The translations under genes were made by a program, and so were the position numbers. A DNA stretch of 64,000 bases from Alphaproteobacteria bacterium MarineAlpha9_Bin3 (lineage in GTDB: Bacteria; Pseudomonadota; Alphaproteobacteria; TMED109), in assembly GCA_002937655.1 (NCBI GenBank), contig PTKH01000003.1:1-64000 (forward strand). The letters are read 5' to 3'. The notes beneath the pieces are model-generated. The model ran no database searches, had not been told where the DNA came from, and saw nothing but the letters and a program-made list of their open reading frames with translations. Below, one piece after another: positions 1 to 64,000 of this stretch. How positions within the stretch are numbered: the first letter of the stretch is position 1; each line of letters begins with the position of its first letter.

Positions 1-213
1 GAGTATTTAGGGCCTGCTACTTTATTACAAGCTTATAGATGGATTTCTGATTCTAGAGACGAAGCTCGAGAGGAGCGCTTAGATTATTTAGAGGATTCCT
101 TTAAGTTATATAGATGCCACACTATTATGAATTGTACTAAAACTTGTCCAAAAGGCTTAAATCCTGCGAAGGCAATATCAAAAATTAAAAAAGCAATTTC
201 TGAAAGAGCTTAA
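1..213 (+). CDS. sdhB: Succinate dehydrogenase iron-sulfur subunit, C-terminal part (truncated by window edge)
   Basis: Frame 1 translation [21 protein letters not shown]...[28 protein letters not shown] ends at TAA 211-213; Cys motif [17 protein letters not shown] typical of SdhB. Confidence 0.95.
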
Positions 214-243
214 CATTAACTTTCTTTTGTAGTAATTACTTTA

Positions 244-1179
244 GTGATGATGTGGTTATTTATAATTTTAGGCTTATTAATTCTAGTGTCTTCTGGTGAT
301 TTTCTAGTTAGAGGATCTGTTGCATTAGCAAATATTTTTAAAATATCTCCGTATATAATAGCTGCTACTTTTATAGCTTTTGGAACATCCGCTCCAGAAT
401 TATTTGTTTCAGGAATAGCTAGTTATTCTGGTCATCCAGCAGCCGCTATAGGAAACATACTTGGTTCTAACTTTGCTAACGTGTTTTTAGCACTTGGAAT
501 GACTGCAGTAATTATTTCAATTTCTACACCCAAAAATAAATTTCCTTTAGAAATTAAGATATTATTATCTAGTACAATATTATTGCTAATACTTTTATAT
601 TACATCTCAATAATAAATTGTTTGATAGGTTTACTGTTATTAGGAATGCTTCTTTTATATATTATATATTTAATAAAATTTGATGCTAAAAAAAATTACG
701 AAAATAAAAAAAAAGAAAATCTATCTCTATCTAAATCTTTATTTATATTTATATCAGGACTTGTGGGAATTTCACTAGGAGCTTATTTATTAATTGAAGG
801 TTCTATTGAATTAGCTAAGTATTTTGGAATTAGAGAGACAGTTATAGGTCTTGGAGTACTAGCATTTGGGACATCTTTACCTGAAGTAGCGACTTCAATT
901 ATTGCTGCTATTAAGAAGGAAAACAGTATTGCTATAGGAAATATAGTCGGTTCAAATATTTTTAATATTTTAGGAATTGGCGGAGTAACAATATTGCTAT
1001 CTGGAAATGATTTTTTAAAATTAAATAACGTTATAAGTATTTATGACGTTATTCCTTTTATATTATCAACTTTTATTTTAGTTTATTTCTATAAATTTAA
1101 TACCAGTATTAATAGGACATATGGAATAATATTTGTAGTATTCTATACTATATGGATACTATCAATTTTTCTAAATTAA
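244..1179 (+). CDS. Calcium/sodium antiporter (CaCA family, YrbG-like)
   Basis: Two inverted repeats with GTSAPELFVS...GNILGSNFANV and GTSLPEVATS...GNIVGSNIFNI, multiple TM segments; start may be GTG 244, ATG 247 or ATG 250. Confidence 0.88.
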   Translation: MMMWLFIILGLLILVSSGDFLVRGSVALANIFKISPYIIAATFIAFGTSAPELFVSGIASYSGHPAAAIGNILGSNFANVFLALGMTAVIISISTPKNKFPLEIKILLSSTILLLILLYYISIINCLIGLLLLGMLLLYIIYLIKFDAKKNYENKKKENLSLSKSLFIFISGLVGISLGAYLLIEGSIELAKYFGIRETVIGLGVLAFGTSLPEVATSIIAAIKKENSIAIGNIVGSNIFNILGIGGVTILLSGNDFLKLNNVISIYDVIPFILSTFILVYFYKFNTSINRTYGIIFVVFYTIWILSIFLN

Positions 1180-1251
1180 TATTAGTAAATATCAATTCTA
1201 TAGTATATTTATAGGTACGGTAAAAATTATATTTTTAAATGGAGTAAAATC

Positions 1252-2745
1252 ATGACAGTTGTTGGCCACAGAATTAATGGAAAGATAGAAGTTGAAAATA
1301 ACTCTAGACTAGGAGATGTTTATAATCCTGCTACAGGAGAAGTTGAGCGGAAAGTAGCATTAGCTTCTGTTAGTCAGGTTGACAACGCAGTAAGTGCAGC
1401 AAAAGGCGCATTAGAATCTTGGAGTAAAACTCCACCTATTCAAAGAGCTAGAGTAATGTTTAAATATAAAAAGCTTATAGAAGATAATATTGATGAATTA
1501 GCAGATCTTGTTGGAAGAGAACATGGAAAAACTCTCGTAGATGCAAAAGGTTCAGTTATCAGAGGATTAGAAGTCGTAGAGTTTGCTTGTGGGATTCCGC
1601 ATCTTCTTAAAGGAGAATATACTGAGCAAGTAGGTTCTGGAGTAGATAGTTATTCTGTAAGACAGCCAGTAGGTATAGCTGCAGGAATAACACCATTTAA
1701 TTTTCCTGCAATGGTTCCATTATGGATGTTCCCAATAGCAATTGCTTGTGGAAATACATTTATCTTAAAGCCTAGTGAGAGAGATCCTTCATGCCCTATG
1801 AGATTGGCAGAACTATTAGAAGAAGCTGGAGCGCCAGCTGGTGTTTTAAATGTAGTAAATGGAGATAAAGAAGCCGTAGATGCTATTTTGGATCATCCAG
1901 ATATCGGTGCTGTTTCATTTGTTGGTTCTACACCTGTAGCAAAACATGTTTATTCTAGGGGATCTTTAGCTGGCAAAAGAGTTCAAGCTTTAGGTGGTGC
2001 TAAAAATCATATGGTTATAATGCCAGATGCTGATTTAGATCAAACTGTAGATGCGCTAATGGGTGCAGCCTATGGGTCTGCGGGTGAGCGTTGTATGGCT
2101 ATAAGTGTGGCCGTCGCAGTAGGAGATATTGGTGATAAGTTAATTGAAAAAATGGCACCAAAGGTAAGTGGTCTAAAAATAGGGCCTTGGGATGATCCCG
2201 AAGCTGAAATGGGACCAATAGTTACAAGACAGTCTTTTGATAAAATTACTAATTTAATAGATCAAGGTGAAAAAGATGGAGCTGATATTGTAGTAGATGG
2301 TAGAAACCTTACTTTACAAGGCTATGAGAAAGGTAATTTTATGGGAGGAACATTATTTGATAATGTTAAACCTGGCATGTCTATATATGATCAAGAGATA
2401 TTTGGGCCTGTCCTATCTACAGTTAGGGCAGAAACTTATACAGAGGCTTTAGATTTAGTTAAGACTAATCCTTACGGGAATGGAGTCTCTATTTTTACTA
2501 GGGATGGAGATACAGCAAGAGATTTTGCCTCCAAAGCAAATATAGGAATGGTGGGTATTAACATTCCAATACCAGTTCCAGTAGCTTATCACAGTTTTGG
2601 TGGTTGGAAAGATTCTTTGTTTGGATCTAATAATGCGCATGGCATGGATGGGGTGAGATTCTATACTAGAATAAAAACGGTTTCTTCTCGATGGCCCTCA
2701 GGCATTAAAGATGGTGCTTTATTTACTATGCCTATAATGAAGTAA
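1252..2745 (+). CDS. mmsA: CoA-acylating methylmalonate-semialdehyde dehydrogenase
   Basis: Aldehyde dehydrogenase fold; GITPFNFPAMVPLWMFP and GSAGERCMAIS motifs characteristic of MmsA. Confidence 0.93.
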   Translation: MTVVGHRINGKIEVENNSRLGDVYNPATGEVERKVALASVSQVDNAVSAAKGALESWSKTPPIQRARVMFKYKKLIEDNIDELADLVGREHGKTLVDAKGSVIRGLEVVEFACGIPHLLKGEYTEQVGSGVDSYSVRQPVGIAAGITPFNFPAMVPLWMFPIAIACGNTFILKPSERDPSCPMRLAELLEEAGAPAGVLNVVNGDKEAVDAILDHPDIGAVSFVGSTPVAKHVYSRGSLAGKRVQALGGAKNHMVIMPDADLDQTVDALMGAAYGSAGERCMAISVAVAVGDIGDKLIEKMAPKVSGLKIGPWDDPEAEMGPIVTRQSFDKITNLIDQGEKDGADIVVDGRNLTLQGYEKGNFMGGTLFDNVKPGMSIYDQEIFGPVLSTVRAETYTEALDLVKTNPYGNGVSIFTRDGDTARDFASKANIGMVGINIPIPVPVAYHSFGGWKDSLFGSNNAHGMDGVRFYTRIKTVSSRWPSGIKDGALFTMPIMK

Positions 2746-2760
2746 AATTAGGAATGTTTA

Positions 2761-3876
2761 TTGAATAATTCAAATACTGTATCTGATCTATATAAAAAAT
2801 TAATAGAAGAAGGTGCAGTAGTTGAAGATCATGGCCAACTGAATGCAATCAGCGCATTAGATAAATTATATAATCAAATAAATGCCAAAAATAATCTTAG
2901 AAATATTTTTTCAAGAAAAAAAAATATGGGAGTATATATCTATGGAAAAGTAGGTCGAGGGAAATCCTATATAATGGATTTATTTTATAAACTTATTCAA
3001 GATAAGAGATGTATGAGAGTTCATCAGCATGATTTTATGAAAAATATTTACGAATATATGAAAATTAGTAGATTATCTAATCATAAAAACCCGTTAAAAT
3101 TTGCAATAGATAAATTGACTAAAGATATAAATTTATTGTGTGTTGATGAATTTGAAGTTTTAGATGTTGCCGATGCAATGATATTAGAAAGAATATATCA
3201 ATTATTATTAAAAAAAAATATAAAAGTAGTTTTAACCTCTAATACAGCTCCATCAAATTTGTATAGAAATGGATTACAAAGAGAGCGTTTTATTCCATTT
3301 ATCGAATTAGTGGAGAGGCGTATTGAAATAAAAGAAGTATCCGAAGGTAAAGACTATAGAATAAAAAACCCTCACTTGTGTGGTATTCATGAGTTTCAAG
3401 ATTTTTACTATTTGCCAGCAAATACTAAATTATCTGAAAAATTATTTAATCTTTTAATAAACGGAAAAAAAATTAAATCAATAGAGTTAAAATATAACAA
3501 GAGAAAACTACAAATTGAAAAAATTTCAAACCGTGTTTCATTTTTTTCTTTTGAGTATTTATGTAAAGCAAATTTATCAACTATAGATTATTATCAAATA
3601 GCAAATGTGAGTGATTGGATTATTATAACAGATTTACCTAAATTAACCTCAACAGACAGAAATATCGCTAAAAGATTTCAAATACTTATTGATATTTTAT
3701 ATGACAAAAAAATAGGATTAACTTTATCTTCAAATATTAAGCCAGAGGATATTTATATTAAAGGTGATGGCTTTAAGGAATTTAGAAGAACTGTCTCTAG
3801 AATTTATGAAATGACTAATAAAGATTGGTTAAATAAAATAAAAAATAAAGATTTTAAAAAATTAATTAGTTTATGA
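2761..3876 (+). CDS. zapE: AFG1/ZapE-like ATPase
   Basis: Walker A GKVGRGKSYIMDLFY, LLCVDEFEV, VLTSNTAPSNLYRNGLQRERFIPFI; located just 5' of the mdh-suc cluster as in many alphaproteobacteria; TTG start. Confidence 0.85.
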   Translation: MNNSNTVSDLYKKLIEEGAVVEDHGQLNAISALDKLYNQINAKNNLRNIFSRKKNMGVYIYGKVGRGKSYIMDLFYKLIQDKRCMRVHQHDFMKNIYEYMKISRLSNHKNPLKFAIDKLTKDINLLCVDEFEVLDVADAMILERIYQLLLKKNIKVVLTSNTAPSNLYRNGLQRERFIPFIELVERRIEIKEVSEGKDYRIKNPHLCGIHEFQDFYYLPANTKLSEKLFNLLINGKKIKSIELKYNKRKLQIEKISNRVSFFSFEYLCKANLSTIDYYQIANVSDWIIITDLPKLTSTDRNIAKRFQILIDILYDKKIGLTLSSNIKPEDIYIKGDGFKEFRRTVSRIYEMTNKDWLNKIKNKDFKKLISL

Positions 3877-3902
3877 TACATATTATAAGTTAATTTTTAA
3901 AC

Positions 3903-5078
3903 ATGTATGGAGGTGTTGTGTCTAATCAAATAATTATTCCAAATATTATGCAAATAGGTGCTGGCGCAAGTTTAGAATTGGGAAATATAATGAATAGGAT
4001 GGAATATAAAAACCCTTTAATTATTACTGATTCTATGATGGTAGAACTAGGTTATATATCTAAAATTGAAGAAAATTTAAAAAATAATAATATAATTTCA
4101 GATGTTTTCAAGGATACAATTCCTGAACCAACAGTAAAATCTATACAAGAAGGCGTAAATAAGGTTAAAAATGGAAATTTTGATTCCCTAATAGCGTTAG
4201 GTGGAGGAAGTCCAATTGATAGTGCTAAAGCAATAAGTATTCTAGGAAAGTTTGGTGGTGAAATGAAGGAATATAAATTCCCACGTTTAGTAGATGAAAT
4301 AGGTATACCTATTATTGCTATTCCTACAACTGCTGGTACGGGAACAGAAGTTACAAAATTTACAATAATAGCTGATGAAAAAACAGATGAGAAGATGTTA
4401 TGTGTGGGGAAGGGTTTTATGCCTTCAGTTGCTTTAATAGATTATGAGTTAACTCTAAGTTTGCCACAAAGGTCTACAGCTGATACCGGAATAGACGCTT
4501 TAACTCATGCTATGGAAGCTTATGTAAGTAAAAAAGCTAATGCATTTAGTGATGCACAAGCATTGCAAGCTATGAGTTTAATAGCTCCTAACTTGAGAAC
4601 AGTATTTCACAATGGCAATGATAAAGAGGCAAGAGAAAAAATGATGTTAGGAGCTACATTGGCTGGAGTTGCTTTTTCAAATGCCTCAGTAGCTTTAGTA
4701 CATGGAATGAGTAGACCAATAGGAGCATTTTATCATGTACCTCATGGATTATCTAATGCTATGTTATTACCCTCTGTAACAGAATTTTCGATACCTGCAG
4801 CAACTCAGAGATACGCGCAGTGTGCGAGAGCTATGGGCGTAGCTGAAAAAGAGGATAGTGATGAAGAAGCTAATAATAAATTATTAAAGGAACTTGAAAA
4901 TTTAAATAAAGAATTAAATGTTCCTTCTCCTGAGGAGTTTGGAATAAACAGAGAAGAATTTATGGATAATTTAGAAATAATGGCAGAGCAAGCCTTGGCA
5001 TCAGGCTCGCCAGGCAATAATCCAAGAGTTCCAGATAATAAAGAAATAATAAATATATATAAACTTTTATGGTCGTAA
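3903..5078 (+). CDS. Iron-containing alcohol dehydrogenase
   Basis: GGGSPIDSAKAI, PTTAGTGTEVT, HGMSRPIGAFYHVPHG motifs; true start probably GTG 3918 because GGAGG sits at 3909-3913. Confidence 0.88.
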   Translation: MYGGVVSNQIIIPNIMQIGAGASLELGNIMNRMEYKNPLIITDSMMVELGYISKIEENLKNNNIISDVFKDTIPEPTVKSIQEGVNKVKNGNFDSLIALGGGSPIDSAKAISILGKFGGEMKEYKFPRLVDEIGIPIIAIPTTAGTGTEVTKFTIIADEKTDEKMLCVGKGFMPSVALIDYELTLSLPQRSTADTGIDALTHAMEAYVSKKANAFSDAQALQAMSLIAPNLRTVFHNGNDKEAREKMMLGATLAGVAFSNASVALVHGMSRPIGAFYHVPHGLSNAMLLPSVTEFSIPAATQRYAQCARAMGVAEKEDSDEEANNKLLKELENLNKELNVPSPEEFGINREEFMDNLEIMAEQALASGSPGNNPRVPDNKEIINIYKLLWS

Positions 5079-5172
5079 ATATAAATTATTTAACGATTAA
5101 AATATTTAGGCTTTAATAAAATAAATTTATAGGTATAAATGCATATTATAAAATTAATAAAAAAAGGATTAA

Positions 5173-6162
<990 letters not shown>

Positions 6163-6266
6163 TTATATTAATAATAATATTTCTTTATTATTTATAGTTT
6201 GAATTTTTCTTTTATCATGATAGATAAAGTTTATTATTAGTATAATAACATTACTGGTTATAATTA

Positions 6267-7430
6267 ATGAATATTCATGAATTTCAAGCAAAAAAAATAT
6301 TAGCTGATTACGGTGTAAATATACCTAGGGGTAAAGAAGCTTATAGTACTCAAGAAGCTCTTTCAATTGCAAAAGATATAGGTGGAAAAAAATGGGTTGT
6401 AAAAGCTCAAATTCATGCAGGTGGAAGAGGAAAAGCTGGTGGTGTAAAAATTGCGGATAGCCTTAAAGACGTAGAAAAAATAAGTAACTCTCTTTTGGGA
6501 ATGCAGTTGGTTACTCATCAAACTGGACCAGAAGGAAAAAAAGTAAACAAAATTTTTATTGAAGAGGGTGTAAATATAGTTTCTGAACTTTACTTGGGAG
6601 TAGTTTTAGACAGAAGTAATGGAAATTATGTAATGATGGCTTCCACAGAAGGCGGCACAGAAATAGAAGTTGTTGCAGAAAAAACTCCAGAAAAAATATT
6701 TAAGGTTCAGATTGATCCTTTACTTGGAATACAATCTTATCAAGCAAGACAATTAGTTTTTAAGTTAGGTTTGAAAAAACCTATATCTAATAAAGCTGTA
6801 AAATTTATATTGGCACTATCTAAAGCAGTTGAGGATACAGATGCTAATTTAGTAGAAATTAATCCTCTAGTTATAACAAAAGATGATGTATTAGCACTAG
6901 ATGCTAAAATGAATTTTGATGATAATGCTCTATTTAGGCAAAAGAGAATTGAAATTTTAAGAGATGAAGATGAAGAAGACCCAAGAGAACTTGAAGCAAC
7001 TAAACATGATTTAAATTATATTAGTTTAGATGGAAACATTGGGTGTATGGTAAATGGTGCTGGGTTAGCTATGGCTACAATGGATATTATAAAATTAGAA
7101 GGTGGTAGTCCCGCTAATTTTTTAGATGTCGGAGGAGGGGCAAGTAAAGAAAGAGTAGAACAAGCATTTAAAATTATTTTCTCTGATAATAAAGTAAAAG
7201 CAGTACTTATTAATATATTTGGAGGTATTATGAGATGCGATGTTATTGCAGAGGGAGTAGTTGCAGCGGCTAAAAATATTGATATTAAAGTTCCTTTAAT
7301 AGTTCGTTTAGCGGGAACTAATGAAGAAAAAGGTAATGAAATATTGGATAACTCGGGTTTAGATATAATAAGTGCTGATAATCTTGGTGATGCGGCTAAA
7401 AAAGTAGTTAAGTCTGTAAAGGAATTATAA
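6267..7430 (+). CDS. sucC: Succinate-CoA ligase beta subunit
   Basis: [18 protein letters not shown]-terminus and [12 protein letters not shown] motif. Confidence 0.97.
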
Positions 7431-8300
7431 ATGTCTATTATAGTAAATTCAGAAACTAAAGTAATTTGTCAGGGCTTCACTGGTGCACAAGGCACATTTC
7501 ATTCAGAACAAGCAATAGCATACGGTACAAAAATGGTTGCTGGTGTTTCACCAGGCAAAGGAGGCAGTCAGCATTTAGATTTACCTGTTTATAATACCGT
7601 TGATGAAGCTATCCACAATACTGATGCAAATACTAGTGTAATTTATGTTCCTCCTCCTTTTGCAGCTGATGCTATATTGGAGGCAATAGATGCAAATATA
7701 GATTTAATAGTCTGTATAACGGAGGGAATCCCTATATTAGATATGGTAAGAGTTAAGAATGTTTTAAATAATTCTAAAAGTAGGTTAATAGGTCCAAATT
7801 GTCCTGGTATAATTACACCTAATCAATGCAAAATAGGGATTATGCCTGGACATATTTGTATGGAGGGTAGTATAGGAATAGTTTCAAGATCGGGAACCTT
7901 GACTTATGAAGCTGTTGACCAAACTACAGCTTGTAAGTTAGGACAAACAACTTGTGTCGGTATAGGTGGTGACCCAGTGCCTGGAACAAATTTTATTGAT
8001 ACTTTAGAACTTTTTTTAACTGATGAATCTACAAAAGGTATTATTATGATTGGAGAAATTGGTGGATCTGCAGAAGAAGAGGCTGCAGAGTTTATTAAAA
8101 GTTCTAAAATAAAAAAACCTATCGTCGGTTTTATTGCTGGATTAAGTGCACCTGAAGGAAAAAGAATGGGTCATGCAGGTGCAATCATATCTGGAGGTAG
8201 TGGAGGAGCAGAAGATAAAATTGAAGCTTTAAAGTCAGCAGGAGTATCAATAGCTTCTTCTCCGGCCACTATTGGAGAAAAGATGTTAAAAATTATATAA
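7431..8300 (+). CDS. sucD: Succinate-CoA ligase alpha subunit
   Basis: [31 protein letters not shown]-like SRSGTLTYE and [11 protein letters not shown] motifs. Confidence 0.97.
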
Positions 8301-8321
8301 TTATGTTAAGGGTTAAAAATT

Positions 8322-11138
8322 TTGTTACCGCAGTCTCTAAATAAACAAACTCGTATTAAAGAATTAAGACAACTATATATTGCTTATAGTAAAGATAGAA
8401 ATCTTGTTAATATCGAATGGCAAGAATTTTTTGATGATCTTGCTCCTGATGCATGTAATTTTTTATCAGATTTAGAAATAGATCATAATTCTAATTTTGA
8501 AGTAAATAGTGATTTAACTTTGCATACAAATCAAGATAGTAGATCAGCTACATTAGATTCAATTAGAGCTTTAATGTTAATAAGGGCTTATAGAGTAAGA
8601 GGACATTTAAAAGCTAATTTAGACCCTCTAAATATAACTAAATCTTTGGATCATACGGAGCTTAAACCAGAAAGTTATGGTTTTGAAGAAAAAGATATGG
8701 ATAGGCCTATTTTTATTGATAATGTCCTCGGATTAGAATCTGCAACATTAAGAGAAATTTTGGTAAACTTAGAAGCTACATATTGCGGTACTATAGGCGT
8801 ACAGTTTATGCATATTCAGGACCCTGAGCAAAAAGCTTGGATACAAAAGACTTTGGAAAATGTGTTAAATCAACCTGATTTTACTGATATGGGCAAAAAA
8901 GCTATTTTTGAAAGATTAGTAGCAGCTGAAACCTTTGAGAGATTCTTAGATAGAAAATACACTGGTACAAAAAGATTTGGGTTAGAGGGTGCGGAGGCCA
9001 TGATTCCTGCATTAGAGCAAATACTTAAAAGAGGAGGAAAACTTGGTTTAGAAGAAGTAATAATAGGAACGGCCCATAGGGGAAGACTAAATGTACTAGC
9101 TAATTTTATGGGTAAACCCTTTGAAGCAATTTTTTCTGAATTCCAGGGGAACTCATCACAACCTGAAAACGTTCAAGGAGCAGGAGATGTTAAATATCAT
9201 CTAGGAACATCTTCAGATAGAACTTTTGACGGTAAGAAGGTACATCTATCATTAACTGCAAATCCTTCACATTTAGAGGCCGTTAACCCAGTAGTGGTAG
9301 GGAAAGTCCGTGCTAAGCAAGATCGGAAAGAAGATTTAGGACGTCGCAAGGTTGCAGCACTTTTGATACATGGTGATGCAGCTTTTTCCGGACAAGGATT
9401 AGTTCCAGAGACTCTAGATTTATCAGAATTAAAAGGTTATAGAATTGGAGGAACCATTCATTTTATAATAAATAATCAAATTGGTTTTACTACTAATCCT
9501 GTTAATGCTCGCTCGGGACCATATTGCTCAGATGTAGCTTTAATGATTCAAGCACCTATTTTACATGTTAACGGAGATGACCCAGAAGCTGTAGTTCATG
9601 CTGCAAGAATAGCAATTGAATTTAGACAAAAATTTAATAAAGATATAGTTATTGATATGTTTTGTTATAGGCGTCATGGTCATAATGAAGGTGATGAGCC
9701 AGCTTTTACTCAACCTACAATGTATAAAGCTATTTCAAACCATCCTTCAACGCGAGAAATATATAGTAATAAATTAATTAAAGAGAATCTAATTTCAAAA
9801 GAAGAGTCGGATAAGTTTTTGAATGATTGGTATTCTAGATTAGAGGAAGAATATAAAAAAGCTAATTCTTATAAACCTGTAAAAGCAGATTGGTTTAGTG
9901 GGGCATGGGAAGGATTAGATATAGCAAGAGAAAAAGGAAAAAGAAGAGGCGACACTAGTATAAATATAGAAAAGTTAGAATTAGTAGGGCAAGGATTAAC
10001 AAATTTACCGAAAAATTTTAATGTCCATAAAAAACTTCAGAAATTAATAGACCAGAGAAAGTCATCTTTTGAAGGTAAAACACCTATAGATTGGTCATCA
10101 GCAGAGTCTCTAGCTTTAGGCAGCTTACTAGTTGAAGGAGTAAAAATTAGAATGACTGGGCAAGACTCTGGAAGAGGAACATTTTCTCAGAGGCATGCAG
10201 TATTGGTTGATCAAAAAAATGATAATAAAATAATTTTATTAAATAATATTAAAAAAGATCAGGCAATATTTGAAATAGTTGATAGTCCTTTATCTGAGGC
10301 ATCAGTTTTAGGTTTTGAATATGGGTATTCTTTAGCAGAACCAAATGCTTTAGTAATTTGGGAGGCTCAGTTTGGAGATTTTGCAAATGGAGCACAAGTT
10401 ATTATTGATCAATTTATCTCCTCAGGTGAGAGCAAATGGTTAAGAATGTCTGGTTTAACTTTATTATTACCGCATGGCTACGAAGGTCAAGGCCCTGAAC
10501 ACTCTTCTGCTAGGATGGAAAGGTTTTTACAACTATGTGCCGAAGATAATTTACAAATAGTTAATTGTACTACTCCTGCAAATTATTTTCATGTATTGAG
10601 AAGACAAATGCATAGGTCATTTAGAAAACCTGTAATTATATTTACTCCAAAATCTTTATTACGTAATAAAAATGCAGTTTCAAAAATTTCTGACATAACA
10701 TCTGGATCATGGTTCCATAGAGTTTTACCAGATCCAAAAAAGTTATTAAAAAAAGATAAAGTTGATAGAGTGGTTTTATGCTCAGGAAAAGTTTTTTATG
10801 ATTTAGTGAAGATGAGAGAAGAAAACAAATTATTAAATATTAGAATAATAAGAATTGAACAGCTTTATCCTTTTCCTGAGGATGCGGTATTAAGAGAATT
10901 GAAAAATTTTTCTAACGCTAAGATTATTTGGTGTCAGGAAGAACCTAAAAATATGGGTGCGTGGACATATATAAGTCCGTTAATAGAAGAAGTAATGATT
11001 AAAATAGGATCTAAACAAAATAGGTTACATTATGCGGGAAGAGAAGCTCAAGCTTCCACTGCAACAGGACTATTTAGTAGACACCAACAAGAACAAAATA
11101 AATTATTAACAGAGGCTTTACTTAAAAGAACTAATTAA
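8322..11138 (+). CDS. sucA: 2-oxoglutarate dehydrogenase E1 component
   Basis: 938 aa; GTAHRGRLNVLANFMGKP, HLGTSSDRTFDGKKVHLSLTANPSHLEAVNPVV; TTG start. Confidence 0.97.
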   Translation: MLPQSLNKQTRIKELRQLYIAYSKDRNLVNIEWQEFFDDLAPDACNFLSDLEIDHNSNFEVNSDLTLHTNQDSRSATLDSIRALMLIRAYRVRGHLKANLDPLNITKSLDHTELKPESYGFEEKDMDRPIFIDNVLGLESATLREILVNLEATYCGTIGVQFMHIQDPEQKAWIQKTLENVLNQPDFTDMGKKAIFERLVAAETFERFLDRKYTGTKRFGLEGAEAMIPALEQILKRGGKLGLEEVIIGTAHRGRLNVLANFMGKPFEAIFSEFQGNSSQPENVQGAGDVKYHLGTSSDRTFDGKKVHLSLTANPSHLEAVNPVVVGKVRAKQDRKEDLGRRKVAALLIHGDAAFSGQGLVPETLDLSELKGYRIGGTIHFIINNQIGFTTNPVNARSGPYCSDVALMIQAPILHVNGDDPEAVVHAARIAIEFRQKFNKDIVIDMFCYRRHGHNEGDEPAFTQPTMYKAISNHPSTREIYSNKLIKENLISKEESDKFLNDWYSRLEEEYKKANSYKPVKADWFSGAWEGLDIAREKGKRRGDTSINIEKLELVGQGLTNLPKNFNVHKKLQKLIDQRKSSFEGKTPIDWSSAESLALGSLLVEGVKIRMTGQDSGRGTFSQRHAVLVDQKNDNKIILLNNIKKDQAIFEIVDSPLSEASVLGFEYGYSLAEPNALVIWEAQFGDFANGAQVIIDQFISSGESKWLRMSGLTLLLPHGYEGQGPEHSSARMERFLQLCAEDNLQIVNCTTPANYFHVLRRQMHRSFRKPVIIFTPKSLLRNKNAVSKISDITSGSWFHRVLPDPKKLLKKDKVDRVVLCSGKVFYDLVKMREENKLLNIRIIRIEQLYPFPEDAVLRELKNFSNAKIIWCQEEPKNMGAWTYISPLIEEVMIKIGSKQNRLHYAGREAQASTATGLFSRHQQEQNKLLTEALLKRTN

Positions 11139-11212
11139 TTAATAAAAATAGTGCTAAACTTTAAAACGAAAGTTAATATCATGGTGAAGTTCATTTTTTG
11201 TAGGATATATAA

Positions 11213-12451
11213 ATGAAAATTCTTGTGCCTGCCTTGGGAGAATCTGTTTCGGAAGCAACGGTCGCTAAATGGCTTAAAAATAAAGGCGACTTAGTTTCTA
11301 AAGATGAAGTTTTAGTGGAATTAGAAACAGATAAAGCAACCTTAGAAGTTTATGCTCAATCAAATGGAGTATTATCGGAGATATATATAAAAGCTGGCGA
11401 GGATGTTGAAATTGGTACTGAATTGGCAGAGTTCTTAGAGAATGAAAATATAAAATCAGATGAACTTGCTAAAAATACAAAACCTGATTTACAAAATAAA
11501 GATGATAAAAAAGAAGAAATTATCATAGAAGCTAAAAATAATAATAATAAAGAAGAAAAAAGTATAGAAAGCGTGCAAATTTCTTCTGCAGAAATTAAAA
11601 GGTCTGGAGCAGGAAATAAAATTACTAAGAATGATATAGAAGAATTTATTAATGGTGCAAATTTATCTCCTAGTCAAAGAAGGGAAGATATATCTACAAA
11701 ATTTGAAAACTTAATAGATTCTAATTTAGAAAATAAAAATATAGTAACTTCAAAAAATTCAACACGTGTAGCGATGACTAGATTACAGAGGACTATGGCA
11801 GAGAGGTTGAAATCTGCTCAGAATAATGCAGCAATGCTAACTACATTTAATGAAGTTGATATGTCAAATGTAATTAATATTAGAAAAAATAACAAAGATA
11901 ATTTTGAAAAAAAATATGGAGTAAAACTTGGTTTTATGTCATTTTTTTGCAATGCAGTAGCACTCGCTTTAAAAGACATAAAAATTATAAATTCTGAGAT
12001 AGATGGAAATGATATTATATATCATGAACATATAGATATTGGTATAGCTTTAGGTGCACCTCAGGGTCTTCTAGTTCCAGTAGTTAGGTCCGTTGATACA
12101 AAATCATTTTTTGAAATTGAAAAAGAAATATTTGATTTTGGTATAGAAGCAAAAGAAGGAAATATTACTTCTGATCAAATGACTGGAGCTACATTTACTA
12201 TTACTAATGGAGGAATTTATGGTTCAATGATGTCCACACCTATTTTAAATCCACCTCAAACAGGGATATTGGGATTGCACCAAATTAAGGATAGGCCAGT
12301 AGTAGATAATGGTGATATTAAAATTAAACCAATGATGTACATTGCATTGACTTATGATCATCGTGCAGTATCAGGTAAAGAGGCAGTATCATTTTTGGTA
12401 AAGGTAAAAGAATTTATTGAGCAGCCAGATAGAATGTTAATTGGGTTGTAA
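11213..12451 (+). CDS. sucB: Dihydrolipoyllysine-residue succinyltransferase (E2 of 2-oxoglutarate dehydrogenase)
   Basis: Lipoyl domain LVELETDKATLEV, catalytic YDHRAVSGKEAVSFL. Confidence 0.96.
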   Translation: MKILVPALGESVSEATVAKWLKNKGDLVSKDEVLVELETDKATLEVYAQSNGVLSEIYIKAGEDVEIGTELAEFLENENIKSDELAKNTKPDLQNKDDKKEEIIIEAKNNNNKEEKSIESVQISSAEIKRSGAGNKITKNDIEEFINGANLSPSQRREDISTKFENLIDSNLENKNIVTSKNSTRVAMTRLQRTMAERLKSAQNNAAMLTTFNEVDMSNVINIRKNNKDNFEKKYGVKLGFMSFFCNAVALALKDIKIINSEIDGNDIIYHEHIDIGIALGAPQGLLVPVVRSVDTKSFFEIEKEIFDFGIEAKEGNITSDQMTGATFTITNGGIYGSMMSTPILNPPQTGILGLHQIKDRPVVDNGDIKIKPMMYIALTYDHRAVSGKEAVSFLVKVKEFIEQPDRMLIGL

Positions 12452-13842
12452 TGGAAAAATTTGATTTATTAGTTATAGGTGGTGGACCTGGTGGATATGT
12501 AGCAGCTATTTCTGCAGCTCAAAACGGACTTAAGGTTGCTTGTATAGATAAAAGAAAAAGTTTAGGAGGAACATGTTTAAATGTAGGATGTATACCTTCG
12601 AAAAGATTGTTGCATTCTTCAAAACTATATAAAGAAATTATAAATGATTCAATTCAACATGGAATACAAATAAAGAAACCTACATTTAATCTTTTCAAAA
12701 TGATGGAAGGTAAAAAAAATACTGTTGAAAAATTAACAAAAGGTATTGAACACTTATTTAAAAAAAATAATATAAAACATATTATAGGTCATGCATCTTT
12801 TGATAATGATAAAATAGTGAAAGTAGATGATAACAAATTTAGTGCTGAAAATATTATTATTGCAACTGGATCCATACCTTCTGAATTAAAAAATATTAAG
12901 ATCGATGAAAAATACATAGTTTCTTCAACTGGCGCTCTAAATTTTGAAAAAGTACCAAAGAAATTAGCTATTATAGGAGCGGGGTATATAGGTTTAGAGT
13001 TGGGATCAGTTTGGAGCAGATTGGGCTCAGAAGTAATAGTAATTGAATATGGTAACTCTATTGTACCTTCTATGGATGTTGATATATCAAATAATTTTTT
13101 TAAAGAATTACAGAAACAAGGTATAAACTTTATGCTTGAGTCTGAAGTTATCAGTGCAAATGTCTCAAAAAATAAAGTTCTTCTTAATATTAAATCAATG
13201 GAGAATAACTTAGAAGATAAAATAATATTTGATAAAGCTCTTTTAGCAGTAGGAAGAACTCCTACAACTAATGGCTTAGGATTAGATAACTTAAATATAA
13301 GTGTTAACTCTAAAGGCTACATTGAAGTAAATCAATTTTATGAAACATCTTGTAAAGGTATTTATGCTATTGGCGATGTTATTGAAGGGCCAATGCTAGC
13401 TCATAAAGCTAGTGTAGAGGCGGAAGCAGTAGTAGATATTATTATAGGCAGAAATGGACAGGTAAATTATAATGCTATACCCGCAGTAGTATATACTAGT
13501 CCTGAAGTTGCGTGGGTTGGTAAAACTAAACAAGAATTAGATAAATATAACATTAATTATAAGGAAGGTAAGTTTCTATTTTCCGCTAATTCTAGAAGTA
13601 AAGTTACTGGAAATAGTTCAGGAATGGTTAAAGTTTACTCTCATATTGACTCAAATAAAATATTAGGAGCTCATATTATGGGAGAGCATGCAGGTGAATT
13701 AATAGGAGAATTTGTTGTTTCTATTGAAATGGGGGCTACGGCAGAAGATATAGCATTAATTTGTCATGCTCATCCTACACTTTCAGAATCTATGAAAGAA
13801 GCAGCAAGTATAGCTTCATATGGAAAAACAATTCACTCTTGA
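12451..13842 (+). CDS. lpdA: Dihydrolipoyl dehydrogenase
   Basis: GGGPGGYVAAI, redox disulfide GGTCLNVGCIPSK, C-terminal HAHPTLSE; start codon directly follows or overlaps sucB stop. Confidence 0.96.
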   Translation: MEKFDLLVIGGGPGGYVAAISAAQNGLKVACIDKRKSLGGTCLNVGCIPSKRLLHSSKLYKEIINDSIQHGIQIKKPTFNLFKMMEGKKNTVEKLTKGIEHLFKKNNIKHIIGHASFDNDKIVKVDDNKFSAENIIIATGSIPSELKNIKIDEKYIVSSTGALNFEKVPKKLAIIGAGYIGLELGSVWSRLGSEVIVIEYGNSIVPSMDVDISNNFFKELQKQGINFMLESEVISANVSKNKVLLNIKSMENNLEDKIIFDKALLAVGRTPTTNGLGLDNLNISVNSKGYIEVNQFYETSCKGIYAIGDVIEGPMLAHKASVEAEAVVDIIIGRNGQVNYNAIPAVVYTSPEVAWVGKTKQELDKYNINYKEGKFLFSANSRSKVTGNSSGMVKVYSHIDSNKILGAHIMGEHAGELIGEFVVSIEMGATAEDIALICHAHPTLSESMKEAASIASYGKTIHS

Positions 13843-13847
13843 TTTTA

Positions 13848-14792
13848 TCATTTTCTAGGATGTGCAGATTTGTGCGTTTTATGAATTATATTAGAGTTGA
13901 CAGCTGTATAACCTTGAGTGGTAGATAAACTACTGTGGCCAAGGAGTTCTTGTAGAGTTCTTAAATCCACTCCTTTTTCAAGCAAATGTGTAGCAAAACT
14001 GTGTCTCAAAGTATGAGGTGTTAAACTTTTAGGTAAAGATAATTTATTTCTAATCTCTTCAATAGTTTTTTGTACTTGTCGAGAGTGTAATCTTTTTCCT
14101 TTTATTCCTATAAATAAAGGTGAATTTATATCTAAGTTTTTATTATTATCTAATAATTGTTTTATTGCCATTTGAGCGGATTCTATTAATGGAATTTCTC
14201 TAATTTTTTTTCCTTTTCCAATAATTCTTATAGTTTCTATATTTTCCACATCAATTCGATTCAACTGAAGAGCTTCGCTAATTCTTATACCGGTAGCATA
14301 AATGAGTGTTAAAAGCGTTTTATCTCTTTGACCAGTCCAATCATTTTTTTCTCCTGACAAGTTTATCACATTAATTACATCTTCAAATGCTAATGGACGA
14401 GGAATTTGTCTTTTTATTCTTATTGATTGAAGATTAAATATATTAGTATTTTTAAGGTAATTATTTTTATTTAAAAACTTAAAAAATGATTTTATTGAGG
14501 CTTTTGCTCTTGCCTGACTTTTGGGAGATATACTATTATTTTTAATTTTTTGTGATGATAGCCAAGACCTAAAGTCTCTTAAAGATAAATTTTCTAGATT
14601 TTTTATGCTCACTTTTTCATTTAAATGATTTTTTATGAATATTAAAAAATACTTTAAATCTATAGAATACGCATCATATGTGTTATAGCTAAGCAATCTT
14701 TCTTTTTTAAGATATTTAACCCACATACTATATGCATTAAGTACATTTTTATCACAATATGAGTTATCAATATATATTTTTTTTTTATTCAT
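13848..14792 (-). CDS. xerC: Tyrosine recombinase XerC-like
   Basis: Catalytic R..HTLRHSFATHLLEKG...LQELLGHSSLSTTQGYT; start taken as ATG 14792 (MNKKKIYID) rather than upstream ORF start 14828, which overlaps the transaldolase. Confidence 0.88.
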   Translation of the reverse strand: MNKKKIYIDNSYCDKNVLNAYSMWVKYLKKERLLSYNTYDAYSIDLKYFLIFIKNHLNEKVSIKNLENLSLRDFRSWLSSQKIKNNSISPKSQARAKASIKSFFKFLNKNNYLKNTNIFNLQSIRIKRQIPRPLAFEDVINVINLSGEKNDWTGQRDKTLLTLIYATGIRISEALQLNRIDVENIETIRIIGKGKKIREIPLIESAQMAIKQLLDNNKNLDINSPLFIGIKGKRLHSRQVQKTIEEIRNKLSLPKSLTPHTLRHSFATHLLEKGVDLRTLQELLGHSSLSTTQGYTAVNSNIIHKTHKSAHPRK

Positions 14793-14797
14793 GGATA

Positions 14798-15454
14798 CTA
14801 GGTTATACTCTGTCCTGTCTTTTTCCAATCTTCAAGAAATGCTTCTAATCCATTATCTGTTAAAGGATGATTAATTAACTGTTTAAGTACATTAGGCGGA
14901 AGTGTAACTATATCAGCTCCCATTTTTGCAGCTTCAATTACATGTTTAGGGCTTCTAATACTTGCTACAAGTACTTCTGTATTTAAGTTGGGATAATTAG
15001 AATATATTGTACAAATATCATAAATAAGTTCCATACCGTCTAAACCTATATCGTCTAGTCTACCAACAAAAGGAGAAATAAATGTAGCACCGGCTTTTGC
15101 TGCTAATAAAGCCTGGCTTGCTGAAAAACATAGTGTAACATTAACTAAAACATCCTCATCCCTTAATTTTCTGCATGCTTTAAGTCCATCCCATGTCAAT
15201 GGAACTTTTATAGTTACATTTTTTGCTATACTTTTTAATACTTTAGCTTCTGAAATCATGTCATCGTAATTTGTAGCAGCAACTTCAGCAGAAACAGGAC
15301 CTGGAACTATGTCACAAATCTCGGAAATGACTTCGTTTATATCTCTGCCTGATTTTTTTATCAGTGAGGGGTTAGTAGTGACTCCATCTAAAAAACCACT
15401 TGAAGAAAGATCTTTAATTTCAGAAACATCAGCAGTATCAATAAAAAACTTCAA
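14798..15454 (-). CDS. Fructose-6-phosphate aldolase/transaldolase-like (FSA/MipB subfamily)
   Basis: [58 protein letters not shown] upstream. Confidence 0.93.
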
Positions 15455-15534
15455 TTTAACCTCCTAATTAATAATATAAATATATAATTTATTATTTATA
15501 GTTTAAATATACTAAAAATAAAACCTATGATTTA

Positions 15535-17739
15535 ATGTATGTTATGAATAAATCTTTTTTTAATATAAAGTTTAAAAAAAAAATAAAAAATTCTTGTCAG
15601 GTTTTGCTGTTATCTCCTGGTAAAGGAGTATATGACTATAGAATAGATAATGCTTTAGAACCAGGAGAGATTGTATCAGTCCCATTAAGAAAAAGAATAT
15701 ATCAAGGTATAGTATTAGCAGAAGGTACATTAGGTTTCCCTACCTCTAAATTGAAAGATATAATTGAAGTTCATAATTCAACTAAAATTTCATATGAATT
15801 GTTATATTTTTGTAATTGGCTATCTAACTGGTATATTAGCGATATATCTAATGTATTAAAGATGGTTATTCCATCATCTGCATTTTTATATCCTGTGAAA
15901 AATAAAAAAATTTTAATTTTTAATAAAGATTCGGACGTTAAGACTACTAAGCTAGGTAAAAAGGTTGTTAATTATATTAAAAAGAAGGATAATTTGACAT
16001 TAAGTGAATGTAGTAAAGCACTTAATATTAGTTTATCAGTAATAAATAAATTAATTAGAGAGAATGTTCTATTTCTAAAGGATATTAATGATACTGAAAT
16101 TCTTAAAATTAAAAAAGAAAATATCCCTAAGCTTAATAATTCTCAAAAAAGCGCAGTTAAATTTATAATAAATAGTTCAAAAGATAGTAATACATTTTTA
16201 TTAGATGGTGTAACAGGTTCAGGTAAAACAGAAGTGTATTTGGAAATTATATCTAATGAATTAAAAAAAGAAAAACAGTGTTTAGTTTTGTTACCAGAAA
16301 TAGTTTTAAGTAATTATTTTATAGAGAGGTTTGTTGAAAGATTTAACTTTTTTCCAGCAGTTTGGCATTCAGATATATCAAAAAAAAATAAACATAAAAT
16401 TTGGCGTGAGGTTATTAATAAGAAAATTAAGATAGTTGTAGGTGCAAGAAGCGCATTATTCTTACCTTTTCAAGACTTAAATTTAATAATTGTTGATGAG
16501 GAGCATGACGCTTCATATAAACAGGAAGATGGTGTTATTTATAATGCAAGAGATATGGCTGTAGTAAGAGGCATGTACTCTAATTCTAAAGTTATTCTAG
16601 GATCAGCAACACCTTCTTTAGAGTCAATTTATAATGTCCAGATAGGAAAGTATAATAAAATTGTATTATCTGAGCGCTACGGCTCAGCTAAAATGCCGCA
16701 TATAAAGATAGTAAATATGCAGAAAGAAAAATTGCAATCAGGAAAATGGTTATCAAAAGAGTCAATAAAGGCAGTAAAAAAAGCTTTAGATAATAAAGAG
16801 CAAGTTTTATTATATATTAATCGTAGAGGTTACTCTCCACTAACATTATGTAGGATATGTGGGTACAGGTTTAGTTGTAATAATTGCTCTGCTTGGTTGG
16901 TAAATCATAAAAAAACAAATAAAATGTTATGCCACCATTGTGGTCATAATGAAGAAATACCAGATGAGTGTCCAAATTGTAGTTCTAAAGAAGAATTTGC
17001 CCCTTGCGGTCCAGGAGTAGAAAGGTTGGCAGCTGAAGCAAAATCTCTTTTTCCATCTGCTAAATGTGAGATAATTGCTAGTGATACCGTAAATAGTTCC
17101 ATTAATGCTAAGAAAATTTTCAAAAATATATTTGATGGTGAAATTGATATAATTATTGGTACTCAGTTAATTGCTAAAGGTCATAATTTTTTGAATTTAA
17201 CTACTGTGGTTGCAGTAGATGCTGATTTAGGTTTATCAGGAGGAGATCTAAGAGCGTCCGAGAGAACATTTCAAATGTTAACTCAGTTGGCAGGTAGAGC
17301 TGGGAGAGCAGATAAAAATGGATTAGCTTATATACAAAGTTATGAACCTAATCATAACGTTATGAGAGCGATGCAAACTGGCAAAATTGATAATTTTATT
17401 TCGGCGGAGTCCGAAGGTAGGAAGTATAGAAGTCTTCCACCTTTTGGCAGGTTAGCTTCTTTAATAATACAATCCTCAAATTTACCATTATTAGAAGAGT
17501 TTTTAAAAAAATTAATTACTAATATTCCAAAGAATTTTAAGGATAAGAAGCGAATCGATGTATTAGGTCCTGCCCCTGCACCCATTACTAAAATAAGATC
17601 TTTCTATCGTTACCGTTTTCTCATAAAAAGTAAAGAGGATGTAAGAATTCAGCCTTTTATTAGAGAATGGCTGAAAAATATACAGCTTACAAAAGGCATT
17701 AGAATAAAAATTGATATAGATCCATATAACTTCTTATAA
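15535..17739 (+). CDS. priA: Primosomal protein N' (PriA helicase)
   Basis: LLDGVTGSGKTEVYLE Walker A, VDEEHDASYKQ, zinc-binding CRICGYRFSCNNC...CHHCGH...CPNC. Confidence 0.95.
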   Translation: MYVMNKSFFNIKFKKKIKNSCQVLLLSPGKGVYDYRIDNALEPGEIVSVPLRKRIYQGIVLAEGTLGFPTSKLKDIIEVHNSTKISYELLYFCNWLSNWYISDISNVLKMVIPSSAFLYPVKNKKILIFNKDSDVKTTKLGKKVVNYIKKKDNLTLSECSKALNISLSVINKLIRENVLFLKDINDTEILKIKKENIPKLNNSQKSAVKFIINSSKDSNTFLLDGVTGSGKTEVYLEIISNELKKEKQCLVLLPEIVLSNYFIERFVERFNFFPAVWHSDISKKNKHKIWREVINKKIKIVVGARSALFLPFQDLNLIIVDEEHDASYKQEDGVIYNARDMAVVRGMYSNSKVILGSATPSLESIYNVQIGKYNKIVLSERYGSAKMPHIKIVNMQKEKLQSGKWLSKESIKAVKKALDNKEQVLLYINRRGYSPLTLCRICGYRFSCNNCSAWLVNHKKTNKMLCHHCGHNEEIPDECPNCSSKEEFAPCGPGVERLAAEAKSLFPSAKCEIIASDTVNSSINAKKIFKNIFDGEIDIIIGTQLIAKGHNFLNLTTVVAVDADLGLSGGDLRASERTFQMLTQLAGRAGRADKNGLAYIQSYEPNHNVMRAMQTGKIDNFISAESEGRKYRSLPPFGRLASLIIQSSNLPLLEEFLKKLITNIPKNFKDKKRIDVLGPAPAPITKIRSFYRYRFLIKSKEDVRIQPFIREWLKNIQLTKGIRIKIDIDPYNFL

Positions 17740-17853
17740 TTTATAAATTAAACATCATTCTTCTATTGCACATATTTTCAAGCTATGTTACCTAAATCTC
17801 GCAAAGAATTTAATATATAATAAAAATGAATTGTTATTTTAGGATCTATATAA

Positions 17854-18414
17854 TTGGCTAATGATTCAAAAAATATAGGTAACGTAGTTGAGAGATATTC
17901 TAAGGCTCTTTTAGAACTTGCTATTGAGTCTAAATCTCTTCCTAATGTTCACTCTGATATAGAAAATATTATAAAAATTATTGAATCTAGTGATGACTTT
18001 AACAAAGTTATAAAATCACCTATAATTTCAAGAAGTGATCAAAGTAACATAATTAATTCAATTTTAAATAAAATCTCTGTAAGCGATAATGTAATTAAAT
18101 TTTTTTCTGTGATATGTCAAAATGGCAGATCAATTATAATAGATAAAATTTGCTTACGGTTCTTGGAAATGGAAGTAAAATTTAAGGGAGAGGTAAGAGC
18201 AGAATTGCTAAGTACTAATCTCCAATCAGAGAATGATTTAAATAAAGTTAAAGAAATTATTAAAGAATCTTTGGGTACTGACGTGAGTTTAATTTCTAGG
18301 GTAGATCCCAGTATAATAGGTGGATATATTTTAAAGATTGGTTCAGTCATGCTGGATGGTTCAGTAAAATCTAAGTTACAGGGACTTAGGGTATCTATGA
18401 AAGGGATAAAATAA
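17854..18414 (+). CDS. atpH: ATP synthase subunit delta
   Basis: First gene of the atpHAGDC order; VERYSKALLELAIE N-terminus, DPSIIGGYILKIGSVMLDGSVKSKL; TTG start. Confidence 0.94.
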   Translation: MANDSKNIGNVVERYSKALLELAIESKSLPNVHSDIENIIKIIESSDDFNKVIKSPIISRSDQSNIINSILNKISVSDNVIKFFSVICQNGRSIIIDKICLRFLEMEVKFKGEVRAELLSTNLQSENDLNKVKEIIKESLGTDVSLISRVDPSIIGGYILKIGSVMLDGSVKSKLQGLRVSMKGIK

Positions 18415-19950
18415 ATGGATCTTAATGCTGCAGAAATTTCATCTATAATAAAAGATCAGATAAATAACTTTGGAACTGAAGCTGAGGTAGCTGAAGTTGG
18501 TCAAGTTTTATCAGTTGGGGATGGTATAGCAAGAGTTTATGGATTAGATAATGTTCAAGCTGGGGAAATGGTAGAATTTCCTGGTGGTATTTCGGGTATG
18601 GCTTTGAATCTTGAAGCTGATAATGTGGGTGTTGTTATTTTTGGAGATGACCGCGGTATTAAAGAAGGAGATACAGTTAAAAGGACTGGAAGTATTGTTG
18701 ATGCTCCTGTAGGTAGAGAATTATTAGGACGAGTAGTAGATGCTTTAGGTAATCCTATAGATGGTAAAGGAGATATTGCTGCTAAAGAAAGAAGTATTGT
18801 TGATGTAAGAGCTCCTGGTATTATTCCTAGGAAATCTGTTCATGAGCCTGTTCAAACAGGGTTAAAAGCGATTGACTCGCTCGTTCCAGTTGGAAGAGGG
18901 CAAAGAGAGCTTATAATCGGAGATAGACAGACAGGAAAAACTGCAGTTGCAATTGATACAATATTAAATCAGAAAGCCATAAATGATGCTGATGATGAAA
19001 GTAAAAAATTATATTGTGTATATGTAGCAATAGGTCAAAAGCGTTCAACTGTTGCTCAAATAGTTAAAGAACTGGATGAAAGAGGAGCGTTAGAATATAC
19101 TGTTGTTGTGGCCGCAACTGCTTCTGAACCAGCTCCTTTGCAGTATTTAGCTCCTTATACAGGTTCTGCCATTGGTGAATGGTTTAGAGATAATAAAATG
19201 CATTCTTTAATTATTTATGACGATTTATCCAAACAAGCTGTAGCTTATAGACAAATGTCTTTGTTATTAAGAAGACCTCCAGGACGAGAAGCTTACCCTG
19301 GCGATGTTTTTTATCTGCATTCTCGCTTGCTAGAACGTTCAGCAAAATTAAATGAAGAAAATGGTGCAGGTTCTATGACAGCTTTACCTATTATCGAAAC
19401 TCAGGGTGGGGATGTGTCAGCATATATTCCCACTAATGTTATCTCTATCACAGATGGACAGATATTTCTAGAAACTGATTTATTTTATCAAGGAATTAGA
19501 CCTGCTATTAATGTAGGTTTATCAGTAAGTCGAGTTGGTTCTTCTGCACAAATTAAAGCTATGAAACAAGTTGCTGGCTCAATAAAATTAGAGTTAGCTC
19601 AATATAGAGAGATGGCAGCTTTTGCTCAGTTTGGTTCTGACTTGGATGCAGCAACCCAACAACTATTGGCCAGAGGAGCCAGATTAACAGAATTACTCAA
19701 GCAAGGTCAGTATGAGCCCCTATCGGTTGAAGAACAAGTTGTTGTTATTTATGCCGGAGTTAAGGGTTATTTAGATAATATTGAAATATCCGATATACCA
19801 AAGTTTGAGGTAGCTCTACTTAGTAGCTTAAGAGAATCTAAGGATATATTAGATGCTATTAAAAGTAAGGCTGCACTAGATGACGATATTGAAAAATCAA
19901 TAACTATTTTAATAGAAGAAGTAAGTAAAGAATTTGTTAAGAGTGAATGA
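18415..19950 (+). CDS. atpA: ATP synthase subunit alpha
   Basis: [37 protein letters not shown]. Confidence 0.98.
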
Positions 19951-19959
19951 TCATAAATT

Positions 19960-20838
19960 ATGTCTAATCTTAAAGAATTAAAAAATCAAATAGATAGTGT
20001 AAGGTCTACTAGAAAAATTACACAAGCTATGAAAATGGTAGCAGCGTCTAAATTAAGGCGTGCACAAGAGACTGCAGAATCTGCTCGACCTTATTCAGAA
20101 AAGATTGCTAAAATTATGTCATCACTTGCAGCTGGCATGAAAGACAGTGAAGTATCTCTGGACCTATTACTAGGCAATAATGATAATTCAATTCATATAA
20201 TTATAGCAGTGACTTCTGATAGAGGTTTATGTGGAGGATTTAACTCTTCGATTGTTAAATCAGTTAAGAATAAGGTAATAGATATCAAAAATAAGAGTTC
20301 AGATTTTAAAATTATATGTTTAGGAAAAAAAGGAGCTGATATATTAAGAGGTGTATATGGAGATAAAGTTATAAGCGCTGAAAATATTAATGATAAAAAT
20401 TCTTATACTTTGGCAGAAAATATATCTAATTTACTAGTAACAAAACTTGATAATAAAGAATACGGAACTTGTTCTATTATATTTAATCAATTTAAATCAG
20501 CTATTTCTCAGATAGTTACTGAGCAGTCTCTTATTCCATGCAGTATGGAATATGAAGAAGAGAGTAATAATAAAGATAATTTAATTAATTTTGAGTTTGA
20601 GCCAGATGAAAAAGAAATTTTGTCTGATTTGCTTCCTAAAAATTTAACTATCCAAATATATAAAGCAATTTTAGAAAGCGGAGCAGGTGAACAAGGTGCA
20701 AGAATGGCAGCTATGGATAATGCTACTAGAAATGCAGGAGAAATGATTGATAAACTTAATTTGTCATATAATAGACAAAGACAAGCTATTATTACTGGTG
20801 AATTAATTGAAATTATTTCTGGAGCAGAGGCACTATAA
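19960..20838 (+). CDS. atpG: ATP synthase subunit gamma
   Basis: MSNLKELKNQIDSVRSTRKITQAMKMVAASKLRRAQ, SDRGLCGGFN. Confidence 0.98.
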   Translation: MSNLKELKNQIDSVRSTRKITQAMKMVAASKLRRAQETAESARPYSEKIAKIMSSLAAGMKDSEVSLDLLLGNNDNSIHIIIAVTSDRGLCGGFNSSIVKSVKNKVIDIKNKSSDFKIICLGKKGADILRGVYGDKVISAENINDKNSYTLAENISNLLVTKLDNKEYGTCSIIFNQFKSAISQIVTEQSLIPCSMEYEEESNNKDNLINFEFEPDEKEILSDLLPKNLTIQIYKAILESGAGEQGARMAAMDNATRNAGEMIDKLNLSYNRQRQAIITGELIEIISGAEAL

Positions 20839-22299
<1,461 letters not shown>

Positions 22300-22316
22300 A
22301 ATAGAAAGAAATTAAA

Positions 22317-22724
22317 ATGTCTGATGAAAAACTTAGTTTAGAAGTAGTAGCGCCTGAAAAAATGGTTATGACAAAGACTGTTGATATGGTTACAATATCA
22401 GGAACTGAAGGTGATTTCGGAGTATTACCTGGCCATGCCGCTTTAGTTTCTAGTATAAGGCCAGGTTTTTTAGAAATTGAAGTTGATAAACAGAGTGAAA
22501 CAATGTTTATCGGTGGAGGTTTCATAGAAGTAATTGAAGATAGAGTTTCTATTTTAGCTTCAGAAGTTTTATCATCGGAACAAATTAATATTTCTGAATG
22601 TGAAGAAAAAATTAGTAAATATACTATAGACTTAGGTGCTTCGGAAACAGATGCTGATAAAGATATAATACAAAAAAGTATTGATAAATATCAAGCTATG
22701 ATTGAATTTAAAAATTCAAATTAA
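22317..22724 (+). CDS. atpC: ATP synthase subunit epsilon
   Basis: SLEVVAPEKMV...EGDFGVLPGHAALVSSIRPG...IGGGFIEV; end of atp operon. Confidence 0.95.
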   Translation: MSDEKLSLEVVAPEKMVMTKTVDMVTISGTEGDFGVLPGHAALVSSIRPGFLEIEVDKQSETMFIGGGFIEVIEDRVSILASEVLSSEQINISECEEKISKYTIDLGASETDADKDIIQKSIDKYQAMIEFKNSN

Positions 22725-23203
22725 GAGAAATTTTTAATAATTTTATTAAATTTTTTAAAAACCTTTTTATAAACATTTTTTCTAAATTTAGTTACATTAT
22801 CTTGAATATTAGTATCTAGCTCCCATTTCCATTCTGAAAATTCAGCTTGATTATTTATATTAATATTAATTTCATCATCATTACCGTAGAAGTAAAATAG
22901 AAACCATTTCTGCATTTGGCCAATAAATTTTCCATTCCATTTACTTTTAGCTATGCTTGTAGGAAGCTCATATTTTATCCATTCATTAATACTATAAATA
23001 TTCTTTATACTTTTGATGCCAGTTTCTTCATAGGCTTCTCTAATAGCTGCTTGAAGAGCAGTTTCATCGTGATCTATTCCTCCTTGTGGAAGCTGCCACG
23101 CATCTTTAGTCTTTACATCTATTCTTTTTCCGCACCAAATTTTTTTGTCGGAATTAAATATCACAATGCCTACATTAGGCCTATATAAATTTTTATTAGG
23201 CAT
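22721..23203 (-). CDS. rppH: RNA pyrophosphohydrolase (Nudix)
   Basis: YRPNVGIVIFN, WQLPQGGIDHDETALQAAIREAYEETGI Nudix box. Confidence 0.94.
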   Translation of the reverse strand: MPNKNLYRPNVGIVIFNSDKKIWCGKRIDVKTKDAWQLPQGGIDHDETALQAAIREAYEETGIKSIKNIYSINEWIKYELPTSIAKSKWNGKFIGQMQKWFLFYFYGNDDEINININNQAEFSEWKWELDTNIQDNVTKFRKNVYKKVFKKFNKIIKNFS

Positions 23204-24500
23204 CCTTATTTTTATAAAGTGATATTCCTTCTAATAAATCCAAGGCTCTATTTAATTGATAATCTATCTTCTTTTTTTCATCACTTTGCTTAGAAATATT
23301 TTGTTTTTCTTTAATTTCATCTAAGTTTTTATTACTTTCTGTAGGATTTTCTAAATGACCTTTTAAATCACTTTCTTTTCTATTAGAAAAAGACTTAATT
23401 TCTTCTATTTTAGCTTGGTTAACTGTTATGTCTGGAGATATTCCTGTTGCTTGTATTGATTTTCCTGAAGGTGTGTAATATCTTGCAGTTGTTAAGCGCA
23501 TAGCTGAATCCCTTTGAACAGGAATTATTGTTTGGACTGATCCTTTCCCAAATGAAGTAGTACCCATTATTATGGCTCTTTTATGGTCTTGTAGTGCTCC
23601 AGCTACAATTTCTGATGCGGAGGCTGAACCTCCATTTATTAATACAACTATAGGTAATCCATTAGAAATATCACCCTTTGTTGCATTAAATTTTTGCTGG
23701 CCACTTTTTTTTCTTCCTCTCGTAGAAACTATTTCCCCTCTTTCTAAGAATGCATCCGAAACAGCCACCGCTTGGTTTAAAAGTCCTCCAGGATTATTTC
23801 TTAAGTCTAAAATTACTCCTGTAATATCATCACCTATTGCATCTGTTAATTTATTTATATTTTTTATAAGGCCTGATTCAGTTTTTTCATTAAAAGAAGT
23901 AATTCTTAAATAAGCAGCATTTCCTTCTCTCCTTGCTCTCACAGATTGAACCTTGATCTTATCTCTAACAATAACAATATCAAAAGGTTCAAGATCTCCT
24001 CTACTAATTTTAATGGTGATCTCTGTATTAACTTTACCACGCATTTTATCTACTGCGTCTCCAAGGGTCATACCATAAACAGATTCACCATCAATTTCTA
24101 TAATAAAATCACCTGCTTGGACTCCAGCTTCAAAGGCTGGTGTATCATCGATTGGTGATACAACTTTTACAAAGCCATCTTCCATTGAAACCTCAATGCC
24201 TAAACCTCCAAATTCTCCCTTAGTTTGAACTTGCATATCTTTAAAAGTATCTTCATTCATAAATGAAGAGTGTGGATCTAGTGACTGAAGCATGCCTTCA
24301 ATAGCTGCTTCAATTAATTCTTTATCACTGACTTCTTCAACATATTCTCTTCTTACTCTTTCATAAACTTCTCCAAACATATTTAGCTGTTGATAAACAT
24401 TAGTTTTCTTATCTTCAGCAATAGCCTTGAAAGAAAAGGAATGTAAAATTGCTATAGCTATAAAAATCATAGCAAGTTTTTTGAAATTTAATTTATTCAT
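23196..24500 (-). CDS. ctpA: C-terminal processing peptidase (S41, CtpA-like)
   Basis: Signal sequence, PDZ domain GLGIEVSMEDGFVKVVSPIDDTPAFEAGVQAGD, catalytic GGSASASEIVAGALQDHKRA and GKGSVQT. Confidence 0.94.
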   Translation of the reverse strand: MNKLNFKKLAMIFIAIAILHSFSFKAIAEDKKTNVYQQLNMFGEVYERVRREYVEEVSDKELIEAAIEGMLQSLDPHSSFMNEDTFKDMQVQTKGEFGGLGIEVSMEDGFVKVVSPIDDTPAFEAGVQAGDFIIEIDGESVYGMTLGDAVDKMRGKVNTEITIKISRGDLEPFDIVIVRDKIKVQSVRARREGNAAYLRITSFNEKTESGLIKNINKLTDAIGDDITGVILDLRNNPGGLLNQAVAVSDAFLERGEIVSTRGRKKSGQQKFNATKGDISNGLPIVVLINGGSASASEIVAGALQDHKRAIIMGTTSFGKGSVQTIIPVQRDSAMRLTTARYYTPSGKSIQATGISPDITVNQAKIEEIKSFSNRKESDLKGHLENPTESNKNLDEIKEKQNISKQSDEKKKIDYQLNRALDLLEGISLYKNKDA

Positions 24501-24677
24501 TTTATATTACCCTTTTTTTGATACCTTAAATAATAAATTTAACCTTATAACTTATCAAGTAGATGTACGGCTTTCAATATACAATTAGATTTATTTAATT
24601 TATTATACCTATTTTTTAATCATTATAATAGGTGATAGTAATTAAAAAAATGTAAAAGCGTGAATGCTCATAATATA

Positions 24678-25028
24678 TTAAACATTATCTTTTAAATTCA
24701 GATCATTTGGAGCCAACCACATCTTATCTAAATTATAAAATTCTCTTACCTCTGGTCTAAATAAATGAACTATTACATCTCCTACGTCTACTAAAACCCA
24801 ATCCCCATTTTTTTGTCCTTGTGTAGAAAATATTTTAAAACCCAACATTTTAAGTTTTGAATTAATTTGGTTTGAGAGTGCATTTACATGACGCGTAGAA
24901 GTTCCCGTAGCAATTATCATGTAATCAGCAAGTGAAGATTTACCTTTTAACGGAATAGAAACGATATCTTCTGCTTTTCCATCATCTAAAATTTTTTCTA
25001 TATGGTTATTTAAATTATTATTTTTCAT
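24678..25028 (-). CDS. rsfS: Ribosome silencing factor
   Basis: DIVSIPLKGKSSLADYMIIATGTSTRHVNALS...GDWVLVDVGDVIVHLFRPEVREFYNLDKMW. Confidence 0.95.
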   Translation of the reverse strand: MKNNNLNNHIEKILDDGKAEDIVSIPLKGKSSLADYMIIATGTSTRHVNALSNQINSKLKMLGFKIFSTQGQKNGDWVLVDVGDVIVHLFRPEVREFYNLDKMWLAPNDLNLKDNV

Positions 25029-25049
25029 AGAAATAAACTACCTTACTAA

Positions 25050-25610
25050 TTATGTTAAATTTCTGATATTAGTTGAAGATATAGGGTTTTTACAATTATG
25101 AATAAACTGCCAAGATGGAGGACGTGTATTAAAAATTGATTTTGAGTTTTTTCTTTTATGTAGTTTTGAAAAATAGCGTTTACCCGCAATAGAGTTAATA
25201 ATAGAATAAGAATATACTCCTCTATCAAAAACTGCAATAGGCATAGTATTGAAAATACTTTTCCAATTAAACCACTTATCAATTTCTTTAAGGTTATCAG
25301 CTCCCATTAACCATATAAATTTAGTTCCTGCATACCTTTTTACTATTATTTTAAGTGTTTTAGCTGTTAAATTTGTATTAAACTTAGTCTCAAGGTCCCC
25401 AACTCTAATTTTATATCTATTCGATATGCTTTTTGCATGTTTAATTCTTACTTTTACATTATTTTTTATTAAAGTAGTTTTTAGAGGGTTTTGTGGACTA
25501 ACCAACCACCAAACTTCATCTAATCTAAATATTTTTAAAGCAATATTAGATATGTACAAATGGCCTTCGTGAGCTGGATTAAATGATCCTCCTAAAATAC
25601 CAATCTTCAT
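25050..25610 (-). CDS. nadD: Nicotinate-nucleotide adenylyltransferase
   Basis: MKIGILGGSFNPAHEGHLYIS at ATG 25610; WWLVSPQNPLK; C-terminal SSTNIRNLT. Confidence 0.93.
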   Translation of the reverse strand: MKIGILGGSFNPAHEGHLYISNIALKIFRLDEVWWLVSPQNPLKTTLIKNNVKVRIKHAKSISNRYKIRVGDLETKFNTNLTAKTLKIIVKRYAGTKFIWLMGADNLKEIDKWFNWKSIFNTMPIAVFDRGVYSYSIINSIAGKRYFSKLHKRKNSKSIFNTRPPSWQFIHNCKNPISSTNIRNLT

Positions 25611-25669
25611 ATTTCTTCTTTTGGTAATACCAATATTTCTATTATAATTTTTATCTTTTATTTCCAAGT

Positions 25670-26932
25670 TTATGGCCTTACCTGACCATTACCTCTAAGT
25701 TGGTATTTATAAGTAGTCAACTGTTCTAAACCTACAGGACCTCTCGCATGAAGTTTTCCTGTAGCTATTCCCATTTCAGCACCCATTCCAAATTCTCCTC
25801 CATCAGCATATTGTGTTGAAGCATTGTGAAGAACAATAGCGCTATTAACTTCATTTAAAAAGATTTCAGCAGTTTCATTATTTTCAGTAATTATAGCATC
25901 TGTATGATTAGATCCATACGTTTCAATATGTTTTATAGCTTCTGAAACATCATTTACAGTTTTAATTGATATAATTTTATCTAGATATTCTGTAGCCCAA
26001 TCTTCTTCTGTTGCCTTCTTAATATTTTCATTTAAAGGCTGAATACTATTATCTCCTCTAACTTCACAGCCTTGATTTATTAAATTTTTAACTATATCTG
26101 GAAGAATACTATCTATTATTTCCTTATGGCACAGTAGTGTTTCTGTTGCCCCACATATTCCTGTTCTTCGCATTTTAGCATTCATAACGATATTTAAAGA
26201 CATTTCTTTACTCGCTTCTTTATCTATGTATGTATGACAAAGTCCGTCTAAATGAGATAAAACTGCTATTTTACTTTCCAATTGTACACGTGCAATTAAA
26301 GATTTTCCTCCTCTGGGTATTATTAAGTTGATATATTTGTTCATACTTAATAATTCTCCAACCGCCTCTCTATTGATAGTATTTACAATTTGCACACAAT
26401 CTTCAGAAATATTTGATTTTTGTAAACCTTTTTTTATAGAATTAACTATAGCTACACTAGAATTAAAACTCTCAGAACCTCCACGCAATATAATAGAATT
26501 TCCAGATTTTAAGGAAAGTGCGCTAGCATCAGCTGTAACATTTGGTCTAGATTCATAAATAATACCGATAACTCCTATAGGAACTCTTTTTTGACTCATA
26601 TTAATTCCATTTTTTGGTGTCCAATTCTTTATTTCAGAACCTATGGGATCTTCCAAAAGTATAATATTGTGTATACCTTGAATCATATCGTTTATTCTAG
26701 CTTCATTAAGAATCAATCTATCTAATAAAGCTCCAGAAACATTATTTAATTTTGCCGAGTCAATATCCTTAGAATTTGCTTTCAAAATATCATGTTTATC
26801 AGTTTTAATTTGTGTAGCAATTAGTTTAAGAGCCTCATTTTTATCTTTGGAACTAGAGTGAAATAAATTTTTTGAAGCTTCTTTAGCTTTAATACATATC
26901 TCTTCAATATGTTTTTTTGTATTAGTTTGCAT
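25670..26932 (-). CDS. proA: Glutamate-5-semialdehyde dehydrogenase
   Basis: VPIGVIGIIYESRPNVTADAS, GAEMGIATGKLHARGPVGLEQLTTYKY. Confidence 0.97.
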   Translation of the reverse strand: MQTNTKKHIEEICIKAKEASKNLFHSSSKDKNEALKLIATQIKTDKHDILKANSKDIDSAKLNNVSGALLDRLILNEARINDMIQGIHNIILLEDPIGSEIKNWTPKNGINMSQKRVPIGVIGIIYESRPNVTADASALSLKSGNSIILRGGSESFNSSVAIVNSIKKGLQKSNISEDCVQIVNTINREAVGELLSMNKYINLIIPRGGKSLIARVQLESKIAVLSHLDGLCHTYIDKEASKEMSLNIVMNAKMRRTGICGATETLLCHKEIIDSILPDIVKNLINQGCEVRGDNSIQPLNENIKKATEEDWATEYLDKIISIKTVNDVSEAIKHIETYGSNHTDAIITENNETAEIFLNEVNSAIVLHNASTQYADGGEFGMGAEMGIATGKLHARGPVGLEQLTTYKYQLRGNGQVRP

Positions 26933-26947
26933 TATAAAAAATCTTTC

Positions 26948-29103
<2,156 letters not shown>

Positions 29104-29166
29104 TTATTAAACCATCTTAATAGAGCTATCTAAAATTTAAGGTTCAAAATTGCTTATATCTTTTAT

Positions 29167-29421
29167 TTAGATGCTTTCTACTCTAATTATTTTTCTTTTA
29201 TTAAGGCCATGCATAAAAGAAACTTTCCCATCTATGAGAGCAAATAATGTATGATCTTTACCCATTCCTACATTTTCTCCCGGATGAAACTTGGTTCCTC
29301 TTTGTCTGACTATAATATTACCAGCTTTTACGATTTCACCACCATATTTTTTAACTCCAAGCCTTCTACCTGCGGAGTCTCTTCCATTATTTGATGATCC
29401 ACCTGCTTTTTTATGTGCCAT
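29167..29421 (-). CDS. rpmA: 50S ribosomal protein L27
   Basis: [28 protein letters not shown]. Confidence 0.98.
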
Positions 29422-29440
29422 TTAGCTTACTCCTTTTTAG

Positions 29441-29896
29441 CTATTTTTTTTTAGCTGTAGGTTTTTTAGCTACATCTTTTTTTCTAGTTGTAGTTTTCTT
29501 TACTGCTTCTGTTTTTTTAGCTGTTTTAACTTCAGTTGATTTTTTAGTCTTATCTTTAGATAACGTTTTATCTGCAATTTTCTTTAAATCAATAGATTCT
29601 ATTCTTATCGCCGTTAAATCTTGTTTATGACCTTTCTTTCTTCTATAATTATGTCTTCTTTTTTTCTTAAAAACTAGTAATTTTGGCCCTCTTGTCTGCT
29701 CTATAACTTCACCAGTTACTGTGGCATTTTTTAATTCACTTTCTTCAACATGAATCTTAGCGCCTTCACCCATCATAATGATATTATCAAATTTTACTTT
29801 ACTTCCGCTTTCTCCAATAATTTTTTCTACTAAGATTACATCTCCTGCAGATACTTTATATTGTTTTCCACCACTTTTTAATACTGCGTAATTCAT
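29441..29896 (-). CDS. rplU: 50S ribosomal protein L21 with Lys/Thr/Ala-rich C-terminal extension
   Basis: MNYAVLKSGGKQYKVSAGDVILVEK...KFKKKRRHNYRRKKGHKQ-like core (VFKKKRRHNYRRKKGHKQ), then low-complexity basic tail. Confidence 0.96.
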   Translation of the reverse strand: MNYAVLKSGGKQYKVSAGDVILVEKIIGESGSKVKFDNIIMMGEGAKIHVEESELKNATVTGEVIEQTRGPKLLVFKKKRRHNYRRKKGHKQDLTAIRIESIDLKKIADKTLSKDKTKKSTEVKTAKKTEAVKKTTTRKKDVAKKPTAKKK

Positions 29897-30060
29897 GTCT
29901 CTTCCGAATACTTTATTGTTAATAAAATCTTGTCGTTTTTAATGCACATTAATATAAAAATGATTTTTGTGCTATAAAAATAGTATAAATTATAAGAAAT
30001 CGAATAATATATGTTTGTTATACTACTTTCAACATTTAATTTATTTTTTTTGGGATATAT

Positions 30061-30375
30061 ATGACTATCAATTCTGAGATAATAGTTACAGCTTTAATCA
30101 AGATGGCTAATAAAAATTTTATAGATGCTTATTTAATTAAGAGAGGAGATATTAATGCTGGAGAAATATTTTTAAAGGTAAGTAATTGTAAAGGTTATTC
30201 TATGCTTTATTCTTATCGTAAGTCTAAAATAAAAAAGCCTTGGGAGGTTTACGGATTTGAAAGATGGCAAATTGATGCCGATATAAATAAAAAAATAGAT
30301 AATATTGTAAAAGTAGATTCAGATATTTGGGTTGTAGAAATTGAAGATAAAGACGGAACTTTTTTTAATATATGA
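30061..30375 (+). CDS. DUF1491-like alphaproteobacterial protein
   Basis: About 104 aa; YLIKRGDINAGEIFLKV...WQIDADINKKIDNIVKVDSDIWVVEIEDKDG matches the DUF1491 pattern as remembered. Confidence 0.65.
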   Translation: MTINSEIIVTALIKMANKNFIDAYLIKRGDINAGEIFLKVSNCKGYSMLYSYRKSKIKKPWEVYGFERWQIDADINKKIDNIVKVDSDIWVVEIEDKDGTFFNI

Positions 30376-30403
30376 AGGGGAGACTTAAATTAAGACCCCC
30401 CTT
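30375..30403. terminator. Stem-loop between convergent genes, possible bidirectional terminator
   Basis: AAGGGG (30375-30380) pairs with CCCCTT (30398-30403); only GC-rich hairpin seen in a convergent gap here; no long U run on either side. Confidence 0.4.
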
Positions 30404-30415
30404 ATGTTTATTAGC

Positions 30416-31645
30416 TTATCTGCAATCAAATGAACTAGAAACTGCTAAAACAGTTACATCGTCATCACCTGGAGTATTATCTCTAGCTGTTAACTCAGGA
30501 ACTACAATCATATAGCTGCCATCACTCATTTGTCTTATAGCCACATCAGCAGGACCTGAAAGTTCTTGGTTAGGAACTAGCTCTAAAGTAGTAGCTTCTT
30601 TACCAATACAATTAACATACAGTCTAGCTGGAATGTCGCCTCTAATCTGAGAATTTACCATAGTCCCTTGTGCAGTGAAATCTAATCCATCTAAGGCACC
30701 TAAATTTCCATCCATAGGGGCTGGTAAAGTTTTCATATCACTTATTGCATAAATACCACCATTTGCTGGATCAGGTGCACCTGCAACAGGTCCAACTGTA
30801 TTTACATATACCATTCCATCAATTGGTGAGACTTCTACGCCATCTGGGTTACCAGGAATAGCAAGAAACTCTGGCATTGTTGGTGCTTTTTTGCCAGAAG
30901 CCATAGCATCTAAGCTATCTACTGATATCTTCCATAATCCACCAGCGCCATCCCATGGAGGATCAAATTGAGCTCCACCAAATGCAGTATCTGCTACAAA
31001 TAAATTACCAGATTTATCAAAACCTAAAGCATTTATTAAGATAATTGGGCTTCCAGTTATTTCTTCAAAAACTGAGCCAGCACCAGTATCTATTTCACCT
31101 AAAATTTTTCCATCTACATTAAATGCTAAAAGTTTAGATCTCATTCTATTTCTATCAGTGATAGTTTTTCCATCCTGATCTACAATTGGTGCAGCACCAA
31201 CGCAAACCCATATTGTTCCAGCAGGAAACATTCCAGTAGAAACAGGGAGTACTCCCATACCTAAAGGCGAGCTGATACCAGTGATAAGTTTTTCTTCAAC
31301 CATTGTAAGTGTTCCATTACTATTTACACTTAGTTTACTAATATAACCTTCATTTTCAGTCCATGAAAATCCTGCTCCTCTATCTCCAATTTCTGCAGAA
31401 TTTGAAATAAATACAAATTTTCCATCATGACTAAATATAGCTCCTTCTGGATTATCAAAGTTACTAAGAACTTGCTTAACAACAGCTGATGTAGAATGTA
31501 CTCCAGCATGAATATCAGATTTAGGTGTATAGTCTGTATTGGCTGCTTTAGACTCATAAGATGCAAAAAATATCATTAAAGCTAATAATATAATGCCTGT
31601 GATTGTCATAGACAGTAATATTTTCTCTTTTGTTGTCATATACAT
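30416..31645 (-). CDS. Exported/anchored beta-propeller-like protein (SMP-30/NHL-type repeats), function unknown
   Basis: N-terminal hydrophobic segment ITGIILLALMIFFASYESKA; repeats such as NPEGAIFSHDGKFVFISN, LGFDKSGNLFVADTAFG, NPDGVEVSPIDGMVYVNT. Confidence 0.65.
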   Translation of the reverse strand: MYMTTKEKILLSMTITGIILLALMIFFASYESKAANTDYTPKSDIHAGVHSTSAVVKQVLSNFDNPEGAIFSHDGKFVFISNSAEIGDRGAGFSWTENEGYISKLSVNSNGTLTMVEEKLITGISSPLGMGVLPVSTGMFPAGTIWVCVGAAPIVDQDGKTITDRNRMRSKLLAFNVDGKILGEIDTGAGSVFEEITGSPIILINALGFDKSGNLFVADTAFGGAQFDPPWDGAGGLWKISVDSLDAMASGKKAPTMPEFLAIPGNPDGVEVSPIDGMVYVNTVGPVAGAPDPANGGIYAISDMKTLPAPMDGNLGALDGLDFTAQGTMVNSQIRGDIPARLYVNCIGKEATTLELVPNQELSGPADVAIRQMSDGSYMIVVPELTARDNTPGDDDVTVLAVSSSFDCR

Positions 31646-31700
31646 AAATTTTCCTTTATTTTATTCCCAACTTTAAATCTATGTACCTCTCTCTCCGTTT

Positions 31701-31724
31701 ATGAGAATGAGAATCATTCTCATT
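31701..31724. promoter_or_regulatory. Fur-box-like palindrome 1 (propeller promoter side)
   Basis: ATGAGAATGAGAATCATTCTCATT; the 19-mer GAGAATGAGAATCATTCTC matches GATAATGATAATCATTATC at 16 of 19 positions; hexamer layout GAGAAT-GAGAAT-C-ATTCTC. Confidence 0.8.
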
Positions 31725-31726
31725 AA

Positions 31727-31732
31727 ATTATA
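31727..31732 (-). promoter_or_regulatory. Putative -10 element of the propeller gene promoter
   Basis: Minus-strand TATAAT (plus ATTATA); weak -35 TTGAAT at 31752-31757 with 19 nt spacer; predicted start falls inside Fur box 1. Confidence 0.45.
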
Positions 31733-31777
31733 GTATACAATAATAAAAAATATTCAATTGTAAAATTTAAATATAGC

Positions 31778-31801
31778 ATGAGAATGATTATCATTCTCAT
31801 T
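31778..31801. promoter_or_regulatory. Fur-box-like palindrome 2 (peroxiredoxin/leader promoter side)
   Basis: ATGAGAATGATTATCATTCTCATT; 31778-31800 is a perfect 11-1-11 palindrome; 16 of 19 match to Fur consensus; abuts/overlaps the -35. Confidence 0.82.
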
Positions 31802-31828
31802 GACAATACCTTTAATCTTTTGTATAAA
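31800..31828 (+). promoter_or_regulatory. Near-consensus sigma70-type promoter
   Basis: TTGACA (31800-31805), 17 nt spacer, TATAAA (31823-31828). Confidence 0.75.
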
Positions 31829-31834
31829 GTATAT

Positions 31835-31937
31835 GAAGTAAGTATAAAATTAACAATTTATATGACACTTCTTAATTTTTTTTTCTAGAATGTTTATTTT
31901 GAGTACCTCCATTGTAAGCATTCTAGATTTTTTTTTA
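31835..31937 (+). ncRNA. Candidate Fur-controlled small RNA or attenuated peroxiredoxin leader
   Basis: Predicted start about 31835, hairpin 31884-31927 (14 bp incl. 2 G-U) followed by a 9-T run 31928-31936; loop holds ACCUCC. Confidence 0.4.
31884..31936 (+). terminator. Intrinsic-terminator-like hairpin plus U tract
   Basis: TCTAGAATGTTTAT (31884-31897) / GTAAGCATTCTAGA (31914-31927) then TTTTTTTTT. Confidence 0.55.
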
Positions 31938-31968
31938 TATTTTTAATTCTATTTTTTTGGGAGAAATC

Positions 31969-32499
31969 ATGCTTATTGGAAAAACAATACCTAACGATAT
32001 AATATTTCATGTAAGAATTAGAGATGAGAGTTTAGGAGGAGATAATCCATATAAATGGACTACTCATACAACTAAAGATTATTTTGCAAATAAAAGAGTA
32101 CTTATTTTTTCTTTACCAGGAGCTTTTACACCTACTTGTTCAACATATCAACTTCCTGGATTTGAAGATAATTATGAAGAAATATTGAGACAAAATATAG
32201 ATGAGATATATTGTGTTTCTGTAAATGATTCTTTTGTAATGAATAAATGGGCAATAGATCAGGGTATTAAAAAAGTCAAACTTATCGCAGATGGTTCTGC
32301 AAAACTAACTAAAGAAATGAATATGTTAGTTGCAAAAGATAACTTGGGTTTTGGAATGAGGTCATGGAGATATGCAGCTTTAATTAATGATAGTAAAGTT
32401 GAAAAAGTATGGGAAGAAGAGGGTAAAATGGATAATTGTCCTGATGACCCTTATCATCATACTAACCCAACAAATATCTTGGCTGATATTAAAATATAA
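31969..32499 (+). CDS. Peroxiredoxin (PRX5-like)
   Basis: LIFSLPGAFTPTCSTYQLPGFE catalytic Cys motif, CVSVNDSFVMNKWA, GFGMRSWRYAALIND; ATG 31969 follows GGGAG; extra Cys in C-terminal NCPDDPYH. Confidence 0.92.
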   Translation: MLIGKTIPNDIIFHVRIRDESLGGDNPYKWTTHTTKDYFANKRVLIFSLPGAFTPTCSTYQLPGFEDNYEEILRQNIDEIYCVSVNDSFVMNKWAIDQGIKKVKLIADGSAKLTKEMNMLVAKDNLGFGMRSWRYAALINDSKVEKVWEEEGKMDNCPDDPYHHTNPTNILADIKI

Positions 32500-32593
32500 A
32501 ACCATATAAACTAACTATAATACCATTAAATGTATCAATATTAATTTATATATAATATATTAACAATAAACAAACATAATATAAGGTATAATA

Positions 32594-34177
32594 TTGAGAA
32601 ATACACATTTTCCAGGTAGGTCACCTGTATATTCCTTAGATGGAATGGTCAGTACATCTCATCCACTAGCAAGTAAGGCTTCCATAGATATTTTATCTAA
32701 AGGCGGTAATGCAGTAGATGCAGCAGTTACTGCAGCTTCCGTCTTAGCAGTTGTTGAACCTCATTCAACTGGCGTAGGAGGAGATTTATTTTGTTTATAT
32801 CATAAAGCACAAAGTAATAAAATCATAGGTATGAACGCATCAGGAAGAGCTCCAAATAGTATATCAATTGATAAGCTAGAAAATTTAGGAATCAAAGAAA
32901 GTATTCCATTTCAGAGTCCGCATTCAGTTAGTGTACCAACAGGAGTAGCAGGTTGGATTAAACTAATTCAAGATCATGGAAATTTAAAATTAAAAGAAAT
33001 ACTCGAGCCTGCAATTAATTACGCTGAGCAAGGTTATATAGTTGCAGATGTTATTGCTGATGTGTGGGAAAGGGAAGTAGAAAAATTAGCTGCCGATAAA
33101 GATTGTAAGAACTTATTCTTACCAGAGGGAAAATGTTTAAAAGCCGGAGATATTCATTATCAACCAAGATTAGCTAAAACTTTAAAAAGTATAGCAGAAC
33201 ATGGAAGAGCAGGCTTTTATGAGGGAGATATTGCAAAAAGTATGGTAAAAAAACTTAATTCTTTAGGAGGTTTTCACAATTTAGAGGACTTTGCTAATGC
33301 CGAAGCAAATTATGTTGATCCAATTTCAGCAAATTATAGAGGTGTTAAAATATTTGAATGTCCTCCTAATGGGCAAGGAGTAATAGCTCTAATGATAATA
33401 AAAATATTAGAAGGATTTGATTTTATTGATATAGCCCCCAATTCCTCTTTACGTATTCATTTGCAAGCTGAAGCAACTAAAATAGCATTCAGTCATAGAG
33501 ACCATTATTTAGCAGATCCAGATCACGCTAATGTTCCAGTAGAACGGATGTTATCTGAAGAATATATTAAGACTTTAAGAAGTTTAATAAAAATAGATTC
33601 ATGTATTAGGAATTATAAACCAGAATTACCAATTCATCCTAATACAGTATATATTTCTGTAGTAGATAAAGAAAGAAACTCGGTTTCATTAATAAACTCT
33701 ATATTTCATTCTTTTGGCAGTGGACTAGTAGACCATGATACTGGGGTTTTGTTTCAAAATAGGGGAGCTAGTTTTGTTTTAGATCCTTCACATCCTAACG
33801 TTATTAAGGGTGGAAAAAGACCTATGCACACTATAATCCCTAGTATAGCTACAAAGGAAAATAAACCTTATTTATCATTTGGAGTAATGGGAGGGCATTA
33901 TCAACCAATGGGACAAGCCCATGTTTTATCAAATATTATTGATTATGGAATGGACCCTCAAAAAAGTTTAGATTTTCCAAGAAGTTTTTATTTTGACGGT
34001 TTATTGGAATGTGAAGAAGGTATACCTCAAAATGTCAGAGAAGAACTGGCAGCAAAAGGACACCAAGTCAAGGTATGTGATTTGCCGCATGGCGGTGGTC
34101 AGGTTATAGAGCATAGAGGAGATACTTTAATAGGGGGCTCTGATCCTAGAAAAGATGGATGTGCTATTGGATTATAA
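32594..34177 (+). CDS. Gamma-glutamyltransferase family protein without obvious signal peptide
   Basis: GGNAVDAAVTAASVLAVVEPHSTGVGGDLF; candidate catalytic Thr in NTVYISVVDKERNSVSLINS; TTG start. Confidence 0.88.
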   Translation: MRNTHFPGRSPVYSLDGMVSTSHPLASKASIDILSKGGNAVDAAVTAASVLAVVEPHSTGVGGDLFCLYHKAQSNKIIGMNASGRAPNSISIDKLENLGIKESIPFQSPHSVSVPTGVAGWIKLIQDHGNLKLKEILEPAINYAEQGYIVADVIADVWEREVEKLAADKDCKNLFLPEGKCLKAGDIHYQPRLAKTLKSIAEHGRAGFYEGDIAKSMVKKLNSLGGFHNLEDFANAEANYVDPISANYRGVKIFECPPNGQGVIALMIIKILEGFDFIDIAPNSSLRIHLQAEATKIAFSHRDHYLADPDHANVPVERMLSEEYIKTLRSLIKIDSCIRNYKPELPIHPNTVYISVVDKERNSVSLINSIFHSFGSGLVDHDTGVLFQNRGASFVLDPSHPNVIKGGKRPMHTIIPSIATKENKPYLSFGVMGGHYQPMGQAHVLSNIIDYGMDPQKSLDFPRSFYFDGLLECEEGIPQNVREELAAKGHQVKVCDLPHGGGQVIEHRGDTLIGGSDPRKDGCAIGL

Positions 34178-35167
34178 ATTAGGGTCTATATAGCATCCAG
34201 CTTTTATAGCTTTAAGTTTAACTTCTTCATAAATTTTATCTATTGTAGGAGTTGGAACATTAACTATTTTTCCTGCTTCAGATACTGATTTAGTGAGTGC
34301 GTCTATTTCCATGGGTCTACCTAGTTCATAGTCTTGTAATGTGGATGTTTTATGAGCTCCAACATTTTTTGTTCCTTCTATTCTTTTTTCTAGGCTAATA
34401 GGAAAATGAATGCCTAAAGCTTCAGCAACAGCTTGACCTTCAATCATCATTTTTTTTACTACAGAGCAAGAAGAACTGTTATTTGCTATCTCCTCTAAAG
34501 TTTCTCCTGTTAAAACGCTCATAGGGTTAAAAGCTAAATTTCCCCATAACTTCATCCAGATATCTGCGCGGATATTTTTTCTTACTGGAGATTTTAACCC
34601 CGAATTTATTAGTATTTTTGATAATTCTTGCACCCGATTAGATTTGGTACCATCTGGCTCTCCAATAGGAAATCTATCACCTTCCATGTGGTATACCTTG
34701 CCAGGGGCTTTAATTTCTGCAGCTGGATAAACTACACATCCCAAACTCCTTTCAGGCGTAATATATTTCCATTGTAAATTTTTAGGGTCTACAGATTCTA
34801 GTTTCATATTTTCATATTTATTATTAGTTTTATAAAAATACCACCAAGGTAAACCATTTACAGCAGTTATAACTGTTGTATTATCTTTCATCAAAGGAAT
34901 AAGAGATTTAGCAGTTAATGCTGCAGAATGTGCTTTTAAAGTAACTATTATAAAGTCTTGTTTTTGTAAATTATTAGGATTATCTGTCGCTAAGGGTTTA
35001 CAGAAATATTCAACACCAGTTTCTTCACTTTGCATAAGTAAACCATTATTTTGAATAGCGTTTAAGTGTTCTCCTCTACAAATTAAGGATACCTTGACCC
35101 CACTTTTCATTAATAATGCTCCAATATAACTTCCTATCGCACCAGAGCCAAATATACAGATATTCAT
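34172..35167 (-). CDS. 2-dehydropantoate 2-reductase family (ApbA/PanE)
   Basis: MNICIFGSGAIGSYIGALLMKSG, KLWGNLAFNPMSVLTGETL, C-terminal MEIDALTKSV. Confidence 0.85.
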   Translation of the reverse strand: MNICIFGSGAIGSYIGALLMKSGVKVSLICRGEHLNAIQNNGLLMQSEETGVEYFCKPLATDNPNNLQKQDFIIVTLKAHSAALTAKSLIPLMKDNTTVITAVNGLPWWYFYKTNNKYENMKLESVDPKNLQWKYITPERSLGCVVYPAAEIKAPGKVYHMEGDRFPIGEPDGTKSNRVQELSKILINSGLKSPVRKNIRADIWMKLWGNLAFNPMSVLTGETLEEIANNSSSCSVVKKMMIEGQAVAEALGIHFPISLEKRIEGTKNVGAHKTSTLQDYELGRPMEIDALTKSVSEAGKIVNVPTPTIDKIYEEVKLKAIKAGCYIDPNL

Positions 35168-36699
35168 TACTTTATTCCCAGCTTTTCATGCAAACCAATC
35201 CGTTGAAGTTTGCCAGTAGCACCTTTAGGTATCTCATCTATAATTAGAATTTTTCTTGGTATTTTAAATTGTGTTAATCTTTGTTTGCAATAGTCTTTTA
35301 TTTGATTTTCATTTATATCTTCTTTTTCCTTTAGAACTACTGCTGCATAGAGATCTTCTCCTAATTTTTCATGAGGAACAGAAAAAGCAACTGCTTGTTG
35401 AATACTTTTGTGTTCTAGTAATATTTCATCAATTTCCTTAGGGCTAATTTTTTCTCCACCTCTATTAATTATTTCTTTTAATCTACCTGTAATTTTTAAA
35501 TACCCATCTTCATCAAATATACCTTCATCTCCAGTTAAGAACCATCCATCTATAAAGCTTTCTGAATTAGCTTTAGGGTTATTGATATAACCAGTAGTAA
35601 TATTTTCGCCCTTAATAATTATTTGTCCTGTAATATTTCTATTATTCTTTATATTTATCAATATCTCATTATCGCGAAGTAATGCTACTTCCGGTCCCGC
35701 AGCTAGGCCGACAGATCCAGCTTTTCTTTTAGCTGGAGGCAGTGGATTAGAGGTCATTTGATGCGTAGCTTCTGTCATACCATAAGATTCTATTACGCAT
35801 GTATTAAAAGCATTTTCTAAATTTTTCATAACTATACTTGGTAGGGATGCTGATGAGGATCTAATAAATTTTAGTTGGTTATTTTTAATAATTTCTTTAT
35901 TGCGAGGTGCTCTAGCTAGTATGGCTTGATGCATTGTAGGCACAGCAGTATACCAAGTAGGTTTAAATTCATCTAACCATCTAAAGAATTTTAATGCATC
36001 AAAACCAGGTGGAGTGATTATTGTGCCAGATTTATATATAGGCGCTAATATTGCAGCTATTAAACCATGAATATGAAACATTGGCATAATATTTAGACAT
36101 TTATCATCTTTTTTTAAATTTAGTGTGTTAGAAATATTTTTTGCGGAAGATAGTAAATTTTTTTGCGAAAGTGGAACCATTTTAGGTCGAGAGGTAGTTC
36201 CAGATGTATGGAGAATCATTGCGATATCATTTGTTGTTGTTTCCGGTAAATATTTATATTTATTTTTAACATAATCTATATCTAATTTAATATTTTCTGA
36301 TGTAGTTTCTCGTTTTAGATTAATAACCTTTATACCCAGTTCATTAGCTGCATCCTTGGCATCAATAGATTTATTTTCTTCAATAATAACAGCTTTAACT
36401 TTTAAATCATCATAGTAAAATTTAAATTCTTCTTTTGTATATGAAGGGTTTAATGGACAAGAAGTATAGTTTGCTGCAATAGCTACAAATGTACAAGCCA
36501 TGGATGCTCCATTTCCTAAGACTATGGCTATTTTATCTTCTTTTTTAATTTTTAGAGAGGATAATTTAAAATATGTATCCTTGATGTAACTTAAGAGTTC
36601 CCCATAAGTTATATCTCTTTCATCTGGAGATTGAATAAAAACATTATTTTTATCAATCGAGAGAATTAAATTGTTTAAGGTGTTTTTAGTTTCCGTCAT
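35167..36699 (-). CDS. AMP-binding acyl-CoA synthetase
   Basis: MILHTSGTTSRPKMVPLSQKNL, YGMTEATHQM, GWFLTGDEGIFDEDGYLKITGRLKEIINRGGEKISP. Confidence 0.92.
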   Translation of the reverse strand: MTETKNTLNNLILSIDKNNVFIQSPDERDITYGELLSYIKDTYFKLSSLKIKKEDKIAIVLGNGASMACTFVAIAANYTSCPLNPSYTKEEFKFYYDDLKVKAVIIEENKSIDAKDAANELGIKVINLKRETTSENIKLDIDYVKNKYKYLPETTTNDIAMILHTSGTTSRPKMVPLSQKNLLSSAKNISNTLNLKKDDKCLNIMPMFHIHGLIAAILAPIYKSGTIITPPGFDALKFFRWLDEFKPTWYTAVPTMHQAILARAPRNKEIIKNNQLKFIRSSSASLPSIVMKNLENAFNTCVIESYGMTEATHQMTSNPLPPAKRKAGSVGLAAGPEVALLRDNEILINIKNNRNITGQIIIKGENITTGYINNPKANSESFIDGWFLTGDEGIFDEDGYLKITGRLKEIINRGGEKISPKEIDEILLEHKSIQQAVAFSVPHEKLGEDLYAAVVLKEKEDINENQIKDYCKQRLTQFKIPRKILIIDEIPKGATGKLQRIGLHEKLGIK

Positions 36700-36760
36700 G
36701 TTTTACAAATATCACTTAATAATTTATTATTATATAATATATCAAGTTAAAGGAAATTCA

Positions 36761-38125
36761 ATGTTAAAAGATAACGTTTTAGAAGAGTTAAATTTAGAAG
36801 AAAATAAAGTAGATGAAATGCCAAATGATTTATCATCTTATTGGATGCCATTTACTACTAATAGACGTTTTAAGAAAAATCCTAGGTTTTTAGTATCCGC
36901 AAAAGATATGTATTATAAAACTAATGATAATAAAAGTATTCTAGATGGTGTAGCCGGTTTATGGTGTGTTAATGCAGGTCACTGTAGACCTAGAATTGTG
37001 AAAGCTGTCCAAGACCAAGTAGCTGAAATGGATTATGCTACAGCCTTTAATATGGGACATCCTAAAGCATTTACTTTAGCTTCTAGATTAGCAGGTATAT
37101 TACCGAAAGATATTGATAACATTTTTTATACCAATTCCGGATCAGAAGCAGTAGATACTGCCTTGAAAATCGCTTTGGCATATCATAACGCTAATGGGGA
37201 TTCGAGAAGAACTAGATTAATAGGAAGATCTAGAGGTTACCATGGCGTGGGGTTTGGAGGTATGTCCGTAGGTGGAATGGTTGCAAATAGGAAACAATTT
37301 TCAAATCATTTGCCAGGTGTTGACCATATGCAAGATACTCATATTCCTGAGTTAAATGCTTTTTCAAAAGGACAACCAGAACACGGAGCTGACAGAGCTA
37401 ATTCACTTAAAGATTTAATAAACTTACATGATGCATCTACTATTGCTGCAGTAATCATTGAGCCTGTAGCATGTTCAACAGGAGTTTTAGTTCCACCAAT
37501 TGGCTATCTTGAGGAAATAAGAGAGATATGTACTAAAAATGGAATATTGTTGATTTTTGATGAAGTAATTTGTGGGTTTGGTAGACTAGGTACTCCTTTC
37601 GCTGGAGATAAATTTAACGTAATACCTGATATAATGACACTTGCGAAGGGTATTACTAATGCAACAGTACCTATGGGTGCTGTTGCAACTCACAAAAAGA
37701 TATATGAAGGTTTAATGCATGGACCTGAACATGTAGTAGAATTATTTCATGGTTATACTTATTCTGGCCATTCATTAGCATGTGCTGCTGCGTTAGCTAC
37801 TCTAGAAGAATATGAATCAGAAAAATTATTTGATAGAGCTAATAGTTTAGAAGACTATTTTGGAGAGCAGGCCCATACGTTAAAGGATTTGGATAATGTT
37901 GTTGATATAAGAACTATTGGTTTAGTAGCAGGAATAGAGTTAAAGACTAGAGAAGATGGGTTAGGAAAAAGAGTGTATGATGTTTTTGATAATTGCTTTG
38001 AAAATAATCTCTTAACAAGGTTTACAGGAGAAACTATTGCTATATCCCCGCCTTTAATAGTAAGTAAAGAACAAATAAATACAATTTTTGAAACTATTAG
38101 ATCTGCTATATTAGAAGTTAAATAA
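36761..38125 (+). CDS. Class III aminotransferase, probable omega-amino acid (beta-alanine):pyruvate transaminase
   Basis: LDGVAGLWCVNAGHCRP, IFYTNSGSEAVDTALKIA, LIFDEVICGFGRLG, PLP-lysine region TLAKGITNATVPMGAV; start at ATG 36761. Confidence 0.88.
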   Translation: MLKDNVLEELNLEENKVDEMPNDLSSYWMPFTTNRRFKKNPRFLVSAKDMYYKTNDNKSILDGVAGLWCVNAGHCRPRIVKAVQDQVAEMDYATAFNMGHPKAFTLASRLAGILPKDIDNIFYTNSGSEAVDTALKIALAYHNANGDSRRTRLIGRSRGYHGVGFGGMSVGGMVANRKQFSNHLPGVDHMQDTHIPELNAFSKGQPEHGADRANSLKDLINLHDASTIAAVIIEPVACSTGVLVPPIGYLEEIREICTKNGILLIFDEVICGFGRLGTPFAGDKFNVIPDIMTLAKGITNATVPMGAVATHKKIYEGLMHGPEHVVELFHGYTYSGHSLACAAALATLEEYESEKLFDRANSLEDYFGEQAHTLKDLDNVVDIRTIGLVAGIELKTREDGLGKRVYDVFDNCFENNLLTRFTGETIAISPPLIVSKEQINTIFETIRSAILEVK

Positions 38126-38144
38126 TATTTATTGGAGAATTATA

Positions 38145-38540
38145 ATGGCTACTGTTAAATTAATAGAACCAGAAAACGCTGAGGGTAGAGTTAAAGACAT
38201 ATATGATGATATAAGTAAAACTAGAGGTGGTGATAAGATAAATAATATATGGAAAGCTCTAGCTAATGATCCCGAACTATTAGATGCAACATGGAACAGA
38301 ATTAAGCAGGTTATGGCACCAGGTGCTTTAGACTCAATTACTAAAGAATTAATCTATATTGCTGTAAGTGTAGTAAATGGCTGTGAGTATTGTGTTCATT
38401 CTCATACAGCGGTGGCAAGAAAAAAAGGAATGACAGAAGAAATGAGAAGTGAATTACTTTCAGTAATAGCAATGGCTTCTCAGACTAATGCACTAGCAAA
38501 TGCATATCAAATTGAAGTTGATGATTCCTTTAAAAAATAA
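38145..38540 (+). CDS. Carboxymuconolactone decarboxylase/AhpD-like protein
   Basis: VSVVNGCEYCVHSHTAVARKKGMTEE (CxxC...H AhpD-type motif). Confidence 0.85.
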   Translation: MATVKLIEPENAEGRVKDIYDDISKTRGGDKINNIWKALANDPELLDATWNRIKQVMAPGALDSITKELIYIAVSVVNGCEYCVHSHTAVARKKGMTEEMRSELLSVIAMASQTNALANAYQIEVDDSFKK

Positions 38541-38541
38541 A

Positions 38542-39498
38542 TTACTGAAAGGCTTCACTTATTTTTTCACTGAGTAAAGTAAGTAATTTTTCAGTATCTT
38601 TAATTCTTGCACCCATAGTTAAAAAACCATGAATTTGTCCATTAAAATTAACTATTTCAGAACTATTTCCTGCTCGAATTAAAGCCTGCCCATAGGCAAT
38701 CCCTTCATCTTTTAAAGGATCGCAACCAGCTACCACAATTAAAGACTTTGGAAGACCTGAAAGGTTTTTATAAAGTATAGGAGCAGCTCTCCAATCCATT
38801 AATTGATTTTCATCTATATATTTTTCTTCAAACCAACTCATTAATTTTTTTGATAATATATATCCATCATATTTATCTTTTGAAGGATAATTTACACCCA
38901 TGTGAGTTGAGGGATATACTAAGGCCTGAAAACTTATTAATGGTCCAGAATTAATCTTTGAATTTATACAACATACCGTAGCTATATTTCCCCCAGCGCT
39001 ATCCCCACATAATGCGATTTTAGAGGAATCTATAGGTAATTTTAAAGGGTTCTTTTTTACCCAACTAATTGAGTTTATGGCGTCATTTATAGCAATTGGA
39101 AATCTAAATTCTGGTCCCATTCGATAATCAATTGCTATGACATCAAAATTACCTTGATTTGCTAATTGCCGGCAAACAACATCATGAGTGTCAAGATCAC
39201 CAATTACCCAACCTCCTCCATGAAAAAATATTGTTACAGGTAGTATATCATGTTTATTATTATTTATTCCTCGATAAAATCTTGCTTTGATATTATCATT
39301 TTCCACTGGTATTTCTAAATCTTTGATTTCTAATACATCTGGAGCAGAAGGGGATAAAGCATTTCTCATTGCAAGGTATGACTCTCTTGCATCTATATGA
39401 TTCATTTCATACATAGGTATTCTTTCTCCAGATTTTTCAGCTAATCTGATATCATTTATTATTTCTAAAGCATCTGGATGTAATTCTTTATCTTGCAT
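38542..39498 (-). CDS. Alpha/beta hydrolase (hormone-sensitive-lipase-like esterase)
   Basis: FFHGGGWVIGDLDTHD oxyanion motif, GDSAGGNIATV nucleophile elbow. Confidence 0.93.
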   Translation of the reverse strand: MQDKELHPDALEIINDIRLAEKSGERIPMYEMNHIDARESYLAMRNALSPSAPDVLEIKDLEIPVENDNIKARFYRGINNNKHDILPVTIFFHGGGWVIGDLDTHDVVCRQLANQGNFDVIAIDYRMGPEFRFPIAINDAINSISWVKKNPLKLPIDSSKIALCGDSAGGNIATVCCINSKINSGPLISFQALVYPSTHMGVNYPSKDKYDGYILSKKLMSWFEEKYIDENQLMDWRAAPILYKNLSGLPKSLIVVAGCDPLKDEGIAYGQALIRAGNSSEIVNFNGQIHGFLTMGARIKDTEKLLTLLSEKISEAFQ

Positions 39499-39508
39499 TC
39501 TTTTTCCC

Positions 39509-39940
39509 CTAAATAATTTTTATTATTTCTAAATCATAAGTATTGTTCTTTAATAACTTTGGCATGTACGCAGAGTATTCTATTTCTTTATCATTTATCC
39601 CTATTATGACCCAGCATAAATTACTATCATATATTGAGTCTATATCTTTTTTAGAGGGTTTAGAATTTAATAAACTATTAGGGTGACTATGATAATGTCC
39701 TAATACAGATAATTTTGTATTCCTATATTTTTTTATAGCATTAATTATATCTTTTGGGTGAATTTCGAATGCATTCTTTGGATTATTAGCTATATTATTA
39801 CTTTTTTTTATATCTACACATTGCATAGTATTATTTTCAATATAACCTATAATAAAGCCACAGCATTCATTTGGGTATTCATTTAAAGCATGCTGTTTAA
39901 TATTATTTTTTACTTTTTTAGATATGTTAATATTAATCAT
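39509..39940 (-). CDS. JAB1/MPN/Mov34 (JAMM) metalloprotease-like protein
   Basis: NECCGFIIGYIEN and HYHSHPNSLLNSKPSKKDID JAMM motif. Confidence 0.85.
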   Translation of the reverse strand: MININISKKVKNNIKQHALNEYPNECCGFIIGYIENNTMQCVDIKKSNNIANNPKNAFEIHPKDIINAIKKYRNTKLSVLGHYHSHPNSLLNSKPSKKDIDSIYDSNLCWVIIGINDKEIEYSAYMPKLLKNNTYDLEIIKII

Positions 39941-40230
39941 TCTTTTTTTATTAAAATAGAATTTAATTCTAAACCAGTATCTAAATTTAATATTTTAATA
40001 ATAAATTTATTCTCATCTTCAAATTTAATAATAATTTTACCATCATTAGTTGATACATTTTTCAATTCCATATTTGTAGGAGAAATTATTTCTATGGCTG
40101 AGTTTATTACTTTATCTTCATTGGGTTTTATTAATTTACTACCTCTTTGAATTATTGTAAAAACTAAAAATGAAGTACCTAATAATATTAAGACTCCCAT
40201 AAATATTACTAAAAATTTTAGACCTCTCAT
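39937..40230 (-). CDS. Small single-TM protein, DUF6476-like by context
   Basis: N-terminal TM FLVIFMGVLILLGTSFLVFTII; encoded divergently next to rluD; 4 nt overlap with JAMM gene. Confidence 0.5.
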   Translation of the reverse strand: MRGLKFLVIFMGVLILLGTSFLVFTIIQRGSKLIKPNEDKVINSAIEIISPTNMELKNVSTNDGKIIIKFEDENKFIIKILNLDTGLELNSILIKKE

Positions 40231-40288
40231 AATATTTCACCTATATTCTTTATTATTTAACTGTTTTTTATATACTTAAGCTTTTTTT

Positions 40289-41248
40289 ATGGATAATTCT
40301 ACTAAAGTAATTGAATTTTTAGTTTCAGATGAGGAACAAGGTATCCGTGTTGATAAAGCTTTTGTAATTCATAATAAAAAATTAAGTAGATCATATTTTA
40401 AAAAGCTTATTTTAAATGGTAATTTGTTAATAAATAATAAGAAAAATATAGACCCATCTTATAAGTTAATAAAAGGAAGTATTGTAAGAATAATTTTACC
40501 AGAGTTAGAGGATGATGTCCCTATTCCTGAAGATATTCCTTTGGAGATTTTGTATGAAGATGAATACTTATTAATTATAAATAAGAAAGAAGGAATGGTA
40601 GTACATCCAGCTCCAGGTAACTATAAAGGTACATTAGTTAATGCCTTATTATATCATTGTAAAGGAAGTTTATCAGGTATTGGAGGAGTAAAAAGGCCTG
40701 GAATAGTTCATAGATTAGATAAGGATACTTCAGGTTTAATGATGGTCGCAAAAAATGATGAAGCGCATAGATACTTGTCTAGAGAGATATCGCTTAAAAA
40801 TATAGAACGTAAATATAAAGCCATTGTTTGGGGTCAACCTAAACATAAAATAGGAGTGATAGAAACTAATATAGGTAGAAATCCCTATGATAGAAAAAAG
40901 ATGTCTGTTGTTACCAATGGGGGAAGAACTGCAATTACTGAATATAAAATTTTGGATGCTTATAATTTTTCTTCATTAATAGAATGTAGTTTACAAACTG
41001 GAAGAACTCATCAAATAAGAGTACATTTAGCAAGTATAGGGTTACCAATCATAGGAGACCAATTATACTCGAAAGGCCATACAATTTCTAATAAAATGCC
41101 AGATAAAATAAAGAATTTTTCAAGACAAGCCTTACATTCATACAGTTTGAAATTATTACATCCATTTTCTAAAAAAGAATTAGTATTTATGTCAGATTTA
41201 CCAGATGACATACAATCTCTTAAGGATTCAATTGAAGAATTTGTATAA
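40289..41248 (+). CDS. rluD: 23S rRNA pseudouridine synthase RluD-type
   Basis: S4-like N-terminus, RPGIVHRLDKDTSGLMMVAKN, LQTGRTHQIRVHLASIG. Confidence 0.93.
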   Translation: MDNSTKVIEFLVSDEEQGIRVDKAFVIHNKKLSRSYFKKLILNGNLLINNKKNIDPSYKLIKGSIVRIILPELEDDVPIPEDIPLEILYEDEYLLIINKKEGMVVHPAPGNYKGTLVNALLYHCKGSLSGIGGVKRPGIVHRLDKDTSGLMMVAKNDEAHRYLSREISLKNIERKYKAIVWGQPKHKIGVIETNIGRNPYDRKKMSVVTNGGRTAITEYKILDAYNFSSLIECSLQTGRTHQIRVHLASIGLPIIGDQLYSKGHTISNKMPDKIKNFSRQALHSYSLKLLHPFSKKELVFMSDLPDDIQSLKDSIEEFV

Positions 41249-41315
41249 ATTAACTTGATATTTTCAGTAAAATAACCAATTTATTAATTATTATATACTT
41301 TATAAGGACCCATAA

Positions 41316-43518
<2,203 letters not shown>

Positions 43519-44664
43519 TTATATTTTTTTAACTTCGTTACCTTTTAAAATATATGAACATTTATATTGTTTAGCTTCTTTTATGATATTTGCCTTTTTA
43601 TTATGGCTTACTATAGTAATCCATCCATTTTTTCTTAATTTAGGAAGGCTATTACTATCATGTTTATATGGAATGAGAATTCGTTTTTGCTCATCTTTAA
43701 AATGAGTAGCTCTTAAAAGTCCATCAAATAATATAGAAAGTCCCATTCCAGTTTCTTTTTTTCCGTTTAATTCAATATTATACTCTCCACCAAAACCTAA
43801 TTCTCTTTTAATATTAGAGGAAAAGATAGCAAATCCTATACCAGAATAATAATTAAAGCCTCTATTTTCAATTGGATCAATTGTAATATTTACATTGGGG
43901 TGAAGTTTTTTTATTTTAGCACATATTAAGGAGATCTCTTTAATGAGTTTTTTAGCTTTAGGAGGTAGCTTTATTTTATATAAATTATTTAATGCTCTTT
44001 CATTTTCTCCTGCCGCGTCAGCTATTCTTGAGAGTAATTTTCCACAATTAGGTATTTTTTCTATCCTACTAATATTTTTAACTTTTAAATATGATACAGC
44101 TGATTTAATTTCTTGTTCACTTAATTTAGCATTTTCTAGAATTAAATTTGTTAAATTAGGCATTGTAATATCTATAATTAAATTTGATAAGTTTATTTCT
44201 GCTAATGCTTGAATACCTGTTGAAATTACTTCAACTGCTCCAGAAATATTAGGAGCACCGTATAATTCAATTCCTGCTTGTTTAATCTGTCTTTCAGGGT
44301 GAAGTTGGGTACCTTTAGGGCGTAAAACATCGCCTATATACGATAATCTTAAAATTTGATCTTTTGCTAATAATTTTTTTGAAGCAATTCTAGCTATTTG
44401 CGGAGTTATATCATTTCTTATATACATAGGTTTATTTGAAATGGGGTCAATTACTCTAAATATATTTTGTTTATTTGTAGTATCTAAATATAAGGTATAA
44501 TTTTCTTCAAATTCAATCATGGGGGGACTAACTTTATCATATCCATTTAATTTAAATATATTCATTAAACTTTGAGATAAAAAAGTCTCTTGAAAAGATT
44601 TATCTTCTAGAAGATCATTAATTCCTCTAGGAAGCAATGCAGTTTTGATATCTTTATTTTTCAT
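43519..44664 (-). CDS. hisZ: ATP phosphoribosyltransferase regulatory subunit (HisZ-like)
   Basis: LLPRGINDLLEDKSFQE, class-II-aaRS-like YIRNDITPQIARIAS, GFNYYSGIGFAIFSS; adjacent to purA; start at ATG 44664. Confidence 0.85.
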   Translation of the reverse strand: MKNKDIKTALLPRGINDLLEDKSFQETFLSQSLMNIFKLNGYDKVSPPMIEFEENYTLYLDTTNKQNIFRVIDPISNKPMYIRNDITPQIARIASKKLLAKDQILRLSYIGDVLRPKGTQLHPERQIKQAGIELYGAPNISGAVEVISTGIQALAEINLSNLIIDITMPNLTNLILENAKLSEQEIKSAVSYLKVKNISRIEKIPNCGKLLSRIADAAGENERALNNLYKIKLPPKAKKLIKEISLICAKIKKLHPNVNITIDPIENRGFNYYSGIGFAIFSSNIKRELGFGGEYNIELNGKKETGMGLSILFDGLLRATHFKDEQKRILIPYKHDSNSLPKLRKNGWITIVSHNKKANIIKEAKQYKCSYILKGNEVKKI

Positions 44665-44701
44665 ATTATTATTATAATTTCCATTTATTAAGATATTAAG
44701 T

Positions 44702-46291
44702 CTAAATAATATTTTTTGCAAAATTAAGTGGTTTTACACTCTTTACTTGAGGAATATTATTTAATTCTTTTATTAGTTCAGAAGAAACTGCTTCATCAAT
44801 CTCAATCAATGCTATAGCATCGCCTCCAATTTTTGTTCTACCTAAATGAAATGTTGCAATATTAATTTTTGCATTTGATAAAATAGATCCAAGAGAGCCA
44901 ATAAACCCTGGCTTATCTTCATTTGTAATAAATAGCATATTAGGTCCTAGTTCTGCTTCAATTCTTGTATTCATAACTTCTACTATTCTTGGTTGATTTC
45001 CATATAATGTGCCTTTGACATTTCTTGTTCTTCTTTCTGTCTCCACAGTAAGGGTTACATCTGTTATGTAATCTCCTGTTTTTTCATGTTTAGAAGAACT
45101 TATATTCATATTTCTATTTTTGGCAATTACTGGAGCGTTTACTACATTTACGGCTTCCATACTGTGAGATAATAAACCAGCAACTAATACGCTAATTAGA
45201 GGCTCAGTATTTAATAATGCTGCTTGACCACCAAATTCTATTTTTATATTTTTAATACTCGTTTCTGTTATCTGACCAGAAAGTTTACCAATTTGTTCAC
45301 ATAATTTAATGTAAGGCTTAAGCTTTGGAGCATCTTCAGCAGAAATAGAAGGTATATTTAGCGCGTTTGTTATTGAACCATTCGTTAGATAATTAGACAT
45401 TTGTTCTGCAACTTGTATGGCTACATTCTCTTGAGCTTCTTCAGTAGAAGCACCTAAATGAGGTGTTACTACCATTTTTTCTAATCCAAATAAAACATTA
45501 TTTTTAGCTGGTTCTTCGCTAAATACATCAAATGCTGCACCACCAACTTTACCAGATTCTATTGCATTAGCAAGGTCTTCTTCATTTACTAATCCTCCTC
45601 GAGCACAATTAATAATTTTAACCCCTTCTTTCATTTTTTTTATTGATGAAGAATTTATTATTTCTTTTGTTGTTTTTGTTAAGGGGACATGAAGAGTAAT
45701 AAAATCAGAAACTTTTAAAAGTTCGTCAAGTTCTACTTTTTCAACTGCTATTTCTCTAGCTCTTTCTTCAGTCAAATAAGGATCATATACCTTTATATGC
45801 ATTTTTAAACCTCTAGCTCTATCTGCAACTATAGATCCTATATTTCCACATCCAATCATACCAAGTATTTTAGAATATACCTCAGTTCCTGTATATTTAG
45901 ATTTTTCCCATTTACCTTGGTGGGTAGAAGTATTTGCATTTGGAATATTTCTTGCAAGTGACAGCATAAGCGCAATAGTATGTTCTGCAGTGGTAATTGA
46001 ATTACCAAATGGTGTATTCATTACTATAGTACCATTTTCTGTAGCGGCCTCAATATTAACATTATCTACACCTATACCTGCTCTGCCTATTACTTTTAAA
46101 TTTGATGCATTTTTAAGTATTTCTTTTGTAACTTTTGTATTAGATCTAATAGCAAGGCCGTCATAATCATTTATAGTATTAGATAATTCTTCTGGAGATA
46201 AAGATGTATTAGTAGTTACTTCGATATTATTTTTTTTAAATATTTCTTCTGCTTTTCTACTTAATTTATCTGAAATTAAAACTTTAGCCAT
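44702..46291 (-). CDS. serA: D-3-phosphoglycerate dehydrogenase with C-terminal ACT domain
   Basis: GRAGIGVDNVNIEAATENGTIVMNTPFGN, LGMIGCGNIGSIVADRA, C-terminal ITNEDKPGFIGSLGSIL. Confidence 0.95.
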   Translation of the reverse strand: MAKVLISDKLSRKAEEIFKKNNIEVTTNTSLSPEELSNTINDYDGLAIRSNTKVTKEILKNASNLKVIGRAGIGVDNVNIEAATENGTIVMNTPFGNSITTAEHTIALMLSLARNIPNANTSTHQGKWEKSKYTGTEVYSKILGMIGCGNIGSIVADRARGLKMHIKVYDPYLTEERAREIAVEKVELDELLKVSDFITLHVPLTKTTKEIINSSSIKKMKEGVKIINCARGGLVNEEDLANAIESGKVGGAAFDVFSEEPAKNNVLFGLEKMVVTPHLGASTEEAQENVAIQVAEQMSNYLTNGSITNALNIPSISAEDAPKLKPYIKLCEQIGKLSGQITETSIKNIKIEFGGQAALLNTEPLISVLVAGLLSHSMEAVNVVNAPVIAKNRNMNISSSKHEKTGDYITDVTLTVETERRTRNVKGTLYGNQPRIVEVMNTRIEAELGPNMLFITNEDKPGFIGSLGSILSNAKINIATFHLGRTKIGGDAIALIEIDEAVSSELIKELNNIPQVKSVKPLNFAKNII

Positions 46292-46313
46292 ATGGTATCT
46301 CCATTTTAAAAAA

Positions 46314-47459
46314 TTATTTTTCTAAATATTCCCAAGCCCAATCTAGCCAAGGCAATAATAGTTCAATATTTGAGGTCTCTACTGTTCCACCACCCCAAAT
46401 TCTGATTCCTGGAGGAGCTGATGGGTAATGATTAATATCGTAAGCTGCTTTTTTATCTTCTAATAATGAAAAGAATTTTTTTAGAATATCTTTTTTCTTA
46501 TCTTTATCTAATTTTAAAAACCATGGATCTATTATTTTCAAACAAATAGAAGTAGATGATCTTATATCTTTATTTTGAGCTAAAAATTCTATCCAGTCAG
46601 TTTTAGTTTCCCATTTTTCAATTGTTTGTAAATTCGACAAACTTCTTTTTATCATTGAATTTGCACCTCCAATACTTTTTACCCATTGTAATGAATGGAT
46701 TGCATCTTCTATACAAAGCATAGAAGGGGTGTTAATAGTACTTCCATTAAAAATTTTTCTTTGAAAAACACCTTTGTTAGCAAGTCTAAATAATTTAGGA
46801 ATAGGCCAAGAAGGTATAAAATTTTCCAAACGTTCTACAGCTCTCGGAGAAAGAACAAGTATACCGTGTTGAGCTTCTCCTCCTAAAACTTTTTGCCAAG
46901 AAAAAGTAGTAGCGTCTAGTTTATCCCATGGAAGATCCATTGCAAGAACTGCAGATGTTGCGTCACATAAAGTTAAACCAGATCTATTACTATCAATCCA
47001 GTCGCCGTTTGGAACTTTTACTCCTGCAGTAGTTCCATTCCAGGTAAAAATAACATCTCTATTAAAATCAACTGCATCTAAGTCAGGTAAGAAACCATAA
47101 TCTGCTTCAATTAATTTTGTATCTTTAATTTTTAACTGATCAATCACATCTGTCACCCAATCTCTACCGAAAGAATCCCATGCTAATATATTCACCCCGT
47201 TTTTTCCAAGTAATGTCCACATTGCCATTTCAAATGCTCCGGTATCAGATCCACCAATAATGGCAACGTGATAATTTTCTGGAATATTTAAAATGGATTT
47301 TGTCATTTCAATTAATTTTTGAATTCTTTTAACACTTACAGGGGCTCTATGCGATCTTCCGAGTAAGGCTCCATTAAGGAAAGAAGATTCCCAATTAGGA
47401 ATCTTTGCGCATGGGCCTGAAGAGAATTTAGGATTATCGGGTAATTTTAGGGAATTCAT
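46314..47459 (-). CDS. serC: Phosphoserine aminotransferase (alphaproteobacterial-type)
   Basis: NPKFSSGPCAKIPNW, LGRSHRAPVSVKRIQ, TFSWQKVLGGEAQHG. Confidence 0.94.
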   Translation of the reverse strand: MNSLKLPDNPKFSSGPCAKIPNWESSFLNGALLGRSHRAPVSVKRIQKLIEMTKSILNIPENYHVAIIGGSDTGAFEMAMWTLLGKNGVNILAWDSFGRDWVTDVIDQLKIKDTKLIEADYGFLPDLDAVDFNRDVIFTWNGTTAGVKVPNGDWIDSNRSGLTLCDATSAVLAMDLPWDKLDATTFSWQKVLGGEAQHGILVLSPRAVERLENFIPSWPIPKLFRLANKGVFQRKIFNGSTINTPSMLCIEDAIHSLQWVKSIGGANSMIKRSLSNLQTIEKWETKTDWIEFLAQNKDIRSSTSICLKIIDPWFLKLDKDKKKDILKKFFSLLEDKKAAYDINHYPSAPPGIRIWGGGTVETSNIELLLPWLDWAWEYLEK

Positions 47460-47541
47460 ATTATATATCCATTTATTAGAATTAATTTATAAGCAATGTA
47501 TTATGGTGTAACTAGTTGTCAATCTTAATATTTTTATTTTT

Positions 47542-48339
47542 TTATACTTTAATTAAATGATTTAATGGGCCATTACCTTTACCTATATCAGGAGCATTTA
47601 GTATTGATTTATAAACATATAAATGTGCTCTTTGCACAGCTTTTTTAAGTGTTAGCTTTTGTCCTAAACCACATGCTATTGCACTTGATAAAGTACAACC
47701 AGTTCCATGAGAATTTTTAGTAATAATTTTTTTATTTTTAAAGTATTTTATTTTATTTTTAGTTATTAAAATGTCTGTAAGTTGTAAACTATTAAGGTGA
47801 CCACCTTTCATTAGAACATTATCGATGCCCATATCTATAATAGATTTACCAACGGTTTCTAAATCTGAAGTATTATTTATTTTTGAACCTGTAATTACTT
47901 CTGCTTCAGGAATATTAGGGGTGATGATAGTACATAAGGGCAATAATTTATTTATTAGGGCTTTTTCTGCCCCAGTATCTAATAATTTATGACCACCTTT
48001 TGCCACCATTACTGGGTCTAGAACAATAGGAATATTTTTATTTGTATTAGAGAGTAATTTAACTATACAATTTATTATTTCTTCATTTGATAGCATTCCT
48101 ATTTTTATAGCATCTGCCCCTATATCTTCTAATATAGCAATAACTTGTTTTTCAATCATATCTACTGAAATATTTAAAATACCTTTTACTCCTAAAGTAT
48201 TTTGGGCAGTAATGGCAGTAATAGCACTAGTTGCATACCCCCCTAAAGATGAAATAGTTTTAATGTCCCCCTGAATGCCTGCTCCTCCTCCTGAATCAGA
48301 CCCTGCGATAGTTAGTATTTTTGCTAATTGATTATTCAT
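47542..48339 (-). CDS. thiD: Hydroxymethylpyrimidine/phosphomethylpyrimidine kinase
   Basis: LTIAGSDSGGGAGIQGDIKT, VLDPVMVAKGG, NSHGTGCTLSSAIA. Confidence 0.95.
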   Translation of the reverse strand: MNNQLAKILTIAGSDSGGGAGIQGDIKTISSLGGYATSAITAITAQNTLGVKGILNISVDMIEKQVIAILEDIGADAIKIGMLSNEEIINCIVKLLSNTNKNIPIVLDPVMVAKGGHKLLDTGAEKALINKLLPLCTIITPNIPEAEVITGSKINNTSDLETVGKSIIDMGIDNVLMKGGHLNSLQLTDILITKNKIKYFKNKKIITKNSHGTGCTLSSAIACGLGQKLTLKKAVQRAHLYVYKSILNAPDIGKGNGPLNHLIKV

Positions 48340-49720
48340 TAATATAGTTTTTTATTTCTGTTTTTAAATTTTTAAGTGTTTTATTTAATAAAGTTTTATT
48401 TTTACATTCTCCCATTATTCTAAGTTTACTCTCTGTACCTGACGCTCTTATAATTATTTTACCTTCTTGACCAAGTTGATCTTCAGCAATCTTAATTTTT
48501 TCTGAAATAAAAGGGTCGTTGTTTTTATATCTATAATAATTATAGTTATAAGAAATACTTTCAACGGATTGTGGCATTAATGAAAATAAATTTATTAATT
48601 TTGAAACTTTAATATTTTTTTCTACCATTGAAGCAATTACTTGAAGTGACGCAACTAATCCGTCTCCTGTACTTCCATATTCACCAAGAATAATATGGCC
48701 CGATTGCTCTCCACCAATATTACAATTATTTTCTCTCATTTTTTCTACAACATATCTATCCCCAACATCTGCTCTAATTAGGTCTATATTTAAGTTATTT
48801 AAGAAATTTTCTAGACCTTTATTTGTCATTTTTGTGCCTACAATTGATTGTCCTTTTAGAAGTCCTTGATCTATGTATCTTTTAGTTATAAGGCCTATTA
48901 TTTGATCTCCATGAATAAAATTACCTTTTTCATCACAAAGTACACACCGATCAGCATCTCCATCAAGTGCTATGCCTATATCAGCTTTATGTTTTTTTAC
49001 CATTTTAGACATTAGATGTGGATAAGTAGATCCACATTTATCATTAATATTTGTGCCATCTGGGCTACATCCGATAGAAATAACTTCTGCTCCTAATTCC
49101 CATAATACTCTAGGAGCCACTTGATAGGCTGCTCCATTAGCACAATCAATTACTATTCTCATATTTTTTAAAGAAATTTTATCTGGAAAGGTTGATTTTA
49201 CAAATTCTAAATATCTTCCAGCGGCATCTTCTATTCTTTTTGCTCTCCCAAGTTTAGAGGAATCTACTAGATTGCTTTTATGATTTTTCTCCATTAAGGA
49301 TTCTATTATTAATTCACTTTTATCACTTAATTTTTCTCCATTAGGGTCAAATAATTTTATGCCGTTATCTTCATATGAGTTATGGGAAGCAGAAATCATT
49401 ACTCCTACATCACATCTCATAGACCTAGTTAACATAGAAATTGCTGGAGTAGGCATTGGTCCCACTAGAAATACATTCATTCCCATTGAGATAAAACCAG
49501 CGGTTAATGAGGGCTCTATTAAATATCCTGATAGCCTTGTATCTTTTCCAATTACAACATTATGCTTATGTTTGCCTCTTGTAAAATATTCGCCAGCGGC
49601 CATACCTACTTTTAAAGCGGTCTCTCCTGTCATTGGATAAGTATTTGCTCTACCTCGAATCCCATCAGTACCGAAATATTTTCTTTTCTTAGTTCTAGAG
49701 TTATTTATTTTTTTTTTCAT
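48332..49720 (-). CDS. glmM: Phosphoglucosamine mutase
   Basis: YFGTDGIRGRAN, GVMISASHNSYEDNGIKLF, IALDGDADRCVLCDE, GEQSGHIILGE. Confidence 0.97.
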   Translation of the reverse strand: MKKKINNSRTKKRKYFGTDGIRGRANTYPMTGETALKVGMAAGEYFTRGKHKHNVVIGKDTRLSGYLIEPSLTAGFISMGMNVFLVGPMPTPAISMLTRSMRCDVGVMISASHNSYEDNGIKLFDPNGEKLSDKSELIIESLMEKNHKSNLVDSSKLGRAKRIEDAAGRYLEFVKSTFPDKISLKNMRIVIDCANGAAYQVAPRVLWELGAEVISIGCSPDGTNINDKCGSTYPHLMSKMVKKHKADIGIALDGDADRCVLCDEKGNFIHGDQIIGLITKRYIDQGLLKGQSIVGTKMTNKGLENFLNNLNIDLIRADVGDRYVVEKMRENNCNIGGEQSGHIILGEYGSTGDGLVASLQVIASMVEKNIKVSKLINLFSLMPQSVESISYNYNYYRYKNNDPFISEKIKIAEDQLGQEGKIIIRASGTESKLRIMGECKNKTLLNKTLKNLKTEIKNYINE

Positions 49721-49727
49721 ATTTTTA

Positions 49728-50792
49728 TCAATTATAGTTTAGCTTTTCCCAAATAGAGATAGCTTGTTTAGTTTCCTTTACATCGTGAACTCTTAAAAAT
49801 TTTACACCCTTTTCAATAGAAGCTATAGCAAGAGATATCGAACCAGGCAATCTTTCTGCAACATTTGTATTTGTAATTCTTCCTATCATAGATTTTCTTG
49901 AGGCTCCTATTAATATATGTGATTTTAAGTAATGAAATAGTGCAAGATCTTTGAAAATTTTTAAATTATGTTTATCATTCTTACCAAAACCAATTCCTGG
50001 GTCAATTAAAATATTTTCTTCTTTAATACCTTTTTCAAGGGCATAATCTTTTTTTTTTTTTAAATAATGTAATATTTCATATGAGACGTTTTTATACTTA
50101 GGTTTTTTTTGCATATTATTTGGTTGTCCCTTCATATGCATAATAATTAAACCAACTTTATTTTTAGCTATAATGCTAGCTGCTTTTTTATCTGATAGTG
50201 CTGAAACATCATTGATAATTTTTACGCCTGCATCTATAGCTAATTGCATTGTGGATGCATTTCTAGTATCGCAAGACATTGGTATATTATATTTAGAAAG
50301 TTCTTTAATAATAGGAATTATTCTTGTTTGTTCTTCTAAATCGCTAATTCTCTCTGCTCCAGGTCTTGTAGACTCTCCGCCAATATCTATTATACTCGCT
50401 CCTTCTTCATACATTTTAATAGCTTTATTAATTGCTTTTTTAATAGAGACAACTTCTGTACTATTATTGGAGAAGCTATCAGGTGAAATATTTAAAATAC
50501 CCATAACGTGGATATTTTTAGTATTTAAGCCCATGAAATTTTTTTTATTATAATTATATTTTTTTAATACCTCTAAAATTTTGTTTTTATTAAAGTGTGG
50601 ATTGATCCAACCATCTTTGTTCTGAACAGAGTATAGATAGTGTTCGTCTTGAAAACTTTTATATCTTGATTCTATATTAAAATTTAAGAAAGCTACATCA
50701 CTAGATAATGACATAGCTTTTTTATTTTTTACGAGAAACTTGGCATATTTTCCATAAACAAAGTTTCTAGGTATGAGAATAACATCATCCAC
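49728..50792 (-). CDS. folP: Dihydropteroate synthase with N-terminal extension
   Basis: HVMGILNISPDSFSNNS, DIGGESTRPGAERI, LIDPGIGFGKN. Confidence 0.93.
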   Translation of the reverse strand: MDDVILIPRNFVYGKYAKFLVKNKKAMSLSSDVAFLNFNIESRYKSFQDEHYLYSVQNKDGWINPHFNKNKILEVLKKYNYNKKNFMGLNTKNIHVMGILNISPDSFSNNSTEVVSIKKAINKAIKMYEEGASIIDIGGESTRPGAERISDLEEQTRIIPIIKELSKYNIPMSCDTRNASTMQLAIDAGVKIINDVSALSDKKAASIIAKNKVGLIIMHMKGQPNNMQKKPKYKNVSYEILHYLKKKKDYALEKGIKEENILIDPGIGFGKNDKHNLKIFKDLALFHYLKSHILIGASRKSMIGRITNTNVAERLPGSISLAIASIEKGVKFLRVHDVKETKQAISIWEKLNYN

Positions 50793-50809
50793 AATAGAAT
50801 AGTTAAATA

Positions 50810-52717
50810 TTATGTTTCATTAGGACGTGGGTTTTTCATATTATCTTTTTTTATAGCATTTTCACTATTAGAATCTACAGATGTAGTATCTGTATTTGTA
50901 TTCGTTTTGTCTAATTTCTTTCCTTTAAGTAAATTATCTACATCTTCAGCTGATAGTGTTTCATATTCTAAAAGACCCTTTGCAATTATATGGAGCTCAT
51001 CGATGTTATTAGTCAGTATTTTATGTGAAGTTTTTTCTCCCTCTTCTACTAACCTTCTAACTTCTTCATCAATTAATTTCGCGGTGCCATCAGATATATT
51101 TCTTTGTTGAGCAACAGAATGACCTAAAAATACTTCTTCCTGATTAGTTTCGTATCTTAGTGGTCCCAACTTATCTGAAAAACCAAATTCCATTACCATT
51201 CTTCTAGCTAAATTTGTGGCTTGTTGTATATCATTTCCAGCCCCTGTAGTAATATTTTTCTTACCATAAATTAGCTCTTCTGCTACTCTTCCTCCAAACA
51301 TAGATGCTATTAAAGCTTCTAATTCTGTTCTTGTTTGAGATAGTTTATCTCTTTCCGGTAGCCACATAGTTACCCCTAATGCTCTTCCTCTAGGTATTAT
51401 TGTAACTTTGTGAAGAGGTTCATGTCCTTCAACCTTTAACATTACTAATGCGTGTCCAGCTTCATGATAAGCTGTCATTCTTTTTTCATCTTCAGTCATA
51501 ACCATTGAGCGTCTTTCAGCACCCATCATGACTTTGTCTTTTGCTTGTTCAAGTTCAATCATACCTACAGTAAGCTTACTCTTTCTTGCAGCTAGGAGTG
51601 CAGCTTCATTAATTAAGTTTGCTAGATCTGCTCCTGAGAATCCAGGAGTTCCTCTTGCAATAATTCTAGGATCAACATTCTTAGCAACAGATATTTTTTT
51701 CATATGTACTTTTAATATCTTCTCCCTACCAAGAATATCGGGGTTAGGAACAACAACTTGTCTATCAAATCTTCCTGGCCTTAATAAGGCAGGATCTAGC
51801 ACGTCCGGTCTATTTGTGGCAGCTATTAAGATTACCCCTTCATTTGTTTCAAAGCCGTCCATTTCAACTAAAAGCTGATTTAAAGTTTGTTCTCTTTCAT
51901 CATTTCCTCCTCCTAGTCCAGCTCCTCTATGTCTTCCAACTGCATCTATTTCATCAATAAAAATTATACAAGGAGCACTTTTTTTACCTTGTTCGAACAT
52001 ATCTCTTACTCTACTTGCACCTACTCCAACGAACATCTCAACAAAATCCGAACCAGAAATTGTAAAAAATGGAACGTTTGCTTCTCCAGCTACAGCTCTA
52101 GCTAGGAGAGTTTTTCCTGTTCCTGGCGGACCAACTAAAAGGACTCCTTTCGGAATTTTGCCACCTAACTTTTGAAATTTTTGTGGATTTTTCAAAAATT
52201 CAATTATTTCTTCAAGTTCATCTTTTGCCTCATCTACGCCTGCTACATCTTCAAAGGTTACTCTACCTTGCTTTTCAGTTAGTAATCTGGCTTTAGACTT
52301 ACCAAAGCCCATTGCGCCACCTTTACCACCTTGCATTTGTCGCATAAAAAATATCCATACACCAATAAATAAAAGCATAGGTAACCAATTTAGGAGCATA
52401 CCTAAAATTGGAGAAACTCTTTCATCTAGAGGTGCTGCTGTAACTTTCACCCCACTTTCTGTTAATTTGGTTATTAATGCAGGGTCATCTGGGGCATAAG
52501 TGGTGAATTCTTCACCAGATTGAAAATGGCCTATTATATTTTTTTCCTGTATTATCACATCATTTACGTTATTAAGTTTAACCTGAGCAAGAAATTCAGA
52601 ATAAGGAAGCGATACTTGTCGGTTTTGGGTATTATTGTCTTGAAATAAATTAAAAATAGCTAGTAAGAAAATTACTATAATAGCCCATGCAGCCAAATTT
52701 TTTCCCATTTTATTCAA
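50810..52717 (-). CDS. ftsH: ATP-dependent zinc metalloprotease FtsH
   Basis: [26 protein letters not shown] region, [10 protein letters not shown] zinc motif. Confidence 0.98.
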
Positions 52718-54039
52718 ATTTTTTCTCCAAGTTTAAATATATCAATATTTTTATATTTTTTAAATAAATTCTGCTCAATATGAGTTATCTTAATATTATT
52801 TTTCCAAAAATCACTCTTCCAATATAATAAATGGGGTACAGACACTATTTGTTCAAGTACTCTTATAGCAGGAATAGTTTTAATAGCATTTAGATTTATA
52901 CTAGGTTTTTCTATTTTATTCAATTTAATCATAGCTAGATAGTCCTTTTCTCCAAGTGGGCCAATCGTTATATGCTTTCTTTTTGTATTATTTAACACTA
53001 AAAATCTTCTGTCCCATAATGTGAAAGGTTTAATTATTTTTTTTACATCTATAAATCTGTCTAACTGTCTTGATAAAATAATATTATTATTTTTAATTTT
53101 TATATAAGCCCCTCCAATAGTTGAAATTTTATCATTTTCATTACTAATATTTTTAATTAAATTAAAAAGTACTGAGCTCCTTCTAGGATACTTTTTACCT
53201 CCTATGATTTTAATTAAATAATTTAACACTCTTATCTGAAGATGTTCAGGAAGTGTATTAAACTTATATAACTTCATTTTACAAATACCAACTTCACTAA
53301 ATTCAATATCATTACATATATATTTATATAGTAAAGTATTGATGCTAATACTTAATTTTTTGAAAAGTAAAATTGCTTTTTTAAAATCATCAAACATACT
53401 ACCATTTACGAGTAATTTTCTAGTTTTAGATCTTAAATATTTTAAGTCTGAGTTTGATGGGTCTTCTATCCATTTTATTTTATTAATTTTACAAATTTCA
53501 ATTAAAGTATTTTTTTCATATCTGAGTAGAGGTCTGACTAACTCTAGAGAACCTGATTCAGTTAGTATTCTAGAAAATTCTCTCATACATACTAATCCTT
53601 CTAATCCACTTTTGGCCTCCAACCTTATTACAAAAGTTTCAACTTGATCGTTAGCATGGTGACCTAAAAACATATATTTACATTTATGTTTTATGCAAGC
53701 GTCGCTAAAAAGATTATATCTCATTATCCTAGCAGTTTCCTGAATCTTTGTTTTTGGTTTTTTTTCAGACCATAGTAAAGAATGATGTTCTATATTTTGT
53801 TTCTTCATCATATATTTTACATATTTAGTTTCTTCAGATGATTCTTTTCTTAATTGATGGTCTAATGTAAATGCAATAACATTATAATTATATTTTTTGC
53901 TATATTTTTTAGCTAAAAAAGCTAATGCCAAACTATCGCTTCCTCCAGATACTCCTAGAGCAATATTTTGATCTTTAAATTTTTCTTTATACTTATTAAT
54001 AAAGAATTCAAAATTTATTGTTAATTTTTTATTATTCAC
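52714..54039 (-). CDS. tilS: tRNA(Ile)-lysidine synthase
   Basis: [18 protein letters not shown]-loop, [17 protein letters not shown]. Confidence 0.92.
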
Positions 54040-54042
54040 TAA

Positions 54043-55071
54043 CTATTTACAATCAAGCTTTGCCTTATAAGTATTAACTCTGTTTGAAATACTCAAAGGA
54101 AGTTCTGTGAATTCTTTATTAAGTTTTGCAAATGTGGAACATGCTTCTTTAGATTTATTAAGAGCAAAAAGTGAAATTCCTAGTTTAAGTAATTGTGCAG
54201 AAGCTTTGGAACCTTTAGGAAATTTTTTATAGCCTGCAGCAAAATTTTGTGCCGCTTGAATATAATTTTTTCTTACATAAAAAGTTTCACCCAACCAATA
54301 ATAGGCATTACTAGCTAGATTATGGTCGGTAAAGTCACTAATAAATTTTATAAATGCTATTTCAGCAGCTTCGTAATTTCCTTTTGAAAGCATATTATAT
54401 GCTCTCTGATAGATTTCTTCGGGTTTTTTATTAGGAGTTATTATAGAAATATTTTTAGATTCATCTATATTTTCTGTTTTTTGTCCAACAAGTAGCTCTG
54501 ATGATTGATCGTTAATAGTTTCTTTTATTATCTCATCATTTCCATTTGTAGGATCTATTTTAGCTAATACCTTTACAGTAGAATCATCAGCTTTCTCAGC
54601 GTTGCTCATACCTGGATAGACTGGATATTCCATAACCTCATTATCAGCCTCGTCTTTTTTATTAATTGTGTCATTTATAGCTGGCTCTTTTAAGCTCTCT
54701 ATTTTTGCAAGTAAATTTATATTTTGTTTGTTTAGTTGTTTAATTTGCTCCTTTAAATAATCAAGTTCTTCCATAAATCCTTCAATAGATCTGGTCTTTT
54801 CCTCAAGTTCTAAAAGCCTTCGCTCATGATCAGCTTCTGATTTATAATTATTATTTTCTCTTTGAATTTCTTTTGATGAATTTACTTCTTTACCTTGGTA
54901 AACTTTTCTTTCTAAATCATTAATTTTAGTATTTAGTCCTTCTATTCTGTTTAAAATTCTTTCATTAATATTTGTTATGACTTCAGTATTACTTTGCGCG
55001 TAGGGTTTATTTATAAAGATAAACACTAAAGTTAAAAAGCTTAAAGCCGAATAAACAATCTTAAAATTCAT
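54043..55071 (-). CDS. cpoB: Tol-Pal system protein YbgF/CpoB
   Basis: Signal sequence, coiled coil, C-terminal TPR (YQRAYNMLSKGNYEAAEIAFIKFISDF...AYYWLGETFYVRKNYIQAAQNF); next to pal. Confidence 0.9.
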   Translation of the reverse strand: MNFKIVYSALSFLTLVFIFINKPYAQSNTEVITNINERILNRIEGLNTKINDLERKVYQGKEVNSSKEIQRENNNYKSEADHERRLLELEEKTRSIEGFMEELDYLKEQIKQLNKQNINLLAKIESLKEPAINDTINKKDEADNEVMEYPVYPGMSNAEKADDSTVKVLAKIDPTNGNDEIIKETINDQSSELLVGQKTENIDESKNISIITPNKKPEEIYQRAYNMLSKGNYEAAEIAFIKFISDFTDHNLASNAYYWLGETFYVRKNYIQAAQNFAAGYKKFPKGSKASAQLLKLGISLFALNKSKEACSTFAKLNKEFTELPLSISNRVNTYKAKLDCK

Positions 55072-55085
55072 TATTATTTATATCT

Positions 55086-55646
55086 CTAATTATTATTTAT
55101 AAACGTAATAGCTGTTCTATTTTGAGTCCATGCAGTTTCGTCATGACCTTCGACAGAAGGTTTTTCTTTTCCATAAGAAATTACAGATATCCTGTTTGAA
55201 CTTATACCAAGAGATATGAGATAATTTTTTGCAGCTGATGCTCTTCTTTCTCCTAAAGCTAAATTATATTCTCTTGTACCTCTTTCATCACAATGGCCAG
55301 TAACTGTAATCGAGAGATCAGGATTTCGAATTAAAAATTGATATTGTTGTTGAAGAGTAGCTGCACTTTCATCTGTGATGGTGGATTCATCATAACCAAA
55401 GAAAATTCTATCTCCAACCTCTATTAATTCAGAAGCTAGTTTTTCTTCCACAGTAAGCTCTACTTCCTCTATTTCTATTGCTTGGGCTATATTATCAGTA
55501 ATTTCAATTTCTTCCGTTAAAGTATCATTTTGCTCTGTATTGCCTCCCTCAGCGTCAAGCAATAAACTTTCTTGATCTTTATTTGTACATGAAATAAAGG
55601 TTAATAAAAGTATACTAATAATAAAAATTTTAAAATACTCTAACAT
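55086..55646 (-). CDS. pal: Peptidoglycan-associated lipoprotein
   Basis: Lipobox LTFISC, OmpA domain VTGHCDERGTREYNLALGERRASAAKNYL. Confidence 0.95.
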   Translation of the reverse strand: MLEYFKIFIISILLLTFISCTNKDQESLLLDAEGGNTEQNDTLTEEIEITDNIAQAIEIEEVELTVEEKLASELIEVGDRIFFGYDESTITDESAATLQQQYQFLIRNPDLSITVTGHCDERGTREYNLALGERRASAAKNYLISLGISSNRISVISYGKEKPSVEGHDETAWTQNRTAITFINNN

Positions 55647-55731
55647 TGAGGCTCCTTTTATATTTTATCTTTTTTTATTTTACTATAATATATATTCTAA
55701 ATATTATATACAGAATATTTATTTTAGTAAT

Positions 55732-57108
55732 TTAATTTACATTTTTAGGGCTCCAGGCAGGATCTGAAGCATCTTCTGGTGTATCAAGTTCTCTTTCTCT
55801 ATATCCAGTAATATCAATTACAAATAATCTAGTTCTCATACTTCCGTTATTTTGAGGAATTTGTCTAAAGAAACTAAGCACCCTTCCTCCAGGAGCCCAT
55901 GTAGGTCCTTCTGTTAAATAACCTTCTGCAATTAATCTTTCTTCTGATCCATCTGGTCTCATTAGACCGATAAAGAACCTTCCTCTAGTAAATTTAGTAA
56001 ATGCAATATAATCACCTCTTGGAGACCAAACAGGAGTTGCATAACTACCTCTTCCAAAACTTATTCTTTTAGGTTTTTCACCGCTTCTTTTCATAATATA
56101 GAGATGCTGTCCACCAGATCTATCAGAATTAAACACTATATTTTTTCCATCTGGTGAAAAAGAAGGAGAAGTGTCAATAGATCTTCCCTTCGTTAGTTGC
56201 CTAGTTTTTCTAGTATTAAGATTCATCATATAAATATTAGTAGAACCATTTTCTGCAAGAGACATTATCAAATCTTCTCCATCTGGAGAGAATCTTGGTG
56301 CGAAAGACATGCCGGGGAACTGGCCTAAAATTTCAATTTTACCATTTGATAAATTATACAAATAAACACTGGGTTTCAGACCTGCTTTAACACCACTATA
56401 AGAAAAAAACGTAATAAGTTGTTGATTAGGAGAAAATCTTGGCGTCAAAACTAATGATTTACCATCAGTTAGATATTTATGATTACCTCCATCTTGATCC
56501 ATAATTGCAAGTCTTTTTATTTTATTCTTTTGACTTCCTGATTCTGAAACATAAACTATTCTAGTATCAAAATAGCCTTCTTCTCCCGTTAATCTCTCAT
56601 AAATTTTATCTGATATGATGTGAGAAATCCGTCTCCAAGATTTTGTCTTTGAGGAGAGAGAAAGTCCAAACATTCTTTTTTCTCCATATACATCCCATAA
56701 TTCTATGCTTACAGAAATTTTATCATTATTCTTTTTTGAAATTTTTCCTGAAATAAGAGCTTGTGCATCTATAATTCTCCAATCCCTATACTTGGGAGGA
56801 TTTAATAATTGTTCAGGACTTTGCATATAGGCATTTCTATCTAATAATTTGAATAAACCTGAGTTTATTAAATTGTTAGCAATTAGATTTGGAATATTTT
56901 TGTGCAAATTTAATTTTTTTATATTTTCATCTGATGCAAAATAAGATATAGCGATAGGCATGGCTTGAATATTACCACCCATTATATCTATTTGAAGTGG
57001 CCTGTCAGCGGATTTAGAAATATTTGTAAAAGAGATTAGAGTAATAGAAAATATGATATAAAAATAAATATTAAATTTTAAAATATATTTTAACATTCTA
57101 TCCCTCAT
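55732..57108 (-). CDS. tolB: Tol-Pal system protein TolB
   Basis: Repeated beta-propeller motifs SPSFSPDGKNIVFNSDRSGGQHLYIM, PVWSPRGDYIAFTK. Confidence 0.94.
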   Translation of the reverse strand: MRDRMLKYILKFNIYFYIIFSITLISFTNISKSADRPLQIDIMGGNIQAMPIAISYFASDENIKKLNLHKNIPNLIANNLINSGLFKLLDRNAYMQSPEQLLNPPKYRDWRIIDAQALISGKISKKNNDKISVSIELWDVYGEKRMFGLSLSSKTKSWRRISHIISDKIYERLTGEEGYFDTRIVYVSESGSQKNKIKRLAIMDQDGGNHKYLTDGKSLVLTPRFSPNQQLITFFSYSGVKAGLKPSVYLYNLSNGKIEILGQFPGMSFAPRFSPDGEDLIMSLAENGSTNIYMMNLNTRKTRQLTKGRSIDTSPSFSPDGKNIVFNSDRSGGQHLYIMKRSGEKPKRISFGRGSYATPVWSPRGDYIAFTKFTRGRFFIGLMRPDGSEERLIAEGYLTEGPTWAPGGRVLSFFRQIPQNNGSMRTRLFVIDITGYRERELDTPEDASDPAWSPKNVN

Positions 57109-57132
57109 AGTCTTCTATAATATGTATATTAT

Positions 57133-57939
57133 TTATGTTTGATATGGTGTAAAGCTAATATCTATTATTTTCCATATATTATATTCTTTTTCCGGCAGTT
57201 TAGAAAATTTACCTAATTTTTTTATAGCACGTTGTGCTGCTTCAACATATGGCAAATATGTTGGATCTTGTTGAGCACGTTTTAATGATTTTTTATTTAC
57301 GATAGTTTTATTGATTTTTCCATCTGGACTCAAGTAAATTCTTAATTGTACAGTTATATCATTCAAAACTTTTAAATCAGGAGCAGGCGGGAGTGAGTAA
57401 TTTTCTTTAATTTGTTTATATATTTTTTCTGTAATAGATTTTTTTATATTTCTTATTTCTTCTCCTGATTTTTTAATTTCTTTTTTAGGCTTATTAGTAT
57501 TTTGTTTTTGTGGTTGTATAGGTTTTTCCTCATATTTGGCCAAATTTTTTAACATATCATCAAAAACCTCTTCTTCATCGTTAGTTTTTGTATTATCAAT
57601 TCTTTTTTTTATTTCTTTTTCTTTAATTTTTATTTCCGGTTTTTTTTGAGGAGGCTTAGGTTTTAAAGTTATTTTTTTATTTTCAATATTTTTTTTCTTT
57701 ATTGTTGGTTTTTTTTTAGGAGGTTGCGGTTTAAATTTAACTATTTCTTTTTCTTTAGTTTTATTTATAGTTTTTTTTACTATTTCTTTTTCTATAATTT
57801 TATTTTTATCCACTTCTTCATTTACAATTTCAATTGATATAAAATCAATTTCTTTAGTTTTAATTTCAGGTAATGTTAAAGAGATAAGAACAAAAACTAG
57901 TAAGTGAATAGTAAGCGATGAGTAAAAAGCTTTTTTCAA
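57133..57939 (-). CDS. tolA: TolA-like energy transducer with short Lys/Pro-rich linker
   Basis: N-terminal TM, Lys/Glu/Pro-rich middle, C-terminal TonB/TolA-like domain; between tolB and tolR. Confidence 0.82.
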   Translation of the reverse strand: MKKAFYSSLTIHLLVFVLISLTLPEIKTKEIDFISIEIVNEEVDKNKIIEKEIVKKTINKTKEKEIVKFKPQPPKKKPTIKKKNIENKKITLKPKPPQKKPEIKIKEKEIKKRIDNTKTNDEEEVFDDMLKNLAKYEEKPIQPQKQNTNKPKKEIKKSGEEIRNIKKSITEKIYKQIKENYSLPPAPDLKVLNDITVQLRIYLSPDGKINKTIVNKKSLKRAQQDPTYLPYVEAAQRAIKKLGKFSKLPEKEYNIWKIIDISFTPYQT

Positions 57940-57942
57940 TTT

Positions 57943-58368
57943 TTATTTCTCAATTTTTTGTTTTGTTAACAATGCAACTTTATTATAACCTGCATTTTTA
58001 ATTAGGCTCATTAATTCCATTACTTCACCATAGGGTAAAATTTCATCAGCTCTGATAAATATTCTTGATTCTTTATTTAAATTAGCAATCGCATTTAATT
58101 TAATTTTTAATGTTTCCGCCTTAACTATACTGTCTCCTATAAAAATTTCCTTATTTTTATTCATAGTTATTGTTAAGGGTTCATCTTGACCTGGCAGAGC
58201 GTCAGATTCTGTAGTAGGTAAATTTACTGACACTCCAGAAGTAAGTAAAGGAGCTGTTATCATAAATATTATTAATAAAACAAGCATGACATCTACTAAA
58301 GGAGTAACGTTTATTTCTGACATTGGTTTATTTTGAAACGAACGGTTTTTTTTATTTTCTACATTCAT
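57943..58368 (-). CDS. tolR: ExbD/TolR family protein
   Basis: [31 protein letters not shown]. Confidence 0.95.
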
Positions 58369-59084
58369 TTTTCTGTATTCTGCTCTGATAAATGTCGTGA
58401 TAGTAATGCCTCAAACTCACTTGCAAAATTTTGAAGCCTCAATGCATAAGTATTTAGGTTATTAGATAATTTATTATAGGCAATTACTGCCGGTATTGCT
58501 GCTACAAGACCTAATGCAGTAGCCAATAATGCTTCAGCTATCCCAGGAGCCACTACTGCTAGAGAAGTATCTTTACTGACAGCAATAGATTGAAAGCTAT
58601 TCATAATTCCCCAGACAGTTCCAAACAACCCTATGAAAGGAGCTGTTGAACCAACTGTGGCTAAAAAGCCAATATTTTTTTCTATATTTTCTAATTCTCT
58701 TGTTACAGCAACACTCATGACTTGGTGGATTCTTTCTTGTAAACCTGCTTGAATATTCTGGTTTGATATAGAATTATTTTTATTTGCTCTAGTCCACTCA
58801 TACATTCCTGCAACAAAAACTACAGATAGGGGGTGATGAGGATTTTGTTCTTCTTGTTTATACAATTCCTCTAATGACTCACCTGACCAGAATGCATTTT
58901 CGAAGATTTCAGCTTCTCTTTTAAGGGATAGAAATCTTTTAGTTTTTTCAATAATTATTGACCAAGACCAAATGCTAGCTATGAGTAAAATAAGCATAAC
59001 AATTTTAACTATCACATCAGCTTGTAATACAAGACCCCAAAATGATACATCTAGTGGTGCATTAGATATGAGCTCATTTTCCAT
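58365..59084 (-). CDS. tolQ: MotA/TolQ/ExbB proton channel protein
   Basis: STAPFIGLFGTVWGIMNSFQSIA, GIAEALLATALGLVAAIPAVIAYN. Confidence 0.95.
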   Translation of the reverse strand: MENELISNAPLDVSFWGLVLQADVIVKIVMLILLIASIWSWSIIIEKTKRFLSLKREAEIFENAFWSGESLEELYKQEEQNPHHPLSVVFVAGMYEWTRANKNNSISNQNIQAGLQERIHQVMSVAVTRELENIEKNIGFLATVGSTAPFIGLFGTVWGIMNSFQSIAVSKDTSLAVVAPGIAEALLATALGLVAAIPAVIAYNKLSNNLNTYALRLQNFASEFEALLSRHLSEQNTEK

Positions 59085-59102
59085 ATACTACTCCTTAATA
59101 AT

Positions 59103-59528
59103 TTATACAGTATTTAATGAATTAAGTATATATTTAGGTATACGGCTAGGTTTTCCTATTTGATTTACAGATCCTAACGTAATATCAATTTTTGCCAATA
59201 ACTTTTTCTTTTTATATATACTTTGTTCCATTATAATTTTAGCAGAAGATATTTTTATAATTAAGCTTTTTACATTAAGTAGTTCATCTAATTTTGCTGA
59301 GTGATAATACTCTATAAACAAATTTTTTACTACGAATTGAATATTATAATCATTTTTTAATTTTTCCTGCTCAATTTTATATTTTCTTAACATTTCTGTT
59401 CTTGATCTTTCTGCAAATTTTAAATAATTCGCATGATAAACAACGCCTCCAGAATCTGTATCTTCATAGTAAACTCTAATATTATTTTCATATTTTAATA
59501 TTGATATTTTATTTATTTTTTGTGGCAT
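59103..59528 (-). CDS. ybgC: Acyl-CoA thioesterase YbgC
   Basis: [30 protein letters not shown] hotdog motif. Confidence 0.94.
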
Positions 59529-60537
59529 TTTTATTATTTTTTATCAGATTTTCTAGTGCTATTTTAGTTGCTACTCTACCTCTCGGAGTTTTTTGAAGAA
59601 ATCCTTTTTGGATTAAGTAAGGTTCTATTACATCCTCAATAGAATCTTTCTGTTCTCCCATTTGGGCTGCTAGTGTCTCTAAACCTACCGGCCCTCCATT
59701 ATGATCATTAATGAGATGATTTAAATAACTTTGATCCATTTGATCAAGACCATTTTTATCCACACCTAATTGAAGTAAGGCATCATTTGCTACATCTTTT
59801 TTTACTTCTATTTTTTCTGTGTCTAGAGATGTTATTATATCTCTTAATCTTCTTACTAGTCTACTTGCTACTCGAGGAGTTCCTCTTGATCTCTGTGCAA
59901 TTTCTAATGCTGCTTCGTCATCTATTTTAATACCAAGAAGCTTAGCTGATCTTAAAACAATATCTTTCATATCATCATTTTCATAAAACTCTAATCTAGC
60001 AGGTATCCCAAAACGATCTCTTAATGGGTTTGATAATAAGCCTGCTCTTGTTGTAGCCCCTATTAGTGTGAAGGGTTGCAAATCTATCTTTACTGATCTT
60101 GCGGAAGGCCCTTCTCCTATCATAATATCTAGATGTAGATCTTCCATGGCTGGGTAAAGTATTTCTTCAACTGTATTATTCAATCTGTGAATTTCATCTA
60201 TAAATAAAATATCATTAGACTCTAAGCTTGTTAATAAGGCCGCTAAATCACCAGGTCTTTGAATAATAGGACCAGAGGTTGATCTAAATCCAACATTTAA
60301 TTCATTCGAAATTATTTTTGCTAGTGTTGTTTTTCCTAATCCAGGAGGACCATAGAGCAATACATGATCTAAAGCTTCTTTTCTTTTCTGTGTGGCTTGC
60401 ATAAATATATTTAAATTATCACATAAAGTTTTTTGGCCTATAAATTCATTTAACTTTTCAGGCCTTAAACTAATATCTTTTTGATCTCTGTCAGTATTGG
60501 AAACAGGACTATTATTTTTATTATTTTCTAAAGTCAT
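59509..60537 (-). CDS. ruvB: Holliday junction helicase RuvB
   Basis: [48 protein letters not shown]. Confidence 0.98.
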
Positions 60538-61130
60538 TTTCGTTTTTCTGAAATAAGTTTTAATGCTATTTGTAACATATCTTCTACTTTCTTATTTTTA
60601 TCTTCATTAGTTAATTTGGATACTACTTCATATGCTTCATGGTGACCATATCCCAAACCTATCAAGCCACTTATAAGATCTTGTATATTTCTATTTTCTG
60701 AGGCCTGTGAACTTGTTGGTATGGATAAATTAAGAGTTTTATCTTTTAATTCAGAGCATATTCTTACTGCCCCCTTATTACCTATGCCGGGAATTCTAGT
60801 TAATAGTGTTTTATCCTCTGATAAAATAGCCATTTCTAATTCTTCTGGAGTCATTATTGATAAACCTTTTATAGCAGTTTTTGCTCCTACGCCTTGTACT
60901 TTCAAAAGTAGATCAAACCAGTACTTTTCATTTTCTTCTTTAAATCCATATAAAGTTATTTGATCTTCTCTGACTATAGTTTGAATAAGAATTTCGTCTA
61001 ATTGACCTTTAGCAGCTAATTTATTTAGCACTTTACTGGAACAATAAACTAGATAACCAACTCCTGAAACATCTATAATAACATAGTCTTCTCCTGTTTG
61101 ATCTATAATACCTCTTAGTTTAGCAATCAT
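60534..61130 (-). CDS. ruvA: Holliday junction branch migration protein RuvA
   Basis: [31 protein letters not shown], HhH motifs. Confidence 0.96.
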
Positions 61131-61644
61131 TTATTTTTCCTATATCTATATTATTTATTTTAGATTGAGAAAAAAAAGTATGACAAATTGCGACTGCTAA
61201 AGCATCAGACTCATCTTCACTTTCTATTTTACAGCCTGGTAAAAGAATTTTAACCATAGATTTGACCTGTTCCTTTAGTGCTCTTCCTGAGCCAGTTAAT
61301 GATTGCTTGACTCTTGTTGGAGCATATTCAAAAACTTGTATGTTATGAATAGAACAAGTTGTTATTGCTGCACCCCTAGCCATGCCTAATTTCAGAGTAG
61401 ATTGCCCATTCATATTAACAAAAACTTCCTCTACTGCCGCTGTCTTAGGACTATATTCTTTGATAACTTTATTAATTTCAATATGTATTTCTTTTAATCT
61501 TATTGATAAAGGTAGCGAACTTTTAGGAGAAATACTGCCACTTGCAACCCACTTTATTTTTTCGTCTTTTGTATTTATTATACCCCAACCTGTGTGACGT
61601 AATCCTGGGTCTAAACCTAAAAGACGCATTTTTATATTTTCCAT
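61120..61644 (-). CDS. ruvC: Holliday junction resolvase RuvC
   Basis: LLGLDPGLRHTGWGII, AVEEVFVNMNGQSTLKLGMARG, DESDALAVAICH. Confidence 0.96.
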   Translation of the reverse strand: MENIKMRLLGLDPGLRHTGWGIINTKDEKIKWVASGSISPKSSLPLSIRLKEIHIEINKVIKEYSPKTAAVEEVFVNMNGQSTLKLGMARGAAITTCSIHNIQVFEYAPTRVKQSLTGSGRALKEQVKSMVKILLPGCKIESEDESDALAVAICHTFFSQSKINNIDIGKINDC

Positions 61645-61658
61645 TCAATATTTTAATT

Positions 61659-62411
61659 TTATTTATTTTTTATTCTATCCATAATTTCTTCACTAACTTC
61701 TAAATTAGTATAGACTGTTTGTACGTCATCATTATCTTCTAAAACATCTATAAATCTAAGCATTTTTTCAGCCTGTTCCTCATTAATAGGTTGTAAATTT
61801 TGTGGAACCCATTCTAATTTAGCACTAGTTGGATTACCTATTTTTTCGGTAAGAGTATCTCTAACACTTCCAAAATCTTCAGAGATACAAATTGCTGTAT
61901 GTTCATTGACTTCGGATATAATATCTTCCGCCCCAGCATCTGCTGCATATTCAAAAAAAGTGTTTTCATCAAATTGATCATTATTAAATTTTATTACACC
62001 TTTTCTTTTAAATACAAATCCTAAGCTACCAGTTTCTCCTAAAGATCCTCCATTTTTGCTGAATGCAGAACGTATCTCTGAAGCAGTTCTATTTCTATTA
62101 TCAGTTAATACGTCAATAATAACAGCTACACTGCCTGGCCCATAGCCCTCGTAACGTATTTCTTCATATACTGCATCATCATTTCCTCCAACAGCCTTTT
62201 GAATGGCTTTTTCTATTCTGTCTTTAGGCATATTTTCAGCTCTGGCACTAATAATAGCATTCCTTAATCTTGGGTTTTTTTCTGCTTCTGCTATACCAGT
62301 TTTTGCGGCAACTGTTATTTCTCTTGCCATTTTAGAAAATAATTTAGCTCTTTTAGCATCTTGTGCACCTTTTCTGTATTGGATATTTTTAAATTTTGAA
62401 TGTCCTGCCAT
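61659..62411 (-). CDS. yebC: YebC/PmpR family regulatory protein
   Basis: MAGHSKFKNIQYRKGAQDAKRAKLFSKMAREI, YEGYGPGSVAVIIDVLTDNRNRT. Confidence 0.97.
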   Translation of the reverse strand: MAGHSKFKNIQYRKGAQDAKRAKLFSKMAREITVAAKTGIAEAEKNPRLRNAIISARAENMPKDRIEKAIQKAVGGNDDAVYEEIRYEGYGPGSVAVIIDVLTDNRNRTASEIRSAFSKNGGSLGETGSLGFVFKRKGVIKFNNDQFDENTFFEYAADAGAEDIISEVNEHTAICISEDFGSVRDTLTEKIGNPTSAKLEWVPQNLQPINEEQAEKMLRFIDVLEDNDDVQTVYTNLEVSEEIMDRIKNK

Positions 62412-62473
62412 ATTACTCTCAATTCTATTAATATAATTATTATACTTAATTTTTTTAAATATAAATTATATTT

Positions 62474-63292
62474 TTATATTTTTTCTGGAAATCTATTAAT
62501 TAAATGGGGGCCTATTATTATAGGTTCTATGCTATTTGCCATTCCATTGAAATCATTTATTTTAATAAATGCTCCACATAATGTAGCTTCCCCTGAGCTA
62601 ACATTTATCCTTCCTGTTGGCATTTTATGTTTAAACCTTGCAACCCAGCCTTCTTTTTCACCTCCTATTACAGAATTATAGTCTCCACACATTCCTGCAT
62701 CAGATTGAAAAGCCGTACCTTTTTCAAGAATTTGAGCGTCTAATGTGGGTATATGTGTATGAGTTCCTATTATACAGCTGACTTGACCATCAAAAGTATG
62801 ACCTATAGCCATTTTTTCTGAGCTTGCTTCACCATGAACATCAATAATTATTGCAGATACATTTTCACCAATTCTATATTCTTCTAATATGTTAAAAATT
62901 GTTTCAATAGGGTCATTTAAAGGATCCATAAATAACCTAGCCATTACATTTATTATAAGCACTTTTCTTTTCATAGAGTCCTCATATACAACAAACCCCT
63001 TGCCAGGAACACTTTGAGGAAAATTTTGTGGTCTTAAAATATAATTCTCTTTTGCTATATAAGGAATAATTTCTTTCTGATCCCATACATGATTACCAGT
63101 AGTTATTACGTTAACACCTAATTCATAGAACTCTTCACAAATTTTTGGAGTAATTCCAAATCCTCCAGCAGCATTTTCTCCATTTACAACTACCGTATCA
63201 ATTTCAAGGCTTCTTTTTAGTTCTGGTAGTTCTTTTTTTAATACTTGCCTTCCAGATTTACCTATAATATCGCCTAAAAATAAAATATTCAT
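62474..63292 (-). CDS. YmdB-type metallophosphoesterase (TIGR00282 type)
   Basis: MNILFLGDIIGKSGRQVL, NGENAAGGFGITP, TGNHVWDQKEI. Confidence 0.94.
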   Translation of the reverse strand: MNILFLGDIIGKSGRQVLKKELPELKRSLEIDTVVVNGENAAGGFGITPKICEEFYELGVNVITTGNHVWDQKEIIPYIAKENYILRPQNFPQSVPGKGFVVYEDSMKRKVLIINVMARLFMDPLNDPIETIFNILEEYRIGENVSAIIIDVHGEASSEKMAIGHTFDGQVSCIIGTHTHIPTLDAQILEKGTAFQSDAGMCGDYNSVIGGEKEGWVARFKHKMPTGRINVSSGEATLCGAFIKINDFNGMANSIEPIIIGPHLINRFPEKI

Positions 63293-63302
63293 TAACTATT
63301 CC

Positions 63303-63935
63303 TTAGTAAGTTTTCATTTTATTAAAAATATGTTTTTCTGTAATTATAACATCCATATTTACATCATGTTTTTCAATAGGTAGCATTTTAATTTGCTGAA
63401 TAGAATATGCAAAACCAATTTTAATTATATTTTTATATTCATATAGTGACTTATCATAATAACCTCCACCACGACCTAAACGGTTTAAATCTTTATCAAA
63501 GCCAATTAAGGGGCAAATAATTATATCTGGAGATTTTACTTCTTTAGAATTGATGATTATACCCAAATTATTAATATTTATCATGGTATCAGGTGTCCAT
63601 AATCTATATTTTATATCACCATTTTCTGTTGAGGCTAAACTTATTGTAGCTCCAAACTCAGCTAATGCAGCAATTGAAGGTTTAGTATCTATTTCTGAAC
63701 CTATAGGCCAATATATTGCAATATTTTTTTTAGTTATTGAAAAGTTTTTTGAATTTAAAAAATGTATTAGGTTTCTCGCTAAATCATTTGCTGATTCTAG
63801 AGAATGTAAATGAAATAATTTTCTTTTTTGTATAAGATCTTTTCTTATCTTTTTCTTTAATTCGGAGTAATGCCGCTTGGACCGAACTTTTTGAATAACC
63901 ACCTTGGAGCCTAAGTTATTAGGTGGGAATCGCAT
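63303..63935 (-). CDS. 5-formyltetrahydrofolate cyclo-ligase
   Basis: IRKDLIQKRK N-terminal core, PDIIICPLIGFDKDLNRLGRGGGYYDKSL; N-terminus upstream of about 63858 has no recognisable homology and start is uncertain. Confidence 0.88.
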   Translation of the reverse strand: MRFPPNNLGSKVVIQKVRSKRHYSELKKKIRKDLIQKRKLFHLHSLESANDLARNLIHFLNSKNFSITKKNIAIYWPIGSEIDTKPSIAALAEFGATISLASTENGDIKYRLWTPDTMININNLGIIINSKEVKSPDIIICPLIGFDKDLNRLGRGGGYYDKSLYEYKNIIKIGFAYSIQQIKMLPIEKHDVNMDVIITEKHIFNKMKTY

Positions 63936-64000
63936 AAAAAGACCTCAGTCTTTACAGAGGTAACTCCCGAGTGATTAGAAAGGTCCTGGAGTTTATCATT
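63862..64000 (-). ncRNA. ssrS: Possible 6S RNA 3' portion (continues past window edge)
   Basis: Position just 5' of 5-FTHF cyclo-ligase, the usual 6S location; 3' part AGCGGCAUUACUCCGA resembles the E. coli 6S 3' end GCGGCAUCUCGGAG; long-range GGACC (63982-63986) / GGUCC (63879-63883) complementarity. Confidence 0.4.

Follow-up and report, generated by a model that had tools for sequence, protein, structure and literature searches.

Positions 31800-31936 of the window, the 64,000-nucleotide stretch of DNA analysed here, are likely to encode a Fur-repressed, trans-acting, iron-sparing small RNA of about 100 nt, designated type B, which has a sibling, type A, at a second locus. The evidence is computational only and there are no transcript data. 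The DNA itself contains the operators and promoters, two structured RNAs that are conserved and keep a fixed core in the loop, and complementary sites at the starts of iron-protein genes. Transcription, Fur binding, iron as the signal, pairing and repression are all inferred from sequence alone.

Two Fur boxes precede the peroxiredoxin gene prx (31969-32499, plus strand; Redoxin, PF08534). Fur box 1 (ATGAGAATGAGAATCATTCTCAT, 31701-31723, no strand assigned) has one mismatch to GAGAATGATNATCATTCTC and lies closer to a divergent gene (30416-31645, minus strand), whose product has no Pfam or NCBIfam match. Fur box 2 (ATGAGAATGATTATCATTCTCAT, 31778-31800, no strand assigned) has no mismatches and abuts the -35 hexamer of a sigma70-type promoter (31800-31828, plus strand), the same fusion being found at the type A locus. 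Read directly from the sequence, the hexamers are TTGACA at 31800-31805 and TATAAA at 31823-31828, separated by 17 nt. The length of this spacer is constant and its sequence varies in the type A copies and the type B copy of G005. The predicted RNA (31835-31936, plus strand) is inferred from the promoter and terminator, its start being inferred from the -10 hexamer. It begins with a 5' stem, GAAGU/ACUUC (31835-31871), which is GAAGC/GCUUC in G005, followed by a terminator hairpin (31884-31927) in which TCTAGAATGTTTAT (31884-31897) pairs with GTAAGCATTCTAGA (31914-31927) over 14 pairs, two of them G-U. The loop, UUUGAGUACCUCCAUU, contains ACCUCC, and two further pairs (U-A and G-C) narrow it to AGUACCUC, like the type A RNA. 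The loop seed, GAGUACCUCC (31901-31910), has a core, AGUACCUCC, that is constant in the type B copies and the type A copies of the genus; the G007 version is GAAUACCUCC. The U tract that follows consists of nine T (31928-31936, read directly). All of the elements claimed in the preliminary description, the fused box 2 and promoter, the 14-pair hairpin, the ACCUCC loop and the nine T, held together with their positions.

The RNA spanning 31833-31937 folds with a free energy of -25.4 kcal/mol compared with -10.7 +/- 2.8 kcal/mol for shuffled sequences (z -5.3), none of 200 shuffles being equally good. A generic promoter and terminator scan listed neither the type B promoter nor the terminator, because it required the second hexamer to end in T and did not accept loops longer than 8 nt. 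A search of this region of the window against Rfam gave no gathering-level match. Elsewhere in the window, the Rfam family Rp_sR47 matches 23500-23804 (plus strand), antisense within an S41 peptidase gene (23196-24500, minus strand), a position indicating that the family probably models coding sequence.

The reading as a Fur-regulated, RyhB-like small RNA, first proposed in the preliminary description, would have been refuted if the stem were neither conserved nor covarying in relatives. This was not the case. Three genus genomes (G000, G005 and G004) have prx, and the hairpin precedes it in each. The copies in G004 and G005 carry compensatory changes; pairs 7, 10 and 14 are changed on both sides among the copies, and the loop core is unchanged. 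One pair is broken in the G004 copy and its U tract is poor. In G021 and G011, whose prx homologs are more distant, the gene lies directly after another reading frame, and a type B-like leader is not present there. The comparison supports the small RNA reading, and expression remains a prediction.

The possibility was considered that the hairpin is a cis-acting attenuator only, limiting Fur-controlled transcription of prx, and that the short RNA has no targets. In favor of this explanation, the hairpin is a strong terminator located in the prx leader, and no separate prx promoter is apparent in G000 or G005. As noted previously, a second promoter between the hairpin and the prx ATG at 31969 is not apparent either, on inspection by eye of the 32 nt preceding the gene, so that the hairpin must also restrict read-through into prx. 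However, type A has the same fused promoter and loop, yet no gene lies downstream in the sense direction, and termination does not require that a loop be conserved across unlike stems. Attenuation alone is therefore considered unlikely. Attenuation, initially offered as an alternative to the small RNA, is probably a further effect of the hairpin that ends it. The suggested pairing of the loop CUCC with the prx ribosome binding site (GGGAG, 31959-31963) was not convincing; only four to six base pairs form, at -6.6 to -6.8 kcal/mol, and this mechanism was rejected. In G004, about 130 nt separate the hairpin from prx. This interval holds TTGACT upstream of a palindrome, TTTTAGAATGATTCTAAAA (L011, about 1400-1460), which we take to be similar to an Irr-type box, and the two could conceivably be a separate prx promoter and operator.

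When the genome was searched with the window region, more Fur-box-like sites were found. Contig C67 carries a Fur box and, after it, a minus-strand hairpin whose loop is again GAGUACCUCC; the RNA at this second locus was named type A, and the RNA of the window type B. Another Fur-box-like site, with one mismatch, lies between the gene for a cytochrome c and one whose product lacks a Pfam match (G000:C60:1266-1284, L127). The motif GAGTACCTCC occurs at 26 sites, mostly intragenic, in the seven genus genomes, and is not enriched overall (34 sites for the reversed control pattern). Seven of the 26 form the loop of a hairpin that belongs to the type A locus or to a fragment of it. A Fur box is present about 104-125 nt upstream of six of these, the seventh (L044) being a contig-edge fragment in G005. 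The loops of the small RNAs can thus be separated from chance coding matches only through their context.

A covariance model located intact type A copies in six genomes of the genus, out of seven, and a single copy in a second genus (G007). None was found in G003, an assembly that is 61% complete. Six copies have a constant order of Fur box, TTGACA, a 17-nt spacer of variable sequence and a TATAWA hexamer. The RNA folds into a 5' hairpin with the loop CUCCCAA and a 3' hairpin with the loop AGUACCUC; loop 1 (UUUCCUCCCAA) and loop 2 are both complementary to the Shine-Dalgarno sequence (anti-SD). The G007 RNA has two successive hairpins with unlike stems, and both loops are GAAUACCUCC. In the alignment of seven copies, 97.8% of the pairings at 27 paired positions are standard, and 11 of the 27 have changed on both sides. 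None of 500 shuffles was as good, and when the partners were slid, only 45-57% were paired. The alignment was fitted to the structure and the pair count therefore leans toward it, but sliding still lowers the pairing. The preliminary description had recognized a single small RNA. This view is amended, the RNA of the window being one of a pair, and the small RNA reading is further backed by this copy, which is not a leader and has the same Fur box-promoter fusion and loop.

A further possibility is that the hairpins are plain terminators behind Fur-controlled promoters and that no functional small RNA is made, type A being the terminator of the opposite znuB-DUF3299 operon. The type A hairpin does come after the DUF3299 stop codon, its U tract is modest, and both tails there fall short of a perfect U tract. 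However, the loop is fixed while the stems covary, the 5' hairpin is conserved, the promoter spacing is fixed, and at prx no gene faces the hairpin. This explanation is considered very unlikely.

No match of note was obtained in Rfam at the two type A loci scanned. A search of 85,462 genomes for the pattern Fur box-promoter-ACCTCC returned 23 stretches. Seven of them have a matching Fur box and hairpin, and all seven come from alphaproteobacterial metagenome-assembled genomes (MAGs); the other 16 look like chance. The named relatives with the arrangement are MAGs designated "Alphaproteobacteria bacterium" (including TMED109) and Candidatus Pelagibacterales SP94 and SP299.

The predicted targets of the loop include classical iron-sparing ones, in agreement with the RyhB-like reading. 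The loop complement, GGAGGUACU, is the Shine-Dalgarno sequence of bacterioferritin and of a cytochrome c, and slightly shorter matches occur at rubrerythrin and a di-iron hydroxylase. The exact complement, GGAGGTACT, has 11 sites in the same genome, without raw enrichment, and three of them sit at the ribosome binding sites of open frames, those for bacterioferritin, a cytochrome c and glyoxalase II. A search relaxed to GGAGGTA, covering 100 of its 106 sites, added rubrerythrin, a fatty-acid hydroxylase that belongs to a di-iron family, a CGFS glutaredoxin and a 2Fe-2S subunit. Acetyl-CoA synthetase, AmtB, an enoyl-CoA hydratase-like protein and an ABC binding protein were added as well. Several of the predicted targets, among them acetyl-CoA synthetase, AmtB and the ABC binding protein, are not iron proteins. 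The seed pairing energies were -16.5 kcal/mol for bacterioferritin, -15.6 for both the cytochrome c and glyoxalase II, -14.4 for rubrerythrin, -14.0 for the fatty-acid hydroxylase, -11.0 for the glutaredoxin and -10.8 for the 2Fe-2S subunit. A possible local target was also seen. The 5' leader of the divergent gene behind Fur box 1 carries GAGGUAC (31683-31689, minus strand), complementary to the loop; the motif is GAGGUAC in G000 and G005 and GAGGUAU in G004, and pairs with the loop at -9.9 to -11.9 kcal/mol. Full-length cofolding of the small RNA and its targets was uninformative, because loop-mRNA pairing is a pseudoknot and cannot be represented.

The background was evaluated with 444 genes from a 464-kb sample, not the whole genome, giving a mean of -4.5 kcal/mol and a 1% quantile of -11.7 kcal/mol. 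Bacterioferritin ranks first among them, a rank that is not independent because its stretch had been inspected before the ranking. About six of the top 20 genes encode iron, heme or Fe-S proteins on a Pfam-based reading (bacterioferritin, cytochrome c', the glutaredoxin, an iron alcohol dehydrogenase, a 4Fe-4S ferredoxin and another cytochrome c), compared with none of 20 random genes. The one-sided Fisher probability, calculated by hand, is about 0.01, or 0.02 without bacterioferritin. The classification of iron proteins was unblinded and some of the called gene starts are doubtful. Moreover, the target sites were initially chosen via the seed, which makes the enrichment partly circular, and GGAGG is present in many Shine-Dalgarno sequences, so that part of any anti-SD match is generic.

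The extension of the bacterioferritin site past the Shine-Dalgarno sequence is good in G000, G002, G003, G006 and G007, and pairing is weak in G004 (-7.5 kcal/mol) and G005 (-8.8 kcal/mol). Where a genus yielded no type A RNA, the extension is mostly missing from the bacterioferritin start region. The cytochrome c site is GGAGGT in all seven genus genomes and GGAGGTA in six. Seeds were also ranked on orthologs found by homology, taken from genomes whose site the seed had not picked; the G002 bacterioferritin found in this way pairs over GGAGGTAC. The real seed was sixth of 1024 NNNNNCCUCC seeds (ending CCUCC), outranked only by versions with G replacing A. This rank is not a formal probability, because the orthologs share ancestry.

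The RNAs might instead be general anti-SD small RNAs that are only incidentally under Fur control, their main targets being transporter and metabolic genes and not iron proteins. General anti-SD small RNAs are exemplified by the rhizobial NfeR1 and AbcR. Both type A loops are anti-SD, the ABC binding protein, AmtB and acetyl-CoA synthetase are among the predicted targets, and further CCUCC-loop RNAs exist in the genus. However, the strongest matches beyond the Shine-Dalgarno core are mostly to iron proteins, and the bacterioferritin and cytochrome c sites are largely conserved in the genus, leaving this alternative improbable. As for the additional CCUCC-loop RNAs, located around covariance-model matches, L057 and L064 (minus strand) carry UCCUCCAAAGAAC twice in tandem and L069 (minus strand) carries UUUCCUCCCAGGAA, in each case followed by strong terminators. 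No Fur box was seen immediately upstream, and these RNAs may constitute a further anti-SD family.

In the iron-sparing mechanism that we favor, Fur would leave the operator overlapping the -35 hexamer as iron falls, and both RNAs would accumulate. The terminator-hairpin loop AGUACCUCC would then pair with GGAGGUAC(U) at the ribosome binding sites of mRNAs for iron-storing and iron-using proteins, including bacterioferritin, cytochrome c, rubrerythrin and the di-iron hydroxylase, among others. Masking of the Shine-Dalgarno sequence would block translation and save iron. At the prx locus, most transcripts would stop at the hairpin and a minority would continue into prx, so that an iron-free peroxidase would be made under the same condition.

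The own genome encodes one Zur-like protein and one Fur-like protein, the latter having Fur as its best match in both NCBIfam and PDB. Its nearest solved relatives are two Fur proteins from Alphaproteobacteria, a class in which some Fur proteins sense manganese, and this counts against the iron-sparing reading. Hfq (PF17209) was not found in any of the seven genus genomes, of which only that of the window is more than 90% complete; the same search was positive in E. coli and Caulobacter.

A gene for a small basic protein faces the type A Fur box, divergent from the small RNA (L003:1549-1809, plus strand). It is conserved in seven copies including that of G007 (also at L025, L027, L028, L043, L046 and L053), and encodes 83-91 residues with a pI of 9.3-10.0 in the five cases computed. 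The protein has no Pfam or NCBIfam family match and no fold match; the structure model is of low confidence (mean pLDDT 63) and had no significant PDB match. By analogy with the FsrA/Fbp arrangement, the protein could be a helper of the small RNA, an idea and not a result.

The pair is predicted, with good support, to work like RyhB, PrrF, FsrA or IsrR without a detected sequence relative. Three properties of this functional class were evaluated. A Fur operator over the promoter is present, the 19-nt core abutting TTGACA with no mismatches at both loci, without binding data. The seed is complementary to start regions of iron-protein mRNAs. A short terminator-ended transcript is predicted by the sequence, without RNA data. 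The Fur-box promoter and the predicted length of about 100 nt, intrinsic terminator and class of iron-protein targets are shared with RyhB, PrrF and NrrF. Unlike these RNAs, the window and the two type A loci do not match an Rfam covariance model, the seed is in the terminator loop, the bacterial class is different, and Hfq, the partner of RyhB-type RNAs, was not found in the seven genus genomes.

IsrR of Staphylococcus aureus is Fur-repressed and Hfq-independent, and its C-rich motifs pair with mRNA starts in an AT-rich genome (PMC9410917). The present RNAs are predicted to resemble it in Fur repression, C-rich single-stranded motifs directed at mRNA starts, an AT-rich genome, Hfq independence and iron-protein targets. 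However, IsrR is 174 nt long and its three C-rich regions lie in loops and at a 5' end (PMC9410917), whereas the shared seed here, ACCUCC, is in the terminator loop; a sequence relation was checked via Rfam only. FsrA binds Shine-Dalgarno sequences via a C-rich motif (PMC9410917). In Bacillus subtilis, this Fur-regulated RNA with its C-rich anti-SD motif is helped by the small basic proteins FbpA, FbpB and FbpC, and here a small basic protein gene adjoins the type A Fur box, but no family or fold link was found for its product. The alpha-r14/NfeR1 and cuckoo RNAs are likewise alphaproteobacterial with anti-SD hairpin loops, and NfeR1 is Hfq-independent (PMC10746234). In alpha-r14, three hairpins carry CCUCCUCCC, and NfeR1 is under LsrB and NtrC (PMC10746234), whereas UUUCCUCCC and UACCUCC occur here in two hairpins under Fur boxes, the repeated CCUCCUCCC loop motif being absent. 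RusT of Caulobacter is also an alphaproteobacterial small RNA induced by iron starvation (PMC11005374), but it is NtrYX-controlled, has no Fur site found, depends on Hfq and has many outer-membrane transporter targets (PMC11005374).

A bolder reading, no more than a possibility, is a complete Hfq-free iron-sparing module in a lineage of marine Alphaproteobacteria. An anti-SD small RNA and, in the opposite direction, a small basic RNA-chaperone-like protein would be driven from a single Fur box, and the second small RNA copy would be an attenuated prx leader, rubrerythrin being swapped for peroxiredoxin when iron is scarce.

To our knowledge, no Fur-controlled iron-sparing RNA is established in this bacterial class. 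Nothing on Fur-regulated small RNAs in SAR11 was found in the literature searched, although absence there is not proof of novelty. Iron limits the productivity of plankton across vast regions of the ocean. In Pelagibacter, the change in the proteome under iron limitation is unexplained by changes in mRNA, implying post-transcriptional control (PMC2864753). The pair of Fur-box small RNAs is a concrete candidate for post-transcriptional iron control in a marine alphaproteobacterial lineage with small genomes. If the reading is true, these organisms would have an independently evolved iron-saving system with two small RNAs switched on when iron is scarce, and anti-SD iron sparing would have arisen one more time, apparently independently, in an AT-rich genome.
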